64,000 bases of DNA from Fimbriiglobus ruber. Lineage in GTDB: Bacteria; Planctomycetota; Planctomycetia; Gemmatales; Gemmataceae. The stretch is taken from the NCBI RefSeq assembly GCF_002197845.1, contig NZ_NIDE01000001.1:682001-746000 (forward strand), given 5' to 3'. Of the stretch, positions 1 to 64,000 are shown piece after piece. The position numbers were made by a program, and so were the translations under genes. Every line of letters begins with the position of its first letter. Position 1 is the first letter of the stretch. The notes under the pieces were generated by a model, which was given only the letters and a program-made list of their open reading frames with translations, was not told where the DNA came from and made no database searches.

Positions 1-64
1 ACTTATGACGCCCGCGGCAAAACCTCCGCTTCTCGCAGTACGCAATTGCGTGCCCCACATCCGG

Positions 65-1783
65 CTAGCACATCAACGATCGCGATTCCAACTCGTCGCC
101 CCGCCACGGGGCGAGCGGTTCCTGGGCGAATTTGAGGGTCGGGAATTGTCGCTTGTCGGACTGCACCCGGTCGCCGAGCCGGTCGTAGATCAGGAGTGCG
201 TGGTCGCGGTAATTGGCCAGGAATCGGGCATACGGGTTGAACGCGCGCAGGAACGGCTGGACGCCGACGAACACGCGTGCCGCTTCTTCCCGAGACATCC
301 CGCTCGATACCTCGTAGCCCCACCGACCGCCGGTCGAGGTGTCCTTAATGAGCCATTTCTTGGTAATCCCGAACTTCTCCGGGTGTTCAAAAATTGGTGA
401 TTCCGGCTCCAGGCCGAACGTACCCCGGTGGATCGCGTAAATGTAATCCTTGTGGTCGTCCAGGAACTTGATCGTCTGGGCGAATTCGCCTTCCGTCTCG
501 GTCGGGAACCCGCAGATCATGAACACGTGGTTGGCGATCCCGGCCGCGTACGACCGCTTCATCAACCGCGACACGTCTTCGATCTTGCTCCCCTTGTCCA
601 TCAGATCGAGAACCCGTTGGTTGGCACTTTCCAGGCCCCACAACAGGTATTTGCACCCGCTCTCGGCCACCTCCAAGAGCTTTTCGGACGTGAATTCCTT
701 GGTCGGCTTGGTCAGGGCGTAGTACGCGATGTCGAGTTCGGCTTCCTTGATCGCCCGGGCCAGTTTCTCGAAGTGCGGCGGTGAAATCATCTCGTCGATG
801 AACGCGAAGTGCCGGATACCTTGGGCCACGAAGCCCCGGAGCATCTTGATGGTGAAATCCATCGAGTGCATCCGGTACGTCAAGCCGGCCGACCGGTAGT
901 GGACGCAGAAGGTACACCGCCGCCAGTAGCACCCACGCGACAGCAGTAGCGGGATGACCGGCGACGGCGAGAAGTATTCTTTCGGGTTGGTGTCCGAGAA
1001 GTCCGGTACGCCGTAATAATCGATCCCCTTCGAGTACGCCTTCTCGACCTTATTGACCGAGCCGTCCTTCTCGAAGTAGACCGCCCCGGGCACCTTCTCA
1101 GGCGCGGACGGGTCGGACAGAAATTGTTTCAGCGCGTCTTCGCCTTCGCCGGCCACGACGATGTCCGCGGAGTCCGGATACCAGCGGAGGAAGTGTTCGG
1201 CCGAATCCGCGAAGCAGCTTCCGCCGAACAGCACCGGCAGCCCGTACTCTTTCCGCAGGATCTTTCCGAGGAGTGCTCCAACCGGTAACTGGTTGGAAAA
1301 GATCATCGAGAATCCGACCACGTCCGGCTTTTGGGCCAGAATGGCGTCGAGAAAATCTTGAATCAGCGGAGACCGCGGGCCGCCGTTGTGGTGGTGGCTC
1401 TCGCACGCCTCGGTTAGCGCCTTGGTGTACGTCTCGGTGAAATGAAGGAAGATTTCCCCATAGCGGTTGTACAATTCCGGGCGGTTGTAGAATTCCTCGT
1501 CATTCTTGCCCCGGAAGGCGTCGGCCGCGTTGAGCAAGTCGGCTGCGTCCAGGGTGCCGCCGGGGAACGCAGTGGGGTCCAGCCGAAACTGCCCGCGCGC
1601 CAGGGCCGTGAGCAATCGGTCGAAGGTCCACAGGTTCAGGTCGAACACCTTGACCCGCCAGTCGGACAATTCGCGTTCGACGAACCCCTTGAGCATGGCC
1701 GCCCCGAGCGGCGGGGAGGTGGGTGTGTTGAACGGCGGGAAAACGATGAGGGCCGTTTTCTCGCGTACCATTTCACGCACCAT
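65..1783 (-). CDS. B12-binding-domain radical SAM protein
   Basis: The 572-residue product has an N-terminal cobalamin-binding-like region (about residues 10-250, opening with a FPPFNTPTSPPLGAAML strand/loop) followed by a radical SAM barrel. The iron-sulfur motif is visible as C285, C290 and C293 in RGCYWRRCTFC. The first gap is therefore four residues rather than the usual three, a spacing I associate with the CYWxxCxFC subgroup of B12 radical SAM enzymes. Proteins of this architecture do radical methylations, rearrangements or ring chemistry; the substrate cannot be read here. No precursor peptide or pathway partner lies beside it. The gene is monocistronic in the window, and its upstream side faces a long AT-rich gap. 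Two closely spaced in-frame ATG codons (residues 1 and 5) leave the exact start uncertain by four residues. Confidence 0.87.
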   Translation of the reverse strand: MVREMVREKTALIVFPPFNTPTSPPLGAAMLKGFVERELSDWRVKVFDLNLWTFDRLLTALARGQFRLDPTAFPGGTLDAADLLNAADAFRGKNDEEFYNRPELYNRYGEIFLHFTETYTKALTEACESHHHNGGPRSPLIQDFLDAILAQKPDVVGFSMIFSNQLPVGALLGKILRKEYGLPVLFGGSCFADSAEHFLRWYPDSADIVVAGEGEDALKQFLSDPSAPEKVPGAVYFEKDGSVNKVEKAYSKGIDYYGVPDFSDTNPKEYFSPSPVIPLLLSRGCYWRRCTFCVHYRSAGLTYRMHSMDFTIKMLRGFVAQGIRHFAFIDEMISPPHFEKLARAIKEAELDIAYYALTKPTKEFTSEKLLEVAESGCKYLLWGLESANQRVLDLMDKGSKIEDVSRLMKRSYAAGIANHVFMICGFPTETEGEFAQTIKFLDDHKDYIYAIHRGTFGLEPESPIFEHPEKFGITKKWLIKDTSTGGRWGYEVSSGMSREEAARVFVGVQPFLRAFNPYARFLANYRDHALLIYDRLGDRVQSDKRQFPTLKFAQEPLAPWRGDELESRSLMC

Positions 1784-2453
1784 TGGCCGATCCTCACGTA
1801 GTAGGGACCAGACGATCCGCGGACTTATCCGAACATTGGCCCCAAGAACACGAAAGCCCCGGTTCGACGAAAAATATGGCGAAAATCAACAAACGACCGG
1901 AAGCGCTACGGCAGCACATAAGTGCTGCCGTAGCTCCCCGTTTAATGATCTTGTAAGTTAGACTTCTCTCGAAAACCGAAAAAGCGGGCGCGGAAACTCT
2001 CGAAAAATGAAAATGATCCAATGAGAACGAAGAATGCGTCGGAAATAGCCAGGCGTATCGCATCAGACGGGTTTTCCTGGCTTGGCGCAACTTGTCCTAA
2101 TAACCACATGAATTGAAAGGAAAAGCTGATCGGTCTTCCGACGAAAAACGTTGCCAAATTTAATGTTGCGAACGGATAAAAATAATTTCCGCCGCACGCC
2201 AAGTAAATCTAAATAGTGTCTGAGTAATTGTCGGAAAATTATACGTGACCTGGTTCTCAGCCTTTTTTCACAGGCCCTACCATTGAACTATCTTTCTTCC
2301 GCGGTTATATTTGAGGTTAGCTGGAAATACGTTCTGGTATACAAGACAGCAACCAATTCAGCCGATTAGTATAATGTTTGTGCGATTTACTTTTTGTTCC
2401 GTTACTGTTTAATTCGCCCGCCATTTTTGTCGCCCGCTGTTGGAGAATCAATC
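1784..2453. other. AT-rich intergenic gap between divergent genes
   Basis: About 670 bases without a convincing gene lie between the divergent radical SAM and DUF1559 genes. Base composition is clearly more AT-rich than the flanks, especially 1940-2400. Short open frames exist on both strands, but none has a plausible ribosome site, signal or recognisable domain. The region holds one perfect hairpin (1905-1934) and presumably both divergent promoters; I could not identify convincing -35/-10 pairs. Confidence 0.6.
1905..1934. repeat. 13-bp perfect hairpin in the AT-rich gap
   Basis: GCTACGGCAGCAC at 1905-1917 and its exact reverse complement at 1922-1934 enclose a 4-base loop. No T-run follows on either strand. 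It lies upstream of both neighbouring genes, so an ordinary terminator is not a good explanation. It could be a small dispersed palindrome or a regulatory site. Confidence 0.6.
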
Positions 2454-3377
2454 GTGTTGACCTTTCCCCGCATACGCATGTTGCGTGGCTTCACATTGAT
2501 CGAATTGTTGGTGGTTATTGCGATTATTGCGATTTTGATCGGGCTGCTTTTGCCGGCCGTTCAAAAGGTCCGGGAAGCTGCGGCCCGCATGACTTGTAGT
2601 AACAACCTCAAACAGTTGGCTCTTGCCACTCACGGCTTTGCCGACACGTACACCGGGAAACTCCCCCCGGCCTGTGACACATTCCCCACCAGCAACAGTG
2701 GCGGCGGTCCGACGGCGGGACAAATGTTCGGCACCTCAATCGTGTTTTTGCTCCCGTACATCGAACAACAGAATCTTTGGAACGCATCGTATTCCATCAA
2801 CGGCAACTGGTACGGCATTAACGTCCCGACCAACGGCGGCAACGTGCGAATCAAGACGTTTGTTTGCCCGTCCGACCCGAGTGTGGGGTCAGCCGCGAGT
2901 GTTCAGTGGAGTGGGACCAACTGGGGGCAGGGTGATTGTAGCTACGCGGCGAATTTCCAGGTGTTCGGCGTCCCGGGCTTCACCAGCGGGGGAAACCCGC
3001 CCGAACAGTATTTCTGGGGCAAGAGTACATTTCCCGCGTCCTTGCCGGACGGAACCTCGAACACGATTCTGTACGTCGAGAAATATGCCGGGTGCGGGAG
3101 CCCCGGTAGTGGCGGCAACTTGTGGGCTTGGGGTTGGGACGCTTACCTCGGGCCGCTGTACGCGGCCGGGGTTACTGGTCCGCAAACCTGGCAGCAGTCG
3201 CCCAACCCCTGGCAGTCGAATTGCAACCCACTTCTGGCGTCTAGTGCGCACACCGGCGTCATGAACGCCGGCCTCGCGGACGGGAGTGTTCGCACTCTGT
3301 CTCAGAGCATGAGTGCCAACACGTTCTGGCTGGCCACGGTCCCCAACGACGGCACCCCGCTGCCGAGCGACTGGTAA
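2454..3377 (+). CDS. DUF1559 pseudopilin-like protein
   Basis: The protein opens with the type IV pilin/type II secretion prepilin signature: a short basic leader, then [20 protein letters not shown] with the conserved E at +5 after the processing glycine, followed by [15 protein letters not shown]. The rest has the DUF1559 pattern, including the N-terminal [11 protein letters not shown] helix, Cys-rich loops and a C-terminal [15 protein letters not shown] motif. This family is massively expanded in planctomycetes and its function is unresolved; by its N-terminus the product is an inner-membrane pseudopilin processed by a prepilin peptidase. The GTG at 2454 is chosen because GGAG lies 8 bases upstream; ATG 2478 is the alternative and gives a shorter leader. 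Length is 307 residues, normal for the family. The next gene is a small lipoprotein, a common companion. Confidence 0.9.
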
Positions 3378-3504
3378 CTGAAGCCCGCGGGGGTCTTTGC
3401 GTCCGCGAGTGGCAGGGTAGGTTTACCCACCCCGCCGCTCGCGGAGATTATCCGTGTGCAAGGTGACAAAATAACGAGTGTCGGCAACGTCTTGGGAGAA
3501 GATT

Positions 3505-3939
3505 GTGACGTGCGATTTTTCACGATTCCACCCGCGTTCGACCGGCCTTGTCGGCGTGATTTTTGTTGTGAGTTTGTTGTCGACGGGGTGTGGCGAGAAA
3601 ACAGGTTCGGTATCGGGTAAGGTCTCCTACCAGGGCAAGCCGCTAGCCGGTGGTTACATCAGCTTTCTGACCCAGGGCGAGAAATCCGTGATGAAATCCG
3701 GCCAGGTCGGGGTGGACGGGAGTTACTCCATCCCCGACGTACCCGCCGGCCCGACCAAGATCACGGTTCAGAGCCTCTCGTCCCGCAATTTGGCCGTGGT
3801 CAAGGGGCAACAATCGAGCGATTCGCAGCCGAAGCCGCAATCCGTCACGTTACCCCCGAAGTATAGCAACGCCGACAAAAGCGACCTGTCGTTGGATGTC
3901 AAACCCGGCCAGCAAACGTACGATATCGATCTGAAATAG
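3505..3939 (+). CDS. Small lipoprotein with carboxypeptidase-regulatory-like fold
   Basis: The product is 144 residues. Its signal sequence ends in the lipobox LSTGC, so Cys29 would be lipidated. The mature part begins with GSVSGKVSYQGKPLAGGYISF and continues with GSYSIPDVPAGPTKITVQS, the transthyretin-like beta-sandwich pattern of carboxypeptidase-regulatory domains. In planctomycetes such short lipoproteins often sit directly after DUF1559 genes, as here. GTG 3505 is preferred over the upstream GTG at 3478 because GGGAGA lies 6 bases before it. The function is unknown; an accessory role for the pseudopilin-type protein is inferred only from position. Confidence 0.8.
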   Translation: MTCDFSRFHPRSTGLVGVIFVVSLLSTGCGEKTGSVSGKVSYQGKPLAGGYISFLTQGEKSVMKSGQVGVDGSYSIPDVPAGPTKITVQSLSSRNLAVVKGQQSSDSQPKPQSVTLPPKYSNADKSDLSLDVKPGQQTYDIDLK

Positions 3940-4447
3940 TCTTGAACGCCCGCTCCACGGGGCGAGGCGAGAGTGGTTTAAACACATCATGTTCGCATTG
4001 TCCCGCCGCTGGTTGTGGCTGCTCATCTTTTGGACGGTGAACGCGGGGTGCAATCGTCCTGCCCCCGCCCCCCCTGCGGTCAACTCTGTCAACCCCGAAA
4101 TTCCCCCCTGGTTCCGCGACGCGACCACCGAATCGGGCCTCGATTACGTCCACGACGCCGGGCCGGTCGGGACATTCTTTCTCCCGCAAATCGTCGGGTC
4201 CGGCGCGGCCGTCATCGACTTCGACGGTGACGGGTTGCTCGACCTGTACTTCCTCAACAACGGGGAGCCGGATTCGGCTTCCACCAACCGGCTCTATCAC
4301 CAGGAACCGGGCGGGCGGTTTACCGACGTCAGCAAAGGGTCCGGCCTGGACATCCCCGGTCGCAGCATGGGTGTGGCGGTCGGCGACGTGGATAACGACG
4401 GCCGGCCCGACGTCCTTGTCACGCAGTACGGTGGAGTGAAACTGTTA

Positions 4448-5754
4448 GGGACTCGGAAAGTAATAATTATCCCAGCCGCAAACTTGGTCCGTCGATATCG
4501 AGGAACCATTTTCCGAGTTCGGCATCGCGTGTCACGTGTTTCTCGACCACTTTCATTTGGCGTGGCGAGAGACGAATGCCTTTCCTGTAGGTCCCACACA
4601 GCAGCTCGACTTCGGGCTTTTTGCCGTTCCACGTCATGGTTCGGGCAAATTCCAGAACCGCGTCCACATCGTCCAACAGTTCGCCGTTCCAGTGGTTTTC
4701 CAAGATGCCCCAGCAATGTTCGATCGCGTTGTACTTGCTGTGGTACGGCGGGTAATAGGCCAGCCGAATCCGCAACGCCTGGTCCCGCGCAAACTGCACC
4801 ATCCGCTTCAAAAACTGTGTGCGTCGACTGTGAAGCTCGGGGCCGTTGTCCTGGTTGATCACCAGCGTATCCACACGTGGGAACCGCTGACGGTTGCTCC
4901 CCCACCACCGTTCCAACACATCGACGATGAAGTCACTCGTGACCGCCGACGCCGTGAAATACAAGTGCAGGTCGTCCCATTGCGGCAAAAAGATCCCAGA
5001 CGGATTCAATATCCCTTTCGGTTGGAAATCGTGGTCCGCCCCCTTCCGCTCCAGCCGATTCTTGCCTCCACGCGAAAAATCGCCGATTTTCACGGCGGCC
5101 TTGGCATCCCACGACAAACGCAACACCGTTTCCGCTTCGTCCGCGGACCGATTGACCACTTTCAACTTCGCGAAGATGGCGTCGGTCTGCTTGATCTTTT
5201 TTTGGGTTTGCACTTGGCCACCTTGGTCAGGTGAAACCCCAAGTCATTGAGCTTCGTGCGCAATGTCCGCGGCGTCGGCAGTTCCGCCGTCTGATATCCC
5301 TTCTGTTCGATCAGTTGCCGGCGCAGTTCTTCCGCCGTCAACCGCGTGTACAATCGCCGATTGCGAAACTGTGGGTCCGTTTGACTGAATCCTTTGGCGA
5401 TGTCCCGGATGTCGGCGAGCAAACGCGGCAATTTCTCCTCGGCGCGGGCGCGGCCGCGTGCCGTGGGGGCGTCGCAACAGGTGATACCGGACCGCAGTTC
5501 GTGCATCCCCTTACGAATCGTCACGCGATTCCAGCCGAACTCCGTTTCGGCCCGCCGCTGTCCGCCTGCTCCCAACGACTGAACCGTCCGCGCCATGAAC
5601 AGCCGGCGCTGCGAGCCGCGAAGCATTCTTGCCGTTTCGGCGAGAGTGGCTTTGAACCCATCCGTAAGTTCCATGTTCTTGCTCCTCCCACGAGTGGAGA
5701 AGCAATATACCAATCAACCTCGGAGTCTGGGATATCTATTTCTTTCCGGGTTCC
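4448..5754 (-). mobile_element. ISAzo13-type insertion sequence (1307 bp)
   Basis: Imperfect terminal inverted repeats begin GGGACTCGGAAAG at the left (4448-4474) and GGAACCCGGAAAG at the right, read inward (5754-5728); they match at 22 of 27 positions. The element is flanked by the 3-bp direct repeat TTA (4445-4447 and 5755-5757). Removing the element and one TTA restores the reading frame of the disrupted ASPIC/UnbV gene (VKL-L-HNDG), so both ends are exact. It contains one transposase gene on the minus strand in two overlapping frames. Family assignment rests on the transposase (Rhodopirellula-type DDE domain). Confidence 0.92.
4467..5674 (-). CDS. ISAzo13-family transposase, likely made by -1 frameshifting
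   Basis: Two overlapping frames encode one DDE transposase. The upstream frame (5674-5162) begins MELTDGFKATLAETARMLRG behind a GGAGGAG ribosome site and carries the helix-turn-helix part. The downstream frame runs to 4467 and carries the catalytic core: LVINQDNGPELHSRR for the second Asp and YYPPYHSKYNAIEHCWG for the Glu. Between them the coding strand has seven A residues (5203-5197), in context CCC AAA AAA AGA. A -1 slip there joins the frames as KPKKKIKQTDAIFAKL and yields about 402 residues, the expected size. The poly-A site and the otherwise intact frames suggest programmed frameshifting rather than decay. The family corresponds to the Rhodopirellula transposase DDE domain. Confidence 0.88.
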
Positions 5755-7027
5755 TTACACAACGACGGGGCCGGTCATTTCAGTGATATCACCCGGTCCG
5801 CCAGCGTCTCGAACCCTCTGTGGGGGGCTTCGGCCGCGTTCTTCGATTACGACCGGGACGGCTGGCTCGACATCGTCCTGGTCAACTACCTGGATTACGA
5901 CCCGTCCCGGCCGTGTACCAACGGTAGCGGGCAACGGGATTATTGCGGACCTGCCGTCTTCGGCAGAACGGCCACAAAACTGTTTCACAACCACGGCCGG
6001 GGGCCGACGGTCAGGTCCGGTTTGAAGACGTGACGGCGACGGCGGGCTTGGCCCAGATGACCGGACCGGGTCTCGGCGTGGTCTGCGCCGACTTCGATGG
6101 CGACGGCTGGCCGGACATCTTCGTCGCCAACGACGGTAAGCCGAACCGTCTTTGGATCAACCAAAAGGGCAAAGCGTTCAAGGAAGAAGCGGTGTTCCGG
6201 GGTCTCGCGTTTAACAATATGGGTCAGGCCCAGGCCGGCATGGGGGTGGCACTGGGAGACGCGGACGGCGACGGGCTGTTCGACGTATTCGTGACACACC
6301 TGACCGACGAAACGAACACGTTGTGGCGTCAAAAGCCGCGGGGCTCGTTTCGGGACAGCACGCTCGGCGCGAACCTGGCCGAAACGAAGTCCCGCGGTAC
6401 GGGGTTCGGCACCGTCTTCGGCGACTTCGATTGCGACGGGCGGCTCGACTTGGCCGTGGTCAACGGCCGGGTCTACCTCGGGGAACCGCGGAACGAGGCG
6501 GCACTCGGGCCGTTCTGGGCGCGGTTCGCGGAGACCAATCGCGTGTGGGCCGGAGAGGGCGACGGGCGATTTCAGGAGCGTACCTCCGCCGAGGTCGCGT
6601 TCGCCGGCGCCGGCGCCGTGGCCCGGGGGTTGATCGCCGCCGACGTCGATAACGACGGGTGGCTCGACCTGATCGTGACCAACGTGGCCGGCCCGGCCAA
6701 ACTGTACCGCAACGTCGCCCCCCGGAACGGTCACTGGCTGAGCGTCCGGGTGTGGGATCCGAAACTTCGGCGCGAGGCTTACGGGGCGACGGTCGCGGTC
6801 CACGCCGGTGGCAAGAAATGGACCCGCTGGGTGAACCCCGGGCAGGGGTATCTGTGTAGCCAGGATTCGCGAGCGCATTTCGGCCTGGGCAGTGTCGATC
6901 GCATCGACTCGGTGGAAATCGACTGGCCCGACGGCTCGCGCGAACAGTTCCGCGATGTCTCCGCGGGGCGGCCCCTTCGCGTCGACGAAGCGATGACCCT
7001 GTCGCGGGGCGAGGGGACGAAACTCCC

Positions 7028-8350
7028 ATGAAGCGCCGGCCAATTCTGGCGATCGCGGGAGTGATCGCTTGCGGGGTCGCGGTACTGACGTGGAAGGTGT
7101 GGCCGCGCGAGGCGGCGCCCCCACCCCCACAACCGCCGGCGATCGACCCCGCGGGAGTCGACCCGGTCGTCTGGCGCGAGATCGAGGCGAACCGCACGGA
7201 AGTCGAGCGAACCCCGAAATCGCCGCGGGGTTGGGGGCGGCTCGGAATGGTGCTGCTGGCCCACCAGTTTCGTTCCGAATCGCTGACCTGTCTGGCTCGC
7301 GCCGAGTTTCTTGAGCCCGATGACGTGCGTTGGCCGTACTACCAGGCGTTGGCCGTGCGCCGCTCCGACCCCGAAGCGACCATTGCCCACCTCCGGCGTG
7401 CCGTCGCCACAGGTGGGGGAGGTGACGGTCCACGGCTTTTGCTGGCCGAGTTGCTTCTCCAGCGCGGGCAAACGGACGAGGCCGCGGCACTGTTCCAGGC
7501 GGCCCAGGCGCGCGATTCGTCGAACAGCCGGGCCGCTCTGGGTATGGCCCAGGCGGCGTTCGGGAGAGACGACCTTTCGGCGTGCATGCAATACCTGGAA
7601 AAAGCCAAGGACGACCCGCGGACGCGGAAGGCGGCACATACTTTCCTGGCCGAAATTCAGCAACGACGTGGTGATCGGCCCGCGGCCGAAGAGGCGTGGC
7701 GCGTGGCGCAGGCCTTGCCGGATGACGTCCCCTGGCCGGACCCACTGGCTGAGTCCATACAGGAAATGATGGTCGGGCACCTGGAAATCGTCACGCACGC
7801 CGCTTCCCTGCTTCAACAGAACCGCCCCGACCAGGCTATTCCTCTCCTGCAACGAGCGATCGAAGATTATCCCGAGTCGAACTGGGCTCGGGTTCTTCTT
7901 GGTCGGGCATGGCTCAGGGTGGGAAACTTGGCTACAGCGGAGGCGGTCCTACGCGAGGCTGTCCGCCGTGCACCGGAGACGGTGGAAGCGCAATTTTACC
8001 TCGGTGTGGTTCTGTCCGAGCAGAAGCAATTTGCCGCCGCGATTCCCTTTTTTCGTCAGGCCGTACAATTGAAACCGGACTACGCACTGGCCTGGTACAA
8101 CCTCGGCTTTTGTAACAAGCAGATCGGCAAACGTGGCGAAGCCCGTACAGCGTTCCAGTCGGCCGTCGACTGTCGGTCTCAGTTCGCCGAGGCCCGTGCT
8201 AATCTGGGTGAGTTAATGGCAGAGGATGGGGAAACGGACGCCGCCCTCGACCAACTGCGGCAGGCGATTCTTCTGACGCCGAAGGATGCCCACGCCCAGG
8301 AGTTGTTGGAAAAGATCAAAAAGCAGTCGCGGCACCTGTCACCGCGCTGA
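7028..8350 (+). CDS. Membrane-anchored TPR protein
   Basis: The product has 440 residues. An N-terminal hydrophobic segment (PILAIAGVIACGVAVLTW, about residues 5-22) would anchor it to the membrane, followed by a Pro-rich linker. The remainder is helical with TPR-like repeats, clearest at the C-terminus: AEAVLREAVRRAPETVEAQFYLGVVL, then AIPFFRQAVQLKPDYALAWYNLGF, then ARTAFQSAVDCRSQFAEARANLGEL. Such domains mediate protein contacts. Its ATG overlaps the stop of the preceding ASPIC/UnbV gene by 4 bases (ATGA), indicating translational coupling. ASPIC/UnbV plus TPR genes are a recurrent pair, so it probably served together with that lipoprotein. Because the partner is now interrupted by an IS, expression of this gene may be reduced. 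Confidence 0.85.
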   Translation: MKRRPILAIAGVIACGVAVLTWKVWPREAAPPPPQPPAIDPAGVDPVVWREIEANRTEVERTPKSPRGWGRLGMVLLAHQFRSESLTCLARAEFLEPDDVRWPYYQALAVRRSDPEATIAHLRRAVATGGGGDGPRLLLAELLLQRGQTDEAAALFQAAQARDSSNSRAALGMAQAAFGRDDLSACMQYLEKAKDDPRTRKAAHTFLAEIQQRRGDRPAAEEAWRVAQALPDDVPWPDPLAESIQEMMVGHLEIVTHAASLLQQNRPDQAIPLLQRAIEDYPESNWARVLLGRAWLRVGNLATAEAVLREAVRRAPETVEAQFYLGVVLSEQKQFAAAIPFFRQAVQLKPDYALAWYNLGFCNKQIGKRGEARTAFQSAVDCRSQFAEARANLGELMAEDGETDAALDQLRQAILLTPKDAHAQELLEKIKKQSRHLSPR

Positions 8351-8436
8351 ACGCCTGAACCGATCAACTCGAAGACTCACGCGACTATCCAATTCCTTTG
8401 TTGAAGCGCACGATTTGTAACGGCAAGCGGAGTCTT

Positions 8437-9351
8437 TCACTCTTTAACTTTCTGAAGCCCTGCTACCACCACCTCCAGAAATTCCCGTGCCCGCTTTGCC
8501 AACACGTCTACCGCTTCCGGTTTCGCCGGACGAGGTACGAGCGGGGCGAAGATGTTTTCGCAGCACAGCGGCATCGGTTGCCCTGTGAACGCGACGGGGT
8601 GGAGCAATTTGTAGTGGTCGATTTCGCCGAAGCCGGGGCCGCAATCTTCGTCCTTCGGCCAGTTCCGATGGTCCTTGATGCAAAAGCTTCGCACCTCGGC
8701 GGCGCAGTGCTTGATGTCCGGAATCGGGTCTTTGTCGAGGTAATCGAGGACGTTCCCGGCGTCGTAGTTCACCTTGACGTTGGGGTGGTTCACCTCGCGG
8801 GTGATGGCCGCGCACGCCTCGCCGGTGCCGGTTTCGCCGCCGTGTTGCTTGACCACCAGGAGGACGTTGTTGTCCCTGGCGATCGGTCCGAGTGCGGTCA
8901 GTCGTTCGACCCAGAGCTTACGGTTCCCGCCTTTGGTATGTCCGAACGTCAACACCTGTGGCACCCGGGCCGCGCCCGCCTGGAGAAGTCGTTGTTTGAG
9001 AATCGTCAGCCCGTCTTTGTGTTCGGGGTAAACCGTGCTGAACATCATCAGCGGTTCCAGTCCCATATCCCGGCACCTGACGGCCAGCTCCTTCGCCCGT
9101 TCGGGTGGCGCGTCCGGGGCGAGAACCGGAACGTCCTTGCCGGCGTCCTTGTGTGTCGTCCCCCATGCGACGTAGCGAAATCCAGAGGCTTTGATGCCCG
9201 CGAGCGCTCGGTCCAGCGGAAACCGGGAGTAGGGTAGTGTCATACAGGCGATTTGAAAGTCGGTCGGCGCAGGCGAAGGAGCGGCGGTCAGCCGCACACT
9301 CGGCAGCGCGACCGATGAGGCGGCACTTGCAAGAAACGCGCGACGATTCAC
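8437..9351 (-). CDS. Sugar phosphate isomerase/epimerase-like TIM-barrel protein, exported
   Basis: The 304-residue product belongs to the xylose-isomerase-like/AP endonuclease 2 TIM barrel superfamily. Visible elements include FRYVAWGTTHK, the histidine/glutamate strand VVKQHGGETGTG, the metal-region NVKVNYDAGNVLDYL, and FCIKDHRNW near the fifth to seventh strands. The N-terminus NRRAFLASAASSVALPSV resembles a Tat-type signal although only a two-arginine NRRAF motif is present. GTG 9351 is chosen because GGGAG lies about 7 bases upstream; the in-frame ATG ten codons earlier has no better site. Many planctomycete paralogues of this type are periplasmic and of unknown substrate. It lies 57 bases downstream of the kinase gene and may be cotranscribed with it. 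Confidence 0.82.
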   Translation of the reverse strand: MNRRAFLASAASSVALPSVRLTAAPSPAPTDFQIACMTLPYSRFPLDRALAGIKASGFRYVAWGTTHKDAGKDVPVLAPDAPPERAKELAVRCRDMGLEPLMMFSTVYPEHKDGLTILKQRLLQAGAARVPQVLTFGHTKGGNRKLWVERLTALGPIARDNNVLLVVKQHGGETGTGEACAAITREVNHPNVKVNYDAGNVLDYLDKDPIPDIKHCAAEVRSFCIKDHRNWPKDEDCGPGFGEIDHYKLLHPVAFTGQPMPLCCENIFAPLVPRPAKPEAVDVLAKRAREFLEVVVAGLQKVKE

Positions 9352-9408
9352 GAGGAAACTCCCGCCGGGATCGAGTACCACCCTGAAGGAAACATCCCGT
9401 TCGTTTCG

Positions 9409-11145
9409 CTAATTCTGCCTGAGCAATTCTGCCGCGCTGGCTTCGCCCCGCTTTCGCTGCAAGTAGTACTTCAATCCCGGGACGAAGAACGACACGGCGG
9501 AGACGGCTCCGAACAACAGGTGCCCGACTTCGGGGAGCGCGGCCATCAGGATTGCGGTCAAGAAATACGCCAGCACACCGAGGTAGAACTGACCGGAGAG
9601 TGTACCCGCTTTGACGAAAAACACCATCCCCGCGAGCAGCGCGAGGACTGGCGAAAGGGTGAGCGAGGGGAGTTTCTGAACGACCTCGATCACGAACAGC
9701 CCGATGCTCGCGACCACGCTGCCAGCCCACGCATGCGCGATCTGCCGCTCGACGAACAACACCGGCCCACCCCGCCGCCTGAGCCGCCAAAAAATCGCCC
9801 CCCACGTCAGCAGCCCCGTGCCCCAAAGAGCCAGGTACGCGAGGTGCGATGTCACGTTCGACCACGCGAGGATTTGCGTGAGTAGACAGAGCAGGAAAAT
9901 CATGAGGCTGTGCCACATCCACAGCAGGCCCCAGTTCTCCAGCACCGCCGCGTGGTGGGTCTCGCGCAACAGCCGGGAGACGAACGACCCCAGGCTGCCC
10001 GGCTGGACCGACGTGGGCTCGCCGGCCAGAAACGCCTCCAGGTCCGCGGCCAGCGCGTCCGCCCGCGCGTACCGCAGATCGGACGGCTTTTGCAGGCACT
10101 TCAAACAGACGAGTTCGAGGTCCCGGTCGACGCCCGGGTTCAAGTCGCGGGGCGGCACCGGCTCCTGTTCGAGAACCATCAACAAGGTGTCGACCGGGTG
10201 GGCCGCCCGGAACGGCGGCCGACCGGTCAACAATTCGTACAGGATGGCGCCGAGCGAGTACACGTCGGCCGCCGGGGTCAGGTCTTTGCGGCCCGTCGCT
10301 TGCTCCGGGGACATGTAACTTGGCGTCCCGACCACCGCCCCAGTCCGGGTTAGCGACTCGGTCTGGTCCGTTTGTTTCGCGAGGCCGAAGTCGGTGACCT
10401 TGGTGGCCGAATCCGGCCCCGTGTCGTGACCGGACGACCCGCGGTCGTCGCCCCGCAGCCCGGCCAGGAGGATGTTTGATGGCTTCAGGTCGCGGTGGAG
10501 AATGCCGTGGTCGTGCGCGTGCTGCACCGCCCGGGCGATCACCGCGACGATGCGGGCGGCCTCGCGCGGTGGGAGCGGGCCGTCGGCCGCGACGCGCTGG
10601 CCGAGCGTCCGCCCTTCGACGTACTCCATGCAGAAGTACGCTTGCCCGTCGTGCGTGCCGACTTCATGGACGGTGACGATGTTCGGGTGTTGGAGTCGGG
10701 CGGCGGCTTCGGCCTCGGCCCGGAACCGGGCGACGTCGGTCGTCGTGGCGAGGTGCGCTTCCCGGACCATCTTGAGGGCGACGACCCGGTTCAGCGACTT
10801 CTGCCGAGCTTTGTAAACGACACCCATCCCGCCGCGGCCGAGTTCGGCGAGCAGTTCAAAATCGCCAAACTCGCGGGGGAGGGCCGAGTCGCCTAATGTG
10901 CTGGTGGTTTCAGGCTGGGGACGCAACCCGTCGGGTTGGGGTAGCGTGGCCGACAGCGGCACGATGCGGGCGAGTTCGGCGAACTGCGCGACGGCCCACA
11001 ACTCGCGCAACTCGGAGGCGAGGTCCGGGTGCCCCGCGGCAGCCGCTTCGAGATCCGGCCTGGCCCCACTCCGGGCCTGGTCGGCCAGTTGGGCGATGAG
11101 GGCGGCGAGGCGGTCGTCGCGGTCGGTCGGCGGCGGCGCGTTCAT
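9409..11145 (-). CDS. Membrane serine/threonine protein kinase (Pkn-type)
   Basis: The start at ATG 11145 (MNAPPPTDRDDRL) overlaps the stop of the preceding gene by 4 bases. The 578-residue product has an N-terminal helical region (about 10-60) typical of planctomycete kinases associated with sigma factors. The kinase domain then shows a glycine loop ELGRGGMGVVYKA (103-112), Lys125 in VVALKMV, catalytic HRDLKPSN (217-224), DFG at 252-254 and GTPSYMSPEQATG. A Gly/Asp-rich insert separates the HRD and DFG motifs. The C-terminal 170 residues contain about five hydrophobic segments (for example GLLWMWHSLMIFLLCLLTQI), so it is a polytopic membrane protein rather than the usual single-pass receptor kinase. 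It is the last member of a sigma factor-unknown-kinase series with overlapping genes, suggesting that the kinase controls the sigma factor or the middle protein. Confidence 0.9.
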   Translation of the reverse strand: MNAPPPTDRDDRLAALIAQLADQARSGARPDLEAAAAGHPDLASELRELWAVAQFAELARIVPLSATLPQPDGLRPQPETTSTLGDSALPREFGDFELLAELGRGGMGVVYKARQKSLNRVVALKMVREAHLATTTDVARFRAEAEAAARLQHPNIVTVHEVGTHDGQAYFCMEYVEGRTLGQRVAADGPLPPREAARIVAVIARAVQHAHDHGILHRDLKPSNILLAGLRGDDRGSSGHDTGPDSATKVTDFGLAKQTDQTESLTRTGAVVGTPSYMSPEQATGRKDLTPAADVYSLGAILYELLTGRPPFRAAHPVDTLLMVLEQEPVPPRDLNPGVDRDLELVCLKCLQKPSDLRYARADALAADLEAFLAGEPTSVQPGSLGSFVSRLLRETHHAAVLENWGLLWMWHSLMIFLLCLLTQILAWSNVTSHLAYLALWGTGLLTWGAIFWRLRRRGGPVLFVERQIAHAWAGSVVASIGLFVIEVVQKLPSLTLSPVLALLAGMVFFVKAGTLSGQFYLGVLAYFLTAILMAALPEVGHLLFGAVSAVSFFVPGLKYYLQRKRGEASAAELLRQN

Positions 11146-11672
11146 TCCGGTTCGGTGTCGAGGTCGGTGTCTTCCCGCCCGTAGTAGGCGGCCAGTGCGT
11201 CCGCGGCGAGGCCGGCCATCTCTTCGGGATGTTCGAGGTCGATGGTCACCCCGCCCCACGGCTCCCGCGGGTCGATGCGAACGGGCAGGTCGAGCAGGTG
11301 TGAGCCGATCGAGTAAGTGAGCCAGCCGATTTCCTGCGGCTCGAACCGACCGCCGGGCGTGCCGCCGCGAACGGTGACGTCCGGCCGCTCCGGGGAAACC
11401 AGCCGGCAGACGGCGCGGAGTTCCGGCTTAAGCAGCGGGAACACGTCGTCCGGCACGGGCGTCAGTTCCCAGTCGCGACCGTCGACGCGGTTGTAAAGGA
11501 TGCCGCCGTCCTCGGTGAACCGCACCTCGACGCGCTCGGCCTTGTCGCGCAGGGCCATCAAGACGGCGAGGTTCCAGAACCGCCGCGGGTCGGGTTCGGC
11601 GCGAAGCTGGGAAGCCGATTCAAAAGTAAGCAAGATTGGGTTCCGTTCATTCGGGTGGTTCGGTCCCGCCAT
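11142..11672 (-). CDS. Unknown protein between sigma factor and kinase
   Basis: I do not recognise a named family. The product is soluble, up to 176 residues and acidic at the C-terminus (REDTDLDTEPE), with no signal peptide or membrane segment. Visible blocks are RFWNLAVLMALRDKAERVEVRFTEDGGILYNRVDGRDWELTP, which has the look of a small alpha/beta domain, and VPDDVFPLLKPELRAVCRL. The first block resembles the phospho-signalling or type II secretion ATPase N-terminal fold sometimes seen near kinases, but that is a loose impression. The long start overlaps the sigma factor end by 26 bases; TTG 11633 behind GGAA is a possible alternative. Its stop overlaps the kinase ATG by 4 bases. An adaptor or anti-sigma role is inferred only from position. 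Confidence 0.7.
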   Translation of the reverse strand: MAGPNHPNERNPILLTFESASQLRAEPDPRRFWNLAVLMALRDKAERVEVRFTEDGGILYNRVDGRDWELTPVPDDVFPLLKPELRAVCRLVSPERPDVTVRGGTPGGRFEPQEIGWLTYSIGSHLLDLPVRIDPREPWGGVTIDLEHPEEMAGLAADALAAYYGREDTDLDTEPE

Positions 11673-12285
11673 CGGGGACCAGCACGATCCGCAGCCGCCG
11701 CAGAGCGCGGAGGTAGCGCATCGACGCCGCGGCTTCGGTCAGGCCGAGTGCCCTCGCGACATCCTGATTGGCGAGTTGTTCGTGGTGCCGCATCAGGATG
11801 ATTTCACGGTCGTCCTCGGCCAGTTCGTTGACGGCGTTCGCCAGCCGCCTTGCCAGTTCGCCCTGGATGGCCTCGGACGCCGGGGTCCGCTCGTGGTCGA
11901 TGAGCTGGGCCACGAGCGCGTTCGACGAATCGTCCGCCCACGCCGGCCGGGCGATCGGCTGCTCCTTGTCCACGCTCCGCCGCTGGGCGAGCCGGTGGCG
12001 GCGGTGGGTGTCGATGATGCGATCCTGGGCGAGGTGCCGCAACCACAGGTGGAACGGCATATTCGGCGATTTGAGATAATCCGTGAGCCGCTGATTCGCC
12101 TCCAGCAACACGTCCTGAACGATGTCGGACGCGTCCACCCGCCGCACGAGGACGGGATCGAGCCGGAGGTCGATCACCTTGCGGAGCGGTTCGCGGAAGT
12201 GCCCCAGAAGGGCGTCGACAGCCCCGGTTTTGCCGTCGCGGGCGTCGTTCAGGAGTCGGTCGGTTTGTTCGTGATTCGGCCACAT
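11647..12285 (-). CDS. ECF-type RNA polymerase sigma factor
   Basis: The 212-residue product has region 2 (KVIDLRLDPVLVRRVDASDIVQDVLLEANQRL, with the DASDIVQDV core-binding motif), the region 2.4 stretch MPFHLWLRHLAQDRIIDTHRRH, and region 4 (LAEDDREIILMRHHEQLANQDVARALGLTEAAASMRYLRALRRL) with a helix-turn-helix. This is the planctomycete ECF pattern often encoded beside Ser/Thr kinases. No canonical anti-sigma with a CHCC zinc motif is present; the next genes are an unknown protein and a membrane kinase, so regulation by phosphorylation is likely. An 18-base gap separates its start from the upstream Uma2 gene, so it may be read through from there. Confidence 0.9.
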   Translation of the reverse strand: MWPNHEQTDRLLNDARDGKTGAVDALLGHFREPLRKVIDLRLDPVLVRRVDASDIVQDVLLEANQRLTDYLKSPNMPFHLWLRHLAQDRIIDTHRRHRLAQRRSVDKEQPIARPAWADDSSNALVAQLIDHERTPASEAIQGELARRLANAVNELAEDDREIILMRHHEQLANQDVARALGLTEAAASMRYLRALRRLRIVLVPDGGTEPPE

Positions 12286-12303
12286 GCTCTTATTCTAGGA
12301 CCG

Positions 12304-12891
12304 TCAGCCGAAGAAATCGGCTACAGGTGCCGAGAAGCCGGGTAACTCCGGGTCGGCAGTGATGACTTGCGTGGAATCCAACGCCAAGGCTTGGATACCG
12401 GGTCGGTGGATGGTGACCGTGCGAAAGTAGGGGTTCAGTACCCAGACGAGGGGTACGCCACACGCCGAATACTCTTCGACACGTTCGGCCACCTCTGCTT
12501 GGGTGTCGTTCGCGGAAAGGATTTCGACGATCAGTACCGGCGGGCCTTTGAAGAAAGACGCCCTGGCAGTTAGTTGTTTCGCTTGATCTGCCGTGACGAC
12601 GGCCACATCGACTCCCGCCGGTATCGTGACCGGCGCGGTCCGCAACAGGAGTCCGACGTCGCCACAAACGACTTCTCCACGCGGTTGAGGCAGCGCCTGG
12701 AGCCACGTCCAAAGCAACCCGGTGACATTGCCTTCGGTGATACCGTGAAGTTTGCCCCGCCGCCTCAGATCCGTATCACGCTTTTCTCGAAGCTCCCCCC
12801 GGATGACCCAACGCTCCACGCCGTCTTCCGGAATGGACATAAACTCTTCGAGCGTTATCAGGCGTCTTTCGAGCGTTGACGGGTCATTCAT
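12304..12891 (-). CDS. Uma2-family (DUF820) restriction endonuclease-like protein
   Basis: The 195-residue product has the PD-(D/E)xK-like Uma2 pattern: LITLEEFMSIPEDGVERWVIRGELRE at the start, VGLLLRTAPVTIPAGVDVAVVT carrying the catalytic Asp, and PVLIVEILSANDTQAEVAERVEEYSACGVPLVWVLNPYFRTVTIHRPG with the conserved Glu and the substrate-loop region. Uma2 genes are expanded in planctomycetes and cyanobacteria and their role is not settled. ATG 12891 is chosen because GGAGGGAG lies about 6 bases upstream; a GTG five codons earlier is possible. It lies 18 bases before the sigma factor gene and could share a transcript with it. Confidence 0.85.
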   Translation of the reverse strand: MNDPSTLERRLITLEEFMSIPEDGVERWVIRGELREKRDTDLRRRGKLHGITEGNVTGLLWTWLQALPQPRGEVVCGDVGLLLRTAPVTIPAGVDVAVVTADQAKQLTARASFFKGPPVLIVEILSANDTQAEVAERVEEYSACGVPLVWVLNPYFRTVTIHRPGIQALALDSTQVITADPELPGFSAPVADFFG

Positions 12892-13091
12892 CGGGTCTCC
12901 CTCCACAATTCAACATCGTACCGTATCGCCGATCGAGTTGTCACCGGTTACACTCGCCCCCGTTGACCGAATCGGAATCTCCCAACAATACCTGTGATCC
13001 TTCTTGTGTCCGAAGGCTGATCCGCGAAATAATCTGACCATCTCGCGGCACGTCCGCGACCGCCCGCCTCACCCCTCACTCTGGACAACCC

Positions 13092-16000
13092 ATGCTCCCC
13101 GCGTTGCTCCTAGCCACTCTCATTGCCGGGGCCGACCCCGCGGTGAAGACGCCGCCCGGCGGCGTTCTTCCCGTCGGTGCCGACGGCAAGCCGCTCAACC
13201 TCGATTTCGAAACCGGCACACTCAAAGACTGGACGGCCACGGGCGAGGCGTTCAAGGATCAGCCGATCAAGGGCGACGCCGTCGCCGCCCGGCGCGGGGA
13301 CATGAAAAGCGGCCACCAGGGGGAATACTGGATTGGCGGCTATGAGAAGCACTCGGATAAGCCGCAGGGCACGCTCACGTCGGTCCCGTTCACGGTCACA
13401 CACCCGTGGGCGAGTTTCCTCGTCGGCGGCGGGTCGTGGGCGGAGACGTGCGTGGAAATCATCACCCCAGCCGACGGCAAGGTGATCTCCCGGACGAGCG
13501 GTTTGGAAAATGAAACCATGCGGCGGGTCGCCATCGACTTGACGAAACTTGTGGGGAAGGAGATTCAGGTCCGCCTCGTGGATAAACACTCCGGCGGCTG
13601 GGGGCACCTGAATTTCGACGACTTCCGCTTCCACAGCGAAAAGCCGGTCGTGCCCGCGCGACCCGCGAGAGTCGAATTGGCCAAGCCGGACACGCACAAG
13701 TACGCCGGACTTCCGCCGGACAAGGCGGCCCAGGTGATGACCGTTCCCGAAGGTTTCACCGTCTCCCTCTTCGCGGGTGAGCCCGACGTCCACCAACCCG
13801 TCGCGTTCTGCATCGACGACCGCGGCCGGCTGTGGGTGGCCGAGGCGTACACGTACCCGCAACGGAACCGCAGCCCCGGCCCCGTCCTCCCCGCGGCCGA
13901 ACGAGCCGGGGGGGACCGGATTCTGATTTTTGAAGACACCGACGGCGACGGGAAATTCGATAAGCGAACTGTCTTCTTCGAAGTGCTGAATCTCGTCTCC
14001 GGCTTGGCCGTCGGCTTCGACGGCGTCTGGGTCGGGGCCGCGCCGTACCTGCTGTTCATCCCGCACGACCACGCAACGGACAAGGCCGGCGAGCCCAAGA
14101 TTCTACTCGACGGCTGGGGCTACCAGGACACGCACGAGACGCTGAACACCTTCGTCTGGGGGCCGGACGGTTACCTGTACGGTTGCCACGGCGTCTTCAC
14201 GCACTCGAACGTCGGCAAGCCGGGCACGCCCGACAAAGAACGCACGCCGATCAACGCCGGCATCTGGCGGTACCACCCGACGCGGCACACGTTCGAGGTC
14301 TTCTCGCACGGCACATCGAACCCGTGGGGCCTGGATTACAACGACGTAGGCGAGTTCTTCATTGAAGCGTGTGTGATTCCGCACTGCTTCCACATGATCC
14401 AGGGCGGCCGATACCAGCGGCAGGGCGGCCAGCACTTCAACCCGTACACGTATTTCGACATCCAGACCATCGCCGACCACCGGCACTACGTCGGCGCGAA
14501 TCCGCACGGCGGGAACGAGCGGAGCGACAGCATGGGCGGCGGGCACGCCCACTGCGGGCTCATGTGCTACCTCGGCGGCGCGTGGCCGAAGGAATACCGT
14601 GGCGAACTGTTCATGGGCAACATCCACGGCCGCCGCATCAACGTCGACAAGCTCACCCCGAAGGGCAGCGGCTACGTCGCTGGCCACGGGCCGGACTTCC
14701 TGCTGGCGAATGACGCCTGGGCACGGTTCATCAATCTTCAATACGGCCCGGACGGGAACGTCTACCTCATCGACTGGTACGACAAACAAGCCTGCCACAA
14801 TGGGACGCCCGAAATCTGGGACCGAACGAACGGCCGCATCTACAAGGTCAGCTACCGCGGCACGAAAAAGATCAGTGGCCTCGACCTCCAGAAATGCACC
14901 GACGACGAACTGGTGAAGTATCAACTGAACGAGAACGACTGGTACGTGCGGCACGCCCGGCGGATCTTGCAGGAGCGGGCGGCCGCGAAAAAGCTCGACC
15001 CCGCAACGATCAACGCCCTCGCGGAAATCGCCCAGAAGAATCCGGACCCGATCCGTCGGCTGCGCGGCCTGTGGGCGCTGTACGTGGTCGGCGGCTCGCT
15101 CGCTGGTTACATGGACGATAAGGACCCGGCGGTTCGTGGGTGGGCGGTTCGGCTGACAGCCGAACTCCTGGGCGAAGGGGTGAAAGTGAACGCGGATTCG
15201 TCGCCCGGCGGATCGGCCGCGTTGCCTTCGGACAGCGCCGACCCCGTCGTTCGCCGCAATCTGGCTTCCGCATTGCAGAAGGTTCCGACTTCGCAACGCT
15301 GGGAATCACTCGCCGCGCTGACCAGCCACACTGAAGACGCGACCGACCCGAACCTGCCGTACCTTTACTGGTACGCGATGGAACCGTTGGCCGAGGCGGA
15401 CACGGCTCGCGCTTTGGACCTGGCTGCCGCGGCGAAAGTCCCACTCTTCCCGCTCATGGCCCGTCGCGTCGGGGCGATCGGAACACCGGAAGCCTTTGCA
15501 GTCCTCGTGTCGAAACTCTCCACTGCCAAGACGGACGACGCCCGACTCGTGCTGCTCACGGGTCTGAACGAAGGCTTGAAGGGCCGCCGTGGCGTAGTCG
15601 TGCCTCAAGATTGGTCGGCGGCATTCAACGCACTCTCCAAATCTCCGGACGCGGCCGTTCGCTCGCAAGCCCTTGCGGTGGCTGTCGCCTTTGGTGACGC
15701 CAAGGCTTTCGGTGCCCTCCGCGGGACGTTGGCTGATACCAACGCCGCCTTGCCGGCGCGGCAAGCGGCGCTGACCGCCCTGGTCGACGCGAAGGACAAG
15801 CAACTGCCGCCCGTGCTGCAAAAGCTCGTCGGCGAGCCGGCGCTCCGTCCAGCCGCCGTTCGCGGGTTGGCCGCGTTCGACGACCCGAAAACTCCCGCCG
15901 TACTTCTGGCGGCTTATGCCTCGCTCAACCCGGCCGAGCGGCGCGACGCACTCGCGACCCTCACCGCTCGCCCTGCCTACGCCGCCGCACTCCTTGACGC

Positions 16001-17156
16001 AATCGGGTCCAAGACGATCCCGGCGGCGGACGTACCGGCTGAAACGATCCGGCAACTCCGCAACCTGAATGACCCCAAACTGATCGCCCAGATCGCCGCT
16101 GTCTGGGGCACCGTTCGCGACACACCGGCTGACCGTAAGAAGATCATCTCGGATTGGACGCGCAAGCTGGTTGCGCCTGCGAAGGTTCAACCCGATCTCG
16201 CCGCCGGCCGGGCGGTGTTCGCCAAGGTCTGTGCGCAATGCCACACGCTCTACGGCACGGGCGGCAAAGTCGGGCCGGACATCACCGGCGCGAACCGCGC
16301 GGACCTTGGCTACCTGCTCGAAAACATTTTCGACCCGTCGGCCGTCATCCCGAAGGAGTACGCGGCGACCAAGATCGACCTCGCGGACGGCCGCGTAGTG
16401 ACGGGCATCGTCAAGGAAGAAACGGCCGCGACTCTCACCGTCGTCACCGCGAACGAGACGCTATCGGTTCCGGTCAAGGACATCGACAAGCGAACGCCGA
16501 GCCCCCTGTCGATGATGCCGGACGACCTGACCAAGCAAGTCACCGAGCGCGACCTCCGCGCCCTGATCGCGTATCTGCGGCACAATGCCCAGGTTCCGAT
16601 TCTCGTCAACGCGGACAACGCGAAGGATTTCTTCAACGGCAAAGACCTGAGCGGCTGGGACGGCGACAAGGATGTTTGGTCGGTCGAGAACGGCGAGATC
16701 GTCGGTCAGACCAAGACCGGGCTGAAGCACAACACGTTCCTCAAGTCGGCGATGGACGTGCCCGACTTCCGGCTCGCGGTAAAGGTCAAGCTGACACCCA
16801 ACGGCGCCAACAGCGGTATCCAGTTCCGCAGCGTGCCGATCGAGGGCGGCGAGATGCGCGGCCCGCAGGCGGACATCGGCGCCGGCTGGTGGGGCAAGCT
16901 CTACGAAGAGAGCGGCCGCGGGTTGTTGGTGAAAGAAGGCGGGGAACAATACGTCAAGCCGAACGAGTGGAACGATTACGTGGTCGAGGCGATCGGGCCG
17001 ACGGTCAAGATCTGGATCAACGGCCACCTCTGCGCGGACTACACGGACGAGAAACTCGCCCGGCGCGGGATCATCGGCCTCCAGGTTCACTCCGGCGGCC
17101 CAACGGACGTGCGCTACAAGGAGATCAAGTTGGAGGTGGTTTCTGAGAAAAAGTAA
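13092..17156 (+). CDS. PVC-type heme-binding membrane-bound dehydrogenase fused to DUF1080
   Basis: This 1354-residue exported protein begins with a short signal peptide (LPALLLATLIAGADPA). About residues 20-200 form a carbohydrate-binding-like beta region. Residues about 205-620 carry the PVC-type dehydrogenase beta-propeller (VPEGFTVSLFAGEPDVHQPVAFCIDDRGRLWVAEAYTYP, then LKFNPWGLDYNDVGEFF-type blades with GGGHAHCG). HEAT-like repeats span about 640-1030. A cytochrome c motif CAQCH follows at 1047-1051, in a domain with GKVGPDITGANRADLGYLLENIFDPS. The C-terminus from about residue 1165 (FFNGKDLSGW) is a DUF1080/3-keto-disaccharide hydrolase-like jellyroll. All modules are planctomycete-typical and suggest periplasmic sugar oxidation or breakdown. 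It stands alone with about 150 bases or more free on each side. Confidence 0.9.
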   Translation: MLPALLLATLIAGADPAVKTPPGGVLPVGADGKPLNLDFETGTLKDWTATGEAFKDQPIKGDAVAARRGDMKSGHQGEYWIGGYEKHSDKPQGTLTSVPFTVTHPWASFLVGGGSWAETCVEIITPADGKVISRTSGLENETMRRVAIDLTKLVGKEIQVRLVDKHSGGWGHLNFDDFRFHSEKPVVPARPARVELAKPDTHKYAGLPPDKAAQVMTVPEGFTVSLFAGEPDVHQPVAFCIDDRGRLWVAEAYTYPQRNRSPGPVLPAAERAGGDRILIFEDTDGDGKFDKRTVFFEVLNLVSGLAVGFDGVWVGAAPYLLFIPHDHATDKAGEPKILLDGWGYQDTHETLNTFVWGPDGYLYGCHGVFTHSNVGKPGTPDKERTPINAGIWRYHPTRHTFEVFSHGTSNPWGLDYNDVGEFFIEACVIPHCFHMIQGGRYQRQGGQHFNPYTYFDIQTIADHRHYVGANPHGGNERSDSMGGGHAHCGLMCYLGGAWPKEYRGELFMGNIHGRRINVDKLTPKGSGYVAGHGPDFLLANDAWARFINLQYGPDGNVYLIDWYDKQACHNGTPEIWDRTNGRIYKVSYRGTKKISGLDLQKCTDDELVKYQLNENDWYVRHARRILQERAAAKKLDPATINALAEIAQKNPDPIRRLRGLWALYVVGGSLAGYMDDKDPAVRGWAVRLTAELLGEGVKVNADSSPGGSAALPSDSADPVVRRNLASALQKVPTSQRWESLAALTSHTEDATDPNLPYLYWYAMEPLAEADTARALDLAAAAKVPLFPLMARRVGAIGTPEAFAVLVSKLSTAKTDDARLVLLTGLNEGLKGRRGVVVPQDWSAAFNALSKSPDAAVRSQALAVAVAFGDAKAFGALRGTLADTNAALPARQAALTALVDAKDKQLPPVLQKLVGEPALRPAAVRGLAAFDDPKTPAVLLAAYASLNPAERRDALATLTARPAYAAALLDAIGSKTIPAADVPAETIRQLRNLNDPKLIAQIAAVWGTVRDTPADRKKIISDWTRKLVAPAKVQPDLAAGRAVFAKVCAQCHTLYGTGGKVGPDITGANRADLGYLLENIFDPSAVIPKEYAATKIDLADGRVVTGIVKEETAATLTVVTANETLSVPVKDIDKRTPSPLSMMPDDLTKQVTERDLRALIAYLRHNAQVPILVNADNAKDFFNGKDLSGWDGDKDVWSVENGEIVGQTKTGLKHNTFLKSAMDVPDFRLAVKVKLTPNGANSGIQFRSVPIEGGEMRGPQADIGAGWWGKLYEESGRGLLVKEGGEQYVKPNEWNDYVVEAIGPTVKIWINGHLCADYTDEKLARRGIIGLQVHSGGPTDVRYKEIKLEVVSEKK

Positions 17157-17394
17157 GTGACGATGGGGCTCGCGCTGTGAGCCACCGACGTCGCACCACG
17201 GGCCCGAAGTCGTGTCATGCACGCTCCGGGCCTGTGTGTTTTTGATCGGCGGTCGATTTTAGATATTTACCGTTCTTGATAACGCATCCCCCATCCCAGG
17301 CGGTTTGTGATTGCACCTGTCTGTACGATTCATGCAGTTCCGAACCCGGCCGTGCCTTCACCCGTCGTTAAGACTACTTGATGGGAGGGCTCCG
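17157..17394. other. Intergenic, no gene seen
   Basis: This gap of about 240 bases follows the large heme/DUF1080 gene. A loose GC-rich inverted repeat near 17165-17235 could terminate transcription but has no clear T-run. The remainder presumably carries the promoter of the next gene; I could not assign it. Confidence 0.4.
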
Positions 17395-18147
17395 ATGACC
17401 GAGGACGAATGGCTGGACTGTAACGAACCGTTGAAACTTGTGCAGTTCGGTGATGATCAGCCGAATCCGCTGCGCTTTGGACATCTGGCTGCCGATTGGG
17501 CGGGACGTATTCGACAACATTTTTATTCTAGAGACCTGTTGTGGTTTGATGCTTTTGTGGAGTGGATTCACGGAACTGGCGTCTACCCGAATGTTCGGAA
17601 TTTCTCAGATGATTTTGATTACTTTCCTAGCAATATCCCTCTCCCGTCCTGGATAGTGAATCGAGAAAATTGCATAGAATGCCTGCAAACGGGAAGACTG
17701 AGCGAAGCCGCCGCGTATGCCGTTGAATCAATCGCCGAAGGTAATCCCGATTTCGTAGAGATGGTCAACTTCGATAAGGAACATCGAGGGCGATCGGCCA
17801 AGAAACGCCATGCCGAGGAAGTCCTTCGAGAGGCTCGTCGGCAAGCATGGCAGGCGGAGCGTGTCGCGACGGCGGAACGAGTCCGGCGGGAGTTTTGCGC
17901 ACATTACCGTGACATTGTGGGCAACCCTTTCCGCCCCGTGGCTCTTGAGCCCCACTGGCAAACTTCAACCGTCCTTTCTCTTGCCAAAGGGATCTACAAC
18001 GATCGCGCCTTCGACCGCCTCCCAATTCTTGCCGACGCCTTGGAAGAGGCTGCTTGTTACAACCCCGGCCTTCTCACCCATTGCCGATCCGACGCCACCC
18101 ACGTTCGCGGGTGTTGGGTTGTAGATCTGCTATTGGGAAAAAAGTGA
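17395..18147 (+). CDS. Gemmataceae-type hypothetical protein
   Basis: The 250-residue product has no signal peptide. It begins MTEDEWLDCNEPLKLVQF, a start I recognise from a large Gemmata paralogous family (usually MTEAEWLACTDP). It ends in the same family's tail: RDIVGNPFRPVALEPHW, IYNDRAFDRLPILADALEEA and HVRGCWVVDLLLGK. The middle differs from the common form. The family's function is unknown to me. ATG 17395 is chosen over the longer frame from 17311 because GGGAGG lies 6 bases upstream and the family start matches. Confidence 0.8.
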   Translation: MTEDEWLDCNEPLKLVQFGDDQPNPLRFGHLAADWAGRIRQHFYSRDLLWFDAFVEWIHGTGVYPNVRNFSDDFDYFPSNIPLPSWIVNRENCIECLQTGRLSEAAAYAVESIAEGNPDFVEMVNFDKEHRGRSAKKRHAEEVLREARRQAWQAERVATAERVRREFCAHYRDIVGNPFRPVALEPHWQTSTVLSLAKGIYNDRAFDRLPILADALEEAACYNPGLLTHCRSDATHVRGCWVVDLLLGKK

Positions 18148-18204
18148 GCCCGCGCCGCGCGGGAACGGGCGTATTCTGCTTCGCACAGGATTAGGGTCAT
18201 CGTC

Positions 18205-18654
18205 GTGGCGAAACGCATCACACTTTTCACCATCGGGTTTACCAAAAAGTCGGCGGAGCAATTCTTCACCAAGCTCCAAGCGGCCGGCGTGTCGCGCGTA
18301 CTGGACGTTCGACTCAACAACCGATCGCAACTTGCGGGGTTCGCGAAGAAGGACGACCTCGCGTTTTTCCTCCGATCCATCGCGGGAATCGACTACGCTC
18401 ACATTCCCGACCTCGCTCCAACTCAGGACATGCTCGGCGAATACCAGAAGAGCTCAAACGGGTGGGCGGCCTACGAAGTGAAATTCCTCGATCTCATCCG
18501 CTCGCGGCGGATCGAGGAAACCGTTCGCCCCGAACTGCTCGACGGCGGATGTCTGCTCTGCAGCGAAGATCGTCCCCACCATTGCCACAGACGACTCGTG
18601 GCCGAATACCTCTGCGAAAAGTGGGGCGACTTGGAAATCAAACATCTCACCTGA
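18205..18654 (+). CDS. DUF488 family protein
   Basis: This is a 149-residue cytosolic protein of the DUF488 family. It opens with ITLFTIGFTKKSAEQFFTKL, continues with VLDVRLNNRSQLAGF, and has the characteristic cysteine/histidine end GGCLLCSEDRPHHCHRRLVAEYL. These residues suggest a metal or redox site, but the biochemical role of DUF488 is not established. It starts 57 bases after the preceding gene on the same strand and converges with the cytochrome gene downstream. Confidence 0.87.
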   Translation: MAKRITLFTIGFTKKSAEQFFTKLQAAGVSRVLDVRLNNRSQLAGFAKKDDLAFFLRSIAGIDYAHIPDLAPTQDMLGEYQKSSNGWAAYEVKFLDLIRSRRIEETVRPELLDGGCLLCSEDRPHHCHRRLVAEYLCEKWGDLEIKHLT

Positions 18655-18693
18655 TTCCTTGGTTGCCCTCGTAAGAATTAGCCGTCCGCGAGT

Positions 18694-20028
18694 TTACTTT
18701 CTTGCGACACTCGCCACGGTTTTCACGGGCGCCGCGTCCGGCGGGGCTTTCAGGGATTCGAGGAACTTGATGACGGCCGTCTGATCGGCCGCCGGCAGCT
18801 TTTGGAATCGTTCGGTCACGTCCTTCGCGTCACCCTTGTGAGCCAGGATGGCCGCGCTCAGGGTCCAGGCAGAACCATCGTGCATGTACGGGGCGGAATC
18901 GGCGACGCCCCACAGCGGCGGGGTCTTCCACTCCTGCGGCGGCGGTACATGGTCCGGCCGGGAGAATTCGGCGGGCGGTTCAGGGCCGTAATCCGGGAAG
19001 CCGCCACCCGACGGGTCTTGAAGGGTATAAAGCAGGAAATCGCTGTAGATGCCTTTCACGCCGCCCAGGTCGGGCACGTGACACGCGGCACAGCCGACCG
19101 ATTTGAACACCTCTTTCCCGCGGGTCGCGAGCGGGCTCGCGACTTCCACCGGACGCGGCAACGTGTCCACGAACGCCACCAATTTTCGGAATTGTTTCTT
19201 GTCGAGATCCGGGGCCGCGTCGGGCGATCCGCTCTTGTGAATCGGCTTCGCCTGGGCACTGGTCGGGGTGCCCAGCCCGAGTTCGTTCGCGCACGCAGCG
19301 GCGACGAATTCCTCAAGGGTCGCGAATTGAGCCTTCCACCCGAACTTGCCGACGCGGCCGTCGGGCAAAACCCGGACCCGGCCGACGGCGACGCGATCGA
19401 AGTCGAGCTTGAACTCCGCGACCGCGTTGCCGGCGCTGCGCCGGAGTTGGTTGGCGGCGATCGCCTTCGACGAAATGCGGTCGATCCACCCCGCCCCGAA
19501 TAGGGCCGTTGTTTGGACGCTCTGCGTTCGGATCGGGTCGAACGGCGGGCGCGGCGGCGGGACGTACCCACAGTGACCCGGCGGGGGTGGGGGCGGCGGC
19601 GGGGAAGCCACGGTCGGGTAAAGCGTTTGCAATTTCTTGAGCGACTCCCGGTCGTCGGGCGTCACGCTCGAATTGTGCAGAACGCCCGTCAGGTATTCGT
19701 TCTTACCCGGCTGCGGGAACACTTCAAAATGAACGGCGTTGTGGGCGACCTCGCCGCCACCGCCGACGCCGCCCTGGAAATGACAGAACACACACGATTT
19801 CGCGTTAAAGACCGGGCCGAGGCCGTCGCCGTGGGCCAGCGGGTCGTTGGCGGTCCACTCGTGTTCAAACAGCTCGCGCCCGGCGGAAATGTCCGCCGCC
19901 GAGGCCGACGGCCCCCACCACACGGGCAGGCCGGTCGAGAAAACACCCCAATAGAGGCCGAGGGCCGAAAGGCCCAGCACCCCGAACGTGAACCACCGAC
20001 GCTGCCGCGAAAGGGAAATGTTAGCCAT
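18694..20028 (-). CDS. Di-heme cytochrome c (DHOR-like thiol oxidoreductase)
   Basis: The 444-residue product has an N-terminal membrane anchor/signal (WFTFGVLGLSALGLYWGVF). It has two CxxCH heme sites: CVFCH at 79-83, followed by a Gly-rich loop, and CAACH at 313-317. Further family features are DGLGPVFNAKSC, a proline run at 143-150, and TPPLWGVADSAPYMHDGSAWTL with a potential distal ligand. This fits the di-heme oxidoreductase (PF06537-type) family of periplasmic electron-transfer enzymes. It has no neighbour that indicates a partner, and its substrate is unknown. Confidence 0.87.
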   Translation of the reverse strand: MANISLSRQRRWFTFGVLGLSALGLYWGVFSTGLPVWWGPSASAADISAGRELFEHEWTANDPLAHGDGLGPVFNAKSCVFCHFQGGVGGGGEVAHNAVHFEVFPQPGKNEYLTGVLHNSSVTPDDRESLKKLQTLYPTVASPPPPPPPPGHCGYVPPPRPPFDPIRTQSVQTTALFGAGWIDRISSKAIAANQLRRSAGNAVAEFKLDFDRVAVGRVRVLPDGRVGKFGWKAQFATLEEFVAAACANELGLGTPTSAQAKPIHKSGSPDAAPDLDKKQFRKLVAFVDTLPRPVEVASPLATRGKEVFKSVGCAACHVPDLGGVKGIYSDFLLYTLQDPSGGGFPDYGPEPPAEFSRPDHVPPPQEWKTPPLWGVADSAPYMHDGSAWTLSAAILAHKGDAKDVTERFQKLPAADQTAVIKFLESLKAPPDAAPVKTVASVARK

Positions 20029-20239
20029 GGCTGTGTTCCCGTGCCCGAAAGAAGTGAAGCTTCCATAACAAGCTACCCCAGACTATGCGGGATAGCAATC
20101 ACACAATCGCCCGCGCGATGAATTCATCGCGCTCGTTAACGATTGGAAATTAACCGGGCCGGGATCACCCGGAGAAGTGGCGGACGAGATCGAGGGCAAG
20201 GAATTCGAGAATTCCTCAACATGTGGCGCGGTTGCTGGC

Positions 20240-21874
20240 TTATCCTCCCCGCGGGCCGCGGGTCAGGCCGCCGGGAGTGCGGAGCCATTCGAGCTTGGGC
20301 GGGAGTTTGGTAATGTTCAAGTTCTCGGCGTTTCGGTTGAGCGCTTCGGCCACCAACTGGCCGAACTCCGGGTGGGCGATCAGGAACCCGTCGACGAACA
20401 GGTCAGCCGACTTGGCCATACCACTGAGGACGCGCTCGAACGCCTCGTTCGATTCTTTCGGCTTGTCGCGGTGGGCGAGGACGACGGCCTCGCCGAGTCG
20501 GCCGCCGATCGTGGCGGGGTTTTTGAGTGCGGGCCGTTGGGCGAACTTGGTTTCCAGTTCTTTGAAGACCTTGTCCGCGTCGTCGAGTCGTCGTTCGTGA
20601 ACGTAGAGGATGCCGAGGTCGAGGGCGGCGGCGATCTGCTCGGCCGGTTTTCCCGCGTTCGTCTCGATTTTTGCTTTGAGTTCACGCTCCCGGGTGGAGA
20701 TCATCGGCTCAGGCGGGCGGACGTCCGGTAGGCCGACGATCGAAGTCTTTGGAACGACCGGCGGGTGCGTGCGGCCGAACACCCACCACCCGATCACGCC
20801 CACGCCGGAAACAAGGACGGCCCCGGCGATCCGCAGCAGCCACCGTTGACCGGAGGGCGATGGCGGCGGGATCGGGACGAATTGGCTGGTCGTTACCCCT
20901 CCTACGGATGTGCTGCCCATGAGCGGGGTCGCGACCACGACCGGGGCTGACATCAGTGAGATCGCCGCGGGGACGGCCGCGGCGGACGCCGGCTGCCCCT
21001 TCTGCACCCGCGCCAGGTCGCGGATGACGTCGCGGGCGGTTTGATACCGGTCGTTCTCCTTTTTCGCCATCATCTTGTGGACGACGTCGCAGAGGCCGGC
21101 CGGCAGGTCGGGGCGAATCGCCTTGAGCGGTTCCGCGTTGTCCTGGACGTGTCGGACGGCCACGTCGAACGCGGTCACCCCGCGGAACGGCGGGTGCCCG
21201 GCGAGCAGGTGGTAGCAGGTGATGCCGAACGAATAGATGTCGCTGCGGTGGTCGACCGTCCGCCCCTGGACCTGCTCCGGCGACATGTAAAGTGGCGTAC
21301 CGAGGGTCATGCCGCTTTGGGTGAGGTTGAGTGCCCGGCCCTCGGTTTCGGCCGCGAAATACCGGGACAGGCCGAAGTCCGCGACTTTGACCTCGACCTT
21401 GCGGGTGATCAGGATGTTTTCCGGCTTGATGTCGCGGTGAACGATGCCAAGTTCACTGGCCCGCTGGAGGGCGGCCGCGACTTGCTTCATGATCGACAGG
21501 GCGACCGGCAGGTCGGGCGGCCCCTTGCGTTCGAGGTAGTCGCGGAGGTTCCGGCCGTCGATGTATTCGAGGGCCATGAACCGCAACCCGTCGTGTTCGC
21601 CGACGGCGTACACCTGAACGATGTTCGCGTGCGTGACCCGGGCGACGGCCTCGGCCTCGGCCTGGAACCGCTTGAGGGCGGTCGGGTTTTCCGAAAGTTC
21701 GCGGTTCAGGATTTTGAGGGCGACTTCCCGCTTGAGCGAGAGCTGCCGGGCGAGGTAGACCTGTCCCATCCCGCCCTGCCCGAGTTTGCGCAAGACTTGG
21801 TACTCTCCGACTGTCCGCCCGGTCAGGTCGGGAGCGGCGGGGGGCTTGGACGGGGGTTCCACCGGTTCGGCCAT
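20240..21874 (-). CDS. Serine/threonine protein kinase with C-terminal TM and sensor region
   Basis: The start at ATG 21874 (MAEPVEPPSKPPA) removes a low-complexity extension that would lack a family counterpart. In the 544-residue product the kinase domain shows GQGGMG at 32-37, Lys54 in VALKIL, HRDIKPEN at 146-153, DFG at 166-168 and GTPLYMSPEQVQG. A Pro-rich linker leads to a single membrane segment (about 346-366, IAGAVLVSGVGVIGWWVFG). The outside part is helical and TPR-like (EQIAAALDLGILYVHERRLDDADKVFKELE), a likely protein-binding sensor. This is the standard receptor-kinase layout, unlike the polytopic kinase at 9409-11145. A 318-base gap separates it from the upstream gene. Confidence 0.9.
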   Translation of the reverse strand: MAEPVEPPSKPPAAPDLTGRTVGEYQVLRKLGQGGMGQVYLARQLSLKREVALKILNRELSENPTALKRFQAEAEAVARVTHANIVQVYAVGEHDGLRFMALEYIDGRNLRDYLERKGPPDLPVALSIMKQVAAALQRASELGIVHRDIKPENILITRKVEVKVADFGLSRYFAAETEGRALNLTQSGMTLGTPLYMSPEQVQGRTVDHRSDIYSFGITCYHLLAGHPPFRGVTAFDVAVRHVQDNAEPLKAIRPDLPAGLCDVVHKMMAKKENDRYQTARDVIRDLARVQKGQPASAAAVPAAISLMSAPVVVATPLMGSTSVGGVTTSQFVPIPPPSPSGQRWLLRIAGAVLVSGVGVIGWWVFGRTHPPVVPKTSIVGLPDVRPPEPMISTRERELKAKIETNAGKPAEQIAAALDLGILYVHERRLDDADKVFKELETKFAQRPALKNPATIGGRLGEAVVLAHRDKPKESNEAFERVLSGMAKSADLFVDGFLIAHPEFGQLVAEALNRNAENLNITKLPPKLEWLRTPGGLTRGPRGG

Positions 21875-22192
21875 CGGCGGGCGGCTCCGGGCAAGGCGTG
21901 CGGTCTCGGGACGACGGCCGGGTGCGAGACCGGCCGTGGAATTGTATCGCAAAATCACGAGTAAACAGTGAACGGTCACAGTGACGGGCGAGAAAGCCAG
22001 GTCCCAGCGCTGAAGACGTGAAGCCAGTGTCATTATCTCTCACGCTCGGCACAGCCCAAAAACCGCTGAACGCAGGTTGCACCGCTTGATGCTCGGGAGA
22101 TCGACGCAGCGGTTTTCAGCCTGAAAGGCTGGTACTTCTCAGCCCGGGGCAACGCCCCGGGACCCTTCACGTACCCAGAGAACCTTGGGTGT
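21875..22192. other. Gap with two small GC hairpins
   Basis: No gene is seen in this 318-base gap. It contains two short hairpins: CAGCC-TGAAA-GGCTG (22117-22131) and CCCGGGGC-AAC-GCCCCGGG (22143-22161), both just downstream of the coiled-coil gene stop at 22193. They look like part of a dispersed GC-rich intergenic element I associate with planctomycetes, and they may help terminate that gene's transcript. Confidence 0.5.
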
Positions 22193-23905
22193 TTACTTCC
22201 CGCCCGGGGCCTGACCGCCGAGGTTCTGGAAGTAATCCTTGACCGCGTCTTTGGCGTCCCGCGGGAGGCGCTGGCTGTCGATCGACTTCGGGGCGTCCTG
22301 CGCGGCCGCTTCGATGGCCGGCCCGAGTTCCGCACTGGACGACGACTTGAACGCCGGGCCGCGGGTCGCTCCGCCATACGTCTTGCGGCCTTTGGGGTCG
22401 AAAATGCCGCGAATTCGCTCGTCTTGAGACGAGGACTGTGCGTCGCGGTTTTCCTTCCGGCGGCCGGTCGCGGGGTTGGTGAACGGGCTCCAATCCGCGT
22501 CGTCTTTGTTTCCGATTTCGTCGCCGTTCTTGTTACCCTGACATTGCTTGCAGGCGTTCTTCTTCTCGTCCTTCAGCCGTTGCAGAAAGTCTTGGGCGTC
22601 CGCCAGGTCTTGCAGCTCGCCCTCCGTCTGTTCGAGCGACTTCATGGCCTTTTCGAGTTCCTTGGCTGCTTCTTCGAGGTCACCTTTGTCCAGGGCGTCC
22701 TTGGTTTTCTGCATGCGCTCGGCCAGGTTCTGGGCCGCCTCCGCGGCGTCCTTCGATTCTTGTTTCATTTGGTTGAGTTCGCGCTCGAGTGCCTCGGCGT
22801 CCTTCCCTTCCTTCTTGGCCTTGTCGATCAGCTTCTCCAGTTGCTTTTCCCGTTCCTTGTTCTTCGACTGGTCGGCCAGTTGCTGCTTCATCTTGTCCAT
22901 CTGCCGGCTGAGCTGCTCCTTCTCTTCCTGAGAAAGATTTTTATCTTTCATCTTCTTCTTGAGTTGGTCGAGTTCTTCGATCGCCTTCTTGGTGTCGCCT
23001 TTCGCGAGCGCGTCTTTCAGCCCCTTGGCCGGACCGTCCTTGAAATCCTTGTCGTCTTTCAGGCGGTCGAGTTGTTCGAGCTGCTGAGCCATCTTTTCGA
23101 GGCGTTCCTTTTTCTCCTCGTTAAACTTGCGGACTTTTTCCTCCGCCGAGGTCAACTCGGCGACCTTGTCCTTGAGTTTCTCCGGTGTGTCGCGGTTCGG
23201 GTCGGTGTCGAACTTCCGCATCATCTCGTTGAGTTGTTCTTCGAGTTCCTTCAGCTCTTTCGATTTGTCCGTTCGGGCTGCGAGTTCGGGCGGCCGGTTC
23301 TTTTTCGTGAACGGTGTCGGGTTGTTCGGCGGCATCGACTTTTGCTGGTCGGCCGCGGTGCCTTTCTTCTCCGGCGAATTTGCGTCCTCGTCGGCTCGGA
23401 GTTGCTTGATGATCGGGAGCGGGAACAGGGCCGCCAGCACCACACACGCGGCCAGTGTGGGGACGAACAACGCGGGCCACTTCGGGCGGACGGGGAATCG
23501 ATCTTTGACCACGAGCGGCGTGACTTTCGCCACGGCGTCCGCCACGACGGCCTGCCCGGCCGGGGTCGCACGCTCGGCGGCCGTGAGCCCGAGTGCCGTC
23601 GTGACCCGTTCCTTGAGTCCGAAGCGGGTGTCGACTTCGAGAGCGATCATTGGCGCCGGCGGCGTCGCCCGGCGGGCCCACCACACAGCGATTGCCCCGC
23701 CGAGGACGACCGCGCCGCCGACCACGTACCATTGAAGCTGGGGCGGCGCGTCATCAACGACCAGCGGGTGTGCGATGACCCAGCCCAAACCCACGACCAG
23801 GGCGGCCGACCAGCAAACGACCAGACGATTCAGGAGCGACTGAAAGAACGTCCGGCGGCGCGCGGCTCGCACGGACCGCTCGATCGGCGACAGGGCTTCG
23901 GACAT
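22193..23905 (-). CDS. Membrane protein with very long charged coiled coil
   Basis: The 570-residue product starts at MSEALSPIERS (ATG 23905). It has two N-terminal membrane segments (about 27-50 and 60-80), a soluble region (FGLKERVTTALGL), and a third segment (about 145-167, PALFVPTLAACVVLAALF). From about residue 200 to 480 it is almost entirely Lys/Glu/Asp/Gln/Leu-rich coiled coil. A CKQCQGN motif follows, then a basic, polar tail. The layout resembles DUF4175-type membrane proteins with coiled-coil periplasmic arms, but I do not assign it firmly. It may scaffold envelope structures. The gene precedes the receptor kinase by 318 bases on the same strand. Confidence 0.75.
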   Translation of the reverse strand: MSEALSPIERSVRAARRRTFFQSLLNRLVVCWSAALVVGLGWVIAHPLVVDDAPPQLQWYVVGGAVVLGGAIAVWWARRATPPAPMIALEVDTRFGLKERVTTALGLTAAERATPAGQAVVADAVAKVTPLVVKDRFPVRPKWPALFVPTLAACVVLAALFPLPIIKQLRADEDANSPEKKGTAADQQKSMPPNNPTPFTKKNRPPELAARTDKSKELKELEEQLNEMMRKFDTDPNRDTPEKLKDKVAELTSAEEKVRKFNEEKKERLEKMAQQLEQLDRLKDDKDFKDGPAKGLKDALAKGDTKKAIEELDQLKKKMKDKNLSQEEKEQLSRQMDKMKQQLADQSKNKEREKQLEKLIDKAKKEGKDAEALERELNQMKQESKDAAEAAQNLAERMQKTKDALDKGDLEEAAKELEKAMKSLEQTEGELQDLADAQDFLQRLKDEKKNACKQCQGNKNGDEIGNKDDADWSPFTNPATGRRKENRDAQSSSQDERIRGIFDPKGRKTYGGATRGPAFKSSSSAELGPAIEAAAQDAPKSIDSQRLPRDAKDAVKDYFQNLGGQAPGGK

Positions 23906-24398
23906 GGGCCGGCTCCCGGAAGAATGAGGGCGTCTACCCAATTAAGACGGCGGCCCGCGTCGGTGGTTTCACGACCGTCGCCGTGCGAATATTGTACCAC
24001 CGGGAACGCACGGCAACGAGCAAGAGCGGAATGATGGGCAAATATTCGGCAGAGACACCCCGATTCGGTAATGTGTGATCGAAAATCGCCTCGGCCGCGA
24101 CGGTACGCCGGCCGTATACCCTGGCCGACTCCCCGGAATAGACGTGCTGTTGGCCGCGCGAACGGCTCGGCCCGCTGACCACAGACTAACCTCGGTACGA
24201 GAACCCGGGCCGCGTCGCGGTCGAAGCGGGTCGTATGGCGGGAGGGTTTTTGCGCTTTTTGCGCCTTACAGCGTGTTTTCTGATTGAGCATTGACAACGA
24301 CGCGCATGCATGAGGGGCTGCGTTGTCGATCGGGATCATCCGAGTGGTCTGGGAACGTGCCACCCACCGTCCGAATCCGTTCCGATGCCCAAGCGGGG
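23906..24398. other. Intergenic gap, nothing assigned
   Basis: This gap of 493 bases lies between two minus-strand genes: upstream of the coiled-coil protein and downstream of the amidase. Short frames on the plus strand have no ribosome site or recognisable domain. A T-rich stretch with repeated TTTTTGCG (about 24246-24264) is the only visible peculiarity. Confidence 0.45.
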
Positions 24399-25238
24399 CT
24401 ACTTCTTCAGTGCCTCGCTCGCGGCTTCCGAAAGGTATTTCCCGAATTCCCGGTGGCTGAAGAGCGACCGGCCGACGCCCCAATTCTTGTCCGCATACGT
24501 CAGATCGAGATCGGCGAAGAAATAGTCTTCGACGTGTCGGCGGCTCCGCACGAGGACTTCGCCGTGTGGGTCGATGATGTAGCTGTCGCCGTAGCCCACG
24601 CCTTCGGACCGGGTGATTCCGGTTTCCTTGCCGACCGTCACACTGTTCGCCCGGACGAAATGTATGCCGTTCTCCACGGCCCTCGCCGTGTGGTCTGCCC
24701 GGACCGTCGTGAAGTGCCCGAGGAGACCGGCCGCGCCGATGTAGTTGTAATGCGGGGCCAGGATTAGCTTGGCTCCCTTGGTCGCCAGGATACGGGCCGG
24801 CTCGATGTATCCGCCGTCGGAACAGATCACGACACCGAAGCGAACCCCCGCCCGCTCGAATACCGGGAAGGTTCGTCCCTGTTTGTGGAACGGCATATAC
24901 GCGGTGCATTTGCTGTACGTGCCGAGGACGTGCCCTTTGTGGACGACGGCCGCGGTGTTGTAGAGGTCGCCGTCGCGGACCTCGTTGAACCCGTCCACGA
25001 ACGTCGAATCGAAGCGGGTGGATTTGTCGAGTATCTTCATCATCTGCGGCGAATCGAGTGCGAAGGCACCGGCGCGAGCGGCCTCGGCCGTGTCCGAATA
25101 CCCGGTCAGGTAGCACTCGGGGAAACAAAGAATGTCCAAGCGGTCGCGCTGGGCGCGTTCGAGACCGCTAACCACTTTCGCCAGGTTGCCGTCGAAGTCG
25201 CCGACGGTCGAGTGGAGTTGACAGACACCGACGCGCAT
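24399..25238 (-). CDS. Carbon-nitrogen hydrolase (nitrilase superfamily)
   Basis: The 279-residue product starts at ATG 25238 (MRVGVCQLHSTVGDFDGNLAK). The catalytic triad is visible: Glu41 in FPECYLTGY, Lys110 in YSKCTAYMPFHK and Cys139 in VVICSDGGYIEP. A further family block is ARAVENGIHFVRANSVTVGKETG. Such enzymes hydrolyse amides, carbamoyl-amines or nitriles. It is the last gene of the ethanolamine cluster, 80 bases after eutC on the same strand. It could release ethanolamine or a related amine from an amide, or act on a breakdown product; that role is inferred from position. A longer open frame upstream only shadows eutC and is not used. Confidence 0.88.
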   Translation of the reverse strand: MRVGVCQLHSTVGDFDGNLAKVVSGLERAQRDRLDILCFPECYLTGYSDTAEAARAGAFALDSPQMMKILDKSTRFDSTFVDGFNEVRDGDLYNTAAVVHKGHVLGTYSKCTAYMPFHKQGRTFPVFERAGVRFGVVICSDGGYIEPARILATKGAKLILAPHYNYIGAAGLLGHFTTVRADHTARAVENGIHFVRANSVTVGKETGITRSEGVGYGDSYIIDPHGEVLVRSRRHVEDYFFADLDLTYADKNWGVGRSLFSHREFGKYLSEAASEALKK

Positions 25239-25318
25239 GACCGACCTCTCCGCGTGCGTCGTTGGGGACTCGGCTGCGTTCCGCACAAGACGCGGACGAG
25301 AAGGCCGTTGGCCGCCGG

Positions 25319-26116
25319 TCATTGATTCGGACTTAACGCGTCCGACCCGAGTGCCCTCAGGTCTTCCTTCACTCGAACACCGCTCGCCTGCTCGCGCATC
25401 ATGGTGGTTGCCAGCGTCGCCACCCGGCGGGCTGCCTCCGCGAGAGGTACGCCGTTGGCGTGGATGTTCGAGATCAGGTTCCGGTCGGCGTCTGTGTGAC
25501 CAACTCGCGGACGGTATGCCAGGTACGCGGAGAGCCCGTCGGCCGTCGCCAGGCCAGGTCTCTCGCCAATCAAGAGGACGACCACCGCAGGGTCGAGTAC
25601 TTCGCCTACGTCGTTTAACACGCCCACGCGGCAGTAACGAACGGCGAACGGCCGGCCGAATCGCCAGCCGCGGCGCTCGGCCTCGGCGGCCAAGAGCGGC
25701 ACCAGACTCGGAACCTGGGCGGCGACGGCCGTCGGCGAGAGACCGTCGCCGATCACCAGTTGGAGGTCGGCTCCGCATGGGCATTCGGCACTGATCTGGG
25801 TGATAGCGGCCTCGCTCAACTTCCGCCCGAGGTCCGGGCGGGCCAGGTATTCGTCTTTAGAACTCGCCAGTGTGCAGACTTCGAACAGGCGATACGTCTC
25901 GACCAACACTCCCAGGTCGCGTGTTAAATCTAACTCGGTCCGGACGGCATCCCGCGCGATCGCGTGGTCTTCGCGGAGCCGCAGCCAGGTGCCCGTGCGA
26001 TACCCCGGCCCGGCTCGCCCGGCGAGTACCCTGGCCGGCGTGCGGGCCAGCGCGAGCCGGACGGAATCGGTCGGGGCTAACTCTGATTTAACGTGATCGG
26101 CGTCGGGTTCGCTCAT
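25319..26116 (-). CDS. eutC: Ethanolamine ammonia-lyase small subunit
   Basis: The 265-residue EutC homologue matches the family in size once started at ATG 26116 (MSEPDADHVKSELAPTDSVRLALARTPARVLAGRAGPGYRTGTW). Further motifs are LRLREDHAIARDAVRTEL, LQLVIGDGLSPTAV, FAVRYCRVGVLNDVGEVLDPAVVVLLIGERPGL and SAYLAYRPRVGHTDADRNLISNIHANG. With EutB it forms the adenosylcobalamin enzyme that splits ethanolamine into acetaldehyde and ammonia. Its ATG overlaps the stop of the permease gene by 4 bases, so the two are translationally coupled. No cobalamin adenosyltransferase or reactivase (eutT/eutA) is nearby. Confidence 0.95.
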   Translation of the reverse strand: MSEPDADHVKSELAPTDSVRLALARTPARVLAGRAGPGYRTGTWLRLREDHAIARDAVRTELDLTRDLGVLVETYRLFEVCTLASSKDEYLARPDLGRKLSEAAITQISAECPCGADLQLVIGDGLSPTAVAAQVPSLVPLLAAEAERRGWRFGRPFAVRYCRVGVLNDVGEVLDPAVVVLLIGERPGLATADGLSAYLAYRPRVGHTDADRNLISNIHANGVPLAEAARRVATLATTMMREQASGVRVKEDLRALGSDALSPNQ

Positions 26117-27651
26117 TCCTTCCTCCCGCCCGCGAGAGCCGTCAGGGCGGCTTCGCCAGACATCGGGCTGTCTGCCCGTCGGTGTAGCGTCAAGATTCCG
26201 GGCGGCGGGCCGGGGAAGGTCCGGCGGGCGAACAGAAACCATCCAACGGCCAGTACCACCGTCATTCCGCCGACCACCACGGCCGCCCGCTCGTTGGGTG
26301 GCTGCATGCCGATGACGATGAACCCAATGCACCCGAGTACACTAACCACCGCGAGCGGGCGGAACCAACGGCCCAGGTGCCACGGGCCGAACGTCGTCCA
26401 CCACCGGCCGTAAGCCACGAACCCGATCGCCGTGGGCAGCACGTAGGACACGTAGAGGAAGATGACGCAAACGGCCGTGATCGTCGAATAGACCGGCGTG
26501 TAAACCGTGAACCCAACGGCCGCCGCCGAAACGACCCAGACGGCGACGGCCGGGGTCTTGAACCGGGGGGAGACGGACCGGAGCCAACGGGAGGCGGGAA
26601 GGCCGCCGTCGCGGGCGAACGCGAACGTCATCCGCGACGTCGACGTGACGGTCGCCAGGCCGCAGAGGTACTGGGCGATCACCGCCCCGCCGCACAACGC
26701 CCACGCGAGCTTCAGCGGGACCGCCCCGAACAGGGCGTGGGCGAATGCCCCTTCGCCCGCTGCCGCGGTCGCCGCCGGGTCTCGCATTGCCAGCACCACT
26801 GCGCTCAACATCACCCAGCCGAACAGGCCCGACACCAGAACTGACCTGACGATTCCCCGCGGCACCGCCGCGGCCGCCCCGACGGTTTCCTCGGCCGCGT
26901 GGGCGGAGGCGTCGAAGCCGGTGATGGTGTAAGCCGGCAAGAGGAAGCCGAGGCAGAGGGCGCACCACGGGCACTCGGTCCGCGGCCATACCGGGGCGGG
27001 ATCGACTGGCTGACCAGTGTAGTTCGTGATTGTGACCAGCCGGGCGAAGTCGAGCGATTCGGCCGAGGTGAGGAGGACAACCGTCATGGCTACCGCGACG
27101 GCCAGAATCCAATACCCGCTGAAGTCCGTCAGGACGCGTGTGACCCGGATACCAAGATGGTTCAGGAGAGCTTGCGTACCTGTGACCACGGCGACGGCAA
27201 TGAACTGGGCCGCCGGGTACAAAGTCAGGTCCGGTGCGAACGCGGCGACCGCGAACTGGACGGTGCCCACGTTGATGGCGGCAAGCACTGTGACGAGTCC
27301 GGCGAGATTAAACCAGGCCGTCACCCACCCCCACCCGCGACCGCCGAGGACTGCCGCCCAGTGGTAGAGTCCGCCGGCCGTCGGGAACGCGCTGGCCACC
27401 TGGCCCATCGTCGCGGCGACGCACAGGGAGAGGAGAGTGACCAGGGGCCACCCGATCCCAATGCTCGCCCCACCCGCCGCGCAGAAGCCGAGGTGAAACG
27501 ACGTCAGCCCGCCAGCGAGAATGCAAATCATCGAGAGCGAAAGGGCGAAATTCGAGAACCCACCCAGCACCCGGGACAACTCCTGGGAATACCCGAGTTG
27601 GTGCAAGGTGCGAACGTCGTCGCTAGAACTTGAATCGTCAGGCGTGGACAT
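26113..27651 (-). CDS. APC-superfamily permease, probably for ethanolamine
   Basis: The start at ATG 27651 (MSTPDDSSSSDDVRTLHQLGYSQEL) gives 512 residues. After a polar N-terminus there are about 12 hydrophobic segments, including the amino acid/polyamine/choline permease signature FSNFALSLSMICILAGGLTSFHLGF and the loop TGFDASAHAAEETVGAAAAVPRGI. This matches the amino acid/choline permease type. Its place between eutB and eutC, coupled to eutC by an ATGA overlap, makes ethanolamine the likely substrate. It is not closely similar in layout to EutH, so the transport substrate is inferred from context. Confidence 0.88.
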   Translation of the reverse strand: MSTPDDSSSSDDVRTLHQLGYSQELSRVLGGFSNFALSLSMICILAGGLTSFHLGFCAAGGASIGIGWPLVTLLSLCVAATMGQVASAFPTAGGLYHWAAVLGGRGWGWVTAWFNLAGLVTVLAAINVGTVQFAVAAFAPDLTLYPAAQFIAVAVVTGTQALLNHLGIRVTRVLTDFSGYWILAVAVAMTVVLLTSAESLDFARLVTITNYTGQPVDPAPVWPRTECPWCALCLGFLLPAYTITGFDASAHAAEETVGAAAAVPRGIVRSVLVSGLFGWVMLSAVVLAMRDPAATAAAGEGAFAHALFGAVPLKLAWALCGGAVIAQYLCGLATVTSTSRMTFAFARDGGLPASRWLRSVSPRFKTPAVAVWVVSAAAVGFTVYTPVYSTITAVCVIFLYVSYVLPTAIGFVAYGRWWTTFGPWHLGRWFRPLAVVSVLGCIGFIVIGMQPPNERAAVVVGGMTVVLAVGWFLFARRTFPGPPPGILTLHRRADSPMSGEAALTALAGGRKE

Positions 27652-27692
27652 GCAACCTCGGCGGTGTCTGAGATATATGGTCGGGCGGGGCG

Positions 27693-29090
27693 TCAGCCGG
27701 TCAGGACGCGGTCGAGGCCGGCGAGCAAGGCGGGTCGGGAGCCGGGGGCCAATCGCCCGGAGCGGAAGATCCCCCGCTCCCCCAGCCAACGGGCGAACTC
27801 CGGGGCAGGGGAGAGGCCGAACAGTTCCCGGACCGTTGCCGCGTCGTGATAGCTGGTCGACTGGTAGTTCAGCATCACGTCGTCCGAGCAGGGGACGCCC
27901 ATGACGTAATTACACCCGGCGGCCGCTAGCAGGAGGAGGAGGTTGTCGGCGGAGTTCTGGTCCGCCTCGGCGTGGTTGGTGTAACACACGTCGACCCCCA
28001 TCGGCAGGCCGAGCAGCTTGCCCATGAAGTGGTCTTCGAGCCCGGCCCGGATGATCTGCCGCTCGTCGTACAGGTATTCCGGACCGATGAACCCCACCAC
28101 GCTGTTCACCAGGAACGGGTCGACCGCGCGGGCCACGGCGTAAGCCCGGGCTTCGAGCGTGAGCTGATCGACCCCGTGGTGGGCATCGGCCGACAGCGCG
28201 CTCCCCTGGCCGGTTTCGAGGTACATCACCTGGTTCCCGACCCACGGCACGTCGCGCTTCCGGTGCGACTCCAAAACCCGCTCCCGACCTTCTCGAAGCA
28301 ACCCCAACGAGACGCCGAAGCTCGCGTTCGCTGCCTGTGTGCCGGCCACGGATTGAAACAGTAGATCGACCGGAGCGTCGCGGTCGAGGGCGGCGAGTTG
28401 GGTGGTGATGTGGGCGAGGCAGCATCCCTGCGTCGGGGCGCCGGTCGCGGTGATAAGGCGATCGATTCCCTGAAGGATCGCGGCCACGGTGTCGACCGAG
28501 TCGGCCGCCGGATTAATCCCAATGACCGCGTCTCCGCAACCAAATAATAGCCCGTCGACTGCCCCGACGAGGATGCCGGTGACGTCGTCGGTCGGGTGAT
28601 TGGGCTGCACACGAACCCCAAAGACGCCGCGGTCGCCCAATGTGTTCCGGCAACGAGTGACATTCCGGATTTTGGCAGCAACGTATACGAGATCCTTATT
28701 CCCCATTAACTTCGCCACGGCCGCCGCGACTTCGGGCGTAATCGCCCAGCGGAGCCGATTTAGCACGGACCCGTCGGTCGTCTCGCGCAGGAGGAATTCA
28801 CGGAACTCCCCGACCGTCATCGATCGAAAGGGGGCGAATGCCGCCGTGTCGTGGCTATCGAGGATCAACCGGGAGACGTCGTCGGCGTCGGGGTCGATGA
28901 CGGGGTTGTCGACGATTTCCCCGAGCGGAACATCTGCCAGTGCATGTCGCGCGGCCGCCCGTTCGCGTTCGGAACGCGCGGCGACCCCGGCAAGCTGGTC
29001 GCCGGATTTCACTTCGTTCGCTTTCGCGAGCAAATCCCGGAGGTCGGAGAAGACGAACCGCTCGCCGCGGACGGTATGCGCGTATGGCAT
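27693..29090 (-). CDS. eutB: Ethanolamine ammonia-lyase large subunit
   Basis: The 465-residue EutB homologue is close to the usual 453-460. It shows the family start YAHTVRGERFVFSDLRDLLAKANEVKSGDQLAGVAA, the barrel motifs RLRWAITPEVAAAVAKLMGNKDL, GILVGAVDGLLFGCGDAVIGINPAADS, DLLFQSVAGTQAANASFGVSLGLL, SADAHHGVDQLTLEARAYAVAR, and the end NYQSTSYHDAATVRELFGL. It carries the substrate and cobalamin sites. It is the first gene of the cluster (41 bases before the permease). A 46-bp-stem hairpin lies about 60 bases upstream of its start. No eut shell protein, aldehyde dehydrogenase or EutR regulator is seen in the window. Confidence 0.95.
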   Translation of the reverse strand: MPYAHTVRGERFVFSDLRDLLAKANEVKSGDQLAGVAARSERERAAARHALADVPLGEIVDNPVIDPDADDVSRLILDSHDTAAFAPFRSMTVGEFREFLLRETTDGSVLNRLRWAITPEVAAAVAKLMGNKDLVYVAAKIRNVTRCRNTLGDRGVFGVRVQPNHPTDDVTGILVGAVDGLLFGCGDAVIGINPAADSVDTVAAILQGIDRLITATGAPTQGCCLAHITTQLAALDRDAPVDLLFQSVAGTQAANASFGVSLGLLREGRERVLESHRKRDVPWVGNQVMYLETGQGSALSADAHHGVDQLTLEARAYAVARAVDPFLVNSVVGFIGPEYLYDERQIIRAGLEDHFMGKLLGLPMGVDVCYTNHAEADQNSADNLLLLLAAAGCNYVMGVPCSDDVMLNYQSTSYHDAATVRELFGLSPAPEFARWLGERGIFRSGRLAPGSRPALLAGLDRVLTG

Positions 29091-29151
29091 TGATGAAAAC
29101 GCGGAGTGGTGAGCCGATATGAGAGGTGGAGAAATTGTATTGCCGAAAAGA

Positions 29152-29265
29152 TTTTTGCCGCAGATTCACGCAGATGAACGCGGATCAGAAAAGAGATTGG
29201 AAAACAGAATTCCTGTCTGATCTCTTTTCTGATCCGCGTTCATCTGCGTGAATCTGCGGCAAAAA
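29152..29265. repeat. Dispersed long hairpin repeat, copy 1
   Basis: Two perfectly complementary 46-base arms (29152-29197 and 29220-29265) flank a 22-base loop; with mismatches the pairing extends outward to about 29142-29275. The arm core GCAGATGAACGCGGAT is shared with the copy at 34949-35040. It begins 12 bases after the stop of the cyanophycinase-like gene (29277, minus strand) and lies upstream of eutB. On the minus strand the stem ends in a T-run, so it can act as a terminator. The length and the second copy point to a dispersed element. Confidence 0.85.
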
Positions 29266-29276
29266 ATTCTTCGGCG

Positions 29277-30518
29277 TTATTTTGCTGCGGCTGGTACGTC
29301 TGCCTCGATCACCTTGCGCTTGACCAGGTCGTACTTGGTTCCCGCAGGGAACGCCTCGTAGTCCGGCTCGCCGTCTTTGACCGGCTTGCGCCGGTCGTAA
29401 AAGTGAACTTTCCCTTTACCCAGGATTTCCGCCTGCGATCCCCGGACGACGATGGCCGTGGCCTCGTCCAGGCCGATGCCGAGGAACTGGGGGTACGCCT
29501 TCATGAACGCCGTCATGTCCTTGAAGCGGTTGCGCGCGGAAAAGTGCTGGTCGATGCCGACGCCGGGGAGGAAGCCGAGCGCGCGTTCGTAGCCTTCGCA
29601 CATCATGATGTTCGGCCCGGCCGGGGCGCCGCGGACCATGTAGTCGCCCTGAATGGTCGCCCCGGCGGAACTGCCGCCGATGACGCCGCCGCGCTTCAAC
29701 ACGTCGCGGAACAGGTCGGGGAGTTTGGTGCCCTCGTAGGCGTCCATGAAGTTCCACTGCCGGCCGCCGCCGAACCAGAGGCCGGTCGCCTTCTTGAGAA
29801 CATCGATCACCTTGGGGTCTTCGAGATCCTTCTTTTCGCGATACGGAATCACGGTCACATTCTTCGCGCCCAGTCGGCGAATGAACGTCTCTTCCGCCTG
29901 CGTTTTGATCGGGTCGGGCATGGAAACCGGAAGAACCACGAAGTGACCGTCCGGGCCACCGCCGGCTTCGATGAAGCGTTTGGCGATGTCCGCCGGCATA
30001 CCGCCGCCGCCGACGATCACCAGGGTTCCGGACGGCACGACCGGCTTGCCGGTTTCCTTTGGCGGGTACGGGCTCCCCACGGCTCGCTCGGCTGCAGACC
30101 GCCGAAGTTCGTTGTAATCGGCGGTCTTCTTGCCTTCGAGTGTGACCGTCCGGGCCTCGCGCTGGGCCGATTCCGCCAGGCGAAGGGTCACAGCCCCTTT
30201 GCCGAGGTTGGACATTGACCGCTTTCGGATCTGAAACACGGCTCCGGGCGGAACGTGAATCCCGACCATACCCGCCAGCGGCTTGGTCACTGGCGTCTTC
30301 AGGAACTGGAAGCCGACGGGAGGCATGTCCTTGAAAGTCGTCAAAATGGGCACTTTGTCCGCATTGTCGAACTCTTTTGGTAACTCGCCCGCGACGATCA
30401 ACACCGGTTCGGCCAGGCCGTAAGGCGAGAGGTGTTCGGCCGGCGGGACCGCCTCTTGGGCGGGGGCGATGAGCGCCAGTGAAACGAACCAGCAGGCGAC
30501 CAGGGCCGAACGTGTCAT
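29277..30518 (-). CDS. Cyanophycinase-like S51 peptidase, exported
   Basis: The 413-residue product has an N-terminal signal peptide (ALVACWFVSLALIAPAQ). After a beta-rich N-terminal region the S51/class I glutamine-amidotransferase-like domain begins at about residue 160 (SGTLVIVGGGGMPADIAKRFIEAGGG). It has the nucleophile elbow GGSSAGATIQGDYMV, with the serine in the GxSAGA motif, and LGIGLDEATAIVV near the end. These are signatures of cyanophycinase and related peptidases that cleave beta-aspartyl dipeptide bonds. A secreted form suggests scavenging rather than turnover of internal cyanophycin; no cyanophycin synthetase is in the window. A long hairpin follows its stop directly. Confidence 0.88.
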   Translation of the reverse strand: MTRSALVACWFVSLALIAPAQEAVPPAEHLSPYGLAEPVLIVAGELPKEFDNADKVPILTTFKDMPPVGFQFLKTPVTKPLAGMVGIHVPPGAVFQIRKRSMSNLGKGAVTLRLAESAQREARTVTLEGKKTADYNELRRSAAERAVGSPYPPKETGKPVVPSGTLVIVGGGGMPADIAKRFIEAGGGPDGHFVVLPVSMPDPIKTQAEETFIRRLGAKNVTVIPYREKKDLEDPKVIDVLKKATGLWFGGGRQWNFMDAYEGTKLPDLFRDVLKRGGVIGGSSAGATIQGDYMVRGAPAGPNIMMCEGYERALGFLPGVGIDQHFSARNRFKDMTAFMKAYPQFLGIGLDEATAIVVRGSQAEILGKGKVHFYDRRKPVKDGEPDYEAFPAGTKYDLVKRKVIEADVPAAAK

Positions 30519-30588
30519 GTCACACCAGAAGCGGGATCAGGCGGGTATTCGATCGCGCACAATTTACTGGTGTGGGGTCGACGTCACA

Positions 30589-30606
30589 ATCAAAAAGTCA
30601 CACCCC
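30589..30606. repeat. Left copy of 18-bp target duplication
   Basis: ATCAAAAAGTCACACCCC, identical to 32153-32170, borders the ISNCY/IS1202-like element at its left end. Confidence 0.85.
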
Positions 30607-32152
30607 TGTCACGCCCCATTAGAAATGTCCGGGGTTTGGCCCCAATAGAAATGTCCTCCCCCCGGGACATATTTCCACTCATCATAGACGTTTTCGCCAA
30701 GGATGATTTGGAGCTGGACGGTACGATCGCTTCGGGTTATCTACCTCCTCGCCGCCGGAAGGATAGGGCTCCGCAGGAGTGCGACCCGAGCGTCCGGCAG
30801 TCGGCTGCATGCCCGCGGGACGGGAGTCCTTGACCGGCTCCCGTCCCGTCGTCTCCGCACTGGCATCGGCCGCTGATGCGCTAAACTCCGGGGGTTTGGG
30901 GGCAGAGCCCCCAAGGCTGCCCCCCACGGTGATCTCCTGGTACGGCAAATGACGCTTCCCGAACCGAATGTGCAGCGTCCCATCCAGTCTCTGCTCAATC
31001 ACCACCCGGCCGCCACGCTCTCCCGGGTACGCTGGCGGCAACAATTGGTAGAACGTATTCGCGAAACGCACCACGTAGTCGTTGCTCACCACCCGCTCGC
31101 TCTGAATCGACAGGATCGACGCCAGCTTGTGATCTCGACCCAACGGTCGATGGGCATCGTTTGGCTGACGCGCCGGCTTGGCGAACCGCTTGTTGTGGTC
31201 GGGAAGGAGTTTCGCCAACAACGCGTTGGCGTCCTCGCAGGTCGTGACCTTGGCCAACCGCAGTTCCTTGACCCACCGATCCTGAGCCGTGCCAAACGAA
31301 CGCTCGACACGTCCCTTCGCCTGGGGACTGTGCGCCCGAATCAACTCTATGGCCAGTTCGCCGAGCGCTCGGCCAAACTGCGTTTGCGCGTCGGGATCGG
31401 CGAGCGGACGTCCCTTCTCGTGCGGCTCGAAGATGCTGTGTCGATCCGTGTAAACCGCCAGCGGTCGGCCGTATTTCCGCAGCCAGACCCCCAACAAATC
31501 CAGGTGCGATTCCACGCTCCCATGCCGGTAAAACTTCGCTTCGACGCGGCTGGTGGCGTCATCGATCATGGTGATCAGAACGATCGTCTCGCCGCGACCC
31601 TCCAGCCACTCATGCACCGAGGCGTCCATCTGCACCAACTCGCCCAAACAAGCCCGTCGCGGCCGACGACTGCGATGCGGGTCACGGCGACGTTGGCGTT
31701 CCCACAAGCCCTCGGCCAGCAACCAGCGACGCAGCGTTTCGACGCCCACCTTCAACCCTTCTTCCGCCAACTTCTCGCACGCGAAGGTGGGGCCGAAGTC
31801 GCGGTAACGCTGGCGGTACGCCGCCAGCACCTGCGTTCGCAGCTTGGCTTCCAGGCAGCGATTCGACGGCTGACCTCGAAGGCCATGCACCAGGGCGCTG
31901 TCACCCTGGGTCTTCAGTTTGCCCTTCAGTCGCCGGACCTGACGCGCGCTCAACTTCAACAAACCAGCGGCTTCCGTAACCGTCCGATCTCCCGATACCA
32001 CCGCCTTCAGAATCGCCAAAACGTCACGCTCGCGCTGACTCATGGCTAGAATGCCCCAATCTTGTAGCTCGGTAGACATACGTCCTCCTTGGCATGAACA
32101 AGGAGGACATTTCTAACGAGTTAAGGCCGGACATTTCTAATGTGTTTCAACA
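30607..32152 (-). mobile_element. ISNCY/IS1202-like insertion sequence
   Basis: The element carries one complete transposase gene. Each end holds two copies of a TTAGAAATGTCC-like motif in inverted orientation between ends: 30618-30630 and 30645-30656 on the left, 32106-32117 and 32130-32142 on the right. These are probable transposase-binding sites. An identical 18-base direct repeat flanks the element (30589-30606 and 32153-32170). I interpret it as a long target duplication, in line with the long duplications known for IS1202-type elements. The exact tips are set by that repeat and could be off by a few bases. It lies in a non-coding stretch between the cyanophycinase-like and hydrolase genes. 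Confidence 0.85.
30682..32079 (-). CDS. ISNCY-type transposase (integrase-core DDE)
   Basis: The 465-residue product has an N-terminal helix-turn-helix (DRTVTEAAGLLKLSARQVRRLKGKL), a second winged-helix part (LAEEGLKVGVETLRRWLLAEGLW), and a retroviral-integrase-type catalytic core. The probable catalytic residues are visible: Asp in LVQMDASVHEWLEGRG, Asp in AVYTDRHSIFEPH and Glu in HSPQAKGRVERSFGTAQD. A beta-barrel-like C-terminus and a Pro/Ser-rich tail follow. An AAGGAGG site lies 4-5 bases before ATG 32079. The frame is intact, so the copy may be active. I assign it to the ISNCY/IS1202 group from overall architecture. Confidence 0.85.
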   Translation of the reverse strand: MSTELQDWGILAMSQRERDVLAILKAVVSGDRTVTEAAGLLKLSARQVRRLKGKLKTQGDSALVHGLRGQPSNRCLEAKLRTQVLAAYRQRYRDFGPTFACEKLAEEGLKVGVETLRRWLLAEGLWERQRRRDPHRSRRPRRACLGELVQMDASVHEWLEGRGETIVLITMIDDATSRVEAKFYRHGSVESHLDLLGVWLRKYGRPLAVYTDRHSIFEPHEKGRPLADPDAQTQFGRALGELAIELIRAHSPQAKGRVERSFGTAQDRWVKELRLAKVTTCEDANALLAKLLPDHNKRFAKPARQPNDAHRPLGRDHKLASILSIQSERVVSNDYVVRFANTFYQLLPPAYPGERGGRVVIEQRLDGTLHIRFGKRHLPYQEITVGGSLGGSAPKPPEFSASAADASAETTGREPVKDSRPAGMQPTAGRSGRTPAEPYPSGGEEVDNPKRSYRPAPNHPWRKRL

Positions 32153-32170
32153 TCAAAAAGTCACACCCCA
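32153..32170. repeat. Right copy of 18-bp target duplication
   Basis: ATCAAAAAGTCACACCCC, identical to 30589-30606, borders the ISNCY/IS1202-like element at its right end. Confidence 0.85.
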
Positions 32171-32300
32171 TGGCGTCATTTTGGGGAGTGACTGCACACA
32201 ATGTCATGTCTGGGTATGCCGTTCTGGGGTCGACTATTCCCAACACACGTCACGCCACATGGCGGCCGTCAGTCTCCCGAACGGCGCGCAATAGCGTGCC

Positions 32301-33149
32301 CTACTTCTCGTCGAGGAACTTTCGGAGTTGAACGAGAACGGGCGTGTCCAGGGTGACGTTGTGGTAAAGGCCTTCCAGCGGGACGAATTGCTTGGGCTCG
32401 TTCGCGGCGGCGAACAATTGCTGGCCCTGATCGAACGGCACGATGTCGTCCAGTGTCCCGTGGGTCATGAAGACGGGCCGCCGGCACTGGCCGATTTTGC
32501 TCAGGCTGTCGAAGCGGTTCGACATGAGTGTGTGGCAGGGGAGCCAGGGGTGGTGAACCTTCGCTGCCGCGGGAAGCGAGGTGAAGGTGCAGACCAGCAC
32601 GAGCGCGGCGTGGTCCCGGCGGCTGGCGAGATCGACCGCGACGCCGCCACCGAGCGAACCGCCATACAGTACGATGCGGTTTGGTGGAAACTTTTGCTCG
32701 CCCGTCAGCCAGTCGTAAGCCGCGTCGGCCGCCGCGTAACACCCTTCTTCTGAAGGTGAGCCGCTGCTCCGCCCGTAACCCGGGTAGTCGTAGATGAGAA
32801 CGGCCCGGTCGAGGGTCGCGGCCAAGTGAAGAAGGAAGTCGCCCCCGTCACTCAGATTGCCGCCGTTGCCGTGACTGACGAGGACTGCCCCCCTTGAGTC
32901 GGGAGACTTGCCGTCGTGGGGTAGGAACCAGGCGTGGATCTTGTTGCCGTCTCGCGAGGTCAGCCAGACGTCTTGAATCCGGTTGTCGGGCGGCGGGTTC
33001 CAGAGAGTTTCCGCCGTCGTCGGCTGGAAAACGAGCCGGTTCTCTAACCATTTCATCGTAATCACATGCGTGAGCCAAAGAAGGCCGAGGAAAACCGACC
33101 ACAAGACGATGAACCGACGTACACGTCTTCGCCAGTTGGGCGCATTCAT
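32301..33149 (-). CDS. Membrane-anchored alpha/beta hydrolase
   Basis: The start at ATG 33149 (MNAPNWRRRVRRFIVLWSV) overlaps the lnt stop by 4 bases, so it is translationally coupled to lnt. The 282-residue product has one N-terminal membrane segment (about 12-32) and an alpha/beta hydrolase domain. The oxyanion region is VLVSHGNGGNLSDGG, followed by YDYPGYGRSSGSPSEEG, a nucleophile elbow YGGSLGGGVA, the acid in MTHGTLDDIVPF and the His in GLYHNVTL. This is the BEM46/ABHD13-like type. Coupling to lnt suggests a role in lipid or lipoprotein metabolism, but that is inference. Confidence 0.85.
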   Translation of the reverse strand: MNAPNWRRRVRRFIVLWSVFLGLLWLTHVITMKWLENRLVFQPTTAETLWNPPPDNRIQDVWLTSRDGNKIHAWFLPHDGKSPDSRGAVLVSHGNGGNLSDGGDFLLHLAATLDRAVLIYDYPGYGRSSGSPSEEGCYAAADAAYDWLTGEQKFPPNRIVLYGGSLGGGVAVDLASRRDHAALVLVCTFTSLPAAAKVHHPWLPCHTLMSNRFDSLSKIGQCRRPVFMTHGTLDDIVPFDQGQQLFAAANEPKQFVPLEGLYHNVTLDTPVLVQLRKFLDEK

Positions 33150-34909
33150 CGGGCACTCTGGGTGTTGGCTGTGGTCGGGTCGATCACGGGAATGGTCAAC
33201 CGGCGCGGGAGGACGAGCCCGACAACGATACCCAGCCAGCAAAGCGCCGGCACCCAGTCGCCCAAGAAGGCATAAATGCTGCCCCGGGCGTCCAAGGGGA
33301 CACTAGCCCGGACGATGCCCCGGGTCTTCTTGGACTTCTCCCACGACTCCTCGACCGGCAGGGCGACGATCCGGCCGTCCGGGTCAATGACCGCCGAGAT
33401 CCCCATATTAACCGCGCGGACCACACTCCGCCGCGCCTCGATCGCGCGGAACCGGCAGACCGCCAGGTGTTCTTCGTGTTCCTCGGTCCCGTCGAACCAG
33501 CCGTCGTTCGAGATGTTCACCAGGAAATCGACCCCCTCGCCGCCGGCCGACGGGTTGTACCGCCGGGCGATGGAGGGGTCAGTATCCTCGTAGCAAATTA
33601 ATACGCCGAACTTGGCTACACCCTTGGCGGTCGGCAAGGTGAATCGCGTCCAGCTTTCGCCCGGCGCGCAACTGTACTCGTGCTTGTACGGCGTGAACGT
33701 CTGGAGCCAGGGGAGTTGGTCTTTGAGCGGAACGTATTCGCCGAACGGGACGAGGTGGACCTTGTCGTACCGTTCCGCACTTGTGCCGTCCGGGCGAATC
33801 AGGAGCGCGGAATTGAATTTCCGCATTTTCGTGCCGGTCCACTCGTGCGCGTTTAACCCGAGCAGTGCGTTCGTGTGTGTTAATTCGGCGGCCTGTCGGC
33901 CGATGATCTGTTGGTATCGTGCGACGCGCGCGTGGAAGTTCGGCATCTCCGGGTTTTCTCCCGAGCCGGTCGCCGCGAACCACCAGTCGTCGGCCCAACA
34001 GGTTTCCGGCCAGACGATCAGGTCAGGCGGCGGCGCGTTCGGCCCGGAGGTGGCAGCCTGCCGAGCCAGTGGGAAATATTCCTGGTCGACCGGCGGCGAC
34101 TCGGGGACGGTGTTGACGTCCGCTTCGTGGGGTTGATCTTTCCGGTACTGTGGCAGGTCGCCCTGGATCGCGTGAACGCGGGGACCGGCCGGGAAGGGCA
34201 GGTGCGCGAGTTGAACGGTGCCGTAACAGATCATGAGAGTCGGGATCGAGAGGACCGCGGCCGACGTGTACGTTTCGCGGGTGAACGTGCGGGGCGTCCA
34301 CGCCACCGGCCACCGCAGCGCCAGCCGGACGATTTTCACGCGCACGGCCCAGTCGTAAACGATCCCGTTTACCGCGGCTACGGCGAGCGAAATCAGGTAA
34401 ATCCCTCCGAAGTCGGCTGCCTGGATCAGCGGGGAGATGCGGTGCATCGCGTAACCCAGGTCGTACCACCCGAAGCCGATGAGTTGGTGTAAGCCGACGT
34501 ATTGCAGGAACGGGAACCCGGTCGGGAAGTGCATGCGGACGTATTCGAGCCCGACCCAGACTGCGGGAAACGTCGCCGCGAGCGGCAGCCCGAACCGGTC
34601 GAGCTTTCGCAACAGCAAGAGAGCCAGCGGCCAGTAGAGCGCGCAGTAAATTGTGATCCCGGGCCACGCGAACAGAGCCATCATCGGGTGGGCGACCCGC
34701 ACCCATTTGACTGCCAGTCCGAAGAAGACGAGTCCACCCAGAAACGCGGCTCCGTACCGCCGCCACGGCCCCACTCCCGCGGCGCGAACGAGCGTCAGGA
34801 ACGGCACCATCGCGACGAACGCGACCGGGCCGAGGTCGAGTGGGAAAAAGGCCGTCCAGAGCAGCAACGCGGACAGAATCGCCGGCAAAAATACGCGTGC
34901 GGGTTTCAC
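33146..34909 (-). CDS. lnt: Apolipoprotein N-acyltransferase
   Basis: This 587-residue inner-membrane enzyme adds the third acyl chain to lipoproteins. The N-terminal half holds about seven to eight membrane segments. A nitrilase-like periplasmic domain follows, with the Glu-Lys-Cys triad visible as Glu302 (VWPETCWADD), Lys383 (YDKVHLVPFGEYVP) and Cys439 (VLICYEDTDP). Other markers are GLEYVRMHFPTGFPF and VVRAVNMGISAVIDPDGRI. It is somewhat longer than the usual 500-520 residues. It fits the several lipobox proteins in the window and a Gram-negative-style envelope. Its stop overlaps the start of the alpha/beta hydrolase. Confidence 0.95.
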   Translation of the reverse strand: MKPARVFLPAILSALLLWTAFFPLDLGPVAFVAMVPFLTLVRAAGVGPWRRYGAAFLGGLVFFGLAVKWVRVAHPMMALFAWPGITIYCALYWPLALLLLRKLDRFGLPLAATFPAVWVGLEYVRMHFPTGFPFLQYVGLHQLIGFGWYDLGYAMHRISPLIQAADFGGIYLISLAVAAVNGIVYDWAVRVKIVRLALRWPVAWTPRTFTRETYTSAAVLSIPTLMICYGTVQLAHLPFPAGPRVHAIQGDLPQYRKDQPHEADVNTVPESPPVDQEYFPLARQAATSGPNAPPPDLIVWPETCWADDWWFAATGSGENPEMPNFHARVARYQQIIGRQAAELTHTNALLGLNAHEWTGTKMRKFNSALLIRPDGTSAERYDKVHLVPFGEYVPLKDQLPWLQTFTPYKHEYSCAPGESWTRFTLPTAKGVAKFGVLICYEDTDPSIARRYNPSAGGEGVDFLVNISNDGWFDGTEEHEEHLAVCRFRAIEARRSVVRAVNMGISAVIDPDGRIVALPVEESWEKSKKTRGIVRASVPLDARGSIYAFLGDWVPALCWLGIVVGLVLPRRLTIPVIDPTTANTQSAR

Positions 34910-34948
34910 AAGGAATCCTTCCGGCGAATCTACAGGGATTAAAAATCG

Positions 34949-35040
34949 TTTTTGCCGCAGATCAACGCAGATGAACGCGGATTAGAACACAGATCCGATA
35001 TTTCACATCCGCGTTCATCTGCGTTGATCTGCGGCAAAAA
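34949..35040. repeat. Dispersed long hairpin repeat, copy 2
   Basis: Perfectly complementary 34-base arms (34949-34982 and 35007-35040) flank a 24-base loop. The arm core GCAGATGAACGCGGAT matches copy 1 at 29152-29265, while the loop differs. It sits directly after the stop of moeA (35047, minus strand) and about 40 bases upstream of the lnt start, the same placement as copy 1. On the minus strand it ends in a T-run and could terminate the moeA transcript. Confidence 0.85.
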
Positions 35041-35046
35041 ACTGAT

Positions 35047-36261
35047 TTACAGAACCACCACATCGACTACATGGCCCGCGGCATATTTTACCTCGCCCGC
35101 CGGCAGGGCGAGCAGGGCGTCGGCCGTGAGCAGCGCGCGAAGGTCGGCCGAGCCGAACCACGAGAGCGGTTGGACGCGCTGGCCGTCGGGGCTCTCCACT
35201 CTCTTCCCCGGGTGGTAAGTCGGGCGGTCGTTCGTCGTCGCCAACGGGGCAGTGAGTGGCAGGCGGAGGCTCGGCGGCGGGGCAGGGGGGCGACCAGCCA
35301 GCGCGAGGAGTGCCGGCCGCACGAATAGCTCGAAGCAGACGAGCGCGCTCACCGGATTGCCGGGTAGACCGAAGACCAGGGTGTTGCCCCGCGTGCCGAA
35401 GAGGAGCGGCTTGCCCGGCTTCATGCGGACGTGGTGGAAATGCGTTTCCACTCCGAGCCCGCGCAGCACGTCCGGTACGAGGTCAAACTTCCCGGCCGAA
35501 ACGCCGCCGGCCAGGAGCAGCACGTCCGTCGTGTCCAACCCTTCGCGGATCACGGCTCGTAAGGCGGTCTCGTCGTCGCGGCCGATGCCGAGGTAACGCG
35601 GTTGTCCTCCCGCTCGACTTGCCTGGGCAGTGAGCATCGGGCCGTTGCTGTTGCGAATCTGTCCCGGCCCGGGAACGGTCGGCGCTTCGACCAATTCGTT
35701 CCCGGTCGCCAACACACCGACACGAGCGGGCGGAATCGTCAGCGCATCCACCCGACCGACACCAGCGAGCAATCCCAGGGCCATAGGCGACAGCACCGTC
35801 CCGCTTGGGACGGCCACATTTCCGGCGCGAATCTCTTGGGCGCGGGGAACGATGTTTTTCCCGGACGTGATTGCGGGATCGGCGACCCGCACGCGGCCGC
35901 CGCCCAGAACTTCCGTTCGCTCCTTCATCACCACGGCGTCCGCGCCGGCCGGCACAGGTGCCCCCGTATAAAGGGCCGTTGCCTGTCCGGCGCCGACGGT
36001 CTTGGTCGGCACGGCCCCCGCGGCGATCTCCTCGACAACGACCAACTCGCCAGCCCCGCTTGGGAGGTCCGCCGTGCGGACCGCGTAGCCGTCCATCATC
36101 GATTTGGCGAACGGCGGCGAGTCGAGGTCCGCGCGGACGTCTTTCGCCAGCACGCGGCCGAGGGCGGCCGGCGTGAGAGGCGTCATTTCCGGCTTCAGCG
36201 GGCGAGCGAACCGGAGAACAATGTCGAGCGCGGCCGCGACGTCGAGCATATCCCCACTCAT
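35047..36261 (-). CDS. moeA: Molybdopterin molybdenumtransferase
   Basis: The start at ATG 36261 (MSGDMLDVAAALDIVL) gives 404 residues, the usual MoeA length; ATG 36249 is an equally possible start. Family motifs are DSPPFAKSMMDGYAVRTADL, TALYTGAPVPAGADAVVMKERTE, RVGVLATGNELVEAPTVPGPGQIRNSNGPML, DVLLLAGGVSAGKFDLVPDVL and HHVRMKPGKPLLFGTRGNTLVFGLPGNPVSALVCFELF. The enzyme inserts molybdate into adenylylated molybdopterin to finish the molybdenum cofactor. No other moa/mob/moe gene and no molybdoenzyme is in the window. The reading frame stays open further upstream but without homology. Confidence 0.94.
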   Translation of the reverse strand: MSGDMLDVAAALDIVLRFARPLKPEMTPLTPAALGRVLAKDVRADLDSPPFAKSMMDGYAVRTADLPSGAGELVVVEEIAAGAVPTKTVGAGQATALYTGAPVPAGADAVVMKERTEVLGGGRVRVADPAITSGKNIVPRAQEIRAGNVAVPSGTVLSPMALGLLAGVGRVDALTIPPARVGVLATGNELVEAPTVPGPGQIRNSNGPMLTAQASRAGGQPRYLGIGRDDETALRAVIREGLDTTDVLLLAGGVSAGKFDLVPDVLRGLGVETHFHHVRMKPGKPLLFGTRGNTLVFGLPGNPVSALVCFELFVRPALLALAGRPPAPPPSLRLPLTAPLATTNDRPTYHPGKRVESPDGQRVQPLSWFGSADLRALLTADALLALPAGEVKYAAGHVVDVVVL

Positions 36262-36647
36262 CAAGGCTGTGACAAAGCTGACCAGTAGCCGAGTTCGGCC
36301 AACAGAGTCCGGCCGACAATACGGATACTGTGTTTGGTACGACACGGCAGACGAAACGGCGCGGGTTCCACAAGTTGTCGAACAGCCGCGGCCGTTACTT
36401 CCGCCCTTGAGACGGGTTCTCGTATCACACTCCGCCGTTAACTTGCGTAATCCGTACCGATCGGTGCGGTTGAGGCTGGGATTTGCGGCGGCGCGATGGT
36501 GGGAATTTTCGCGGGCAAATGGGTTCGGCGGCCGATGCAAAGGGTAACGAACGCGGCAGGGTCACGGACGACCCGACCCGTGTCGGGTGCGCCGGCGGCC
36601 GCCGGTCCGCGGACCGGCCGCGACAAGAACCCCGCGAGGATTCGGAC
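36262..36647. promoter_or_regulatory. Divergent promoter region with a structured 5' leader
   Basis: This 386-base gap separates the divergent moeA and Gly/Cys-rich-protein genes. No gene is seen. Close to the plus-strand gene lie two hairpins: ACCCGAC-CCGT-GTCGGGT (36571-36588) and the perfect 18-base palindrome GCCGGTCCGCGGACCGGC (36601-36618), ending 29 bases before ATG 36648. GAGGA at 36636-36640 is the ribosome site. The hairpins would lie in the mRNA leader and could stabilise it or act as a regulatory site. Confidence 0.5.
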
Positions 36648-37139
36648 ATGAAACGGATGATGGTCTTAGCCGCCGCCGCGGTCGGGTTGGTGGCGGTTTC
36701 GGGTGTGTGTCACGCCGCCGGTTTCGGCACGGTCAAGCCCGCGGGCGCGACGACCGATCCGGTCCCGCAGCAGGCCGGTCCGCAATACGGTCCCTATGGC
36801 CCGGGCGGGTATTACGGCGGACCTCCGCCCGCTGCGAACAATGGCAGTGGGAAATACGGGTTGCTGCCGGCCCTCCACGAATGTCTCTGGGGCAAAAAAG
36901 CCAGCGGGACCTGTGGCCCGAACGGGTGTGGCGCCGGAGGGGCCGCTTACGGTGTGGCCGGGTGTGGCCCGCGTGGAAGCGGAGCAGCCGGATGCGGCCC
37001 GAACGGGTGCGGTCCGCAAGGCCCTGGCGCCTCGCCTTACGGCCCGTACGGTCCGCAAGTCCCCGGAACGCTCGTGTTCCCGAACTCCCCTTACACCCGC
37101 GGGCCGCGTGACTTCTTCATGTGGGACGCGAAAAACTAA
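36648..37139 (+). CDS. Secreted Gly/Pro/Cys-rich protein
   Basis: The 163-residue protein begins with a clear signal peptide (KRMMVLAAAAVGLVAVSGVCHA). The mature part is dominated by Gly, Pro, Ala and Tyr, with cysteines in CGPNGCG units: one at CGPNGCGAGG, another at CGPNGCGPQG, with GCGPRGSG between them. YGPYGP occurs twice. It ends LVFPNSPYTRGPRDFFMWDAKN. I do not recognise a family. The composition suggests a structural or disulfide-linked surface protein. ATG 36648 has GAGGA 7 bases upstream. The structured leader and the strong terminator directly after the stop mark a self-contained, probably well expressed unit. Confidence 0.82.
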   Translation: MKRMMVLAAAAVGLVAVSGVCHAAGFGTVKPAGATTDPVPQQAGPQYGPYGPGGYYGGPPPAANNGSGKYGLLPALHECLWGKKASGTCGPNGCGAGGAAYGVAGCGPRGSGAAGCGPNGCGPQGPGASPYGPYGPQVPGTLVFPNSPYTRGPRDFFMWDAKN

Positions 37140-37172
37140 CGCCGGGAAACCAGATCGGTCCCCCCGCCGGTC

Positions 37173-37214
37173 CGCCGCACCCTCGGAGTATACTCCGAGG
37201 GTGCGGCGTTTTTT
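37173..37214 (+). terminator. Strong intrinsic terminator
   Basis: A perfect 18-bp palindrome without spacer (arms 37173-37190 and 37191-37208, CGCCGCACCCTCGGAGTA and its complement) is followed by six T residues. It lies 33 bases after the Gly/Cys-rich gene. The converging methyltransferase gene ends 43 bases further on, so the stem may serve both directions, though only the plus side has the T-run. Confidence 0.93.
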
Positions 37215-37256
37215 GGCTGTCGACCAACCAACTTAAGGGCTCGAATCGAGGGTTTG

Positions 37257-37808
37257 TTACGACGCAACCGGGTGTTCGGAATGCACCCGTGCTTCCGGCC
37301 CGGTTTGCCCTGCCGACTTGACGAACACGCCCCACTGCGACAAGCCCGCGACCACTTTGACCTGTTTCTCGGTGAACTGGGGCACCTTTTCCAGGTAGAC
37401 GAGATGGTCGTGCGGGCTGGTCCGTTTCTGGTTGAGCCCCATTCGTTCGAGAACCTTCATCACCCAGTCCCGGTGCGGCACCGGCGTCGTGATGAGCATC
37501 CGGCCGCCTGTCTTTAGTAAGTCATGGCAGGCCTGAAAACAGTCGACGTGTTCCACCACTTCAAAGGCCACGATCGCGTCGAACGACCCGCCTTCCAACC
37601 CGAGCGAACGCCACTCGCGCACGTCCCCGACCACGTCGGCGGGGGGCACGATGTCGAGCCCGACATAGTTGGTCCAGCCGTTCGACTTCAAATATTCCCC
37701 GACCCATCCGGACCCGGAGCCGATTTCCAGAACCCGGGCGTCTTTCGGCACGTCGCGAAAGAAGAACGCGATCTTCTTTCTCCGGGCGATGTCGCTGAGA
37801 AGTGGCAC
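37257..37808 (-). CDS. Class I SAM-dependent methyltransferase
   Basis: The 183-residue protein has the class I methyltransferase motifs: VLEIGSGSGWVGEYL (motif I), NYVGLDIVPP (motif II, acidic end of strand 2), FDAIVAFEVVEHVDCFQACHDLLKTGGRMLITTP (motifs IV-VI). It resembles the Methyltransf_11/23 group. The C-terminal part (HDHLVYLEKVPQFTEKQ) resembles methyltransferases acting on lipids or glycans, but the substrate cannot be read. It converges on the Gly/Cys-rich gene, and the flavoprotein gene diverges upstream. Confidence 0.85.
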   Translation of the reverse strand: MPLLSDIARRKKIAFFFRDVPKDARVLEIGSGSGWVGEYLKSNGWTNYVGLDIVPPADVVGDVREWRSLGLEGGSFDAIVAFEVVEHVDCFQACHDLLKTGGRMLITTPVPHRDWVMKVLERMGLNQKRTSPHDHLVYLEKVPQFTEKQVKVVAGLSQWGVFVKSAGQTGPEARVHSEHPVAS

Positions 37809-38095
37809 GGGTACGCTCCACGGGTGGAAATAGAGGAGGGTCGAATAAGCCGTGTTTCAGTTGGAGCCTAGATCATATTTTCTGCCGGTGCCAATAACCG
37901 TCCGTCGTCACTTTTCAACTGCCCGCCCGAGTTCCGGACAGCCGGGTGATCGGGTTGTGACTTTTCCCCCGCCTTTTTCGCTCGCGCGGGAAACATGACC
38001 TATGGTTGAAACGACACTCGCCTACCCCTTCGACCGGAATGATGGCCTGAGGCCCAAGTGGCCCAGTCCCGAGGCGGCTCCCCGGCAGGAACATC

Positions 38096-39625
38096 ATGAG
38101 TGAACCGACTGTAGCGATTATCGGGGCTGGTCCGGCGGGCCTGACTGCCGCGTACCAGCTCACCAAGTACGGCATCCCCGTCACGGTTCTCGAAGCCGAC
38201 CCAAAGTATGTCGGTGGCATCTCCCGAACCGTTCGTTACAACGGCTTCCATTTCGATATCGGCGGCCACAGGTTCTTCTCCAAGTCCAAGGAAATCGAAG
38301 ATCTGTGGAGCGAAATTCTGCCGGACGACATGCTCGACCGCCCGCGCTCGTCGCGGATTTTCTACAACGGCCAATTTTTTGAGTACCCGCTCAAAGCCGG
38401 CGAAGCTTTGATGAAATTGGGGCCGATCGAGTCCGCCCGCTGCGTTCTCTCGTACCTCAAAGCCCGCGCTTTCCCGCAGGACAATCCCCGCAGTTTTCAG
38501 GACTGGGTGACGAACCAGTTCGGTGCCCGACTCTTCAACATTTTCTTCAAGACCTACACCGAAAAAGTGTGGGGGATGAGCTGCAAGGAAATCTCCGCCG
38601 ACTGGGCGGCCCAGCGGATCAAGGGGCTGTCGCTGAAGTCGGCCATTTTAAACGCGCTCTGGAAGCCGAAACCGAAAGCCCGCGGCCAGGTCATCAAGTC
38701 GCTGATCAACACGTTCCGCTACCCGCGCCTCGGCCCGGGCATGTTGTGGGAGGCGTGCGCCGAGAAGGTGAAAGCCCAGGGCGGTGTGATCGAGATGGGC
38801 CGGAAGGTGGTTGGCTTACACTACGACCACAAGACGAACTTGTGGACGGTGAATCACACCGGTCCGGACGGCGATTTCCAACAGGAGGTCGTCGACCACG
38901 TGATTAGTTCGGCGCCCATGAAACAGCTGATCCACGGGTTGTCGCCCCGGACGTCGGACGCCGCCCGGGACGCCGCCAGCAAACTTCGCTACCGGGACTT
39001 CCTGACCGTCGCCCTCGTACTGAAAGACCGCAACCAGTTCACCGACAACTGGATTTACATCCACGACCCCGGCGTCAAAGTCGGCCGCGTCCAGAACTTC
39101 AAGTCGTGGTCGCCCGAGATGGTGCCGGACCAGTCGCTAAACTGTTACGGCCTCGAATATTTCTGCTTTGAAGGCGACGGCACTTGGGCCGCGTCCGACG
39201 CCGACCTGATCGAGATGGCCAAGAAGGAACTGGCCAAGATCGGCCTGGCCGACGCCTCCGACGTGCTGGACGGGTGCGTGGTCCGGCAGCCCAAGGCATA
39301 TCCGGTCTACGACGACGATTATGCGACCCACGTTGCCACGGTTCGGGCGGAACTGCAAGACCGCTTCCCGAATCTGCACCTCGTCGGCCGGAACGGGATG
39401 CACAAGTACAACAACCAGGACCACGCGATGATGACGGCCATGCTCTGTGCCGAGAACATCCGCGCGGGCCGCGAGAAGTTCAACTTGTGGGAAGTCAACC
39501 AGGACGCCGAATACCACGAAGCGGGTTCCGCGGGCACCCAAAACGGCTCGACCGGCCTTCGCATGGTGCCGACGCGGGTCAAAGGCGAGCCGCAAGTCGC
39601 GGAAGAAGTCGTCGCCGCGTCTTGA
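38096..39625 (+). CDS. NAD(P)/FAD-dependent oxidoreductase, UDP-galactopyranose-mutase-like
   Basis: The 509-residue flavoprotein has an N-terminal dinucleotide-binding motif VAIIGAGPAGLTAAYQLTKYGIPVTVLEADPKYVGGISRTV, followed by FDIGGHRFFSKSKEIEDLW. Further features are WGMSCKEISADWAAQRI, and a C-terminal FAD-binding block NLHLVGRNGMHKYNNQDHAMMTAMLCAENI. This is the pattern of the UDP-galactopyranose mutase/amine-oxidase-like group linked to cell-surface glycan synthesis. A precise substrate is not assigned. It starts about 290 bases from the divergent methyltransferase gene. A hairpin terminator follows the stop. Confidence 0.88.
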   Translation: MSEPTVAIIGAGPAGLTAAYQLTKYGIPVTVLEADPKYVGGISRTVRYNGFHFDIGGHRFFSKSKEIEDLWSEILPDDMLDRPRSSRIFYNGQFFEYPLKAGEALMKLGPIESARCVLSYLKARAFPQDNPRSFQDWVTNQFGARLFNIFFKTYTEKVWGMSCKEISADWAAQRIKGLSLKSAILNALWKPKPKARGQVIKSLINTFRYPRLGPGMLWEACAEKVKAQGGVIEMGRKVVGLHYDHKTNLWTVNHTGPDGDFQQEVVDHVISSAPMKQLIHGLSPRTSDAARDAASKLRYRDFLTVALVLKDRNQFTDNWIYIHDPGVKVGRVQNFKSWSPEMVPDQSLNCYGLEYFCFEGDGTWAASDADLIEMAKKELAKIGLADASDVLDGCVVRQPKAYPVYDDDYATHVATVRAELQDRFPNLHLVGRNGMHKYNNQDHAMMTAMLCAENIRAGREKFNLWEVNQDAEYHEAGSAGTQNGSTGLRMVPTRVKGEPQVAEEVVAAS

Positions 39626-39651
39626 GCGCGAAAGTGCCTTCAACAAACAGC

Positions 39652-39682
39652 AAGGGGCACGGGATATTTCCCGTGCCCCTTT
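39652..39682 (+). terminator. Hairpin terminator after flavoprotein gene
   Basis: A 13-bp stem (39652-39664 and 39669-39681, AAGGGGCACGGGA and its complement) has a 4-base loop and ends in three T residues, 26 bases after the stop at 39625. Confidence 0.75.
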
Positions 39683-39692
39683 GCGTTGTGCA

Positions 39693-39769
39693 AATTTGGA
39701 GTGCGGCGCTTTACCGCCGCTTTTGCTTTTTAAAAACCAAAGCGGCGGTAAAGCGCCGCACTCCAAATT
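39693..39769. repeat. 31-bp-stem palindromic repeat
   Basis: Perfect 31-base arms (39693-39723 and 39739-39769) with a 15-base loop contain GGAGTGCGGCGCTTTACCGC and its complement. The core resembles dispersed GGAGTGCGGCG hairpins that I recall from intergenic regions of planctomycetes and related phyla. It follows the flavoprotein terminator, so termination alone does not explain it. Confidence 0.8.
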
Positions 39770-39911
39770 AGGAATTAGGTTCGGAGGGTCTGTTCCCAAA
39801 GGGAGATGACTCACGGAACCCGTGTCATGGTCGGCGGTCCGCGACGGACGTAGAGTCAAGGGTAGGGTTCCGTCACGGCACCGAACGACCTACGCCGGGT
39901 AAAAAAGGTCT

Positions 39912-41303
39912 ATGGACGCGATCAGCACTTTCGACATCTTCAAGATTGGTGTCGGCCCGTCGAGTTCGCACACACTCGGGCCGTGGCGGGCCGCCCAACG
40001 ATTCCGTTCGGCCCTCGACGCGATTCAGCCCGCCCGCGTGCGAATCGACCTCTACGGCTCGCTGGCCAAAACGGGCCGGGGTCACGGCACAGACCTCGCC
40101 GTTCTGATGGGGCTCATTGGCGAAGACCCGGTCACTTGCGATACGGCGAGCCTTCACGGAAAAGTCGCGACGATTCGAGCCACGGGACGAATTCCTCTCA
40201 CCAGTAATCACTCCGTACCGTTCGATCTCGTTTTCCACACCGACGCGACTCTACCGTTCCACCCCAACGGCTTGACCTTCACGGCAGTGTTGGAAGGGGG
40301 AGGCGAGCACGCCGAGACGTATTACTCGGTAGGCGGCGGATTCGTCGTTCGGGAAGGGGAGACGGAACAGGCGTTGGTAACGAAGCCGCTCCCGTTACCG
40401 TTCTCGTCGGCGGCGGAGTTACTTCGCCACTGTCACGAGCAAAACCTGTCCATTCCCGATCTGGTACGTCGCAACGAACGGACCTGGCGGACTGACGAAG
40501 AAATTCGCGCCGGGCTGGCCCGGCTGTGGGAAACGATGTGTGCCTGCACGTACCGCGGCTGTCACGCCGAAGGGATTTTGCCCGGCGGCTTGAACGTCGT
40601 TCGCCGGGCGGCTGCCATGAACCGCCATCTGCTCGTCGGCAAAACGTACTCCGACGTCGGCTCGTGGCTGGACGCCGTCCGGCAGTCCGGTGGCGGGTTT
40701 CGTGAGACGTTGAAGTGGGTGAGCTGTTTCGCCCTGGCAGTGAACGAAGAGAACGCCGCGTTCGGGCGGGTGGTCACGGCACCCACGAACGGGGCGGCTG
40801 GCGTCATCCCGGCCGTTCTCCTCTACGAGCAGTGCTTTTGTCGACCGGGAACCGGGGTCGAAGACTTCCTGCTGACGGCCGCGGCGGTCGGCATGTTGTT
40901 CAAGCAAGGGGCGACGATCTCGGCCGCGATGGGCGGCTGCCAGGCCGAGATCGGCGTGTCGAGCGCGATGGCTGCGGCGGGCCTGACGCAAAGCCTGGGC
41001 GGTTCTGTGGCGACGGTCCTCATGGCGGCCGAGATCGCCATGGAACACCACCTCGGCATGACCTGCGACCCGGTCGGCGGGCTGGTTCAGGTGCCGTGTA
41101 TCGAGCGCAACACGATGGGGGCGATCAAGGCGATCACCGCCTGCAATCTTGCTCTCGAAAGTGACCCGGACCGGGCCAAGGTGTCGCTCGACGCGGTCAT
41201 TCGTTCGATGTGGCAGACGGCGCTCGACATGAACGCCAAATACAAGGAGACGGCCGAGGGCGGTCTGGCGATTCAAATCTCGGTGAACGTGATCGAGTGT
41301 TAA
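39912..41303 (+). CDS. sdaA: L-serine ammonia-lyase (iron-sulfur, single chain)
   Basis: This 463-residue enzyme deaminates L-serine to pyruvate and ammonia. It has the N-terminal domain start [24 protein letters not shown] and the catalytic part [16 protein letters not shown]. The three [4Fe-4S] cysteines are visible as C343 ([15 protein letters not shown]), C385 and C396 ([18 protein letters not shown]). The tail [14 protein letters not shown] is also typical. Length matches single-chain SdaA/SdaB. Upstream lies about 285 bases of hairpins and promoter sequence. Its stop overlaps the stop of the converging small gene by 4 bases. Confidence 0.95.
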
Positions 41304-41773
41304 CCACCGGCCCGCGGCCGGTTCGATTGCAAGCGTCGGGCGATGGCCCGCCAACGGTTCTGGCGGTGGCGATAAAGGGTCAGGGCGAACAGCCACACGA
41401 CCGGCGTGAATCCCCCGGCTTCGATCTCGATTTCGTCCGAGTAACGACACCTGCCCGGAGCGATGGATTCGACACGGATGAGGTGGTCCCATCGTCGGAC
41501 GAGGTGGTCACATTCGCGGGTTTGGATCGTGTACGATGCGTGATCGATTCGCTCAAAGAGCAGGGTTCGCGTCCCGAGCGGGATGATCCCGAACAGGTAC
41601 GACCGACACAACACGGTCATTCCATTCGGCCACTTCTCCGGGAATTCCTGGCCCGGCACTGGTCGAATGACTACCAGTGGTTTGACGACCGTCAACAGAA
41701 GCCGGCTCTTTTGGACCTCATTCCACGCGATATCCGCCTCGCACGGCAGGACGGATGTGACGTAGGCGCGCAT
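41300..41773 (-). CDS. Unknown protein, possibly SRPBCC-like
   Basis: The 157-residue product has no signal peptide. The pattern of beta strands ([78 protein letters not shown]) and a C-terminal helix ([24 protein letters not shown]) resembles SRPBCC/START-type ligand-binding proteins, especially YndB/CoxG-like or cyclase-type members. The match is by pattern only. The gene converges on sdaA, with a 4-base overlap of stop codons, and is followed upstream by the nested palindrome. Confidence 0.72.
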
Positions 41774-41801
41774 TTGTCTGTCCTTTGGGTCGTCCCGGTA
41801 G

Positions 41802-42262
41802 CCGTCCGGGGTACGCTCCGCGAACCCCGGGCTGTGTTGTGTAACGCTTTCAGCGTAAAGAACGCGAAACTGCTACACGCTTTTCTCTTCCTCCGAGTTG
41901 TGTTCGGTCTGGCTCAGATTCTGGTACGCTGAAAGCGTGGCTCATGAGGCGGTAGAGGTGGAAGGGCATAACCATCCTGTCGCTATCGCTCCCCCACCGG
42001 CGCTCGGCGCGGGTCTCCGACCCCGCCGCTCTTCGGACCGCAGGTCTCCAACGCCAGCCTGGCGCAGGCGGCGGTGTCCGAGGGGGTGAGCGTTGGGAGA
42101 CCTGCGGTCCGAAGAGCGGCGGGGTCGGAGACCCGCGCCGAGCGCCGGTGGGGGGAACGTTGGGACGGAAGACCTGCGGTCGGGCCGAAGCACCTCTGCC
42201 GCCTCATGAGCCGAAAGCGTTACACAACACAGCCCTGGGGTTCGCGGAGCGTCCCGGGACGG
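41802..42262. repeat. Nested large palindrome, about 460 bp, non-coding
   Basis: Three inverted-repeat layers are nested. The outer arms are 41802-41851 and 42213-42262 (about 50 bases, near-perfect, containing GGGCTGTGTTGTGTAACGC). The middle arms are 41939-41960 and 42191-42212 (22 bases, one mismatch). The inner arms are 41991-42049 and 42096-42154 (59 bases, perfect). A further 12-base inverted repeat, 41846-41857 with 41925-41936, brackets a segment present only in the left half, as if inserted there. Short frames inside are by-products of the repeat. It could be a MITE-like element or encode a very long structured RNA. It lies in the gap between the SRPBCC-like and ImpE-like genes. Confidence 0.85.
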
Positions 42263-42271
42263 TTCTTTCCA

Positions 42272-43051
42272 TCACGTCGCCACCCGGAGGTCAAATTGGC
42301 GGCAATCGCCGAATAACACCTCTTCTTCACCGACCATAAAAACACGCGGGCCGATGCCGCACACGACCCCGCCCGGCGCTTCGGGCCAGTCGGCTTCCTG
42401 TCCCGTCGCGAATCCGTCGCCCGCGGCATGCGATCCGGGGTACAGGAGCGGAAGGACGAATTCGCGTGCGGTCCCCTCGACCCACGTCAATCGTGCGACC
42501 CGGAACGCGACATCGAGTACCGCCACGGCCGGGCTGAGCGTGATCCGCCGCAGATCGGCGAACGGAATCCAGGCGTAGTCCGCGCCGGCGAATACCTCCA
42601 ATACCGACCCGAACCGATCGTCCGTGTCTCGAAGTCCGTCGAACTCCCGGCCGTCGATGTGGCCGAATAGGTGTGGGGAGGAGGCGTCAGCCGAATCGAC
42701 CCACCGGGCGGCGTCGGGGTCGCCGGTCGCGACGGCGCGGGCGGCGCGCCACCGGCGGGCGGCGTGGGCGGGCGGGGGTGAAAGAAACGTGGGGCGTCGG
42801 TGGCGGTGGGAACGCCTGTATTCTGCCTTGAGCAGTCGGGCGAACGCCTTTCGGGTCGCCGGCCATGCGGGGTCGGCAGATTCGATGGCGCGAAGGTGAT
42901 CGCGCGCGTCCGCGAGCCGCCCGGCCAGCGTCAGCAGCTCGAACAGAAAGAGCCGTACGGCGGGGTCGTCGGGTCGTTGACGGACGACCTCGTCTTGCAG
43001 GGCCACGGCGTCCGCGAGCCGCCCGTCCGCGAGTGCGTCCTGAGGAGTCAT
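42272..43051 (-). CDS. impE: ImpE/TagJ-family protein (type VI secretion accessory)
   Basis: The start at ATG 43051 (MTPQDALADGRLADAVALQDEVV) gives 259 residues, the ImpE size. The N-terminal half is TPR-like (RQRPDDPAVRLFLFELLTLAGRLADARDHL). The C-terminal half has the family hallmark GREFDGLRDTDDRFGSVLEVFAGADYAWIPFADLRRI, then LTWVEGTAREFVLPLLYPGS. In proteobacteria ImpE/TagJ accompanies type VI secretion and binds the sheath ATPase system. No other T6SS gene occurs in this window, so its role here is open. It is closely preceded (about 75 bases) by the bamA gene on the same strand. Confidence 0.85.
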   Translation of the reverse strand: MTPQDALADGRLADAVALQDEVVRQRPDDPAVRLFLFELLTLAGRLADARDHLRAIESADPAWPATRKAFARLLKAEYRRSHRHRRPTFLSPPPAHAARRWRAARAVATGDPDAARWVDSADASSPHLFGHIDGREFDGLRDTDDRFGSVLEVFAGADYAWIPFADLRRITLSPAVAVLDVAFRVARLTWVEGTAREFVLPLLYPGSHAAGDGFATGQEADWPEAPGGVVCGIGPRVFMVGEEEVLFGDCRQFDLRVAT

Positions 43052-43125
43052 GCGGTCAATATAGTGGCCGGCCGGGGCGACAGGTGGAAGACGCCGGTCG
43101 CCCGGCGAGTCCACCGCCGGTTCTC

Positions 43126-45525
43126 TTACTGGCCGCCGAACCAGCCGACGTAGAAGCTGAAGAGTTGCTTCTGGTCCTGCGCGGCCTGGTGGACCGGGAC
43201 CGCGAAGTCGAGGGCGATCGGGAGCGGACCCATCGCCGGAATCACGATCCGCATCCCGGCTCCGACGGCCACCCGGTAATCCGTGATCGTGACCGTTCGC
43301 TCGACCGTACCGTGGTCGCAGAACATGACGAACCACAGTTTGTCGTTCGCCATGACCGGGATCTGGTATTCGACGGTGTTTAGGAACGCGAACGTGCCCC
43401 CAATGTTCAAATCGTTTTCGTACGGCCCGACCCCGCGGAACGTGAACCCCCGCATACTCCGGAAGCCCCCGGCGAACGCCCGCTCGAACACCGGCGCGTT
43501 CGCGCCCATGACGGTCGCCTGGGTTCGCAGGGCGAGTACCTGTTTGCCGCTGCCGTCTTTCCGCTGATACATCGTGTAGTACTGGCTCAGTTCGGTCGTC
43601 CCGATCGGCACCTCGTAGTAGCTCCCGAACAGCTGCTCGAACCCGATGTCGAACACGCTCCCGCTGGTCGGGAGCAGGTAACTATCCCGGGTGTCGCGGT
43701 TCAGCCCGGCCCGCAAGCCGAGTTGGGTCGCGTGGCCGGCGTCCGACGTGATCGCGTTCGACGCCCAGTACGGGATGTTTTTGACGTCCACGTCTTCGAG
43801 TCGGGCGGACATGGTGGTTTTCCAGATCGGGCTCTCGGCGAACCGGTAATCGACCGTGGCACGGAGCCCCGTTCGTTCTTCGGTGTACTCGGTGTACTGG
43901 CGCTCGAAGAAGGATCCGCTGATTGTCAGCCCGAACCGGGTGTCGTACAGGTACGGCTCCCGCCACGTGATCGCGTACCTTTGGAACGTGGTTCCCGGCA
44001 TGGCCTGGATCTGCATTTCCTGGCCGCCACCCCGGAACGCCTTACCCGCGAACAAGTCGTCCAGGCTGGTCGGGACCCGCAGGATGTCGAAGTTCCGCTG
44101 GTTGAGGGTGATCGACCCGTTCACCCCGGCGTCCGAGTTCACGGTCGCGGTCAGGGCGGCCATCCCGGTCCGGGTTTCCTTGACCCGCACGCGGATGTCC
44201 TTGTAGATGCTGTCGAAGTCGGACGGGATCACCTCGACGGTCGGGGGGTCTTCGCCGTCGAAGATGCCGAGCCGCGACAAATTCGCCTCGGCCTGCTTGA
44301 GTTTCGGGTATTGGAGAACCTGCCCCGGGTAGAGGCCGAGCTGGTTCATGATCACCCGCTGGGCGGTGATCGTGTTCCCCTCGATGATGATCCGCCCGAC
44401 GCGGTCGGGTTCCCCGCGACTCGGCTCCATCAGCCGGTAATGGACGTCCACGACGCCGGGCTTGTCCGGCACCGCGAACCACGCGTGTTCGACGATCGCG
44501 TTGACCCCCCCGTTCCCTTCCAGGTTCTTGAGCCGCTGCTCGTCGGCCTGGACGGCGTCGAGGTTGTACTTCTCGCCGGGCTTGGTTTCGATCACCTTCC
44601 GCAGGCGGGCGTCGGAAACCAGTTTGTTCCCCTCGATCTTCACGCTCCCGACGGTGTACGCCCGGCCCTCGTCGACGTGGTACACGACCGTCACCTGGCT
44701 GACGTCGTTCGGGTACGGGACGACCTCCTCGTGAACCTGCGCGTCGAGGTGGCCGAGGCGGTAGTAGTATTTGACCAGCCGCTTCTTATCTTCTTCAACC
44801 ATCGCCTGGTTGAACTTCGCCGTCAGCGGGGTGATGAACCCGGAAATCATTGGGCCGGTGGAGACGACCACAGTCTTGAGGCGCCCGCTATCGGCCGCCG
44901 CGTTGCCGCGGAAATCGACGCCGCGGAGGCGGACCACCGGCCCCTCGGTGATCTGAAAGACCACCCGGGTGTCGGCGAGTTTGTCGCCTTCGAGCAGTAT
45001 CACGGTGGCGTACGCCCGCCCTTCTTCCCGCAGCTTGTTCTGGATTTCCTGGGCCGCGAGCTGGTTCATCGTCGGGTTCAGCGGGCTGCCCTTGCGGAGG
45101 TGCGTGAGGTCCCGGAGTTCGCTCTCGGACAAGTGCTCCTGGCCGATGTAAACGACTTCGTTGACGATGTTGTTGAGTTCGAGAACGTGAACGAATACCG
45201 TCACCCGGTTGTCCGCCCCGATAATCGTGCTGACGCGCACCCCGCCGGGCGCGAACCACCGCGTCCCCATGAGCTGGCGGACGTCCGCGTCGACCGTGTT
45301 CGGGTCGTACACGGCCCCCGCCTTGGTTTTCATCTGGCTCAGGATGGTTTGCTTGTCGTGGATCTTGTTGTTGACCGGAATAACATCGGCCACGATTTTT
45401 CCGAACGGGGTCTCTTCGGCCGCGCGGGCCCCGGGCGCGGCGCACCAGACACCGCCGACGGCCGCGACAACGGCCAATACGACGAAAGCCTGGATGCGGC
45501 CGAGGAACGGGCGGCGGGCAATCAT
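43126..45525 (-). CDS. bamA: BamA/Omp85-family outer membrane assembly factor
   Basis: The start at ATG 45525 (MIARRPFLGR) gives 799 residues with a signal peptide ending near AARA. Several POTRA repeats follow; two clear ones are YTVGSVKIEGNKLVSDARLRKVIETKPGEKYNLDAV and VGRIIIEGNTITAQRVIMNQLGLYPGQVL. The C-terminal 350 residues form the beta-barrel, with FAGGFRSMRGFTFRGVGPYENDLNIGGTFAFLNTVEYQIPV carrying the RGF motif of Omp85 loop 6. The last residue pattern is FSFYVGWFGGQ, without the usual terminal aromatic. The protein inserts outer-membrane beta-barrels. A homologue here supports a diderm planctomycete envelope. Confidence 0.92.
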   Translation of the reverse strand: MIARRPFLGRIQAFVVLAVVAAVGGVWCAAPGARAAEETPFGKIVADVIPVNNKIHDKQTILSQMKTKAGAVYDPNTVDADVRQLMGTRWFAPGGVRVSTIIGADNRVTVFVHVLELNNIVNEVVYIGQEHLSESELRDLTHLRKGSPLNPTMNQLAAQEIQNKLREEGRAYATVILLEGDKLADTRVVFQITEGPVVRLRGVDFRGNAAADSGRLKTVVVSTGPMISGFITPLTAKFNQAMVEEDKKRLVKYYYRLGHLDAQVHEEVVPYPNDVSQVTVVYHVDEGRAYTVGSVKIEGNKLVSDARLRKVIETKPGEKYNLDAVQADEQRLKNLEGNGGVNAIVEHAWFAVPDKPGVVDVHYRLMEPSRGEPDRVGRIIIEGNTITAQRVIMNQLGLYPGQVLQYPKLKQAEANLSRLGIFDGEDPPTVEVIPSDFDSIYKDIRVRVKETRTGMAALTATVNSDAGVNGSITLNQRNFDILRVPTSLDDLFAGKAFRGGGQEMQIQAMPGTTFQRYAITWREPYLYDTRFGLTISGSFFERQYTEYTEERTGLRATVDYRFAESPIWKTTMSARLEDVDVKNIPYWASNAITSDAGHATQLGLRAGLNRDTRDSYLLPTSGSVFDIGFEQLFGSYYEVPIGTTELSQYYTMYQRKDGSGKQVLALRTQATVMGANAPVFERAFAGGFRSMRGFTFRGVGPYENDLNIGGTFAFLNTVEYQIPVMANDKLWFVMFCDHGTVERTVTITDYRVAVGAGMRIVIPAMGPLPIALDFAVPVHQAAQDQKQLFSFYVGWFGGQ

Positions 45526-45642
45526 TCGTCTTTCCCCCAAACTAAAACCAATCCGGAGCGCGGTCCCTGCGCGCCGGGGTGGCCGGATACCCGTGGGCGA
45601 AATTAGTGTCAAGTCCGACGAACCTGGAAACCGAAAGCGGCC

Positions 45643-45652
45643 TTCGCCGCTC
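45643..45652. repeat. Left 10-bp target duplication of ISAs1 element
   Basis: TTCGCCGCTC, identical to 46904-46913. Confidence 0.9.
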
Positions 45653-46903
45653 CAGGGCCTTTCCTTTATTCACTTTGTGGGATCCCAATCAGCGCCCGGG
45701 CTTCATCGTGGTGGATTTGCAGCCACTCGATGGCCTCCGGACGGTTCTCGGTGTCGACATCGGCCAACAGATGGACGACGGCGTTCCGGATGGCGGCCAG
45801 GACCTGCGGAGCCGCACCCATCCGCACCCGGCAGCGGTCCTCGCCCAGGGTCTCATCCCGGACCCAATGCAATCCGTTCTCGATCTGCCAGTGATCCCGG
45901 AGGATGGACAGAAGTGTCGCCGCATTCGCCTGTTGGATCGACAGACTGGTGATTCCGTACACATCCTCGATCGTCTTCTTCCCTTTGACCGTCCGCTCGC
46001 GGGTGACGTGGAACCCTTGCTTGGCCCCCTTCCACTTCCCCTCGGCGGTCAGAATCGTCGTCGTGTGGAGGGTTCGCTTCTCGATCCGCCCATGTCCCTT
46101 GTCGACCGACGTGGCCACCCGGTCGGGATCGGGTGCCGTTGGCAGGTCCTCAGGGGGAAGTGGCCGCCGCGATCGATCGGGCGGCGGTCGCGAAGGCGAA
46201 TCCGGCTCGGATATCGGCGACCAAGGCCGGTTGGTTGTCCTTGGCCACGAGGACGTAGTCGCCCCCGGAATCGATCACCTGGGTGGCCAGATCGCGCTGA
46301 CAGAACATGGCGTCCCCGGTGACCACTTTGCCCCGCACGGGGAGGATACCGAGGAGTTCGAGGGCGGCCTTGTGTTCGTTCGTTTTGGCATCGACCCGGA
46401 CCTGAGCGAGGACGGCCTGGACGGCGGGTGCGTAGGCGGCCACCAAGTGGTGGCCGGGCACGTCCCCGTGGCGGCTGCCTCGCAACGTCTTGCCGTCGAT
46501 CGCGATGTGCTCGAACGCGTGGGGGTCGAACCGGCCGGTCACCCACCGGGACAGGGCCGCTTCGAGGTCCTGGGGGTCGAAGCGGCGGAGGGTTCGGGAG
46601 AGGGTCGAGACGGTCGGCGTTTTGCCCCGCCGGAAGCCCAGGGCGTGAGCCAGCGGAGCCCCGTGCTGCCGTCCGAACCGGGAGATCCCGGCCAAGCTCT
46701 TGCGGCCACTCAGCATGGCCAGAGCGACCAGTCCATGACCGCCGGGAGGGGATGAATGCGACCGTGGCGGCTGCGGGGATCGGGGAGGGTGGCGAGGGCC
46801 TCGTACAGCGTACACGCGGGCATGGGCAGCTCCTGGGAATCGGAAGGTGCCCCGTTTACCCAGCCCAGGTCGATTCAACAAGATGAAACAAGGAAAGGCC
46901 CTG
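45653..46903 (-). mobile_element. ISAs1-family insertion sequence (1251 bp)
   Basis: Inverted ends start CAGGGCCTTTCCTT on both sides (45653 inward and 46903 inward). The 10-base sequence TTCGCCGCTC directly borders both ends (45643-45652 and 46904-46913); an 8-10 base duplication is usual for this family. The element contains one transposase gene on the minus strand that is broken by two frameshifts. It sits between bamA and the epimerase gene, outside coding sequence. Confidence 0.93.
45666..46823 (-). pseudogene. ISAs1-family transposase, two frameshifts
   Basis: The frame opens at ATG 46823 (MPACTLYEALATLPDPRSRHGRIHPLPAVM). It breaks near 46733, where one G appears to be missing on the coding strand; it resumes as LVALAMLSGRKSLAGISRFGRQHG and IAIDGKTLRGS. 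It breaks again at 46153-46157, where the C-run is five instead of four. The last part (VDKGHGRIEKRTLHTTT to DHWQIENGLHWVRDETLGEDRCRVRMG) is the conserved ISAs1 end. Because one base is lost and one gained, the total is exactly 386 codons, the normal family length. Both lesions are single-base changes in short runs, so sequencing error should be considered along with decay. Confidence 0.88.
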
Positions 46904-46913
46904 TTCGCCGCTC
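46904..46913. repeat. Right 10-bp target duplication of ISAs1 element
   Basis: TTCGCCGCTC, identical to 45643-45652. Confidence 0.9.
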
Positions 46914-47151
46914 TTATCCCCCGATTCCCTCTGTTCCAATCCCTGGCACGGTCTGCGCCGGCTCCTATTTTGATCCGGGTGTCTTTCGATCCGGACGCGG
47001 ATGAACCGCTTCGCAACTTGTGGGCGTGAAAAGACGCGGGCCGGGCGCGGAAGTTCCCGTGACCCGTGTCGAATGTCGTTGCGGGTACGTTTCTTCCGGA
47101 CGATCGATGGACTTGTGACTGCACGCGGAATTCGGACCCGGGAAGCGCACA

Positions 47152-48147
47152 ATGCCCACCTATCTCATCACCGGCGGCACCGGGTTCGTTGGGAGCCATG
47201 CGGCCGAGGCGGCCGTCGTGCGGGGAAAGGTTCTGGCACTCGCCCGGTCCGGAAGTGACACGACATTTCTGGAATCGATCGGAGCCCAAATCGTCGCCGG
47301 CGACCTCACCGACCCGGCCGCACTCCGGCGGGCCGCGGAGGGGATCGATTGCGTGATCCATTGTGCCGCCAAGGTCGGGGACTGGGGAGCGGTCGAGGAT
47401 TTCCGGACTGTGAACGTGGGGGGGCTGCGCAACCTGTTCGACGCGCTCCGTGGGACGGCCCTCAAGCGATTCGTGTACGTGTCGAGCCTCGGCGTTTACG
47501 AGGCACGCCACCACTACGGAACGGACGAGACCGAGCCCCTCCCGGCCGCTCATATTGACGGGTACACCCAATCGAAGGTCGAGTGCGAGACGCTGGCCCT
47601 CGAAGAGTATCGCAAATACCAGACCCCGGTTACCATCGTCCGGCCCGGGTTCATTTACGGGCCGCGCGACCGTACCGTTCTCCCGCGACTGGCTGACCGG
47701 CTACGAAAGAAGAGCGTGATTTACATCGCCCGCGGGCGGTACGCGCTCAACACCACTTATGTGGGGAATTTGGTCGACGCGATTTTTCTGGCGGCCGAGA
47801 GCCCGCGTGCGGTCGGCGAAGTCTTCAACGTGACGGACGGCGAGTTTGTCAGCAAGCGGCGGTTTTTTGAAGCGATCGCGGACGGGCTCGGGCTCCCGCG
47901 GCCGAAGGCGTCGATCCCGCTCTGGCTGGCCCGCCCGTTGGCCAGGTGGCGGGAGAACGTGTTCCGCCGGAAGAACAAGCCGTACCCCCCGCTCATTACC
48001 CGCGCGTCCGTGAAATTCGCCGGGTTGAACCTCGATTTCAGCATCGCCAAGGCGCGGACGGTCCTCGGGTACGACCCACAAATCGGGTTCGACGACGGGA
48101 TGAAACGGGCACTGGAATGGGTCGCCAAGAACAAACCGGCGGCCTGA
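47152..48147 (+). CDS. NAD-dependent epimerase/dehydratase (extended SDR)
   Basis: The 331-residue Rossmann protein shows the nucleotide motif TYLITGGTGFVGSHAAE (residues 3-19), DLTDP at the strand 3 end, CVIHCAAKVGDW, and the active-site YTQSK (Tyr138, Lys142) after VYVSSLGVYE. PGFIYGPRDRT and the C-terminal block GYDPQIGFDDGMKRALEWV are typical of extended SDRs, nearest in look to the 3-beta-hydroxysteroid dehydrogenase/dihydroflavonol-reductase group. The substrate is unknown. The upstream 240 bases contain the right ISAs1 boundary. Confidence 0.9.
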   Translation: MPTYLITGGTGFVGSHAAEAAVVRGKVLALARSGSDTTFLESIGAQIVAGDLTDPAALRRAAEGIDCVIHCAAKVGDWGAVEDFRTVNVGGLRNLFDALRGTALKRFVYVSSLGVYEARHHYGTDETEPLPAAHIDGYTQSKVECETLALEEYRKYQTPVTIVRPGFIYGPRDRTVLPRLADRLRKKSVIYIARGRYALNTTYVGNLVDAIFLAAESPRAVGEVFNVTDGEFVSKRRFFEAIADGLGLPRPKASIPLWLARPLARWRENVFRRKNKPYPPLITRASVKFAGLNLDFSIAKARTVLGYDPQIGFDDGMKRALEWVAKNKPAA

Positions 48148-48366
48148 TCGAAGCCGCCGTCGCTCCGGAGAATTCTGTAGCACGGATCGGCGGGCACCTC
48201 GTGCCGGCCCGCGTTCCAGGTTCTCCCGAACAGGTTCGTCCCAATGCATCAATCTGTCCGGGTTTATGTCAAAGTGTGCCGGGATTCTTGTGAACGCCGC
48301 TCGCGGGCGGGTACAATCGGGGCACGATTTATGGCGACCCCAACCGCTTCGCAAGGTGCCTCCCCG

Positions 48367-49527
48367 ATGCGCCGCCTCATGATCCTGACCGCACTCACGC
48401 TGTTATCTGCCGCGGGCGATTTGCCAGCGCTCCAACCACCCGCCCAACCGGTCCCGGTAGCGCCGTTGCCAGTCGCGCCGATAGCCGCTCCACCCGGTTT
48501 GCAGCCGGGAGTCCGTATGCGACCGGGGCGCCCCGGTGTACTGAACCAGGGGGAAGCGCCGAAAGCGGACCCCACTCCTCCCGCCACGGCGACGCGGCTC
48601 GCCGCCGACGGGCCGCCGGAGTTCGAGGCGAGATTCGTCGACGACAGCGTACTTCGGATCACGTCGCTCGACGCGACTCTCCCGGTCGTGACCAAGTACG
48701 GAAAGTTGCAGGTGGCGATGGCGGACATCCTCCGCATGGAGATCGGTTTCAGATACCCCGAGGGAGTGGAAGCCAAGGTCGATGAGGCCGTGACGCGGTT
48801 GGGCGCCGCGTCGTTCAAGGACCGCGAAGAAGCCGAACGAGAGTTGTTCAAGTTCGGGGAGTACGCGCTGCCCGCGCTCAAGCGGGCAACGAAGGCAACG
48901 GACGCCGAGGTGCAGAGGCGGTCTGAAACACTGCTCAAACGACTCCACGACAAACTCCCGGCCGAGAAACAGGACTTCCGGGATTACGACCTGATCGAGA
49001 CGCCCGAACTGACCCTTCGCTGTCGGGTCGAACCAGCCGGGTTGAAGGTCAAGACCAAACTCTTCGGTGAAACGACGATTCGTCTGGCCGACGTGCGAAC
49101 GCTGCGGACCACCGTGGCGTTCGGGAGTGACTTGACCGTGGAAGCGGCGAAGTACGGACGGCAAAACGACCAGACGTGGTTCGACACGGGGGTTGACGTG
49201 ACTGCCAACCAGAAACTGGAACTGACGGCGAGCGGGACGGTCGACCTCGCTCCGAACCAAGGCGGCCAAATCGTCTGCGGGCCAGCCGGCAACCCGAACA
49301 ACGGCGTCGGGAGCCTCATGACCCCGAATCGCGGGGTGTTTCGGTTCGCCCCCGGGTTGCTGGTCGGCCGCATCGGTGCCGATGCCTCGCCGTTCCCCAT
49401 CGGCGCGAATTACGTCGGCCAACACGCCGGCACCGGCGGCCGCCTATATCTCAAAATTGTGCCCGGAATTTGGGGCGGAATCGAGCCGACCGGCGCGTAC
49501 AAAGTGAAGGTCAAGACCGGCGGGTGA
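48367..49527 (+). CDS. Exported protein with HEAT-like and PA-IL-like domains
   Basis: The start at ATG 48367 (MRRLMILTALTLLSAAG) gives 386 residues with a signal peptide; AAGGTG lies 8 bases upstream. An in-frame ATG at 48331 is possible but extends the leader. A Pro-rich region (about 20-55) is followed by a beta domain with FEARFVDDSVLRITSLDATLPVVTKYGKLQV, a helical HEAT-like segment (VDEAVTRLGAASFKDREEAERELFKFGEYALPALKRA), another beta part, and a C-terminal galactose-lectin-like region (WFDTGVDVTANQKLELTASGTVDLAPN to IGANYVGQHAGTGGRLYLKIVPG) that resembles PA-IL-like domains. It may bind carbohydrate at the surface. The HEAT-like element AADFRVREKAGRELAMFGERALPTL recurs in the gene at 54915. 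Confidence 0.78.
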   Translation: MRRLMILTALTLLSAAGDLPALQPPAQPVPVAPLPVAPIAAPPGLQPGVRMRPGRPGVLNQGEAPKADPTPPATATRLAADGPPEFEARFVDDSVLRITSLDATLPVVTKYGKLQVAMADILRMEIGFRYPEGVEAKVDEAVTRLGAASFKDREEAERELFKFGEYALPALKRATKATDAEVQRRSETLLKRLHDKLPAEKQDFRDYDLIETPELTLRCRVEPAGLKVKTKLFGETTIRLADVRTLRTTVAFGSDLTVEAAKYGRQNDQTWFDTGVDVTANQKLELTASGTVDLAPNQGGQIVCGPAGNPNNGVGSLMTPNRGVFRFAPGLLVGRIGADASPFPIGANYVGQHAGTGGRLYLKIVPGIWGGIEPTGAYKVKVKTGG

Positions 49528-49569
49528 ACGAGCCGGCGCAGCGATCCCATTCGGGCGGAGGCCCAACTG

Positions 49570-50097
49570 ATGAACCTGTCCGGCAAGCGCGTGGCGGTGT
49601 TGGTCGAGCAGCAGTACCAGGAACTGGAAGTGTGGTACCCCGTGTACCGGCTCCGCGAGGCCGGGTGTGCGGTGACGCTCGTCGGCCCGGAGGCGGGCAG
49701 GTCGTATCCAAGTAAGCTCGGGTATCCGGCCAAGGCGGACGTTTCGGCCGCCGCGGTTTCGGCCGGCGACTTTGACGCGATCGTGATCCCGGGTGGGTTC
49801 GCCCCGGACTACATCCGTCGGAGCGATGCGATGCTCAAACTGGTCCGTGAGATGGCAGCCCAGGGGAAACCGACGGCGGCCGTCTGCCACGGCCCGTGGG
49901 TTCTCTGTTCGACCCCCGCGCTCCGGGGGCGGCGGGCGACCTGCTTCCATTCCATCAAGGACGACGTCGTCAACGCCGGCGCGACCTATGTCGACGAAGA
50001 AGTCGTCGTGGACGGGCACCTCATCACCAGCCGCAAACCGGACGACCTGCCGGCGTTCGTCGTGGCCGTCATGAAGGCACTGGCGGGGCAGCGGTAG
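49570..50097 (+). CDS. DJ-1/PfpI-family protein
   Basis: The 175-residue DJ-1/PfpI protein shows VAVLVEQQYQELEVWYPVYRLREAG with the conserved Glu, then FDAIVIPGGFAPDYIRRSDAML, the nucleophile elbow AAVCHGPWVLCS with the reactive Cys, and ATCFHSIKDDVVNAGATYVDEEVVVDGHLITSRKPDDLPAF. Members act as glyoxalases, deglycase-like enzymes or stress proteins. The gene starts 42 bases after the PA-IL-like gene and ends at a strong palindromic terminator shared with the converging ArsR gene. Confidence 0.92.
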   Translation: MNLSGKRVAVLVEQQYQELEVWYPVYRLREAGCAVTLVGPEAGRSYPSKLGYPAKADVSAAAVSAGDFDAIVIPGGFAPDYIRRSDAMLKLVREMAAQGKPTAAVCHGPWVLCSTPALRGRRATCFHSIKDDVVNAGATYVDEEVVVDGHLITSRKPDDLPAFVVAVMKALAGQR

Positions 50098-50126
50098 CCG
50101 CTCGATTTTTCCGAACATCTCCGGTA

Positions 50127-50166
50127 ACGCACGACGCCCACCCGATCGGGTGGGCGTCGTGCGTTT
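50127..50166. terminator. Shared bidirectional palindromic terminator
   Basis: A perfect 19-bp palindrome without spacer (50127-50145 and 50146-50164, containing CGCCCACCCGATCGGGTGGG) lies between the converging DJ-1/PfpI and ArsR genes, 30 and 23 bases from their stops. It is followed by only three T residues on the plus strand, so its strength rests on the stem. Confidence 0.82.
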
Positions 50167-50186
50167 AACTGGGGGAGGCTGGATGG

Positions 50187-50585
50187 TTATTTTCGCTTGA
50201 ATGCGATCTCAACTCCTCCCAGGGGGATTCTAGCCGGGCCACCGTGGGGAAAGAGCTGATCAATCAGCTCGTGGAGGCCGGTCGGGTTGAGTGCGTAAAA
50301 GTTGAACTTTCCGTCGCGGCGGAATTCGATCAATCCGGCGTTGCGAAGTTGGTTCAGGTGGTGGCTAACGGCGGGCTGGGACTGTCCGAGGGCGTCACCG
50401 ATGGCGGAAACGTTCATCTCACCCGATTCGGCGAGCATGAGCAGGATGCGGAGGCGATTCTCGTCCGCGATGCTCTTCAACACGTCCGTCAACTTCCGCA
50501 CTGCACGGTCCGAGCCCGTGCCTTGCAGCGACGGTCCGGCCAGGCTCACGCCTTTGCCGCGCACCGCCGGTAAATTCTTCGTCAA
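50187..50585 (-). CDS. ArsR-family winged-helix transcription regulator
   Basis: The 132-residue protein has an ArsR-type winged helix: LTDVLKSIADENRLRILLMLAESGEMNVSAIGDALGQSQPAVSHHLNQLRNAGLIEFRRDGKFNFYALN. No metal-binding cysteine pair ELCVC is present, so it is a non-metal or dimer-interface type. The N-terminal 28 residues are extra. It may regulate itself or neighbouring genes; no target operator was identified. Confidence 0.9.
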   Translation of the reverse strand: MTKNLPAVRGKGVSLAGPSLQGTGSDRAVRKLTDVLKSIADENRLRILLMLAESGEMNVSAIGDALGQSQPAVSHHLNQLRNAGLIEFRRDGKFNFYALNPTGLHELIDQLFPHGGPARIPLGGVEIAFKRK

Positions 50586-50898
50586 GAGATTACTCCTGTG
50601 GGTCCACCGGACTCACGACCGCGGCGGGGGAGAGGGCCGCGCGGGATGTTACGCGACGCCACGACAATCAACCCGTTCGTACTGTTCGGCGCCGCTTCCG
50701 ATATCTTACGGTCCGGGCCGTGACCCGCCGTGAAGATTGGGAGTAATCGGGAGCCCGACCGCCGGCCCCGCCGGAGAAGGGGACCGGGCCTACAATGGCC
50801 ACTATTCTGTTTATCCCGGAGGGGCCGGTCCGTCGACCCGAAGTGACTCGGGTTGTTGTCCGCGGGGCGGTCCGCCGGGAGAATTTTCGGAGTACCCG

Positions 50899-51510
50899 AT
50901 GAGTTTGACGGGAACGGACGGGTCGAGTCGGTGCGGGCCGCCGTCGCGAGTGTACCTCTTCTCGCTCGCGGTGGCCCTGGTTTGCCTGGGCGGCTTTTAC
51001 TGGCGGGAACGCGCTCTGGGTGTGTCGGGTGACAGCGTGCCTGACGCGCGACCCGAAGGCTATCAGTCGGCTGATCTGGAGGCGTTTTTCCAGTCCGTGA
51101 AGGCGGGTCCGTGGGGTGCGAAAGGGGCGTCGGTTTACGCGGCTACTGAAGTGACCATCGATTTCGCATTCCCGCTGGCTTACGCGGGACTCATCGGCTG
51201 CATCCTGGTCGCCCTGTACGGGCGCTGTGTCGGGAGCTGGCTCGTTCTGGTCGCGGTGGCGATCGTCGGCGCGGACTGGACGGAAAACGTCGCGCTCGCC
51301 GGGATCGGGCTCAGCCCCGACCCGACGCACCTCACTCCGGAATATCTGCAATGGGCGACCGTCGCGACGACAGCGACGGTCGTGAAGTGGAAACTCTCCG
51401 TCGTGGCGTCCGGACTCATCGTGCTGGGCGTACCGGTCTGCGTTGTGCGCTTGATCGTTGGGCGTATCCGGGCGAAGAAGCGGGCCGCCGCTAAGCCCGG
51501 GGTTACTTGA
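50899..51510 (+). CDS. Small polytopic membrane protein
   Basis: ATG 50899 is chosen because GGAG lies 7 bases upstream; the open frame continues further up without support. The 203-residue product has about four membrane segments ([71 protein letters not shown] and [25 protein letters not shown]) and a basic C-terminus. The segment after TM2 with [14 protein letters not shown] is a possible functional site, but no family is recognised. The stop lies 8 bases inside the converging dapA gene. Confidence 0.8.
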
Positions 51511-52399
51511 GCAGCCCGTAGTTTACCAGTGTTTGCCGGACCTTGGCCTCTCCCACTTCGTCCATGGTACACATCGGCAGGCGCAACTCCCCGGTCCCGC
51601 GGCCGAGCAGTTTCATCGCAGTTTTCACCGGAATCGGGTTCGTCGCCACGCCCAGCATGTCGCGGCAGAGCGGGAACAGTTTGCGGTGCCACGCCCGGGC
51701 GTCCGCGATGTTCCCGCCGGCAGCCGCCTTTACTAATGCCATCATGTCTCGCGGGACGATGTTCCCGACCACCGACACCACCCCTTTGCCCCCGATACTC
51801 ATGAGCGGGAGGGTCAGGCTGTCGTCGCCGGACAATAGCGTCAGGTCCGTCAGCGCGAGTACCTGCGAAGCCTGGTCGAGTGAGCCGGTGGCTTCCTTGA
51901 CGGCCACGATCGTCGGATACTGGTCCGCGAGCCGGGCCATCGTTTCGGGGAGGATGTTCGACCCGGTCCGGCCCGGAATGTTGTAAAGCACGAGCGGCAG
52001 GTCACAGGCCTCGGCGATCGCCCCGAAGTGCCGGAAGTACCCGTCCTGGGTCGGCTTGTTGTAGTACGGCCCGACCTGCAGCGAGCCGGTCGCCCCGGCC
52101 TTCTTCGCGGCCTTGGTCATCCGGACGGCTTCGGCCGTGCTGTTCGACCCCGTCCCCGCCATCACTTTGAGCCGCCCGCCCGCCCGCTCGCACACGAACG
52201 CGACGACCCGCTCGTTTTCTTCGTGCGTCAGGGTCGGTGATTCGCCCGTGGTGCCGCACGGCGCGAGCCCGTCGGTCCCCTGTTCGACGTGCCAGTCGAC
52301 GAGTTTACCGAGGTCGTCCCAATCGATCTGACCGTTGCGAAAGGGGGTGACAATGGCGACGGTCACGCCGGCGAACTGGGCCCCGCGAGAGGAGGTCAT
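51503..52399 (-). CDS. dapA: 4-hydroxy-tetrahydrodipicolinate synthase
   Basis: The 298-residue TIM-barrel enzyme of lysine and diaminopimelate synthesis condenses pyruvate with aspartate semialdehyde. Visible family residues are the substrate loop [13 protein letters not shown] (49-61), Tyr139 in [11 protein letters not shown] and the Schiff-base Lys168 in [25 protein letters not shown] and the C-terminal [11 protein letters not shown] are also typical. Length and order are normal. Other lysine genes are not nearby. Its stop overlaps the membrane-protein stop by 8 bases. Confidence 0.94.
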
Positions 52400-52601
52400 G
52401 AGAGCCTCGGCCTACAGGAAACGGAAGGCTTTTTGATGAGTCAAGGTAGGGACCGTGCGGAGATTTACAAGCCTGAAGGCGGATTATCGTTCGGGCCGGC
52501 GGTATTCCGGCGGAGCCGCGCAGGGGACAAAGTAAAAACGCGCGGGGGCGGGCGCCCGATGGCCCGCCCCCCCGATGTCTCCCGCGGAGGATGCCTGAAC
52601 G

Positions 52602-54059
52602 CTACTGCTTGGTTTTCGCCAACCGAGCCGAAATCGCGTTCGCGGTTTGTTCGGCTTCGTTCTGGAGGGCTCGCACCCGCACCGTATCCTTGAGTTCGGT
52701 CAGGGCGGCAACGGCTTTCGGCCCGCCGACTTCGTCGAGGAGTTTAATCACGGTCAGGACGAACACCGGCTCGTCGGTTTTGAGTAACGAGAGCAGGGCG
52801 GTTTCGGCAGCCGGCGAACCGATCGCGAGCAATACGTCTTGCGCGAGCGGCCCCTCCTGGCGGTCCGAAAGGCGGGCGGCGACCGCCGCGGCGACTTCAT
52901 CGTCCCGCCAACGCGAGGCCAGTCCGAGTCCGCATTTCCGTTCCAGCCCGTCGGTCGACCGGAGCGCCCCGAGAACCGCCGTGCGGGCGTCGTCCGGGGA
53001 CCATGCGACCAGGGTTTTGATGGCGGCGACCCGCACCTCGGAACGCGTGTCGTCGCGGCCCTGGGTGGCGAGCAACTTCAGGTCGCCGATCAGTTCCGTT
53101 CGGGTGTCGTCGTCGGCGTTTTGGATTTGGTCTTGATGCGCAAGGTCGGTCAGAACGCCGACGAGTGCGTCCGACTGCTTCTTCTCGACGGCCGCCCGCA
53201 ACCGCTCCGTGGGAGTAACGATGTGGGTCGTCGTCTCTACTTTCTCGGGTTCGAGAGCCGCGAACGCCTGGCTCGCGTACCCGCGGGTGATCGGGCTGAT
53301 GCCGATGAGATACAACCCAAGGAAGACGAGCCCGGTCAGTACGAACCGCAGCGGGCGGTAGCCGTTGTCGCCGAACGGGTGGCACAAGCGCCAGACGGTG
53401 ACGGGGGGGAACAGCGTCACGACGGCGCGAACCCAGTTGTGCCGGCCCGCGAGGTATACGGCCCAAAAATACCCGAATGCTAACAGGAGCGTACCGAGCA
53501 GGGCCACGAACGGGAGGACGGTCGGTTCGTAAAATACGCCGGTCAGCCAAAGGGTGAGCGCGACCGCGGAAATCATGAGCCACACCCCGGTCGACAACCG
53601 GAGGTCGGCCGGCGGGTCGGGCGGCGGCTTCATCCGCATCGAGATCGCGGCCGTCAGGTCGGCCGCCAGATCCGCGGACAGCATCCCGGTCGGATTCAAC
53701 ACGACCAGACCGTCGTTCCCGCCAATCTTCCGCGTGGGCAGGGCCGGCAGGTTGGGCATCGGGCGGGGTTGCCGCTGGGGCATCGCGCTGGGGTACGGCG
53801 TCTTGGTCGGGTGCGGAATACTGGTCGGGGTGTCGGAAGCGCTGAAATTCGGAAGAACCTCGCTCGCGCCGGAACTCTTGAGTTCCACGTCGGTGTCAAA
53901 AATCGAGGCTTTCTCCGCTGCCACCGCGGGCGAGGACGAATCTTCGGGCGCCGGAATGGTCAGTGGCCGGAGGCACTTCGGGCAAATCGTCCGCTGGCCC
54001 GCCCGTTCCGGCGGGGCCATCAAACGCTGCGTGCACGACGGGCACAGGTAAGAAAACAT
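52602..54059 (-). CDS. Zinc-ribbon, HEAT-repeat membrane protein
   Basis: The 485-residue product has an N-terminal zinc ribbon (YLCPSCTQRL with a second pair TICPKCLRPL). A disordered Ser/Pro stretch follows, then about three to four membrane segments in the middle (GVWLMISAVALTLWLTGVFYEP, VLPFVALLGTLLLAFGYFWAVYLAGR, LRFVLTGLVFLGLYLIGISPI). The C-terminal 200 residues form HEAT-like repeats (ATQGRDDTRSEVRVAAIKTLVAWSPDDARTAVLGAL). Such zinc-ribbon plus membrane proteins are common in planctomycetes and of unknown role. A 203-base gap separates it from dapA. Confidence 0.84.
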   Translation of the reverse strand: MFSYLCPSCTQRLMAPPERAGQRTICPKCLRPLTIPAPEDSSSPAVAAEKASIFDTDVELKSSGASEVLPNFSASDTPTSIPHPTKTPYPSAMPQRQPRPMPNLPALPTRKIGGNDGLVVLNPTGMLSADLAADLTAAISMRMKPPPDPPADLRLSTGVWLMISAVALTLWLTGVFYEPTVLPFVALLGTLLLAFGYFWAVYLAGRHNWVRAVVTLFPPVTVWRLCHPFGDNGYRPLRFVLTGLVFLGLYLIGISPITRGYASQAFAALEPEKVETTTHIVTPTERLRAAVEKKQSDALVGVLTDLAHQDQIQNADDDTRTELIGDLKLLATQGRDDTRSEVRVAAIKTLVAWSPDDARTAVLGALRSTDGLERKCGLGLASRWRDDEVAAAVAARLSDRQEGPLAQDVLLAIGSPAAETALLSLLKTDEPVFVLTVIKLLDEVGGPKAVAALTELKDTVRVRALQNEAEQTANAISARLAKTKQ

Positions 54060-54146
54060 GAACGGGCCTCGGGTGGCAATTCGCGTGAGCCGGGCGAATG
54101 CGTGTCGGCTGACCGCCGAACTCTCTGGTAGTAACTTAAAGCGCGA

Positions 54147-54695
54147 TTAGTCCTGGTGCAAACGACGCAGGCGGGAAGATAACCGAAGAACCCACTGCAC
54201 CCGTTCGACCTCGCGCAGCCAGTCGGCGACCATTTCGGCCGGGTAATCGGCCGCACCCGGCGCGGAGATGTCGGGGATCACATTTCGGACCAACCGCCGG
54301 TACGCGGCCAACGTGCGCTCGCCGTACCGCGCGACCTCGTAGCCGTCTTCGCTGAAGAATACCGCGACCGGCACCCGGTTCCCGCCGTTAATCTGCAACT
54401 CGGCCTGCGCCGCGGGGTGCGCGTCCCGGTCGAGGTAACGGACGTTCAACACCGGGGCCGCCTCGCGGAACCGCTCGAACACCGGGCACTGCGCTGAACA
54501 GTCCCCGCACCACGCACCGGCCAACAGTAGCACATTGGTCTTTCGGGTGAACGTGCCGAGCAATTTTTGCTGCTCGGCGGTCAACACGATTCCCGTCCGG
54601 CTCCGGTCCCACCGGTCCCGGTCCCCGCCGGACCCGTAGGTGGAAAGGAATTCTTCGTAGGGCAACGCCTGGTTGAAGAAATCGAACGCGAGCAT
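54147..54695 (-). CDS. Thioredoxin-fold protein with CGDC active site
   Basis: The start at ATG 54695 (MLAFDFFNQALPYEEF) follows AGGGGA; an earlier ATG at 54716 is possible. The 182-residue product has a thioredoxin fold with an active site WCGDC (Cys63, Cys66) in LLLAGAWCGDCSAQCPVFERF, and the cis-proline-type segment NRVPVAVFF. The CGDC site and the N-terminal helical extension resemble the thioredoxin-family proteins related to bacillithiol/thiol oxidoreductases, including YtpP-like types. No signal peptide is visible, so it is likely cytosolic. It is followed by about 85 bases before the zinc-ribbon gene. Confidence 0.86.
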   Translation of the reverse strand: MLAFDFFNQALPYEEFLSTYGSGGDRDRWDRSRTGIVLTAEQQKLLGTFTRKTNVLLLAGAWCGDCSAQCPVFERFREAAPVLNVRYLDRDAHPAAQAELQINGGNRVPVAVFFSEDGYEVARYGERTLAAYRRLVRNVIPDISAPGAADYPAEMVADWLREVERVQWVLRLSSRLRRLHQD

Positions 54696-54914
54696 GATCT
54701 GTCCCCTGGTCTTCATCCGGGCGGGTGAGCGGTTTCGTTACTACGTGTGAATTCTTTCCGCGAACGATCGCACTCGAATAAGTCGGGTGAACGCTCTTCC
54801 GCCGGGACTCGAATCGAAACCCCCGTCCGACACTTGTGACCGGTATGATAGGTTGATACGCTCGAACGAAGCTAGTTTATGCCGGTTCGCGGGGATCACT
54901 CACGGAGAACGGTC

Positions 54915-56345
54915 ATGCGGTGGGCGATCCTGTGTGCGACTTTGGCGGTCGTAGCGGTTGGGAAAGATCGGGGATTTTCCCAGGAACAACCGGCCGCCCA
55001 GCCCCCGGCCGCCCAGCCCCCGGGTGCGGAGCCCGCCCGGAACCCGCCCGCGCCGCCGGGCTTTTGGGTGACGTTCCCGAACATCCCGCCGTTAAGCAAA
55101 GCCGATCAGGCGCGGGTGACGGAGTTCGTCGGGCAACTCGGCGCGGCCGACTTTCGCGTCCGCGAGAAAGCCGGCCGCGAGTTGGCCATGTTCGGCGAGC
55201 GCGCCCTTCCGACGCTCCGTGCCGCGCTCAAGACCCTCGACGACCCGGAAGCCAACCGCCGGCTCCAGATCATCGTTCGGAAAATTGACACGGACCGGCT
55301 GACCGGACCGCGGCGCGTGACTTTGAAGATGACGAACAAGTCGGTCAAGGAGATCCTCCACCAACTCGCCAAAAAAGCCGGTTACCCGGTCCAGATCCAG
55401 AACGTCGGCGACGAAAAATTGCGGTTCAGCTTCGAGTTCGACAATACGCCGTTTTGGGAAGCCGTGGACCGCGTCTGCAACGCGGCAGGGTTGGTGGTGA
55501 GTCAGAATGACGAGGCCGGAACACTGGTCTTTTCGTTCAACGACGTCTTTAGTCCGCACGTCATTTGTGTGGGGCCGTTCCGGTTCACCGCGCAAAACAT
55601 CAATAGTTCAAGGCAACTCCAACTCGGCGCGCTCAACCGCGCGCAGCCGCCCGCGCGACCGCCCGAGACGCTGAACCTGAGTGTCATGGTGCAGTCGGAA
55701 CCGAAGGCACCCATCGTGCGGATCGGGCAAGTGTTTCTGACCAAGGCGACCGACGACCAGGGCAAATCGATGCTCGCCGAAGAAGGGCCGAACGACGCCC
55801 AGATGCGAGACATCCAAGAACAGCTCAGTTCACAGATCAACAACGGGCGATCGTTCTCGCAATTTTTCAACGTGATGCTGGTCCGCGGCGAGCGCTCGGC
55901 GACGTCCATCAAAGAACTTCGGGGCAAGGTTCATGTCGGGCTCCACGCCGAAAACCGTCCGGAAATCACGATCGACAACGTGCTGACCGTCAAGAAAAAG
56001 CCTTTCACCGGCCAGACGGTAAGGCTCGAACTCGTGACGGCCGATCAACAGATGGGCGTCGTCACGGTCGACGTCCTGGCCCGACCCGCTCAGTCCGACG
56101 ATCAGAATCTCCAGGTCATGAACGGCCTGCAGCAGCGGTTTGAACTGACGGACGAGAACGGCGCCCGGTTCGAACTGACAGACTCGAACGTGAACGTCAA
56201 CGAACAAAACGGGACGGTCATCCGGCTCGTGTTTACCGCCCCGGAAGGCAAGAAGGTTGGCAAGCCCGTGAGGCTGCAACTGATGGAATGGGTGACGGTG
56301 ACGAAAGAATTCGAGTTCTCCTTCAAAGACATCCCGCTGCCGTGA
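54915..56345 (+). CDS. Exported HEAT/STN-like protein of unknown function
   Basis: The start at ATG 54915 (MRWAILCATLAVVAVG) has GGAG 7 bases upstream. The 476-residue product has a signal peptide, a short Pro/Ala/Gln repeat (AAQPPAAQPP), a HEAT-like segment (ADFRVREKAGRELAMFGERALPTLRAALK), and then a domain (VTLKMTNKSVKEILHQLAKKAGYPVQIQ to FEFDNTPFWEAVDRVCNAAGLVV) with the look of secretin/TonB short N-terminal (STN) folds. The C-terminal half is beta-rich. The HEAT piece recalls that of the PA-IL-like protein at 48367. The function is unknown; periplasmic. A stem-loop follows the stop. Confidence 0.76.
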   Translation: MRWAILCATLAVVAVGKDRGFSQEQPAAQPPAAQPPGAEPARNPPAPPGFWVTFPNIPPLSKADQARVTEFVGQLGAADFRVREKAGRELAMFGERALPTLRAALKTLDDPEANRRLQIIVRKIDTDRLTGPRRVTLKMTNKSVKEILHQLAKKAGYPVQIQNVGDEKLRFSFEFDNTPFWEAVDRVCNAAGLVVSQNDEAGTLVFSFNDVFSPHVICVGPFRFTAQNINSSRQLQLGALNRAQPPARPPETLNLSVMVQSEPKAPIVRIGQVFLTKATDDQGKSMLAEEGPNDAQMRDIQEQLSSQINNGRSFSQFFNVMLVRGERSATSIKELRGKVHVGLHAENRPEITIDNVLTVKKKPFTGQTVRLELVTADQQMGVVTVDVLARPAQSDDQNLQVMNGLQQRFELTDENGARFELTDSNVNVNEQNGTVIRLVFTAPEGKKVGKPVRLQLMEWVTVTKEFEFSFKDIPLP

Positions 56346-56365
56346 GTGACGATTGGCAAGTATGT

Positions 56366-56394
56366 CCCGGGACCGGCGGGACGCCGGTCCCGGG
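56366..56394. terminator. GC-rich hairpin between converging genes
   Basis: A 13-bp stem (CCCGGGACCGGCG at 56366-56378, complement at 56382-56394) with a 3-base loop lies between the STN-like gene (stop 56345) and the converging WD40 gene (stop 56457). No T-run follows, so it may terminate only weakly or be a dispersed element. Confidence 0.6.
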
Positions 56395-56456
56395 CGCGTA
56401 GAGGCCGCCGGGACGCCGGCCGGTCCCGCCTTCTATTTTCGCTATGCTCTATCAAT

Positions 56457-59400
56457 TCACTGCCGCACTTTCAGTACGACCGCCGGGGCGGCGTGTTCCG
56501 TCCCTTTGCGTTCGCTCCGGGCCAACACCACGAACGGTCGGTCGGTCGGCTTCACCCACGGCTCGGCGTAGACAACGATCTCTCGCTCGGTGGCACCGGG
56601 TAGGATGAGTATCCCATTCAAGCCAATGTTGAGTACGCGGACGCCGTGCGGTAACCCGCGAACGTCGAGCGGGACGCGGCCCGCGTGCCCGTCGCGGCGT
56701 TCGACCCGCACGGTGAGCCGCGACTCCGTCCCGGGCCGAATCGTGAGTTCGGAGGAACTGACGGTGGTGACGAGGTCGCCGGGTTCGGCGAGCGTCGGAG
56801 TAGAGCCGGTCGCTTCGCGGATGACTTCCCTCCCGCCGATCGTCGCCCGCGCCACGAGGCGGAGCGGTGTGCCCGCCCCGGAGACCGCGCCGGCATCGGC
56901 GGCGAGAGCTACGGCTGTCGTTTGTTGCCGGGCGTCGATGATTGTGGACGGCGCGTGGAGGGGCGCGGGAAGCCCCTCGAACTGGACGCGGATCGGTCCT
57001 TCGAAGCCGTCGAGCCGGCTCGCGGTAATCGTGACCGGGACCGCGCCGCCCTTCCAGACCTTCGGAGCGGTCGGAGTGAACTTCACGGTGAAATCGGGGC
57101 GCGGCGGGCGGACGGTCAGACGGTAAGCATGAGCCGGGCCGCCGACCCCGCTGGAATCCGACACCCGCGCCAGGTAGTCTCCGTCCGCGGGCGGGTCGAA
57201 GAAAATGGCCGAGTCTTTACCGTAGCCCGGGCCGCCGTCGTCGTTCCGGTAATAGAGCGAGAAAACGGGCATACCGTTTGGCGGAAACACACTGCCCGGC
57301 GGGTGGACTTCCACCTTGTACATCGACGAACCCAGGTAGTGGAACGTCGGAGTCGTGCCCAGGAAGCCGAGGCGCTTGCCGTCTTCGGCGTAGAACTGGC
57401 AGTCGTCGTCCGGGCCCTTCGGTAGTTCCCGGATTCGCGTGAGTTCCCCGCCGACGTACAAGAGATCGTCCATCGCGAGTTCGTTCCAGTATTCCAGGCG
57501 TATACCAGACGTGTTCGAGTCGTTGTCGCGAAACGTGGTGAACGTCTTGGTCGTGCAACGGAGCGTCGCACGCGAAATCGGCTTGCCGGTGGCGTCGAGG
57601 ATCTCGACGAACGAATCGACAGGCGACCCGAGCCGGGCCGCTTGCGTTTCGACGATCAGGGCGTGACCTTTCTTGGCCGCGAACCGGATCGTGTGAGCCT
57701 CGCCCGGCTTGGCGAGTACACCATCGGCGGTACCCGGGACGGCGGGCAGCGTCGCGCGGCCGTCGGCGGAGATGTTCACCGAATGAAACTCGCCCACGGT
57801 CACTTCGGTTGCACCGACCGGCTCGTCCCCTTTGATCGCGAGCGGAACACGTAGTTTGCTGCCGATAGCCGCGTCGGCAGTCGGCTTGACGCGCACGTCG
57901 AGACCGCCAACTCGCCCGAGGTTGACGCCGCGGACGTTTACCAGCGTCTCAACTCCACGAGCAACACCGAGCGGGAAGACGCCGGTGACGACCGGGGTCG
58001 GACCGACGTGCATCCGGTAGGCGAGGGCTGCGCCGCCGCGGTATTCGCGGTCGCGCACGGACAAGACGTAAGCACCCGGGGTTGGGCAGACGTATCCGAG
58101 CGCCCCGTTTGCTCCCTCGGCCATCACGTGGCCGGAGCCGTCGGTCAGCGTCACCACGGGGTCGAGTTTGGCCTTATCGGAGGGTTGAACCTGGACGCCG
58201 ATTTCCTGGCCGACGGTCGCAGTGAACCGGAAGTAATCGACGTCGCCTGCGCGGTCGAGTGTGCCGGCGATGGTGACGGGAGTAGTCACCACCATCGCGC
58301 TGTGGACCGAATCCGCGCGGCCGACGGTCGCGGTCGAAGGGAAGCGATCGACCCAAAAACGAGCCTTGTTTGATTCACCGGAATCCGAAGTCACGACAAG
58401 TTCGAACGGCCCGGGCTGTGTCTGTTCGGGAATCGTGACGTCGGCGGCGAACTGCGTTGGCGCGTGGCCGGCCGGGACGGGCTTGACCGTCAAGCCCGCC
58501 GGCTCTGAGCGGACTTTAGGCGATGCACCAAAGTTCGTGCCCGTGAATGTGACTCGAGTCGTTGTCCCACGCGGGGCTGAATTGGGGGAGAGGCTTTTGA
58601 TTTCGGGGCGTGTCGGCTTCGGCGGCGATTCGGGCTGCTTGGGCGGCGCCGTGTTGGGTCGGCGGCGCGGAGCATTGGCCGCTTTTGTCAGAGAGAGTGG
58701 TTTAGCCGTTCCCGAGGCTGTGTCGAACAAGACGACTGAGCCGTCGAACCCGCCTAGCGCGAGTTGTTTGCCGTCCGGGCGTAAGGCAACCGCGAGAACC
58801 TGGTCGGGTTGAGCCGGAAAGACTTTGACCTCGGTCAGCTTCGCCGCATCCCAGGCTTTGACGACGCGATCCTCGCCGACCGAGTAGAGGGTCGCCCCGT
58901 CCGGTGCGTACACGAGTCGGGTGACCGCGCGGTCGTGGGCGAATGCGGAGCGAATGAGTTTGCCACCCTTCGCGCCCGCTTCCCAGGTACGAATGCTCTT
59001 GTCCGCCCCGCCCGCGGTCAAATGCGTGCCGGCCGGGTTCCAGGCGACCGTGTAGACCCAATCGGTCGGATCGCTCAGGGTGTACAGCCGTTTGCCCGTC
59101 GATACGTCCCAGACCTTCACCGCGCGGTCCGCCGCCCCGGAGGCGAGCAACGTCCCCTTCGGATTCCAGGCGAGTGCGTACACGGCGTCGCTGTGGTCGG
59201 TCAGGGTCTGTCGAAGGTTTGGAGTCGTCGCTGTCGTTACGTCCCACAACTTAATCGTGCGGTCGTAACCGGCGGAGGCGAGCGTCTTGCCGTCCGGGCT
59301 GAACGCGAGCGCGTAAATGATGTCTTTGTGAGCGGCGATCGAGGCGAGCGGCTTGCCCACGGTCGGTGTCGTTGCGTCGTAAAGCCCGATCAGACCCGAA

Positions 59401-59660
59401 ATGCCTGGCTCGCCGCTCGCGACGGCCAGGAGCCCACCGTGTGAAAACGCCAGTGCGGTCACCCGCTGCGTTTGCCCGGTCAATTCACCGATTGCTTCGC
59501 CCGTGGTCGGGTCGATCAAAACGACGGTGCCGCGGCTTCCGGCCGCAAGGAGCGAGCCGTCCGTGCGGTACGCGAGTGCGGTCACGGGGGCTGGTGGGGC
59601 GGCTACGACGACTGCGGCGGTAACGACCGCCGCGGTGACCACGAGGGAGAAGCGGTTCAT
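56457..59660 (-). CDS. Exported WD40 propeller protein with C-terminal beta domains
   Basis: The 1067-residue product has a signal peptide (VVTAAVVTAAVVVAAPPAP). Residues about 25-330 form WD40 repeats (LAFSPDGKTLASAGYDRTIKLWDVTT, LAWNPKGTLLASGAADRAVKVWDVSTGKRL and others). Thereafter come an IPT/TIG-like Ig domain (IKSLSPNSAPRGTTTRVTFTGTNF) and pre-peptidase-like domains (VDYFRFTATVGQEIGVQVQPSDKAKLDPVVTLTD), which suggest extracellular binding. The start is 13 bases after the DUF1549/1553 gene, so both are cotranscribed. With the DUF1501 protein they form a recurrent planctomycete set of unknown job. Confidence 0.88.
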   Translation of the reverse strand: MNRFSLVVTAAVVTAAVVVAAPPAPVTALAYRTDGSLLAAGSRGTVVLIDPTTGEAIGELTGQTQRVTALAFSHGGLLAVASGEPGISGLIGLYDATTPTVGKPLASIAAHKDIIYALAFSPDGKTLASAGYDRTIKLWDVTTATTPNLRQTLTDHSDAVYALAWNPKGTLLASGAADRAVKVWDVSTGKRLYTLSDPTDWVYTVAWNPAGTHLTAGGADKSIRTWEAGAKGGKLIRSAFAHDRAVTRLVYAPDGATLYSVGEDRVVKAWDAAKLTEVKVFPAQPDQVLAVALRPDGKQLALGGFDGSVVLFDTASGTAKPLSLTKAANAPRRRPNTAPPKQPESPPKPTRPEIKSLSPNSAPRGTTTRVTFTGTNFGASPKVRSEPAGLTVKPVPAGHAPTQFAADVTIPEQTQPGPFELVVTSDSGESNKARFWVDRFPSTATVGRADSVHSAMVVTTPVTIAGTLDRAGDVDYFRFTATVGQEIGVQVQPSDKAKLDPVVTLTDGSGHVMAEGANGALGYVCPTPGAYVLSVRDREYRGGAALAYRMHVGPTPVVTGVFPLGVARGVETLVNVRGVNLGRVGGLDVRVKPTADAAIGSKLRVPLAIKGDEPVGATEVTVGEFHSVNISADGRATLPAVPGTADGVLAKPGEAHTIRFAAKKGHALIVETQAARLGSPVDSFVEILDATGKPISRATLRCTTKTFTTFRDNDSNTSGIRLEYWNELAMDDLLYVGGELTRIRELPKGPDDDCQFYAEDGKRLGFLGTTPTFHYLGSSMYKVEVHPPGSVFPPNGMPVFSLYYRNDDGGPGYGKDSAIFFDPPADGDYLARVSDSSGVGGPAHAYRLTVRPPRPDFTVKFTPTAPKVWKGGAVPVTITASRLDGFEGPIRVQFEGLPAPLHAPSTIIDARQQTTAVALAADAGAVSGAGTPLRLVARATIGGREVIREATGSTPTLAEPGDLVTTVSSSELTIRPGTESRLTVRVERRDGHAGRVPLDVRGLPHGVRVLNIGLNGILILPGATEREIVVYAEPWVKPTDRPFVVLARSERKGTEHAAPAVVLKVRQ

Positions 59661-59673
59661 GGGGGTGGCGGCG

Positions 59674-62148
59674 TTAGTGGTTGAAGAGAAACTCTTTGCC
59701 GGTCAAGACGGCCCAAAATACGTCTTCGAGCGCCTCGCGTCGGGCGTCCGGACTTACCTTACCCGCGTCCGAGAGGATCGCCAGGAACTGCTTCTTTTCG
59801 TCGGCCGTCGCCGCGCGGGAGAGGCCGAGGTGGAACACGCGGTCGACGATCTCGGCGTCCGCCGCGTTCCCCGCGAGCCACTTCGAGAGGACGGAGTTCG
59901 GGCCGCGGAGCTTGTCGTTGAGTGTCTGCCCGTTGTTCAAGTGGAGAGCCTGGCCGACGCTCGAATCGGCGGTCCGTTCACACGAACAGGTCTGCTCGCG
60001 GCCGGCCCGACCGAACGCATCCAGGAACCGGGACACGAGCAGCGAATCCGGCAGTTGCATGGCCCGGGTTCCCGACGGGTAAGCTGCGCCCGCGGTTCCG
60101 CCGCTTGGCCCGAGGCTAAGTACGTCGAACGGCGTCGGGACGCCGGTGATGTCGGCGTAGGCGTCGAGGATGACTTCGGCCGAGAGCCGCCGGATCAGGT
60201 AGCGCGAGTAGAATCGGTCGTCCGCCGCGTTCCCGGGGAGCGGGCGGGAGGAGCGCTGGTAGGCCGCGGAGTTCAGGATCGTCCGGGCGAGGTGCTTCAC
60301 GTCGTATTTGTGGGCGACGAAGTCGTCCGCGAGTGCGGCAAAGAGTTCCGGGTTCGTCGACGGGTTAGTGTCCCGCAGGTCGTCTTCGGCTTCGACCAGC
60401 CCGCGGCCCATGAAGTTCCGCCATACCCGGTTGACCACCGCTTTGGCGAAATAGGGATTGTCCGGTGCGGTAAGCCAGTCGGCAAAGTACCGGCGGCGGT
60501 CGGCCGTGCTGTCGGGCGAAAGCGGCTTGCCGTCGAGTGGCGTCGGGGGTACGGCCGTCCCCCGGCGGGGGTGGAGTGCGTCACCGGACGCGAGCGCGTG
60601 AACGACGACATCGCCGGCACGCCCGCCGTTCTTCAAGCCGACTCGCGAAAACAGGTTGGCCTGACCCCAGTATTGGTCCTGCGTCCACTTTTCCAGCGGG
60701 TGGTTGTGGCAGCGGGCACACTGGATCGACATGCCGAGGAACGTCACCGACGTCGATTCCACCAGTTCGGTCACGTCCTTGTGTAAGACGAAGTAATTGC
60801 CGCCGCCGGCCGCGAGCGTGCTCCCTGACGCGGTTAATATCTCCCGCGCGAACTGGTCCCACGGCTGGTTGTCCGCCACGCTCTGCCGGACGGCCCGGTA
60901 AAACGCCCACATCGCCGGTTGCGGCAACTTGCGGCTCGAAACGAGCAACAAGTCCGACCACTTATGCGCCCAGTAGTCGACGAATTCGGGGCGATCAAGG
61001 AGCTTGTCAATGAGCCTGGCCCGCTTGTTCGGAGTCGGGTCTGCGAGGAACGCGGCGACTTCCTCTGAGGTCGGGAGGATGCCGCAGGCGTCGAGCGACG
61101 CACGGCGGATGAATTCCGCGTCCGTGCAGTCTGGGGACGGCTCCAGATTCAGAAGCTTCAGTTTGCCCAGGATCAGTCCATCAATGAAATTGACCTTCCG
61201 CACCTGATCGAAGGCGGCGGCCGTAACGCTATTCGGATACGGGGCGGTGACGGTCACGACGGCCACGCGCCCGCCGAACAGCGCCGCAACGCCTGCCTCG
61301 CCGTGCCCAGCCACGGAAATCGTGCCGTCCTCGTCAACTGCCGCGACCTGTTCTTCACTGGACGTAAATTTGGCCAGTCGGGTCGCGTCGGCAATCGTCC
61401 CGTCGGAATAAAAGGCGCGGACGATCACACGCGCGATGTCTTTGGGTTTCAGTAGTGCGGCTTTCGGGTAGACCTCGATTCGTGTCAACGTGGCGTCCGC
61501 GGGGTCCGGACCCGGTGCCCCCGCCGCGATCCATTCGGACAGCACCTGATAATGGTCCGAGTCGGGGGCGATTCGGGTGCCACCGCCGTGGGGCACGGTC
61601 CGGGTCGCCTTCTTCAGCACGAGACTGTCGGCCGGCTGCTGAGAGTCGACGCGGCGGCCGAGGGCTTGCCGCGTCAGGGCGAAGTGGTCCGAGTCCGGGT
61701 CGTAGCCGCGGAGGGACAATTTGAACCCGCCCTTACCGGCCAACGCCCCGTGACACGCGCCCGAGTTGCACCCGGTTCGCGTCAGGATCGGCTCGACGTG
61801 GTTGCGGAAGTTCCGGACGGCAGGCTGGTTAGTCTTGGTCACACGAACGGTCGCGGAAGTCTTTCGCCCCCCGATCGTGGCCGTCACGACCGCTTCACCG
61901 TCCCCGACCGCCCGCACCCGCCCGTCAGCATCAACCGCGGCGACCGCCGGGTGACTCGACGTGAACTTGGCTGCCGGGGTCTTGTCGGCCGTCGCGCGGC
62001 CTTCGACTTCTTCAAACACAACGAGCTGTTGTGCGGCGCGCGGGCCGACGAGCGGTACCTCTGCCGGGGCGATACGAAGGTCGGCGGCCGCGACAGGCAG
62101 TGTGAGAAGAAAGACGACGGCGAACGTCGGAAGAGTCGAGCGTGGCAT
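59674..62148 (-). CDS. DUF1549/DUF1553 protein with cytochrome-like and Ig-like domains
   Basis: The 824-residue exported protein begins with a signal peptide (TLPTFAVVFLLTLPVAAA). An Ig-like BIG2-type domain follows (AAKFTSSHPAVAAVDADGRVRAVGDGEAVVTATIGG), then the PSCyt1-type heme site CNSGACHG at 127-134, a second BIG2-like domain, DUF1549 (VNFIDGLILGKLKLLNLEPSPDCTDAEFIRRASLDACGILPT), the heme motif CARCHNHPLEKW, and DUF1553 (RRRYFADWLTAPDNPYFAKAVVNRVWRNFMGRGLVEAEDDLRDTNPSTNPELFAALADDF) to the end GREQTCSCERTADSS. The set is planctomycete-typical; the substrate is unknown. It lies between a Uma2 gene and the WD40 gene. Confidence 0.92.
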   Translation of the reverse strand: MPRSTLPTFAVVFLLTLPVAAADLRIAPAEVPLVGPRAAQQLVVFEEVEGRATADKTPAAKFTSSHPAVAAVDADGRVRAVGDGEAVVTATIGGRKTSATVRVTKTNQPAVRNFRNHVEPILTRTGCNSGACHGALAGKGGFKLSLRGYDPDSDHFALTRQALGRRVDSQQPADSLVLKKATRTVPHGGGTRIAPDSDHYQVLSEWIAAGAPGPDPADATLTRIEVYPKAALLKPKDIARVIVRAFYSDGTIADATRLAKFTSSEEQVAAVDEDGTISVAGHGEAGVAALFGGRVAVVTVTAPYPNSVTAAAFDQVRKVNFIDGLILGKLKLLNLEPSPDCTDAEFIRRASLDACGILPTSEEVAAFLADPTPNKRARLIDKLLDRPEFVDYWAHKWSDLLLVSSRKLPQPAMWAFYRAVRQSVADNQPWDQFAREILTASGSTLAAGGGNYFVLHKDVTELVESTSVTFLGMSIQCARCHNHPLEKWTQDQYWGQANLFSRVGLKNGGRAGDVVVHALASGDALHPRRGTAVPPTPLDGKPLSPDSTADRRRYFADWLTAPDNPYFAKAVVNRVWRNFMGRGLVEAEDDLRDTNPSTNPELFAALADDFVAHKYDVKHLARTILNSAAYQRSSRPLPGNAADDRFYSRYLIRRLSAEVILDAYADITGVPTPFDVLSLGPSGGTAGAAYPSGTRAMQLPDSLLVSRFLDAFGRAGREQTCSCERTADSSVGQALHLNNGQTLNDKLRGPNSVLSKWLAGNAADAEIVDRVFHLGLSRAATADEKKQFLAILSDAGKVSPDARREALEDVFWAVLTGKEFLFNH

Positions 62149-62278
62149 GAGTCGATCCCGGTACGGGCGGCAAGTCCAGGTGGGGAGAGCGTCCGTTGAG
62201 GTGTGGTGCGCCTCAACGGTTGATCCACGTTCGGGTGGTGTCGGCTATCGATAAGTGCAGACAAAGAACCATAAGTTC
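62149..62278. other. Intergenic gap before DUF1549/1553 gene
   Basis: This 130-base gap holds no gene. It is the only real break in the minus-strand run and may contain the promoter for the DUF1549/1553 and WD40 genes. Confidence 0.45.
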
Positions 62279-63079
62279 CTATTGTGTTGGCGGTTGCCTT
62301 CGTATCGCCTCGATCTCGGCCCGGAGACGGGCGAGTTCGGCGTCGGCCGAATCGGCCCTCTGCTTCTCGACATCGGCCCGTTGCTTCTCGACATCGGTTC
62401 GCTGTTTCTCGACTTTGACCCGCTGTTTCTCGACTTCGATTCGTTGTTTCGCGGCCTCGTCAAACGTGAGAATCACGTTACCGGATGCGTCAAAAAACCG
62501 CAGCCAGACTTCTGTTCGCGTTTGAAATTCACTTTCCCAGGGTCCGAGATACAGTTCCAGTTCCGAACTCCACAAGCGCCCTCCTTCTGGCTCGATCGGT
62601 TCGTAATTTCCGTCGTACAGCCGCCAGCCGACCAGTTGAGAACCGTCTGGGTCGTAGCAATAGTATTCCGGGGTTCGGAACGTCTGGGCGTAGAGTGTTT
62701 TTTTTGTCGTGAGATCGACCTTCTTGGTTGTCGGAGAGGTCAATTCAACAATGACGTTGGGGAACTTGCCCTCTTCTTCCCAGACGACCCAACTCGGTCG
62801 CGATTTGTCGTGCGCCGCGCCGTTTACGTAGAAGAAATCGGGCCCCCGGAAATCTCGGTTGAAGACCATTTTCGGACTGAAATACATGAACATGTTGCCG
62901 CCGACGAAGAAGTCCTTCCGCCCCTGAAAATGTTGCTCGATACATTCGATCAGCAAATTCATGGCACGCAGGTGCCAAAACGTATCCATCGGCTCTCCGT
63001 CTTCGTAGGGGAGATCCTCAGCCCGCGGCAGCCCGGGAATCCAATCGAGGGGCATTTCCAGTTCGGTCGGCGACATCAC
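62279..63079 (-). CDS. Uma2-family nuclease-like protein with heptad-repeat tail
   Basis: The 266-residue product has the Uma2 core: MDTFWHLRAMNLLIECIEQHF, FFVGGNMFMYFSPKMVFNRDFRGPDFFYVN with the catalytic Asp, PNVIVELTSPTTKKVDLTTKKTLYAQTFRTPEYYCYDP, and WLRFFDASGNVI. Unlike the copy at 12304-12891 it continues into a C-terminal coiled coil built from a seven-residue unit, VEKQRxD/K, repeated about four to five times. A matching 21-bp tandem repeat is seen in the DNA. It lies between DUF1501 (42-base gap) and DUF1549/1553, where I would not expect a nuclease, so it may be a later insertion or moonlighting partner. Confidence 0.85.
   Translation of the reverse strand: MMSPTELEMPLDWIPGLPRAEDLPYEDGEPMDTFWHLRAMNLLIECIEQHFQGRKDFFVGGNMFMYFSPKMVFNRDFRGPDFFYVNGAAHDKSRPSWVVWEEEGKFPNVIVELTSPTTKKVDLTTKKTLYAQTFRTPEYYCYDPDGSQLVGWRLYDGNYEPIEPEGGRLWSSELELYLGPWESEFQTRTEVWLRFFDASGNVILTFDEAAKQRIEVEKQRVKVEKQRTDVEKQRADVEKQRADSADAELARLRAEIEAIRRQPPTQ
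62363..62446. repeat. 21-bp tandem repeat in Uma2 gene
   Basis: Four 21-base units (62363, 62384, 62405, 62426) encode the heptads of the coiled-coil tail on the minus strand. Units 1 and 2 differ at only two positions, the others at a few more. A partial unit flanks it at 62350-62362. Copy number is likely to vary between strains. Confidence 0.88.
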
Positions 63080-63121
63080 GTCGGCCCTCGTTCACTCAGT
63101 GCGCAAGATCAAAAACATTGA

Positions 63122-64000
63122 TCAGAACAGCTCGGCGATCGGCTTGACGCCGAAATCGGCCAGGGGGATCGGGCGGTTCTGCGGGCCGGGGAGTTCCTTG
63201 TGCGGGTCGAGCCCGAGCGCGCGGTAGATGGTGGCCGCGATCTCGCCCGGTGTGACCGGCCGGCTCTTGGGGGCGTACGCCAGTTCGTCCGATTCGCCGA
63301 CCACCCGGCCGCCCTGAATCGGCCCGCCGCCGATCAGCATCGACCAGACGCCGGGGTGGTGGTCGCGCCCGCCAGCCGGGTTGATCTTGGGCGTCCGCCC
63401 GAACTCGCCGGTGGCGACGACGACCGTGTTCGAGAGCAGCCCCCGCGCCGACAGGTCTTCGAGCAAGGCACTGTACGCGCGGTCGAAATTCGGCACGATT
63501 TGCTTAGCCATCTCGTTGATATCGGTAAACGGTTTCGACCCGTGGATGTCCCACGTTAGCTCGTCGAACACCGTTTCAAACATATTCACCGTGACGAACC
63601 GCACCCCGGCTTCGATCAACCGCCGGGCCATCAGGCAGCTTTGCCCGAAACGGGTGCGGCCGTACCGGTCGCGGACCTCGGAAGACTCTTTTTGAAGGTC
63701 GAACGCCTCCCGGGCCTTCGGCGACGACATGAGCTTGTAAGCGAGTTGAAACGTGTCGTCCATCTGCTTCGCGGCCGGGCTGGTGTCGAAGGCGGCCACG
63801 CCGCCGTCTACTGCCGCCCGGAGTTTCTGCCGGCGGTCGGCGCGAACGCCGGTGATGTAGTCGGGCGGCAACAGGTCGGGGACTTTGAAGTTCGGGGCGG
63901 ACGGGTCGGCGTTGAGGATGAGCGGGTCGAACCGCTTGCCGAGGTAGCCCGCGGATTCGCCGTGCGGGAGGTTCCCGCCGGTTCGGCCGATCGGCTTGGG
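63122..64000 (-). CDS. DUF1501 protein, N-terminus beyond window
   Basis: Only the C-terminal 292 residues are present; the frame is open to the right edge. Visible motifs are RTGGNLPHGESAGYLGKRFDPLI, FDLQKESSEVRDRYGRTRFGQSCLMARRLIEAGVRFVTVNMFETVFDELTWDIHGSKPFTDINEMAKQIVPNFDRAYSALLEDLSARGLLSNTVVVATGEFGRTPKINPAGGRDHHPGVWSMLIGGGPIQGGRVVGESDELAYAPKSRPVTPGEIAATIYRALGLD reduced to its key parts: VVATGEFGRTPK, GRDHHPG and VTPGEIAATIYRALGLD. This is the DUF1501 sulfatase/phosphatase-like fold, usually Tat-exported. It is first in the planctomycete set with DUF1549/1553. Confidence 0.93.
   Translation of the reverse strand, partial: PKPIGRTGGNLPHGESAGYLGKRFDPLILNADPSAPNFKVPDLLPPDYITGVRADRRQKLRAAVDGGVAAFDTSPAAKQMDDTFQLAYKLMSSPKAREAFDLQKESSEVRDRYGRTRFGQSCLMARRLIEAGVRFVTVNMFETVFDELTWDIHGSKPFTDINEMAKQIVPNFDRAYSALLEDLSARGLLSNTVVVATGEFGRTPKINPAGGRDHHPGVWSMLIGGGPIQGGRVVGESDELAYAPKSRPVTPGEIAATIYRALGLDPHKELPGPQNRPIPLADFGVKPIAELF

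What the first reader, a model, noticed from the sequence alone, without database searches (positions are those of the whole stretch)
41802..42262. Nested, about 460-bp palindrome with a one-sided insertion
Outer (about 50 bp), middle (22 bp) and inner (59 bp, perfect) inverted repeats are stacked in order, so one strand could fold into a very long hairpin. The left half carries an extra segment (about 41852-41936) bounded by its own 12-bp inverted repeat, as if a small element had entered one arm. No reading frame explains it. It may be a MITE-like mobile unit, a structured RNA gene or a recombination hot spot. The arms are clearly visible; function is inference.
Basis: partly seen in the sequence, partly recalled or inferred. 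Interest (0 to 1): 0.75.

Follow-up and report, generated by a model that had tools for sequence, protein, structure and literature searches.

The report
Mobile element nested in repeat hairpin
The 460-base palindrome is two mobile repeats stacked: a 274-base miniature transposon, present in dozens of copies in this genome, jumped into one arm of a smaller hairpin repeat that belongs to a second repeat family, one whose units flank a transposase gene in a related bacterium.

Summary
The inner element, 41939-42212 (274 bp), is a MITE with 22-bp terminal inverted repeats (GGCTCATGAGGCGGnAGAGGTG) and a perfect 8-bp target duplication (GAAAGCGT). The genome has 106 matches to these ends. Of 27 end pairs chosen without looking at flanks, 18 have a duplication of at least 7 of 8 bases, against 3 of 702 mispaired controls. 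Ends and duplication match an autonomous 1,052-bp IS1595-family IS in a relative. No matching transposase was found in this assembly.

Without the MITE the rest is a 179-bp inverted doublet of two-hairpin units. Seven more doublets were read in this genome. In a relative such units flank an IS200-like Y1 transposase on both sides, so this layer is REP/REPIN-like. A two-hairpin unit lies near 11 of 16 Y1 genes examined. Tests gave no good support for an RNA gene or hairpin targeting. Interest is moderate and lies mostly in the Y1/REP link.

The parts
41802..41857 (+). left REP-like unit: hairpin H1, linker, hairpin H2
   Evidence: recurs in this genome and six relatives; window-type units flank a Y1 transposase in L225
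41858..41924 (.).
   Evidence: lies between the two H2 arms 41844-41857/41925-41938; empty site folds as one hairpin
41925..41938 (-). first part (H2) of the right REP-like unit, cut off by the MITE
   Evidence: 14-nt perfect complement of 41844-41857
41931..41938 (.). left copy of the 8-bp target duplication GAAAGCGT
41939..42212 (.). 274-bp MITE, IS1595-type ends, no transposase gene
   Evidence: dispersed copies; duplications against mispaired control
41939..41960 (+). left terminal inverted repeat of the MITE
42191..42212 (-). right terminal inverted repeat of the MITE
41991..42049 (-). left arm of the core palindrome carried in the MITE
   Evidence: 59 nt, 100% complementary to 42096-42154; 19-mer of the core has 230 matches in this genome
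42096..42154 (+). right arm of the core palindrome
42213..42220 (.). right copy of the 8-bp target duplication GAAAGCGT
42221..42262 (-). remainder of the right REP-like unit (linker and H1)
   Evidence: pairs with the left unit

Best explanation
Two independent mobile repeats are nested. (1) The outer layer is a 179-bp REP doublet (REPIN/BIME-like): two inverted copies of a ~55-nt unit made of hairpin H1, a short linker and hairpin H2, around a 67-nt spacer. Units of this type flank a Y1 (IS200-like) transposase gene in a relative. By analogy with RAYT/REP systems the doublet was probably spread in trans by such a single-strand nuclease (inferred). (2) Later a 274-bp non-autonomous MITE entered the right arm and duplicated 8 bp, GAAAGCGT (read directly from the sequence). 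A DDE transposase of the IS1595 family acting in trans on the 22-bp ends most likely moved it (inferred from matching ends, matching duplication length and an autonomous IS in a relative). The MITE carries a palindromic core unit that also occurs in other genera where no MITE ends were found. The very long hairpin is a by-product of nesting symmetrical elements; no function of the composite is needed.
For: End sequence: 61 + 45 matches, reversed control 0. Target duplications: 18 of 27 pairs chosen by ends alone at >=7 of 8, control 3 of 702; AT-rich (31% GC against 55% in the flanks beyond; from 22 copies picked for having duplications). Autonomous partner: G026 IS of 1,052 bp, 18 copies fetched, each >=99.7% identical to one reference copy, 10 of 18 with duplications at >=7 of 8, DDE_Tnp_IS1595 above cut-off. 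91-bp elements with the same ends in Gemmata sp. IIL30, 4 of 10 with perfect duplications. Outer layer: seven further doublets; window-type units on both sides of the Y1 gene in L225, sister units on both sides of the Y1 gene of L219 in this genome.
Against: No transposase with matching ends was found in this assembly. The Y1 gene flanked by window-type units is in another genus; the three Y1 genes of this genome have sister units (L219), other repeats (L220) or none (L218). No GTAG or CGTC tag is conserved beside the units (4 of 23 rows each). Movement was not observed. In G010 the related 1,054-bp element has no duplication, and in G044 the flank is cut by the contig end.
Confidence: 0.92

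Rival explanations
1. A structured RNA gene: the long hairpin is transcribed and kept by selection.
For: Extreme folding energy. Among 19 of 40 collected copies, 1309 of 1453 cells pair, slightly above all 200 shuffles (mean 1292, maximum 1306); 11 of 81 pairs have two or more Watson-Crick types. Half-changed pairs are G-T 47 against C-A 28.
Against: Only 16 double-change cells of 1453, and 69 cells with other mismatches; related copies can exceed shuffles without selection. Rfam's only match is a microRNA family at 39.8 bits (gathering 70) on + and 39.5 on -. Interiors vary widely between copies with the same ends.
Confidence: 0.03
2. The hairpin was the target: the transposase prefers REP or hairpin sites.
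For: Known for some other IS (PMC1525189, abstract). In 2 of 29 copies a 10-base complementary stretch spans the site, a length reached in 3 of 1450 base shuffles.
Against: Of 29 copies only the window copy lies in one of the REP units tested; one other (L040) has a core unit nearby; the remaining 27 have stretches of up to 8 bases. The shuffles keep base composition only, so real intergenic DNA may give more.
Confidence: 0.08
3. The whole 460 bp moves as one composite element.
For: It is one continuous palindrome.
Against: The MITE recurs without the outer arms and the outer doublet without the MITE. In one search, where 40 of 196 candidates were scored, no other listed match holds both. The 8-bp duplication brackets the inner 274 bp only.
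Confidence: 0.02
4. The outer doublet serves as 3' end or terminator of the ImpE-like gene, whatever its origin.
For: It begins 9 bp after the stop of the ORF 42272-43336 (-), which has an ImpE domain.
Against: Not tested; position alone is weak, and REP units are often extragenic.
Confidence: 0.2
5. An assembly artefact joining inverted copies.
For: Long inverted repeats are hard to assemble.
Against: Other copies show the same design with different flanks and clean duplications, as do other genomes. Reads were not available here.
Confidence: 0.01

Closest known systems
IS1595-family insertion sequences and non-autonomous (MITE) derivatives
   Same: Ends starting GG, 8-bp AT-rich duplications, DDE_Tnp_IS1595 transposase in the autonomous relative (family traits from passages of PMC8101967 and PMC12561309).
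   Different: The interior is not a deleted transposase gene but a palindromic core unit found elsewhere; no partner found in the same genome; in the G026 relative the transposase is split over two reading frames.
REPINs / BIMEs with RAYT (TnpA-REP) transposases
   Same: Palindromic units in inverted doublets, scattered in the genome and flanking a Y1 transposase gene.
   Different: Unit of two hairpins (about 55 nt), no conserved GTAG/CGTC tag, and Y1 partners with Y---Q--HH (14 of 16) rather than the Y--NP type of class 2.
Class 3 TnpA-Y1 of Planctomycetes (PMC6006769, passages)
   Different: Reported signature NHVH, W[TA], YV[VI][AENY]EQ and foot CnGA; here mostly DH[VI]H, WQ and Y---Q--HH with AGCC between the hairpins.
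IS elements that insert into REP sequences (PMC1525189, abstract)
   Same: A mobile element sits inside a REP-like repeat.
   Different: No clear preference for such sites here.

Membership tests
MITE | short non-coding element with terminal inverted repeats, many dispersed copies | tested here: met
   22-bp ends; 106 end matches, control 0; 29 copies with paired ends and duplications, 28 of them 92-428 bp
MITE | target-site duplication of constant length | tested here: met
   18 of 27 at 8 bp (22 of 27 if 9 bp is allowed) against 3 of 702
MITE | ends shared with an autonomous element | tested here: met
   in a relative (G026) with two differences in the 20 specified bases; not found in the same genome
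IS1595-derived | 8-bp duplication and IS1595 transposase between matching ends | tested here: met
   G026 copies; zinc-ribbon domain just below its cut-off (24.6 against 25.4 bits)
IS1595-derived | mobilised by an IS1595 transposase | not testable with these tools
   needs a transposition assay
REP/REPIN | palindromic units as inverted doublets, dispersed | tested here: met
   window plus seven doublets, and single units; 33 matches to the H2 18-mer, control 5
REP/REPIN | units flank a Y1 transposase gene | tested here: met
   L225 in G033 with window-type units; L219 in this genome with sister units; 11 of 16 loci by a model written after seeing examples
REP/REPIN | GTAG or CGTC tag at the foot of the hairpin | tested here: not met
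   4 of 23 rows for each tag within 18 nt, a few rows being doubtful units
Class 2 RAYT protein | Y motif of the YI-x-NP type | tested here: not met
   1 of 16 (L235); 14 of 16 have Y---Q--HH. NCBIfam calls three of four IS200/IS605 above cut-off and REP_Tyr_transpos stays far below cut-off
Subclass 1.2 Y1 protein | signature Y---Q--HH and place in the protein tree | tested here: inconclusive
   signature met by 14 of 16; no tree was built
structured RNA | conserved pairing with compensatory changes | tested here: inconclusive
   small excess over shuffles, 16 double-change cells of 1453 in 19 copies

The most novel reading that the evidence does not exclude
In Gemmataceae, Y1 transposases of the IS200 side (signature Y---Q--HH, subclass 1.2-like) are the partners of a distinct kind of REP: a two-hairpin unit with AGCC between the hairpins, arranged as inverted pairs around the gene and scattered as doublets. 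This would be a REP/transposase partnership parallel to the classical GTAG RAYT systems, in a subclass described as generally lacking typical IS200 end structures; the palindrome in this window is one of its doublets, later hit by a MITE.
Probability: 0.5. Interest if true: 0.5.

Novelty: new variant of a known kind. Interest (0 to 1): 0.38.

Why it matters
It turns a puzzling palindrome into a readable two-step insertion history and defines two repeat families in a large planctomycete genome. The link between two-hairpin repeats and Y---Q--HH transposases would give a testable case of a REP-like system arising on the IS200 side of the Y1 family. The nesting itself is ordinary genome history.

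Tried and rejected
ISL3 was my first guess for the mobiliser (recalled traits). PF01610 has four matches in the genome; I did not check their ends, because the G026 IS with these ends proved to be IS1595.

L055 (1,990 bp between MITE ends) looked autonomous; it is a MITE that holds a nested IS with DUF772 and DDE_Tnp_1_6 domains. L056 (2,483 bp) has no matching duplication.

The IS1595 transposase of the own genome (L204) and the fragment L205 show no pair of matching ends nearby. A protein search with the G026 transposase gave at best E 0.006 at 26% identity, at the L204 place.

RNA selection, hairpin targeting and movement of the whole 460 bp were examined and found unsupported or weak. None of the Y1 loci fetched carries the core palindrome of the MITE.

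Full report
Observation. The repeat around the extra segment is 14 nt and perfect rather than 12.

Inner element. A search of the window's own genome (12,363,577 bases, 20 contigs, 40 of 196 candidates scored) found many dispersed copies of about 41938-42215; no other listed match there held both the outer arms and the inner part. The end sequence GGCTCATGAGGCGGnAGAGGTG has 61 forward and 45 reverse matches with up to 3 mismatches, reversed control 0 (not all 106 places were printed). I fetched loci around the listed places. Among pairs chosen by their ends alone (27 with up to 3 mismatches at each end and under 450 bp), 18 of 27 have a duplication of at least 7 of 8 bases at the exact offset, 22 of 27 if 9-bp duplications count; mispaired controls give 3 of 702. 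A second set, selected for having a duplication, holds 29 copies, 20 of them perfect, 28 of them 92-428 bp long and one of 1,990 bp with a nested IS. In 22 of these with 8-bp duplications the consensus is roughly RAnAnTTY with 31% G+C, against 55% in flanks beyond. The window copy has GAAAGCGT on both sides.

What moves it. The ends with up to 2 mismatches occur in 19 of 95 genomes of the family, the own one included. Several of these have only one or two hits and the reversed control also hits some genomes, so single hits mean little. G026 is clear, with 24 forward and 24 reverse hits. I fetched 18 copies: 1,052 bp, each at least 99.7% identical to one reference copy, 10 of 18 with a duplication of at least 7 of 8 (my notebook says 11, which was a miscount). 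The transposase was read in one copy (L175): the two reading frames match Zn_ribbon_IS1595 (E 2.4e-5, just below its cut-off) and DDE_Tnp_IS1595 (E 1.5e-22) and NCBIfam IS1595 above cut-off. Related elements in G010 (no duplication) and G044 (flank cut) add nothing. PMC8101967 (passages) says IS1595 members usually have 8-bp duplications; PMC12561309 (passages) reports AT-rich 8-bp repeats for one member and 7-9 bp for its group. Gemmata sp. IIL30 has 91-bp elements with the same ends; 4 of 10 examined have perfect duplications, the other six match at 0-2 of 8. In the own genome no transposase with matching ends was found: the partner is lost, outside the assembly or too diverged.

Core palindrome. 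The 59-bp arms belong to a repeat of which a 19-mer (up to 1 mismatch) has 119 + 111 matches in this genome and 1 to 7 in seven others, 8 of 95 genomes in all; the reversed control has single hits in three genomes. Three of those genera (G028, G030, G041) have no MITE ends at all. The MITE probably picked up an older palindromic unit and amplified it (inference). In 19 of the 40 collected copies the pairing is mostly unchanged: 16 double-change cells of 1453; half-changed G-T 47, C-A 28, other mismatches 69. The 1309 paired cells lie slightly above 200 shuffles (mean 1292, maximum 1306). I read this as shared ancestry or occasional arm-to-arm copying rather than RNA selection, but it is not a clean negative.

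Outer layer. The flanks joined without the MITE and with one copy of the duplication give a 179-bp hairpin, -126 kcal/mol. Its arms recur: an 18-mer around H2 has 33 matches with up to 3 mismatches, control 5. Complete doublets were read at L147, L148, L149, L150, L151, L206 and L207; L152, L153, L209 and L210 showed one unit. Related arms occur in six other genomes of the family, where many pairs have the opposite order. By eye, the flanks of L150 and L151 are themselves complementary, as if they had entered small palindromes; PMC3733652 (passages) reports such sites for some REP families.

Link to a transposase. PF01797 (Y1_Tnp) has three matches in the own genome. The L219 gene has inverted sister units on both sides; L220 has abundant inverted repeats; L218 has no such unit. 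All six relatives searched have PF01797 matches. The L225 gene of G033 lies between inverted pairs of window-type units. I examined 16 Y1 loci: the three own ones and the 13 best of 36 matches. Fourteen of 16 carry Y---Q--HH. Fourteen of 16 have an inverted repeat reaching across the gene, two of them short (18 and 25 nt), with some flanks cut by contig ends. A model of my own (small hairpin, 6-14 nt, AGCC, larger hairpin) finds 26 units near 11 of 16 genes in 27.8 kb; 2 in the 64-kb window (this locus and 22141); 2 in 179.6 kb of 80 other loci; 0 in 138.9 kb of base-shuffled sequence. The model was written after seeing examples, some in the tested set, so these numbers are descriptive. PMC6006769 (passages) gives Y---Q--HH as the signature of subclass 1.2, generally without typical IS200 end structures and mostly in Cyanobacteria and Bacteroidetes, and describes a class 3 in Planctomycetes with atypical flanking structures but a different signature. 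I built no tree.

Targeting. Of 29 copies only the window copy lies in one of the REP units tested; the longest complementary stretch across the site was 10 bases in 2 of 29, a length seen in 3 of 1450 shuffles, and at most 8 in the rest. So this nesting looks like chance, but a mild preference for palindromes is not excluded.

Context. The doublet starts 9 bp after the stop of a minus-strand gene with an ImpE domain (42272-43336) and lies upstream of a minus-strand ORF without domain hits (41300-41773); a serine dehydratase gene (39912-41303 +) and an Omp85 gene (43126-45612 -) lie further out.

Literature. The genome paper of the likely host was not among the 20 of 47 listed. Seen otherwise: passages of PMC3733652, PMC6006769, PMC8101967 and PMC12561309, and the abstract of PMC1525189.

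Verdict. A new MITE family of IS1595 type nested in a REP-like doublet. The nesting is ordinary; the more interesting part is the two-hairpin repeat tied to Y---Q--HH transposases.

Noticed in passing
window 22117-22162: A second two-hairpin unit of the type that flanks the Y1 gene of L220 lies between two minus-strand genes.
   Followed up: partly
L055:501-2490 (G000 C5:430874-432863): MITE carrying a nested IS with DUF772/DDE_Tnp_1_6 domains; a small palindrome (L055:1328-1440) lies between the two parts of its transposase: three nested layers.
   Followed up: partly
L175:1504-2485 (G026): The IS1595 transposase is read in two different, overlapping frames, while 18 fetched copies of the IS are nearly identical; a programmed frameshift is possible.
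   Followed up: no
L198:6365-6455 (Gemmata sp. IIL30): The 91-bp MITE sits beside a stretch that by eye resembles the C-terminal part of an IS1595 transposase.
   Followed up: no
L150 and L151: Flanks of two outer-type doublets are complementary to each other, as if the doublets had entered small palindromes.
   Followed up: no
L061, L078, L099, L100: The core unit of the MITE is repeated four to nine times in direct and inverted order.
   Followed up: no
window 29142-29275 and 34949-35040: Two further palindromes share similar arms (TTTTTGCCGCAGAT...GAACGCGGAT).
   Followed up: no
window 45666-46118: ORF with a partial DDE_Tnp_1 transposase domain on the minus strand.
   Followed up: no
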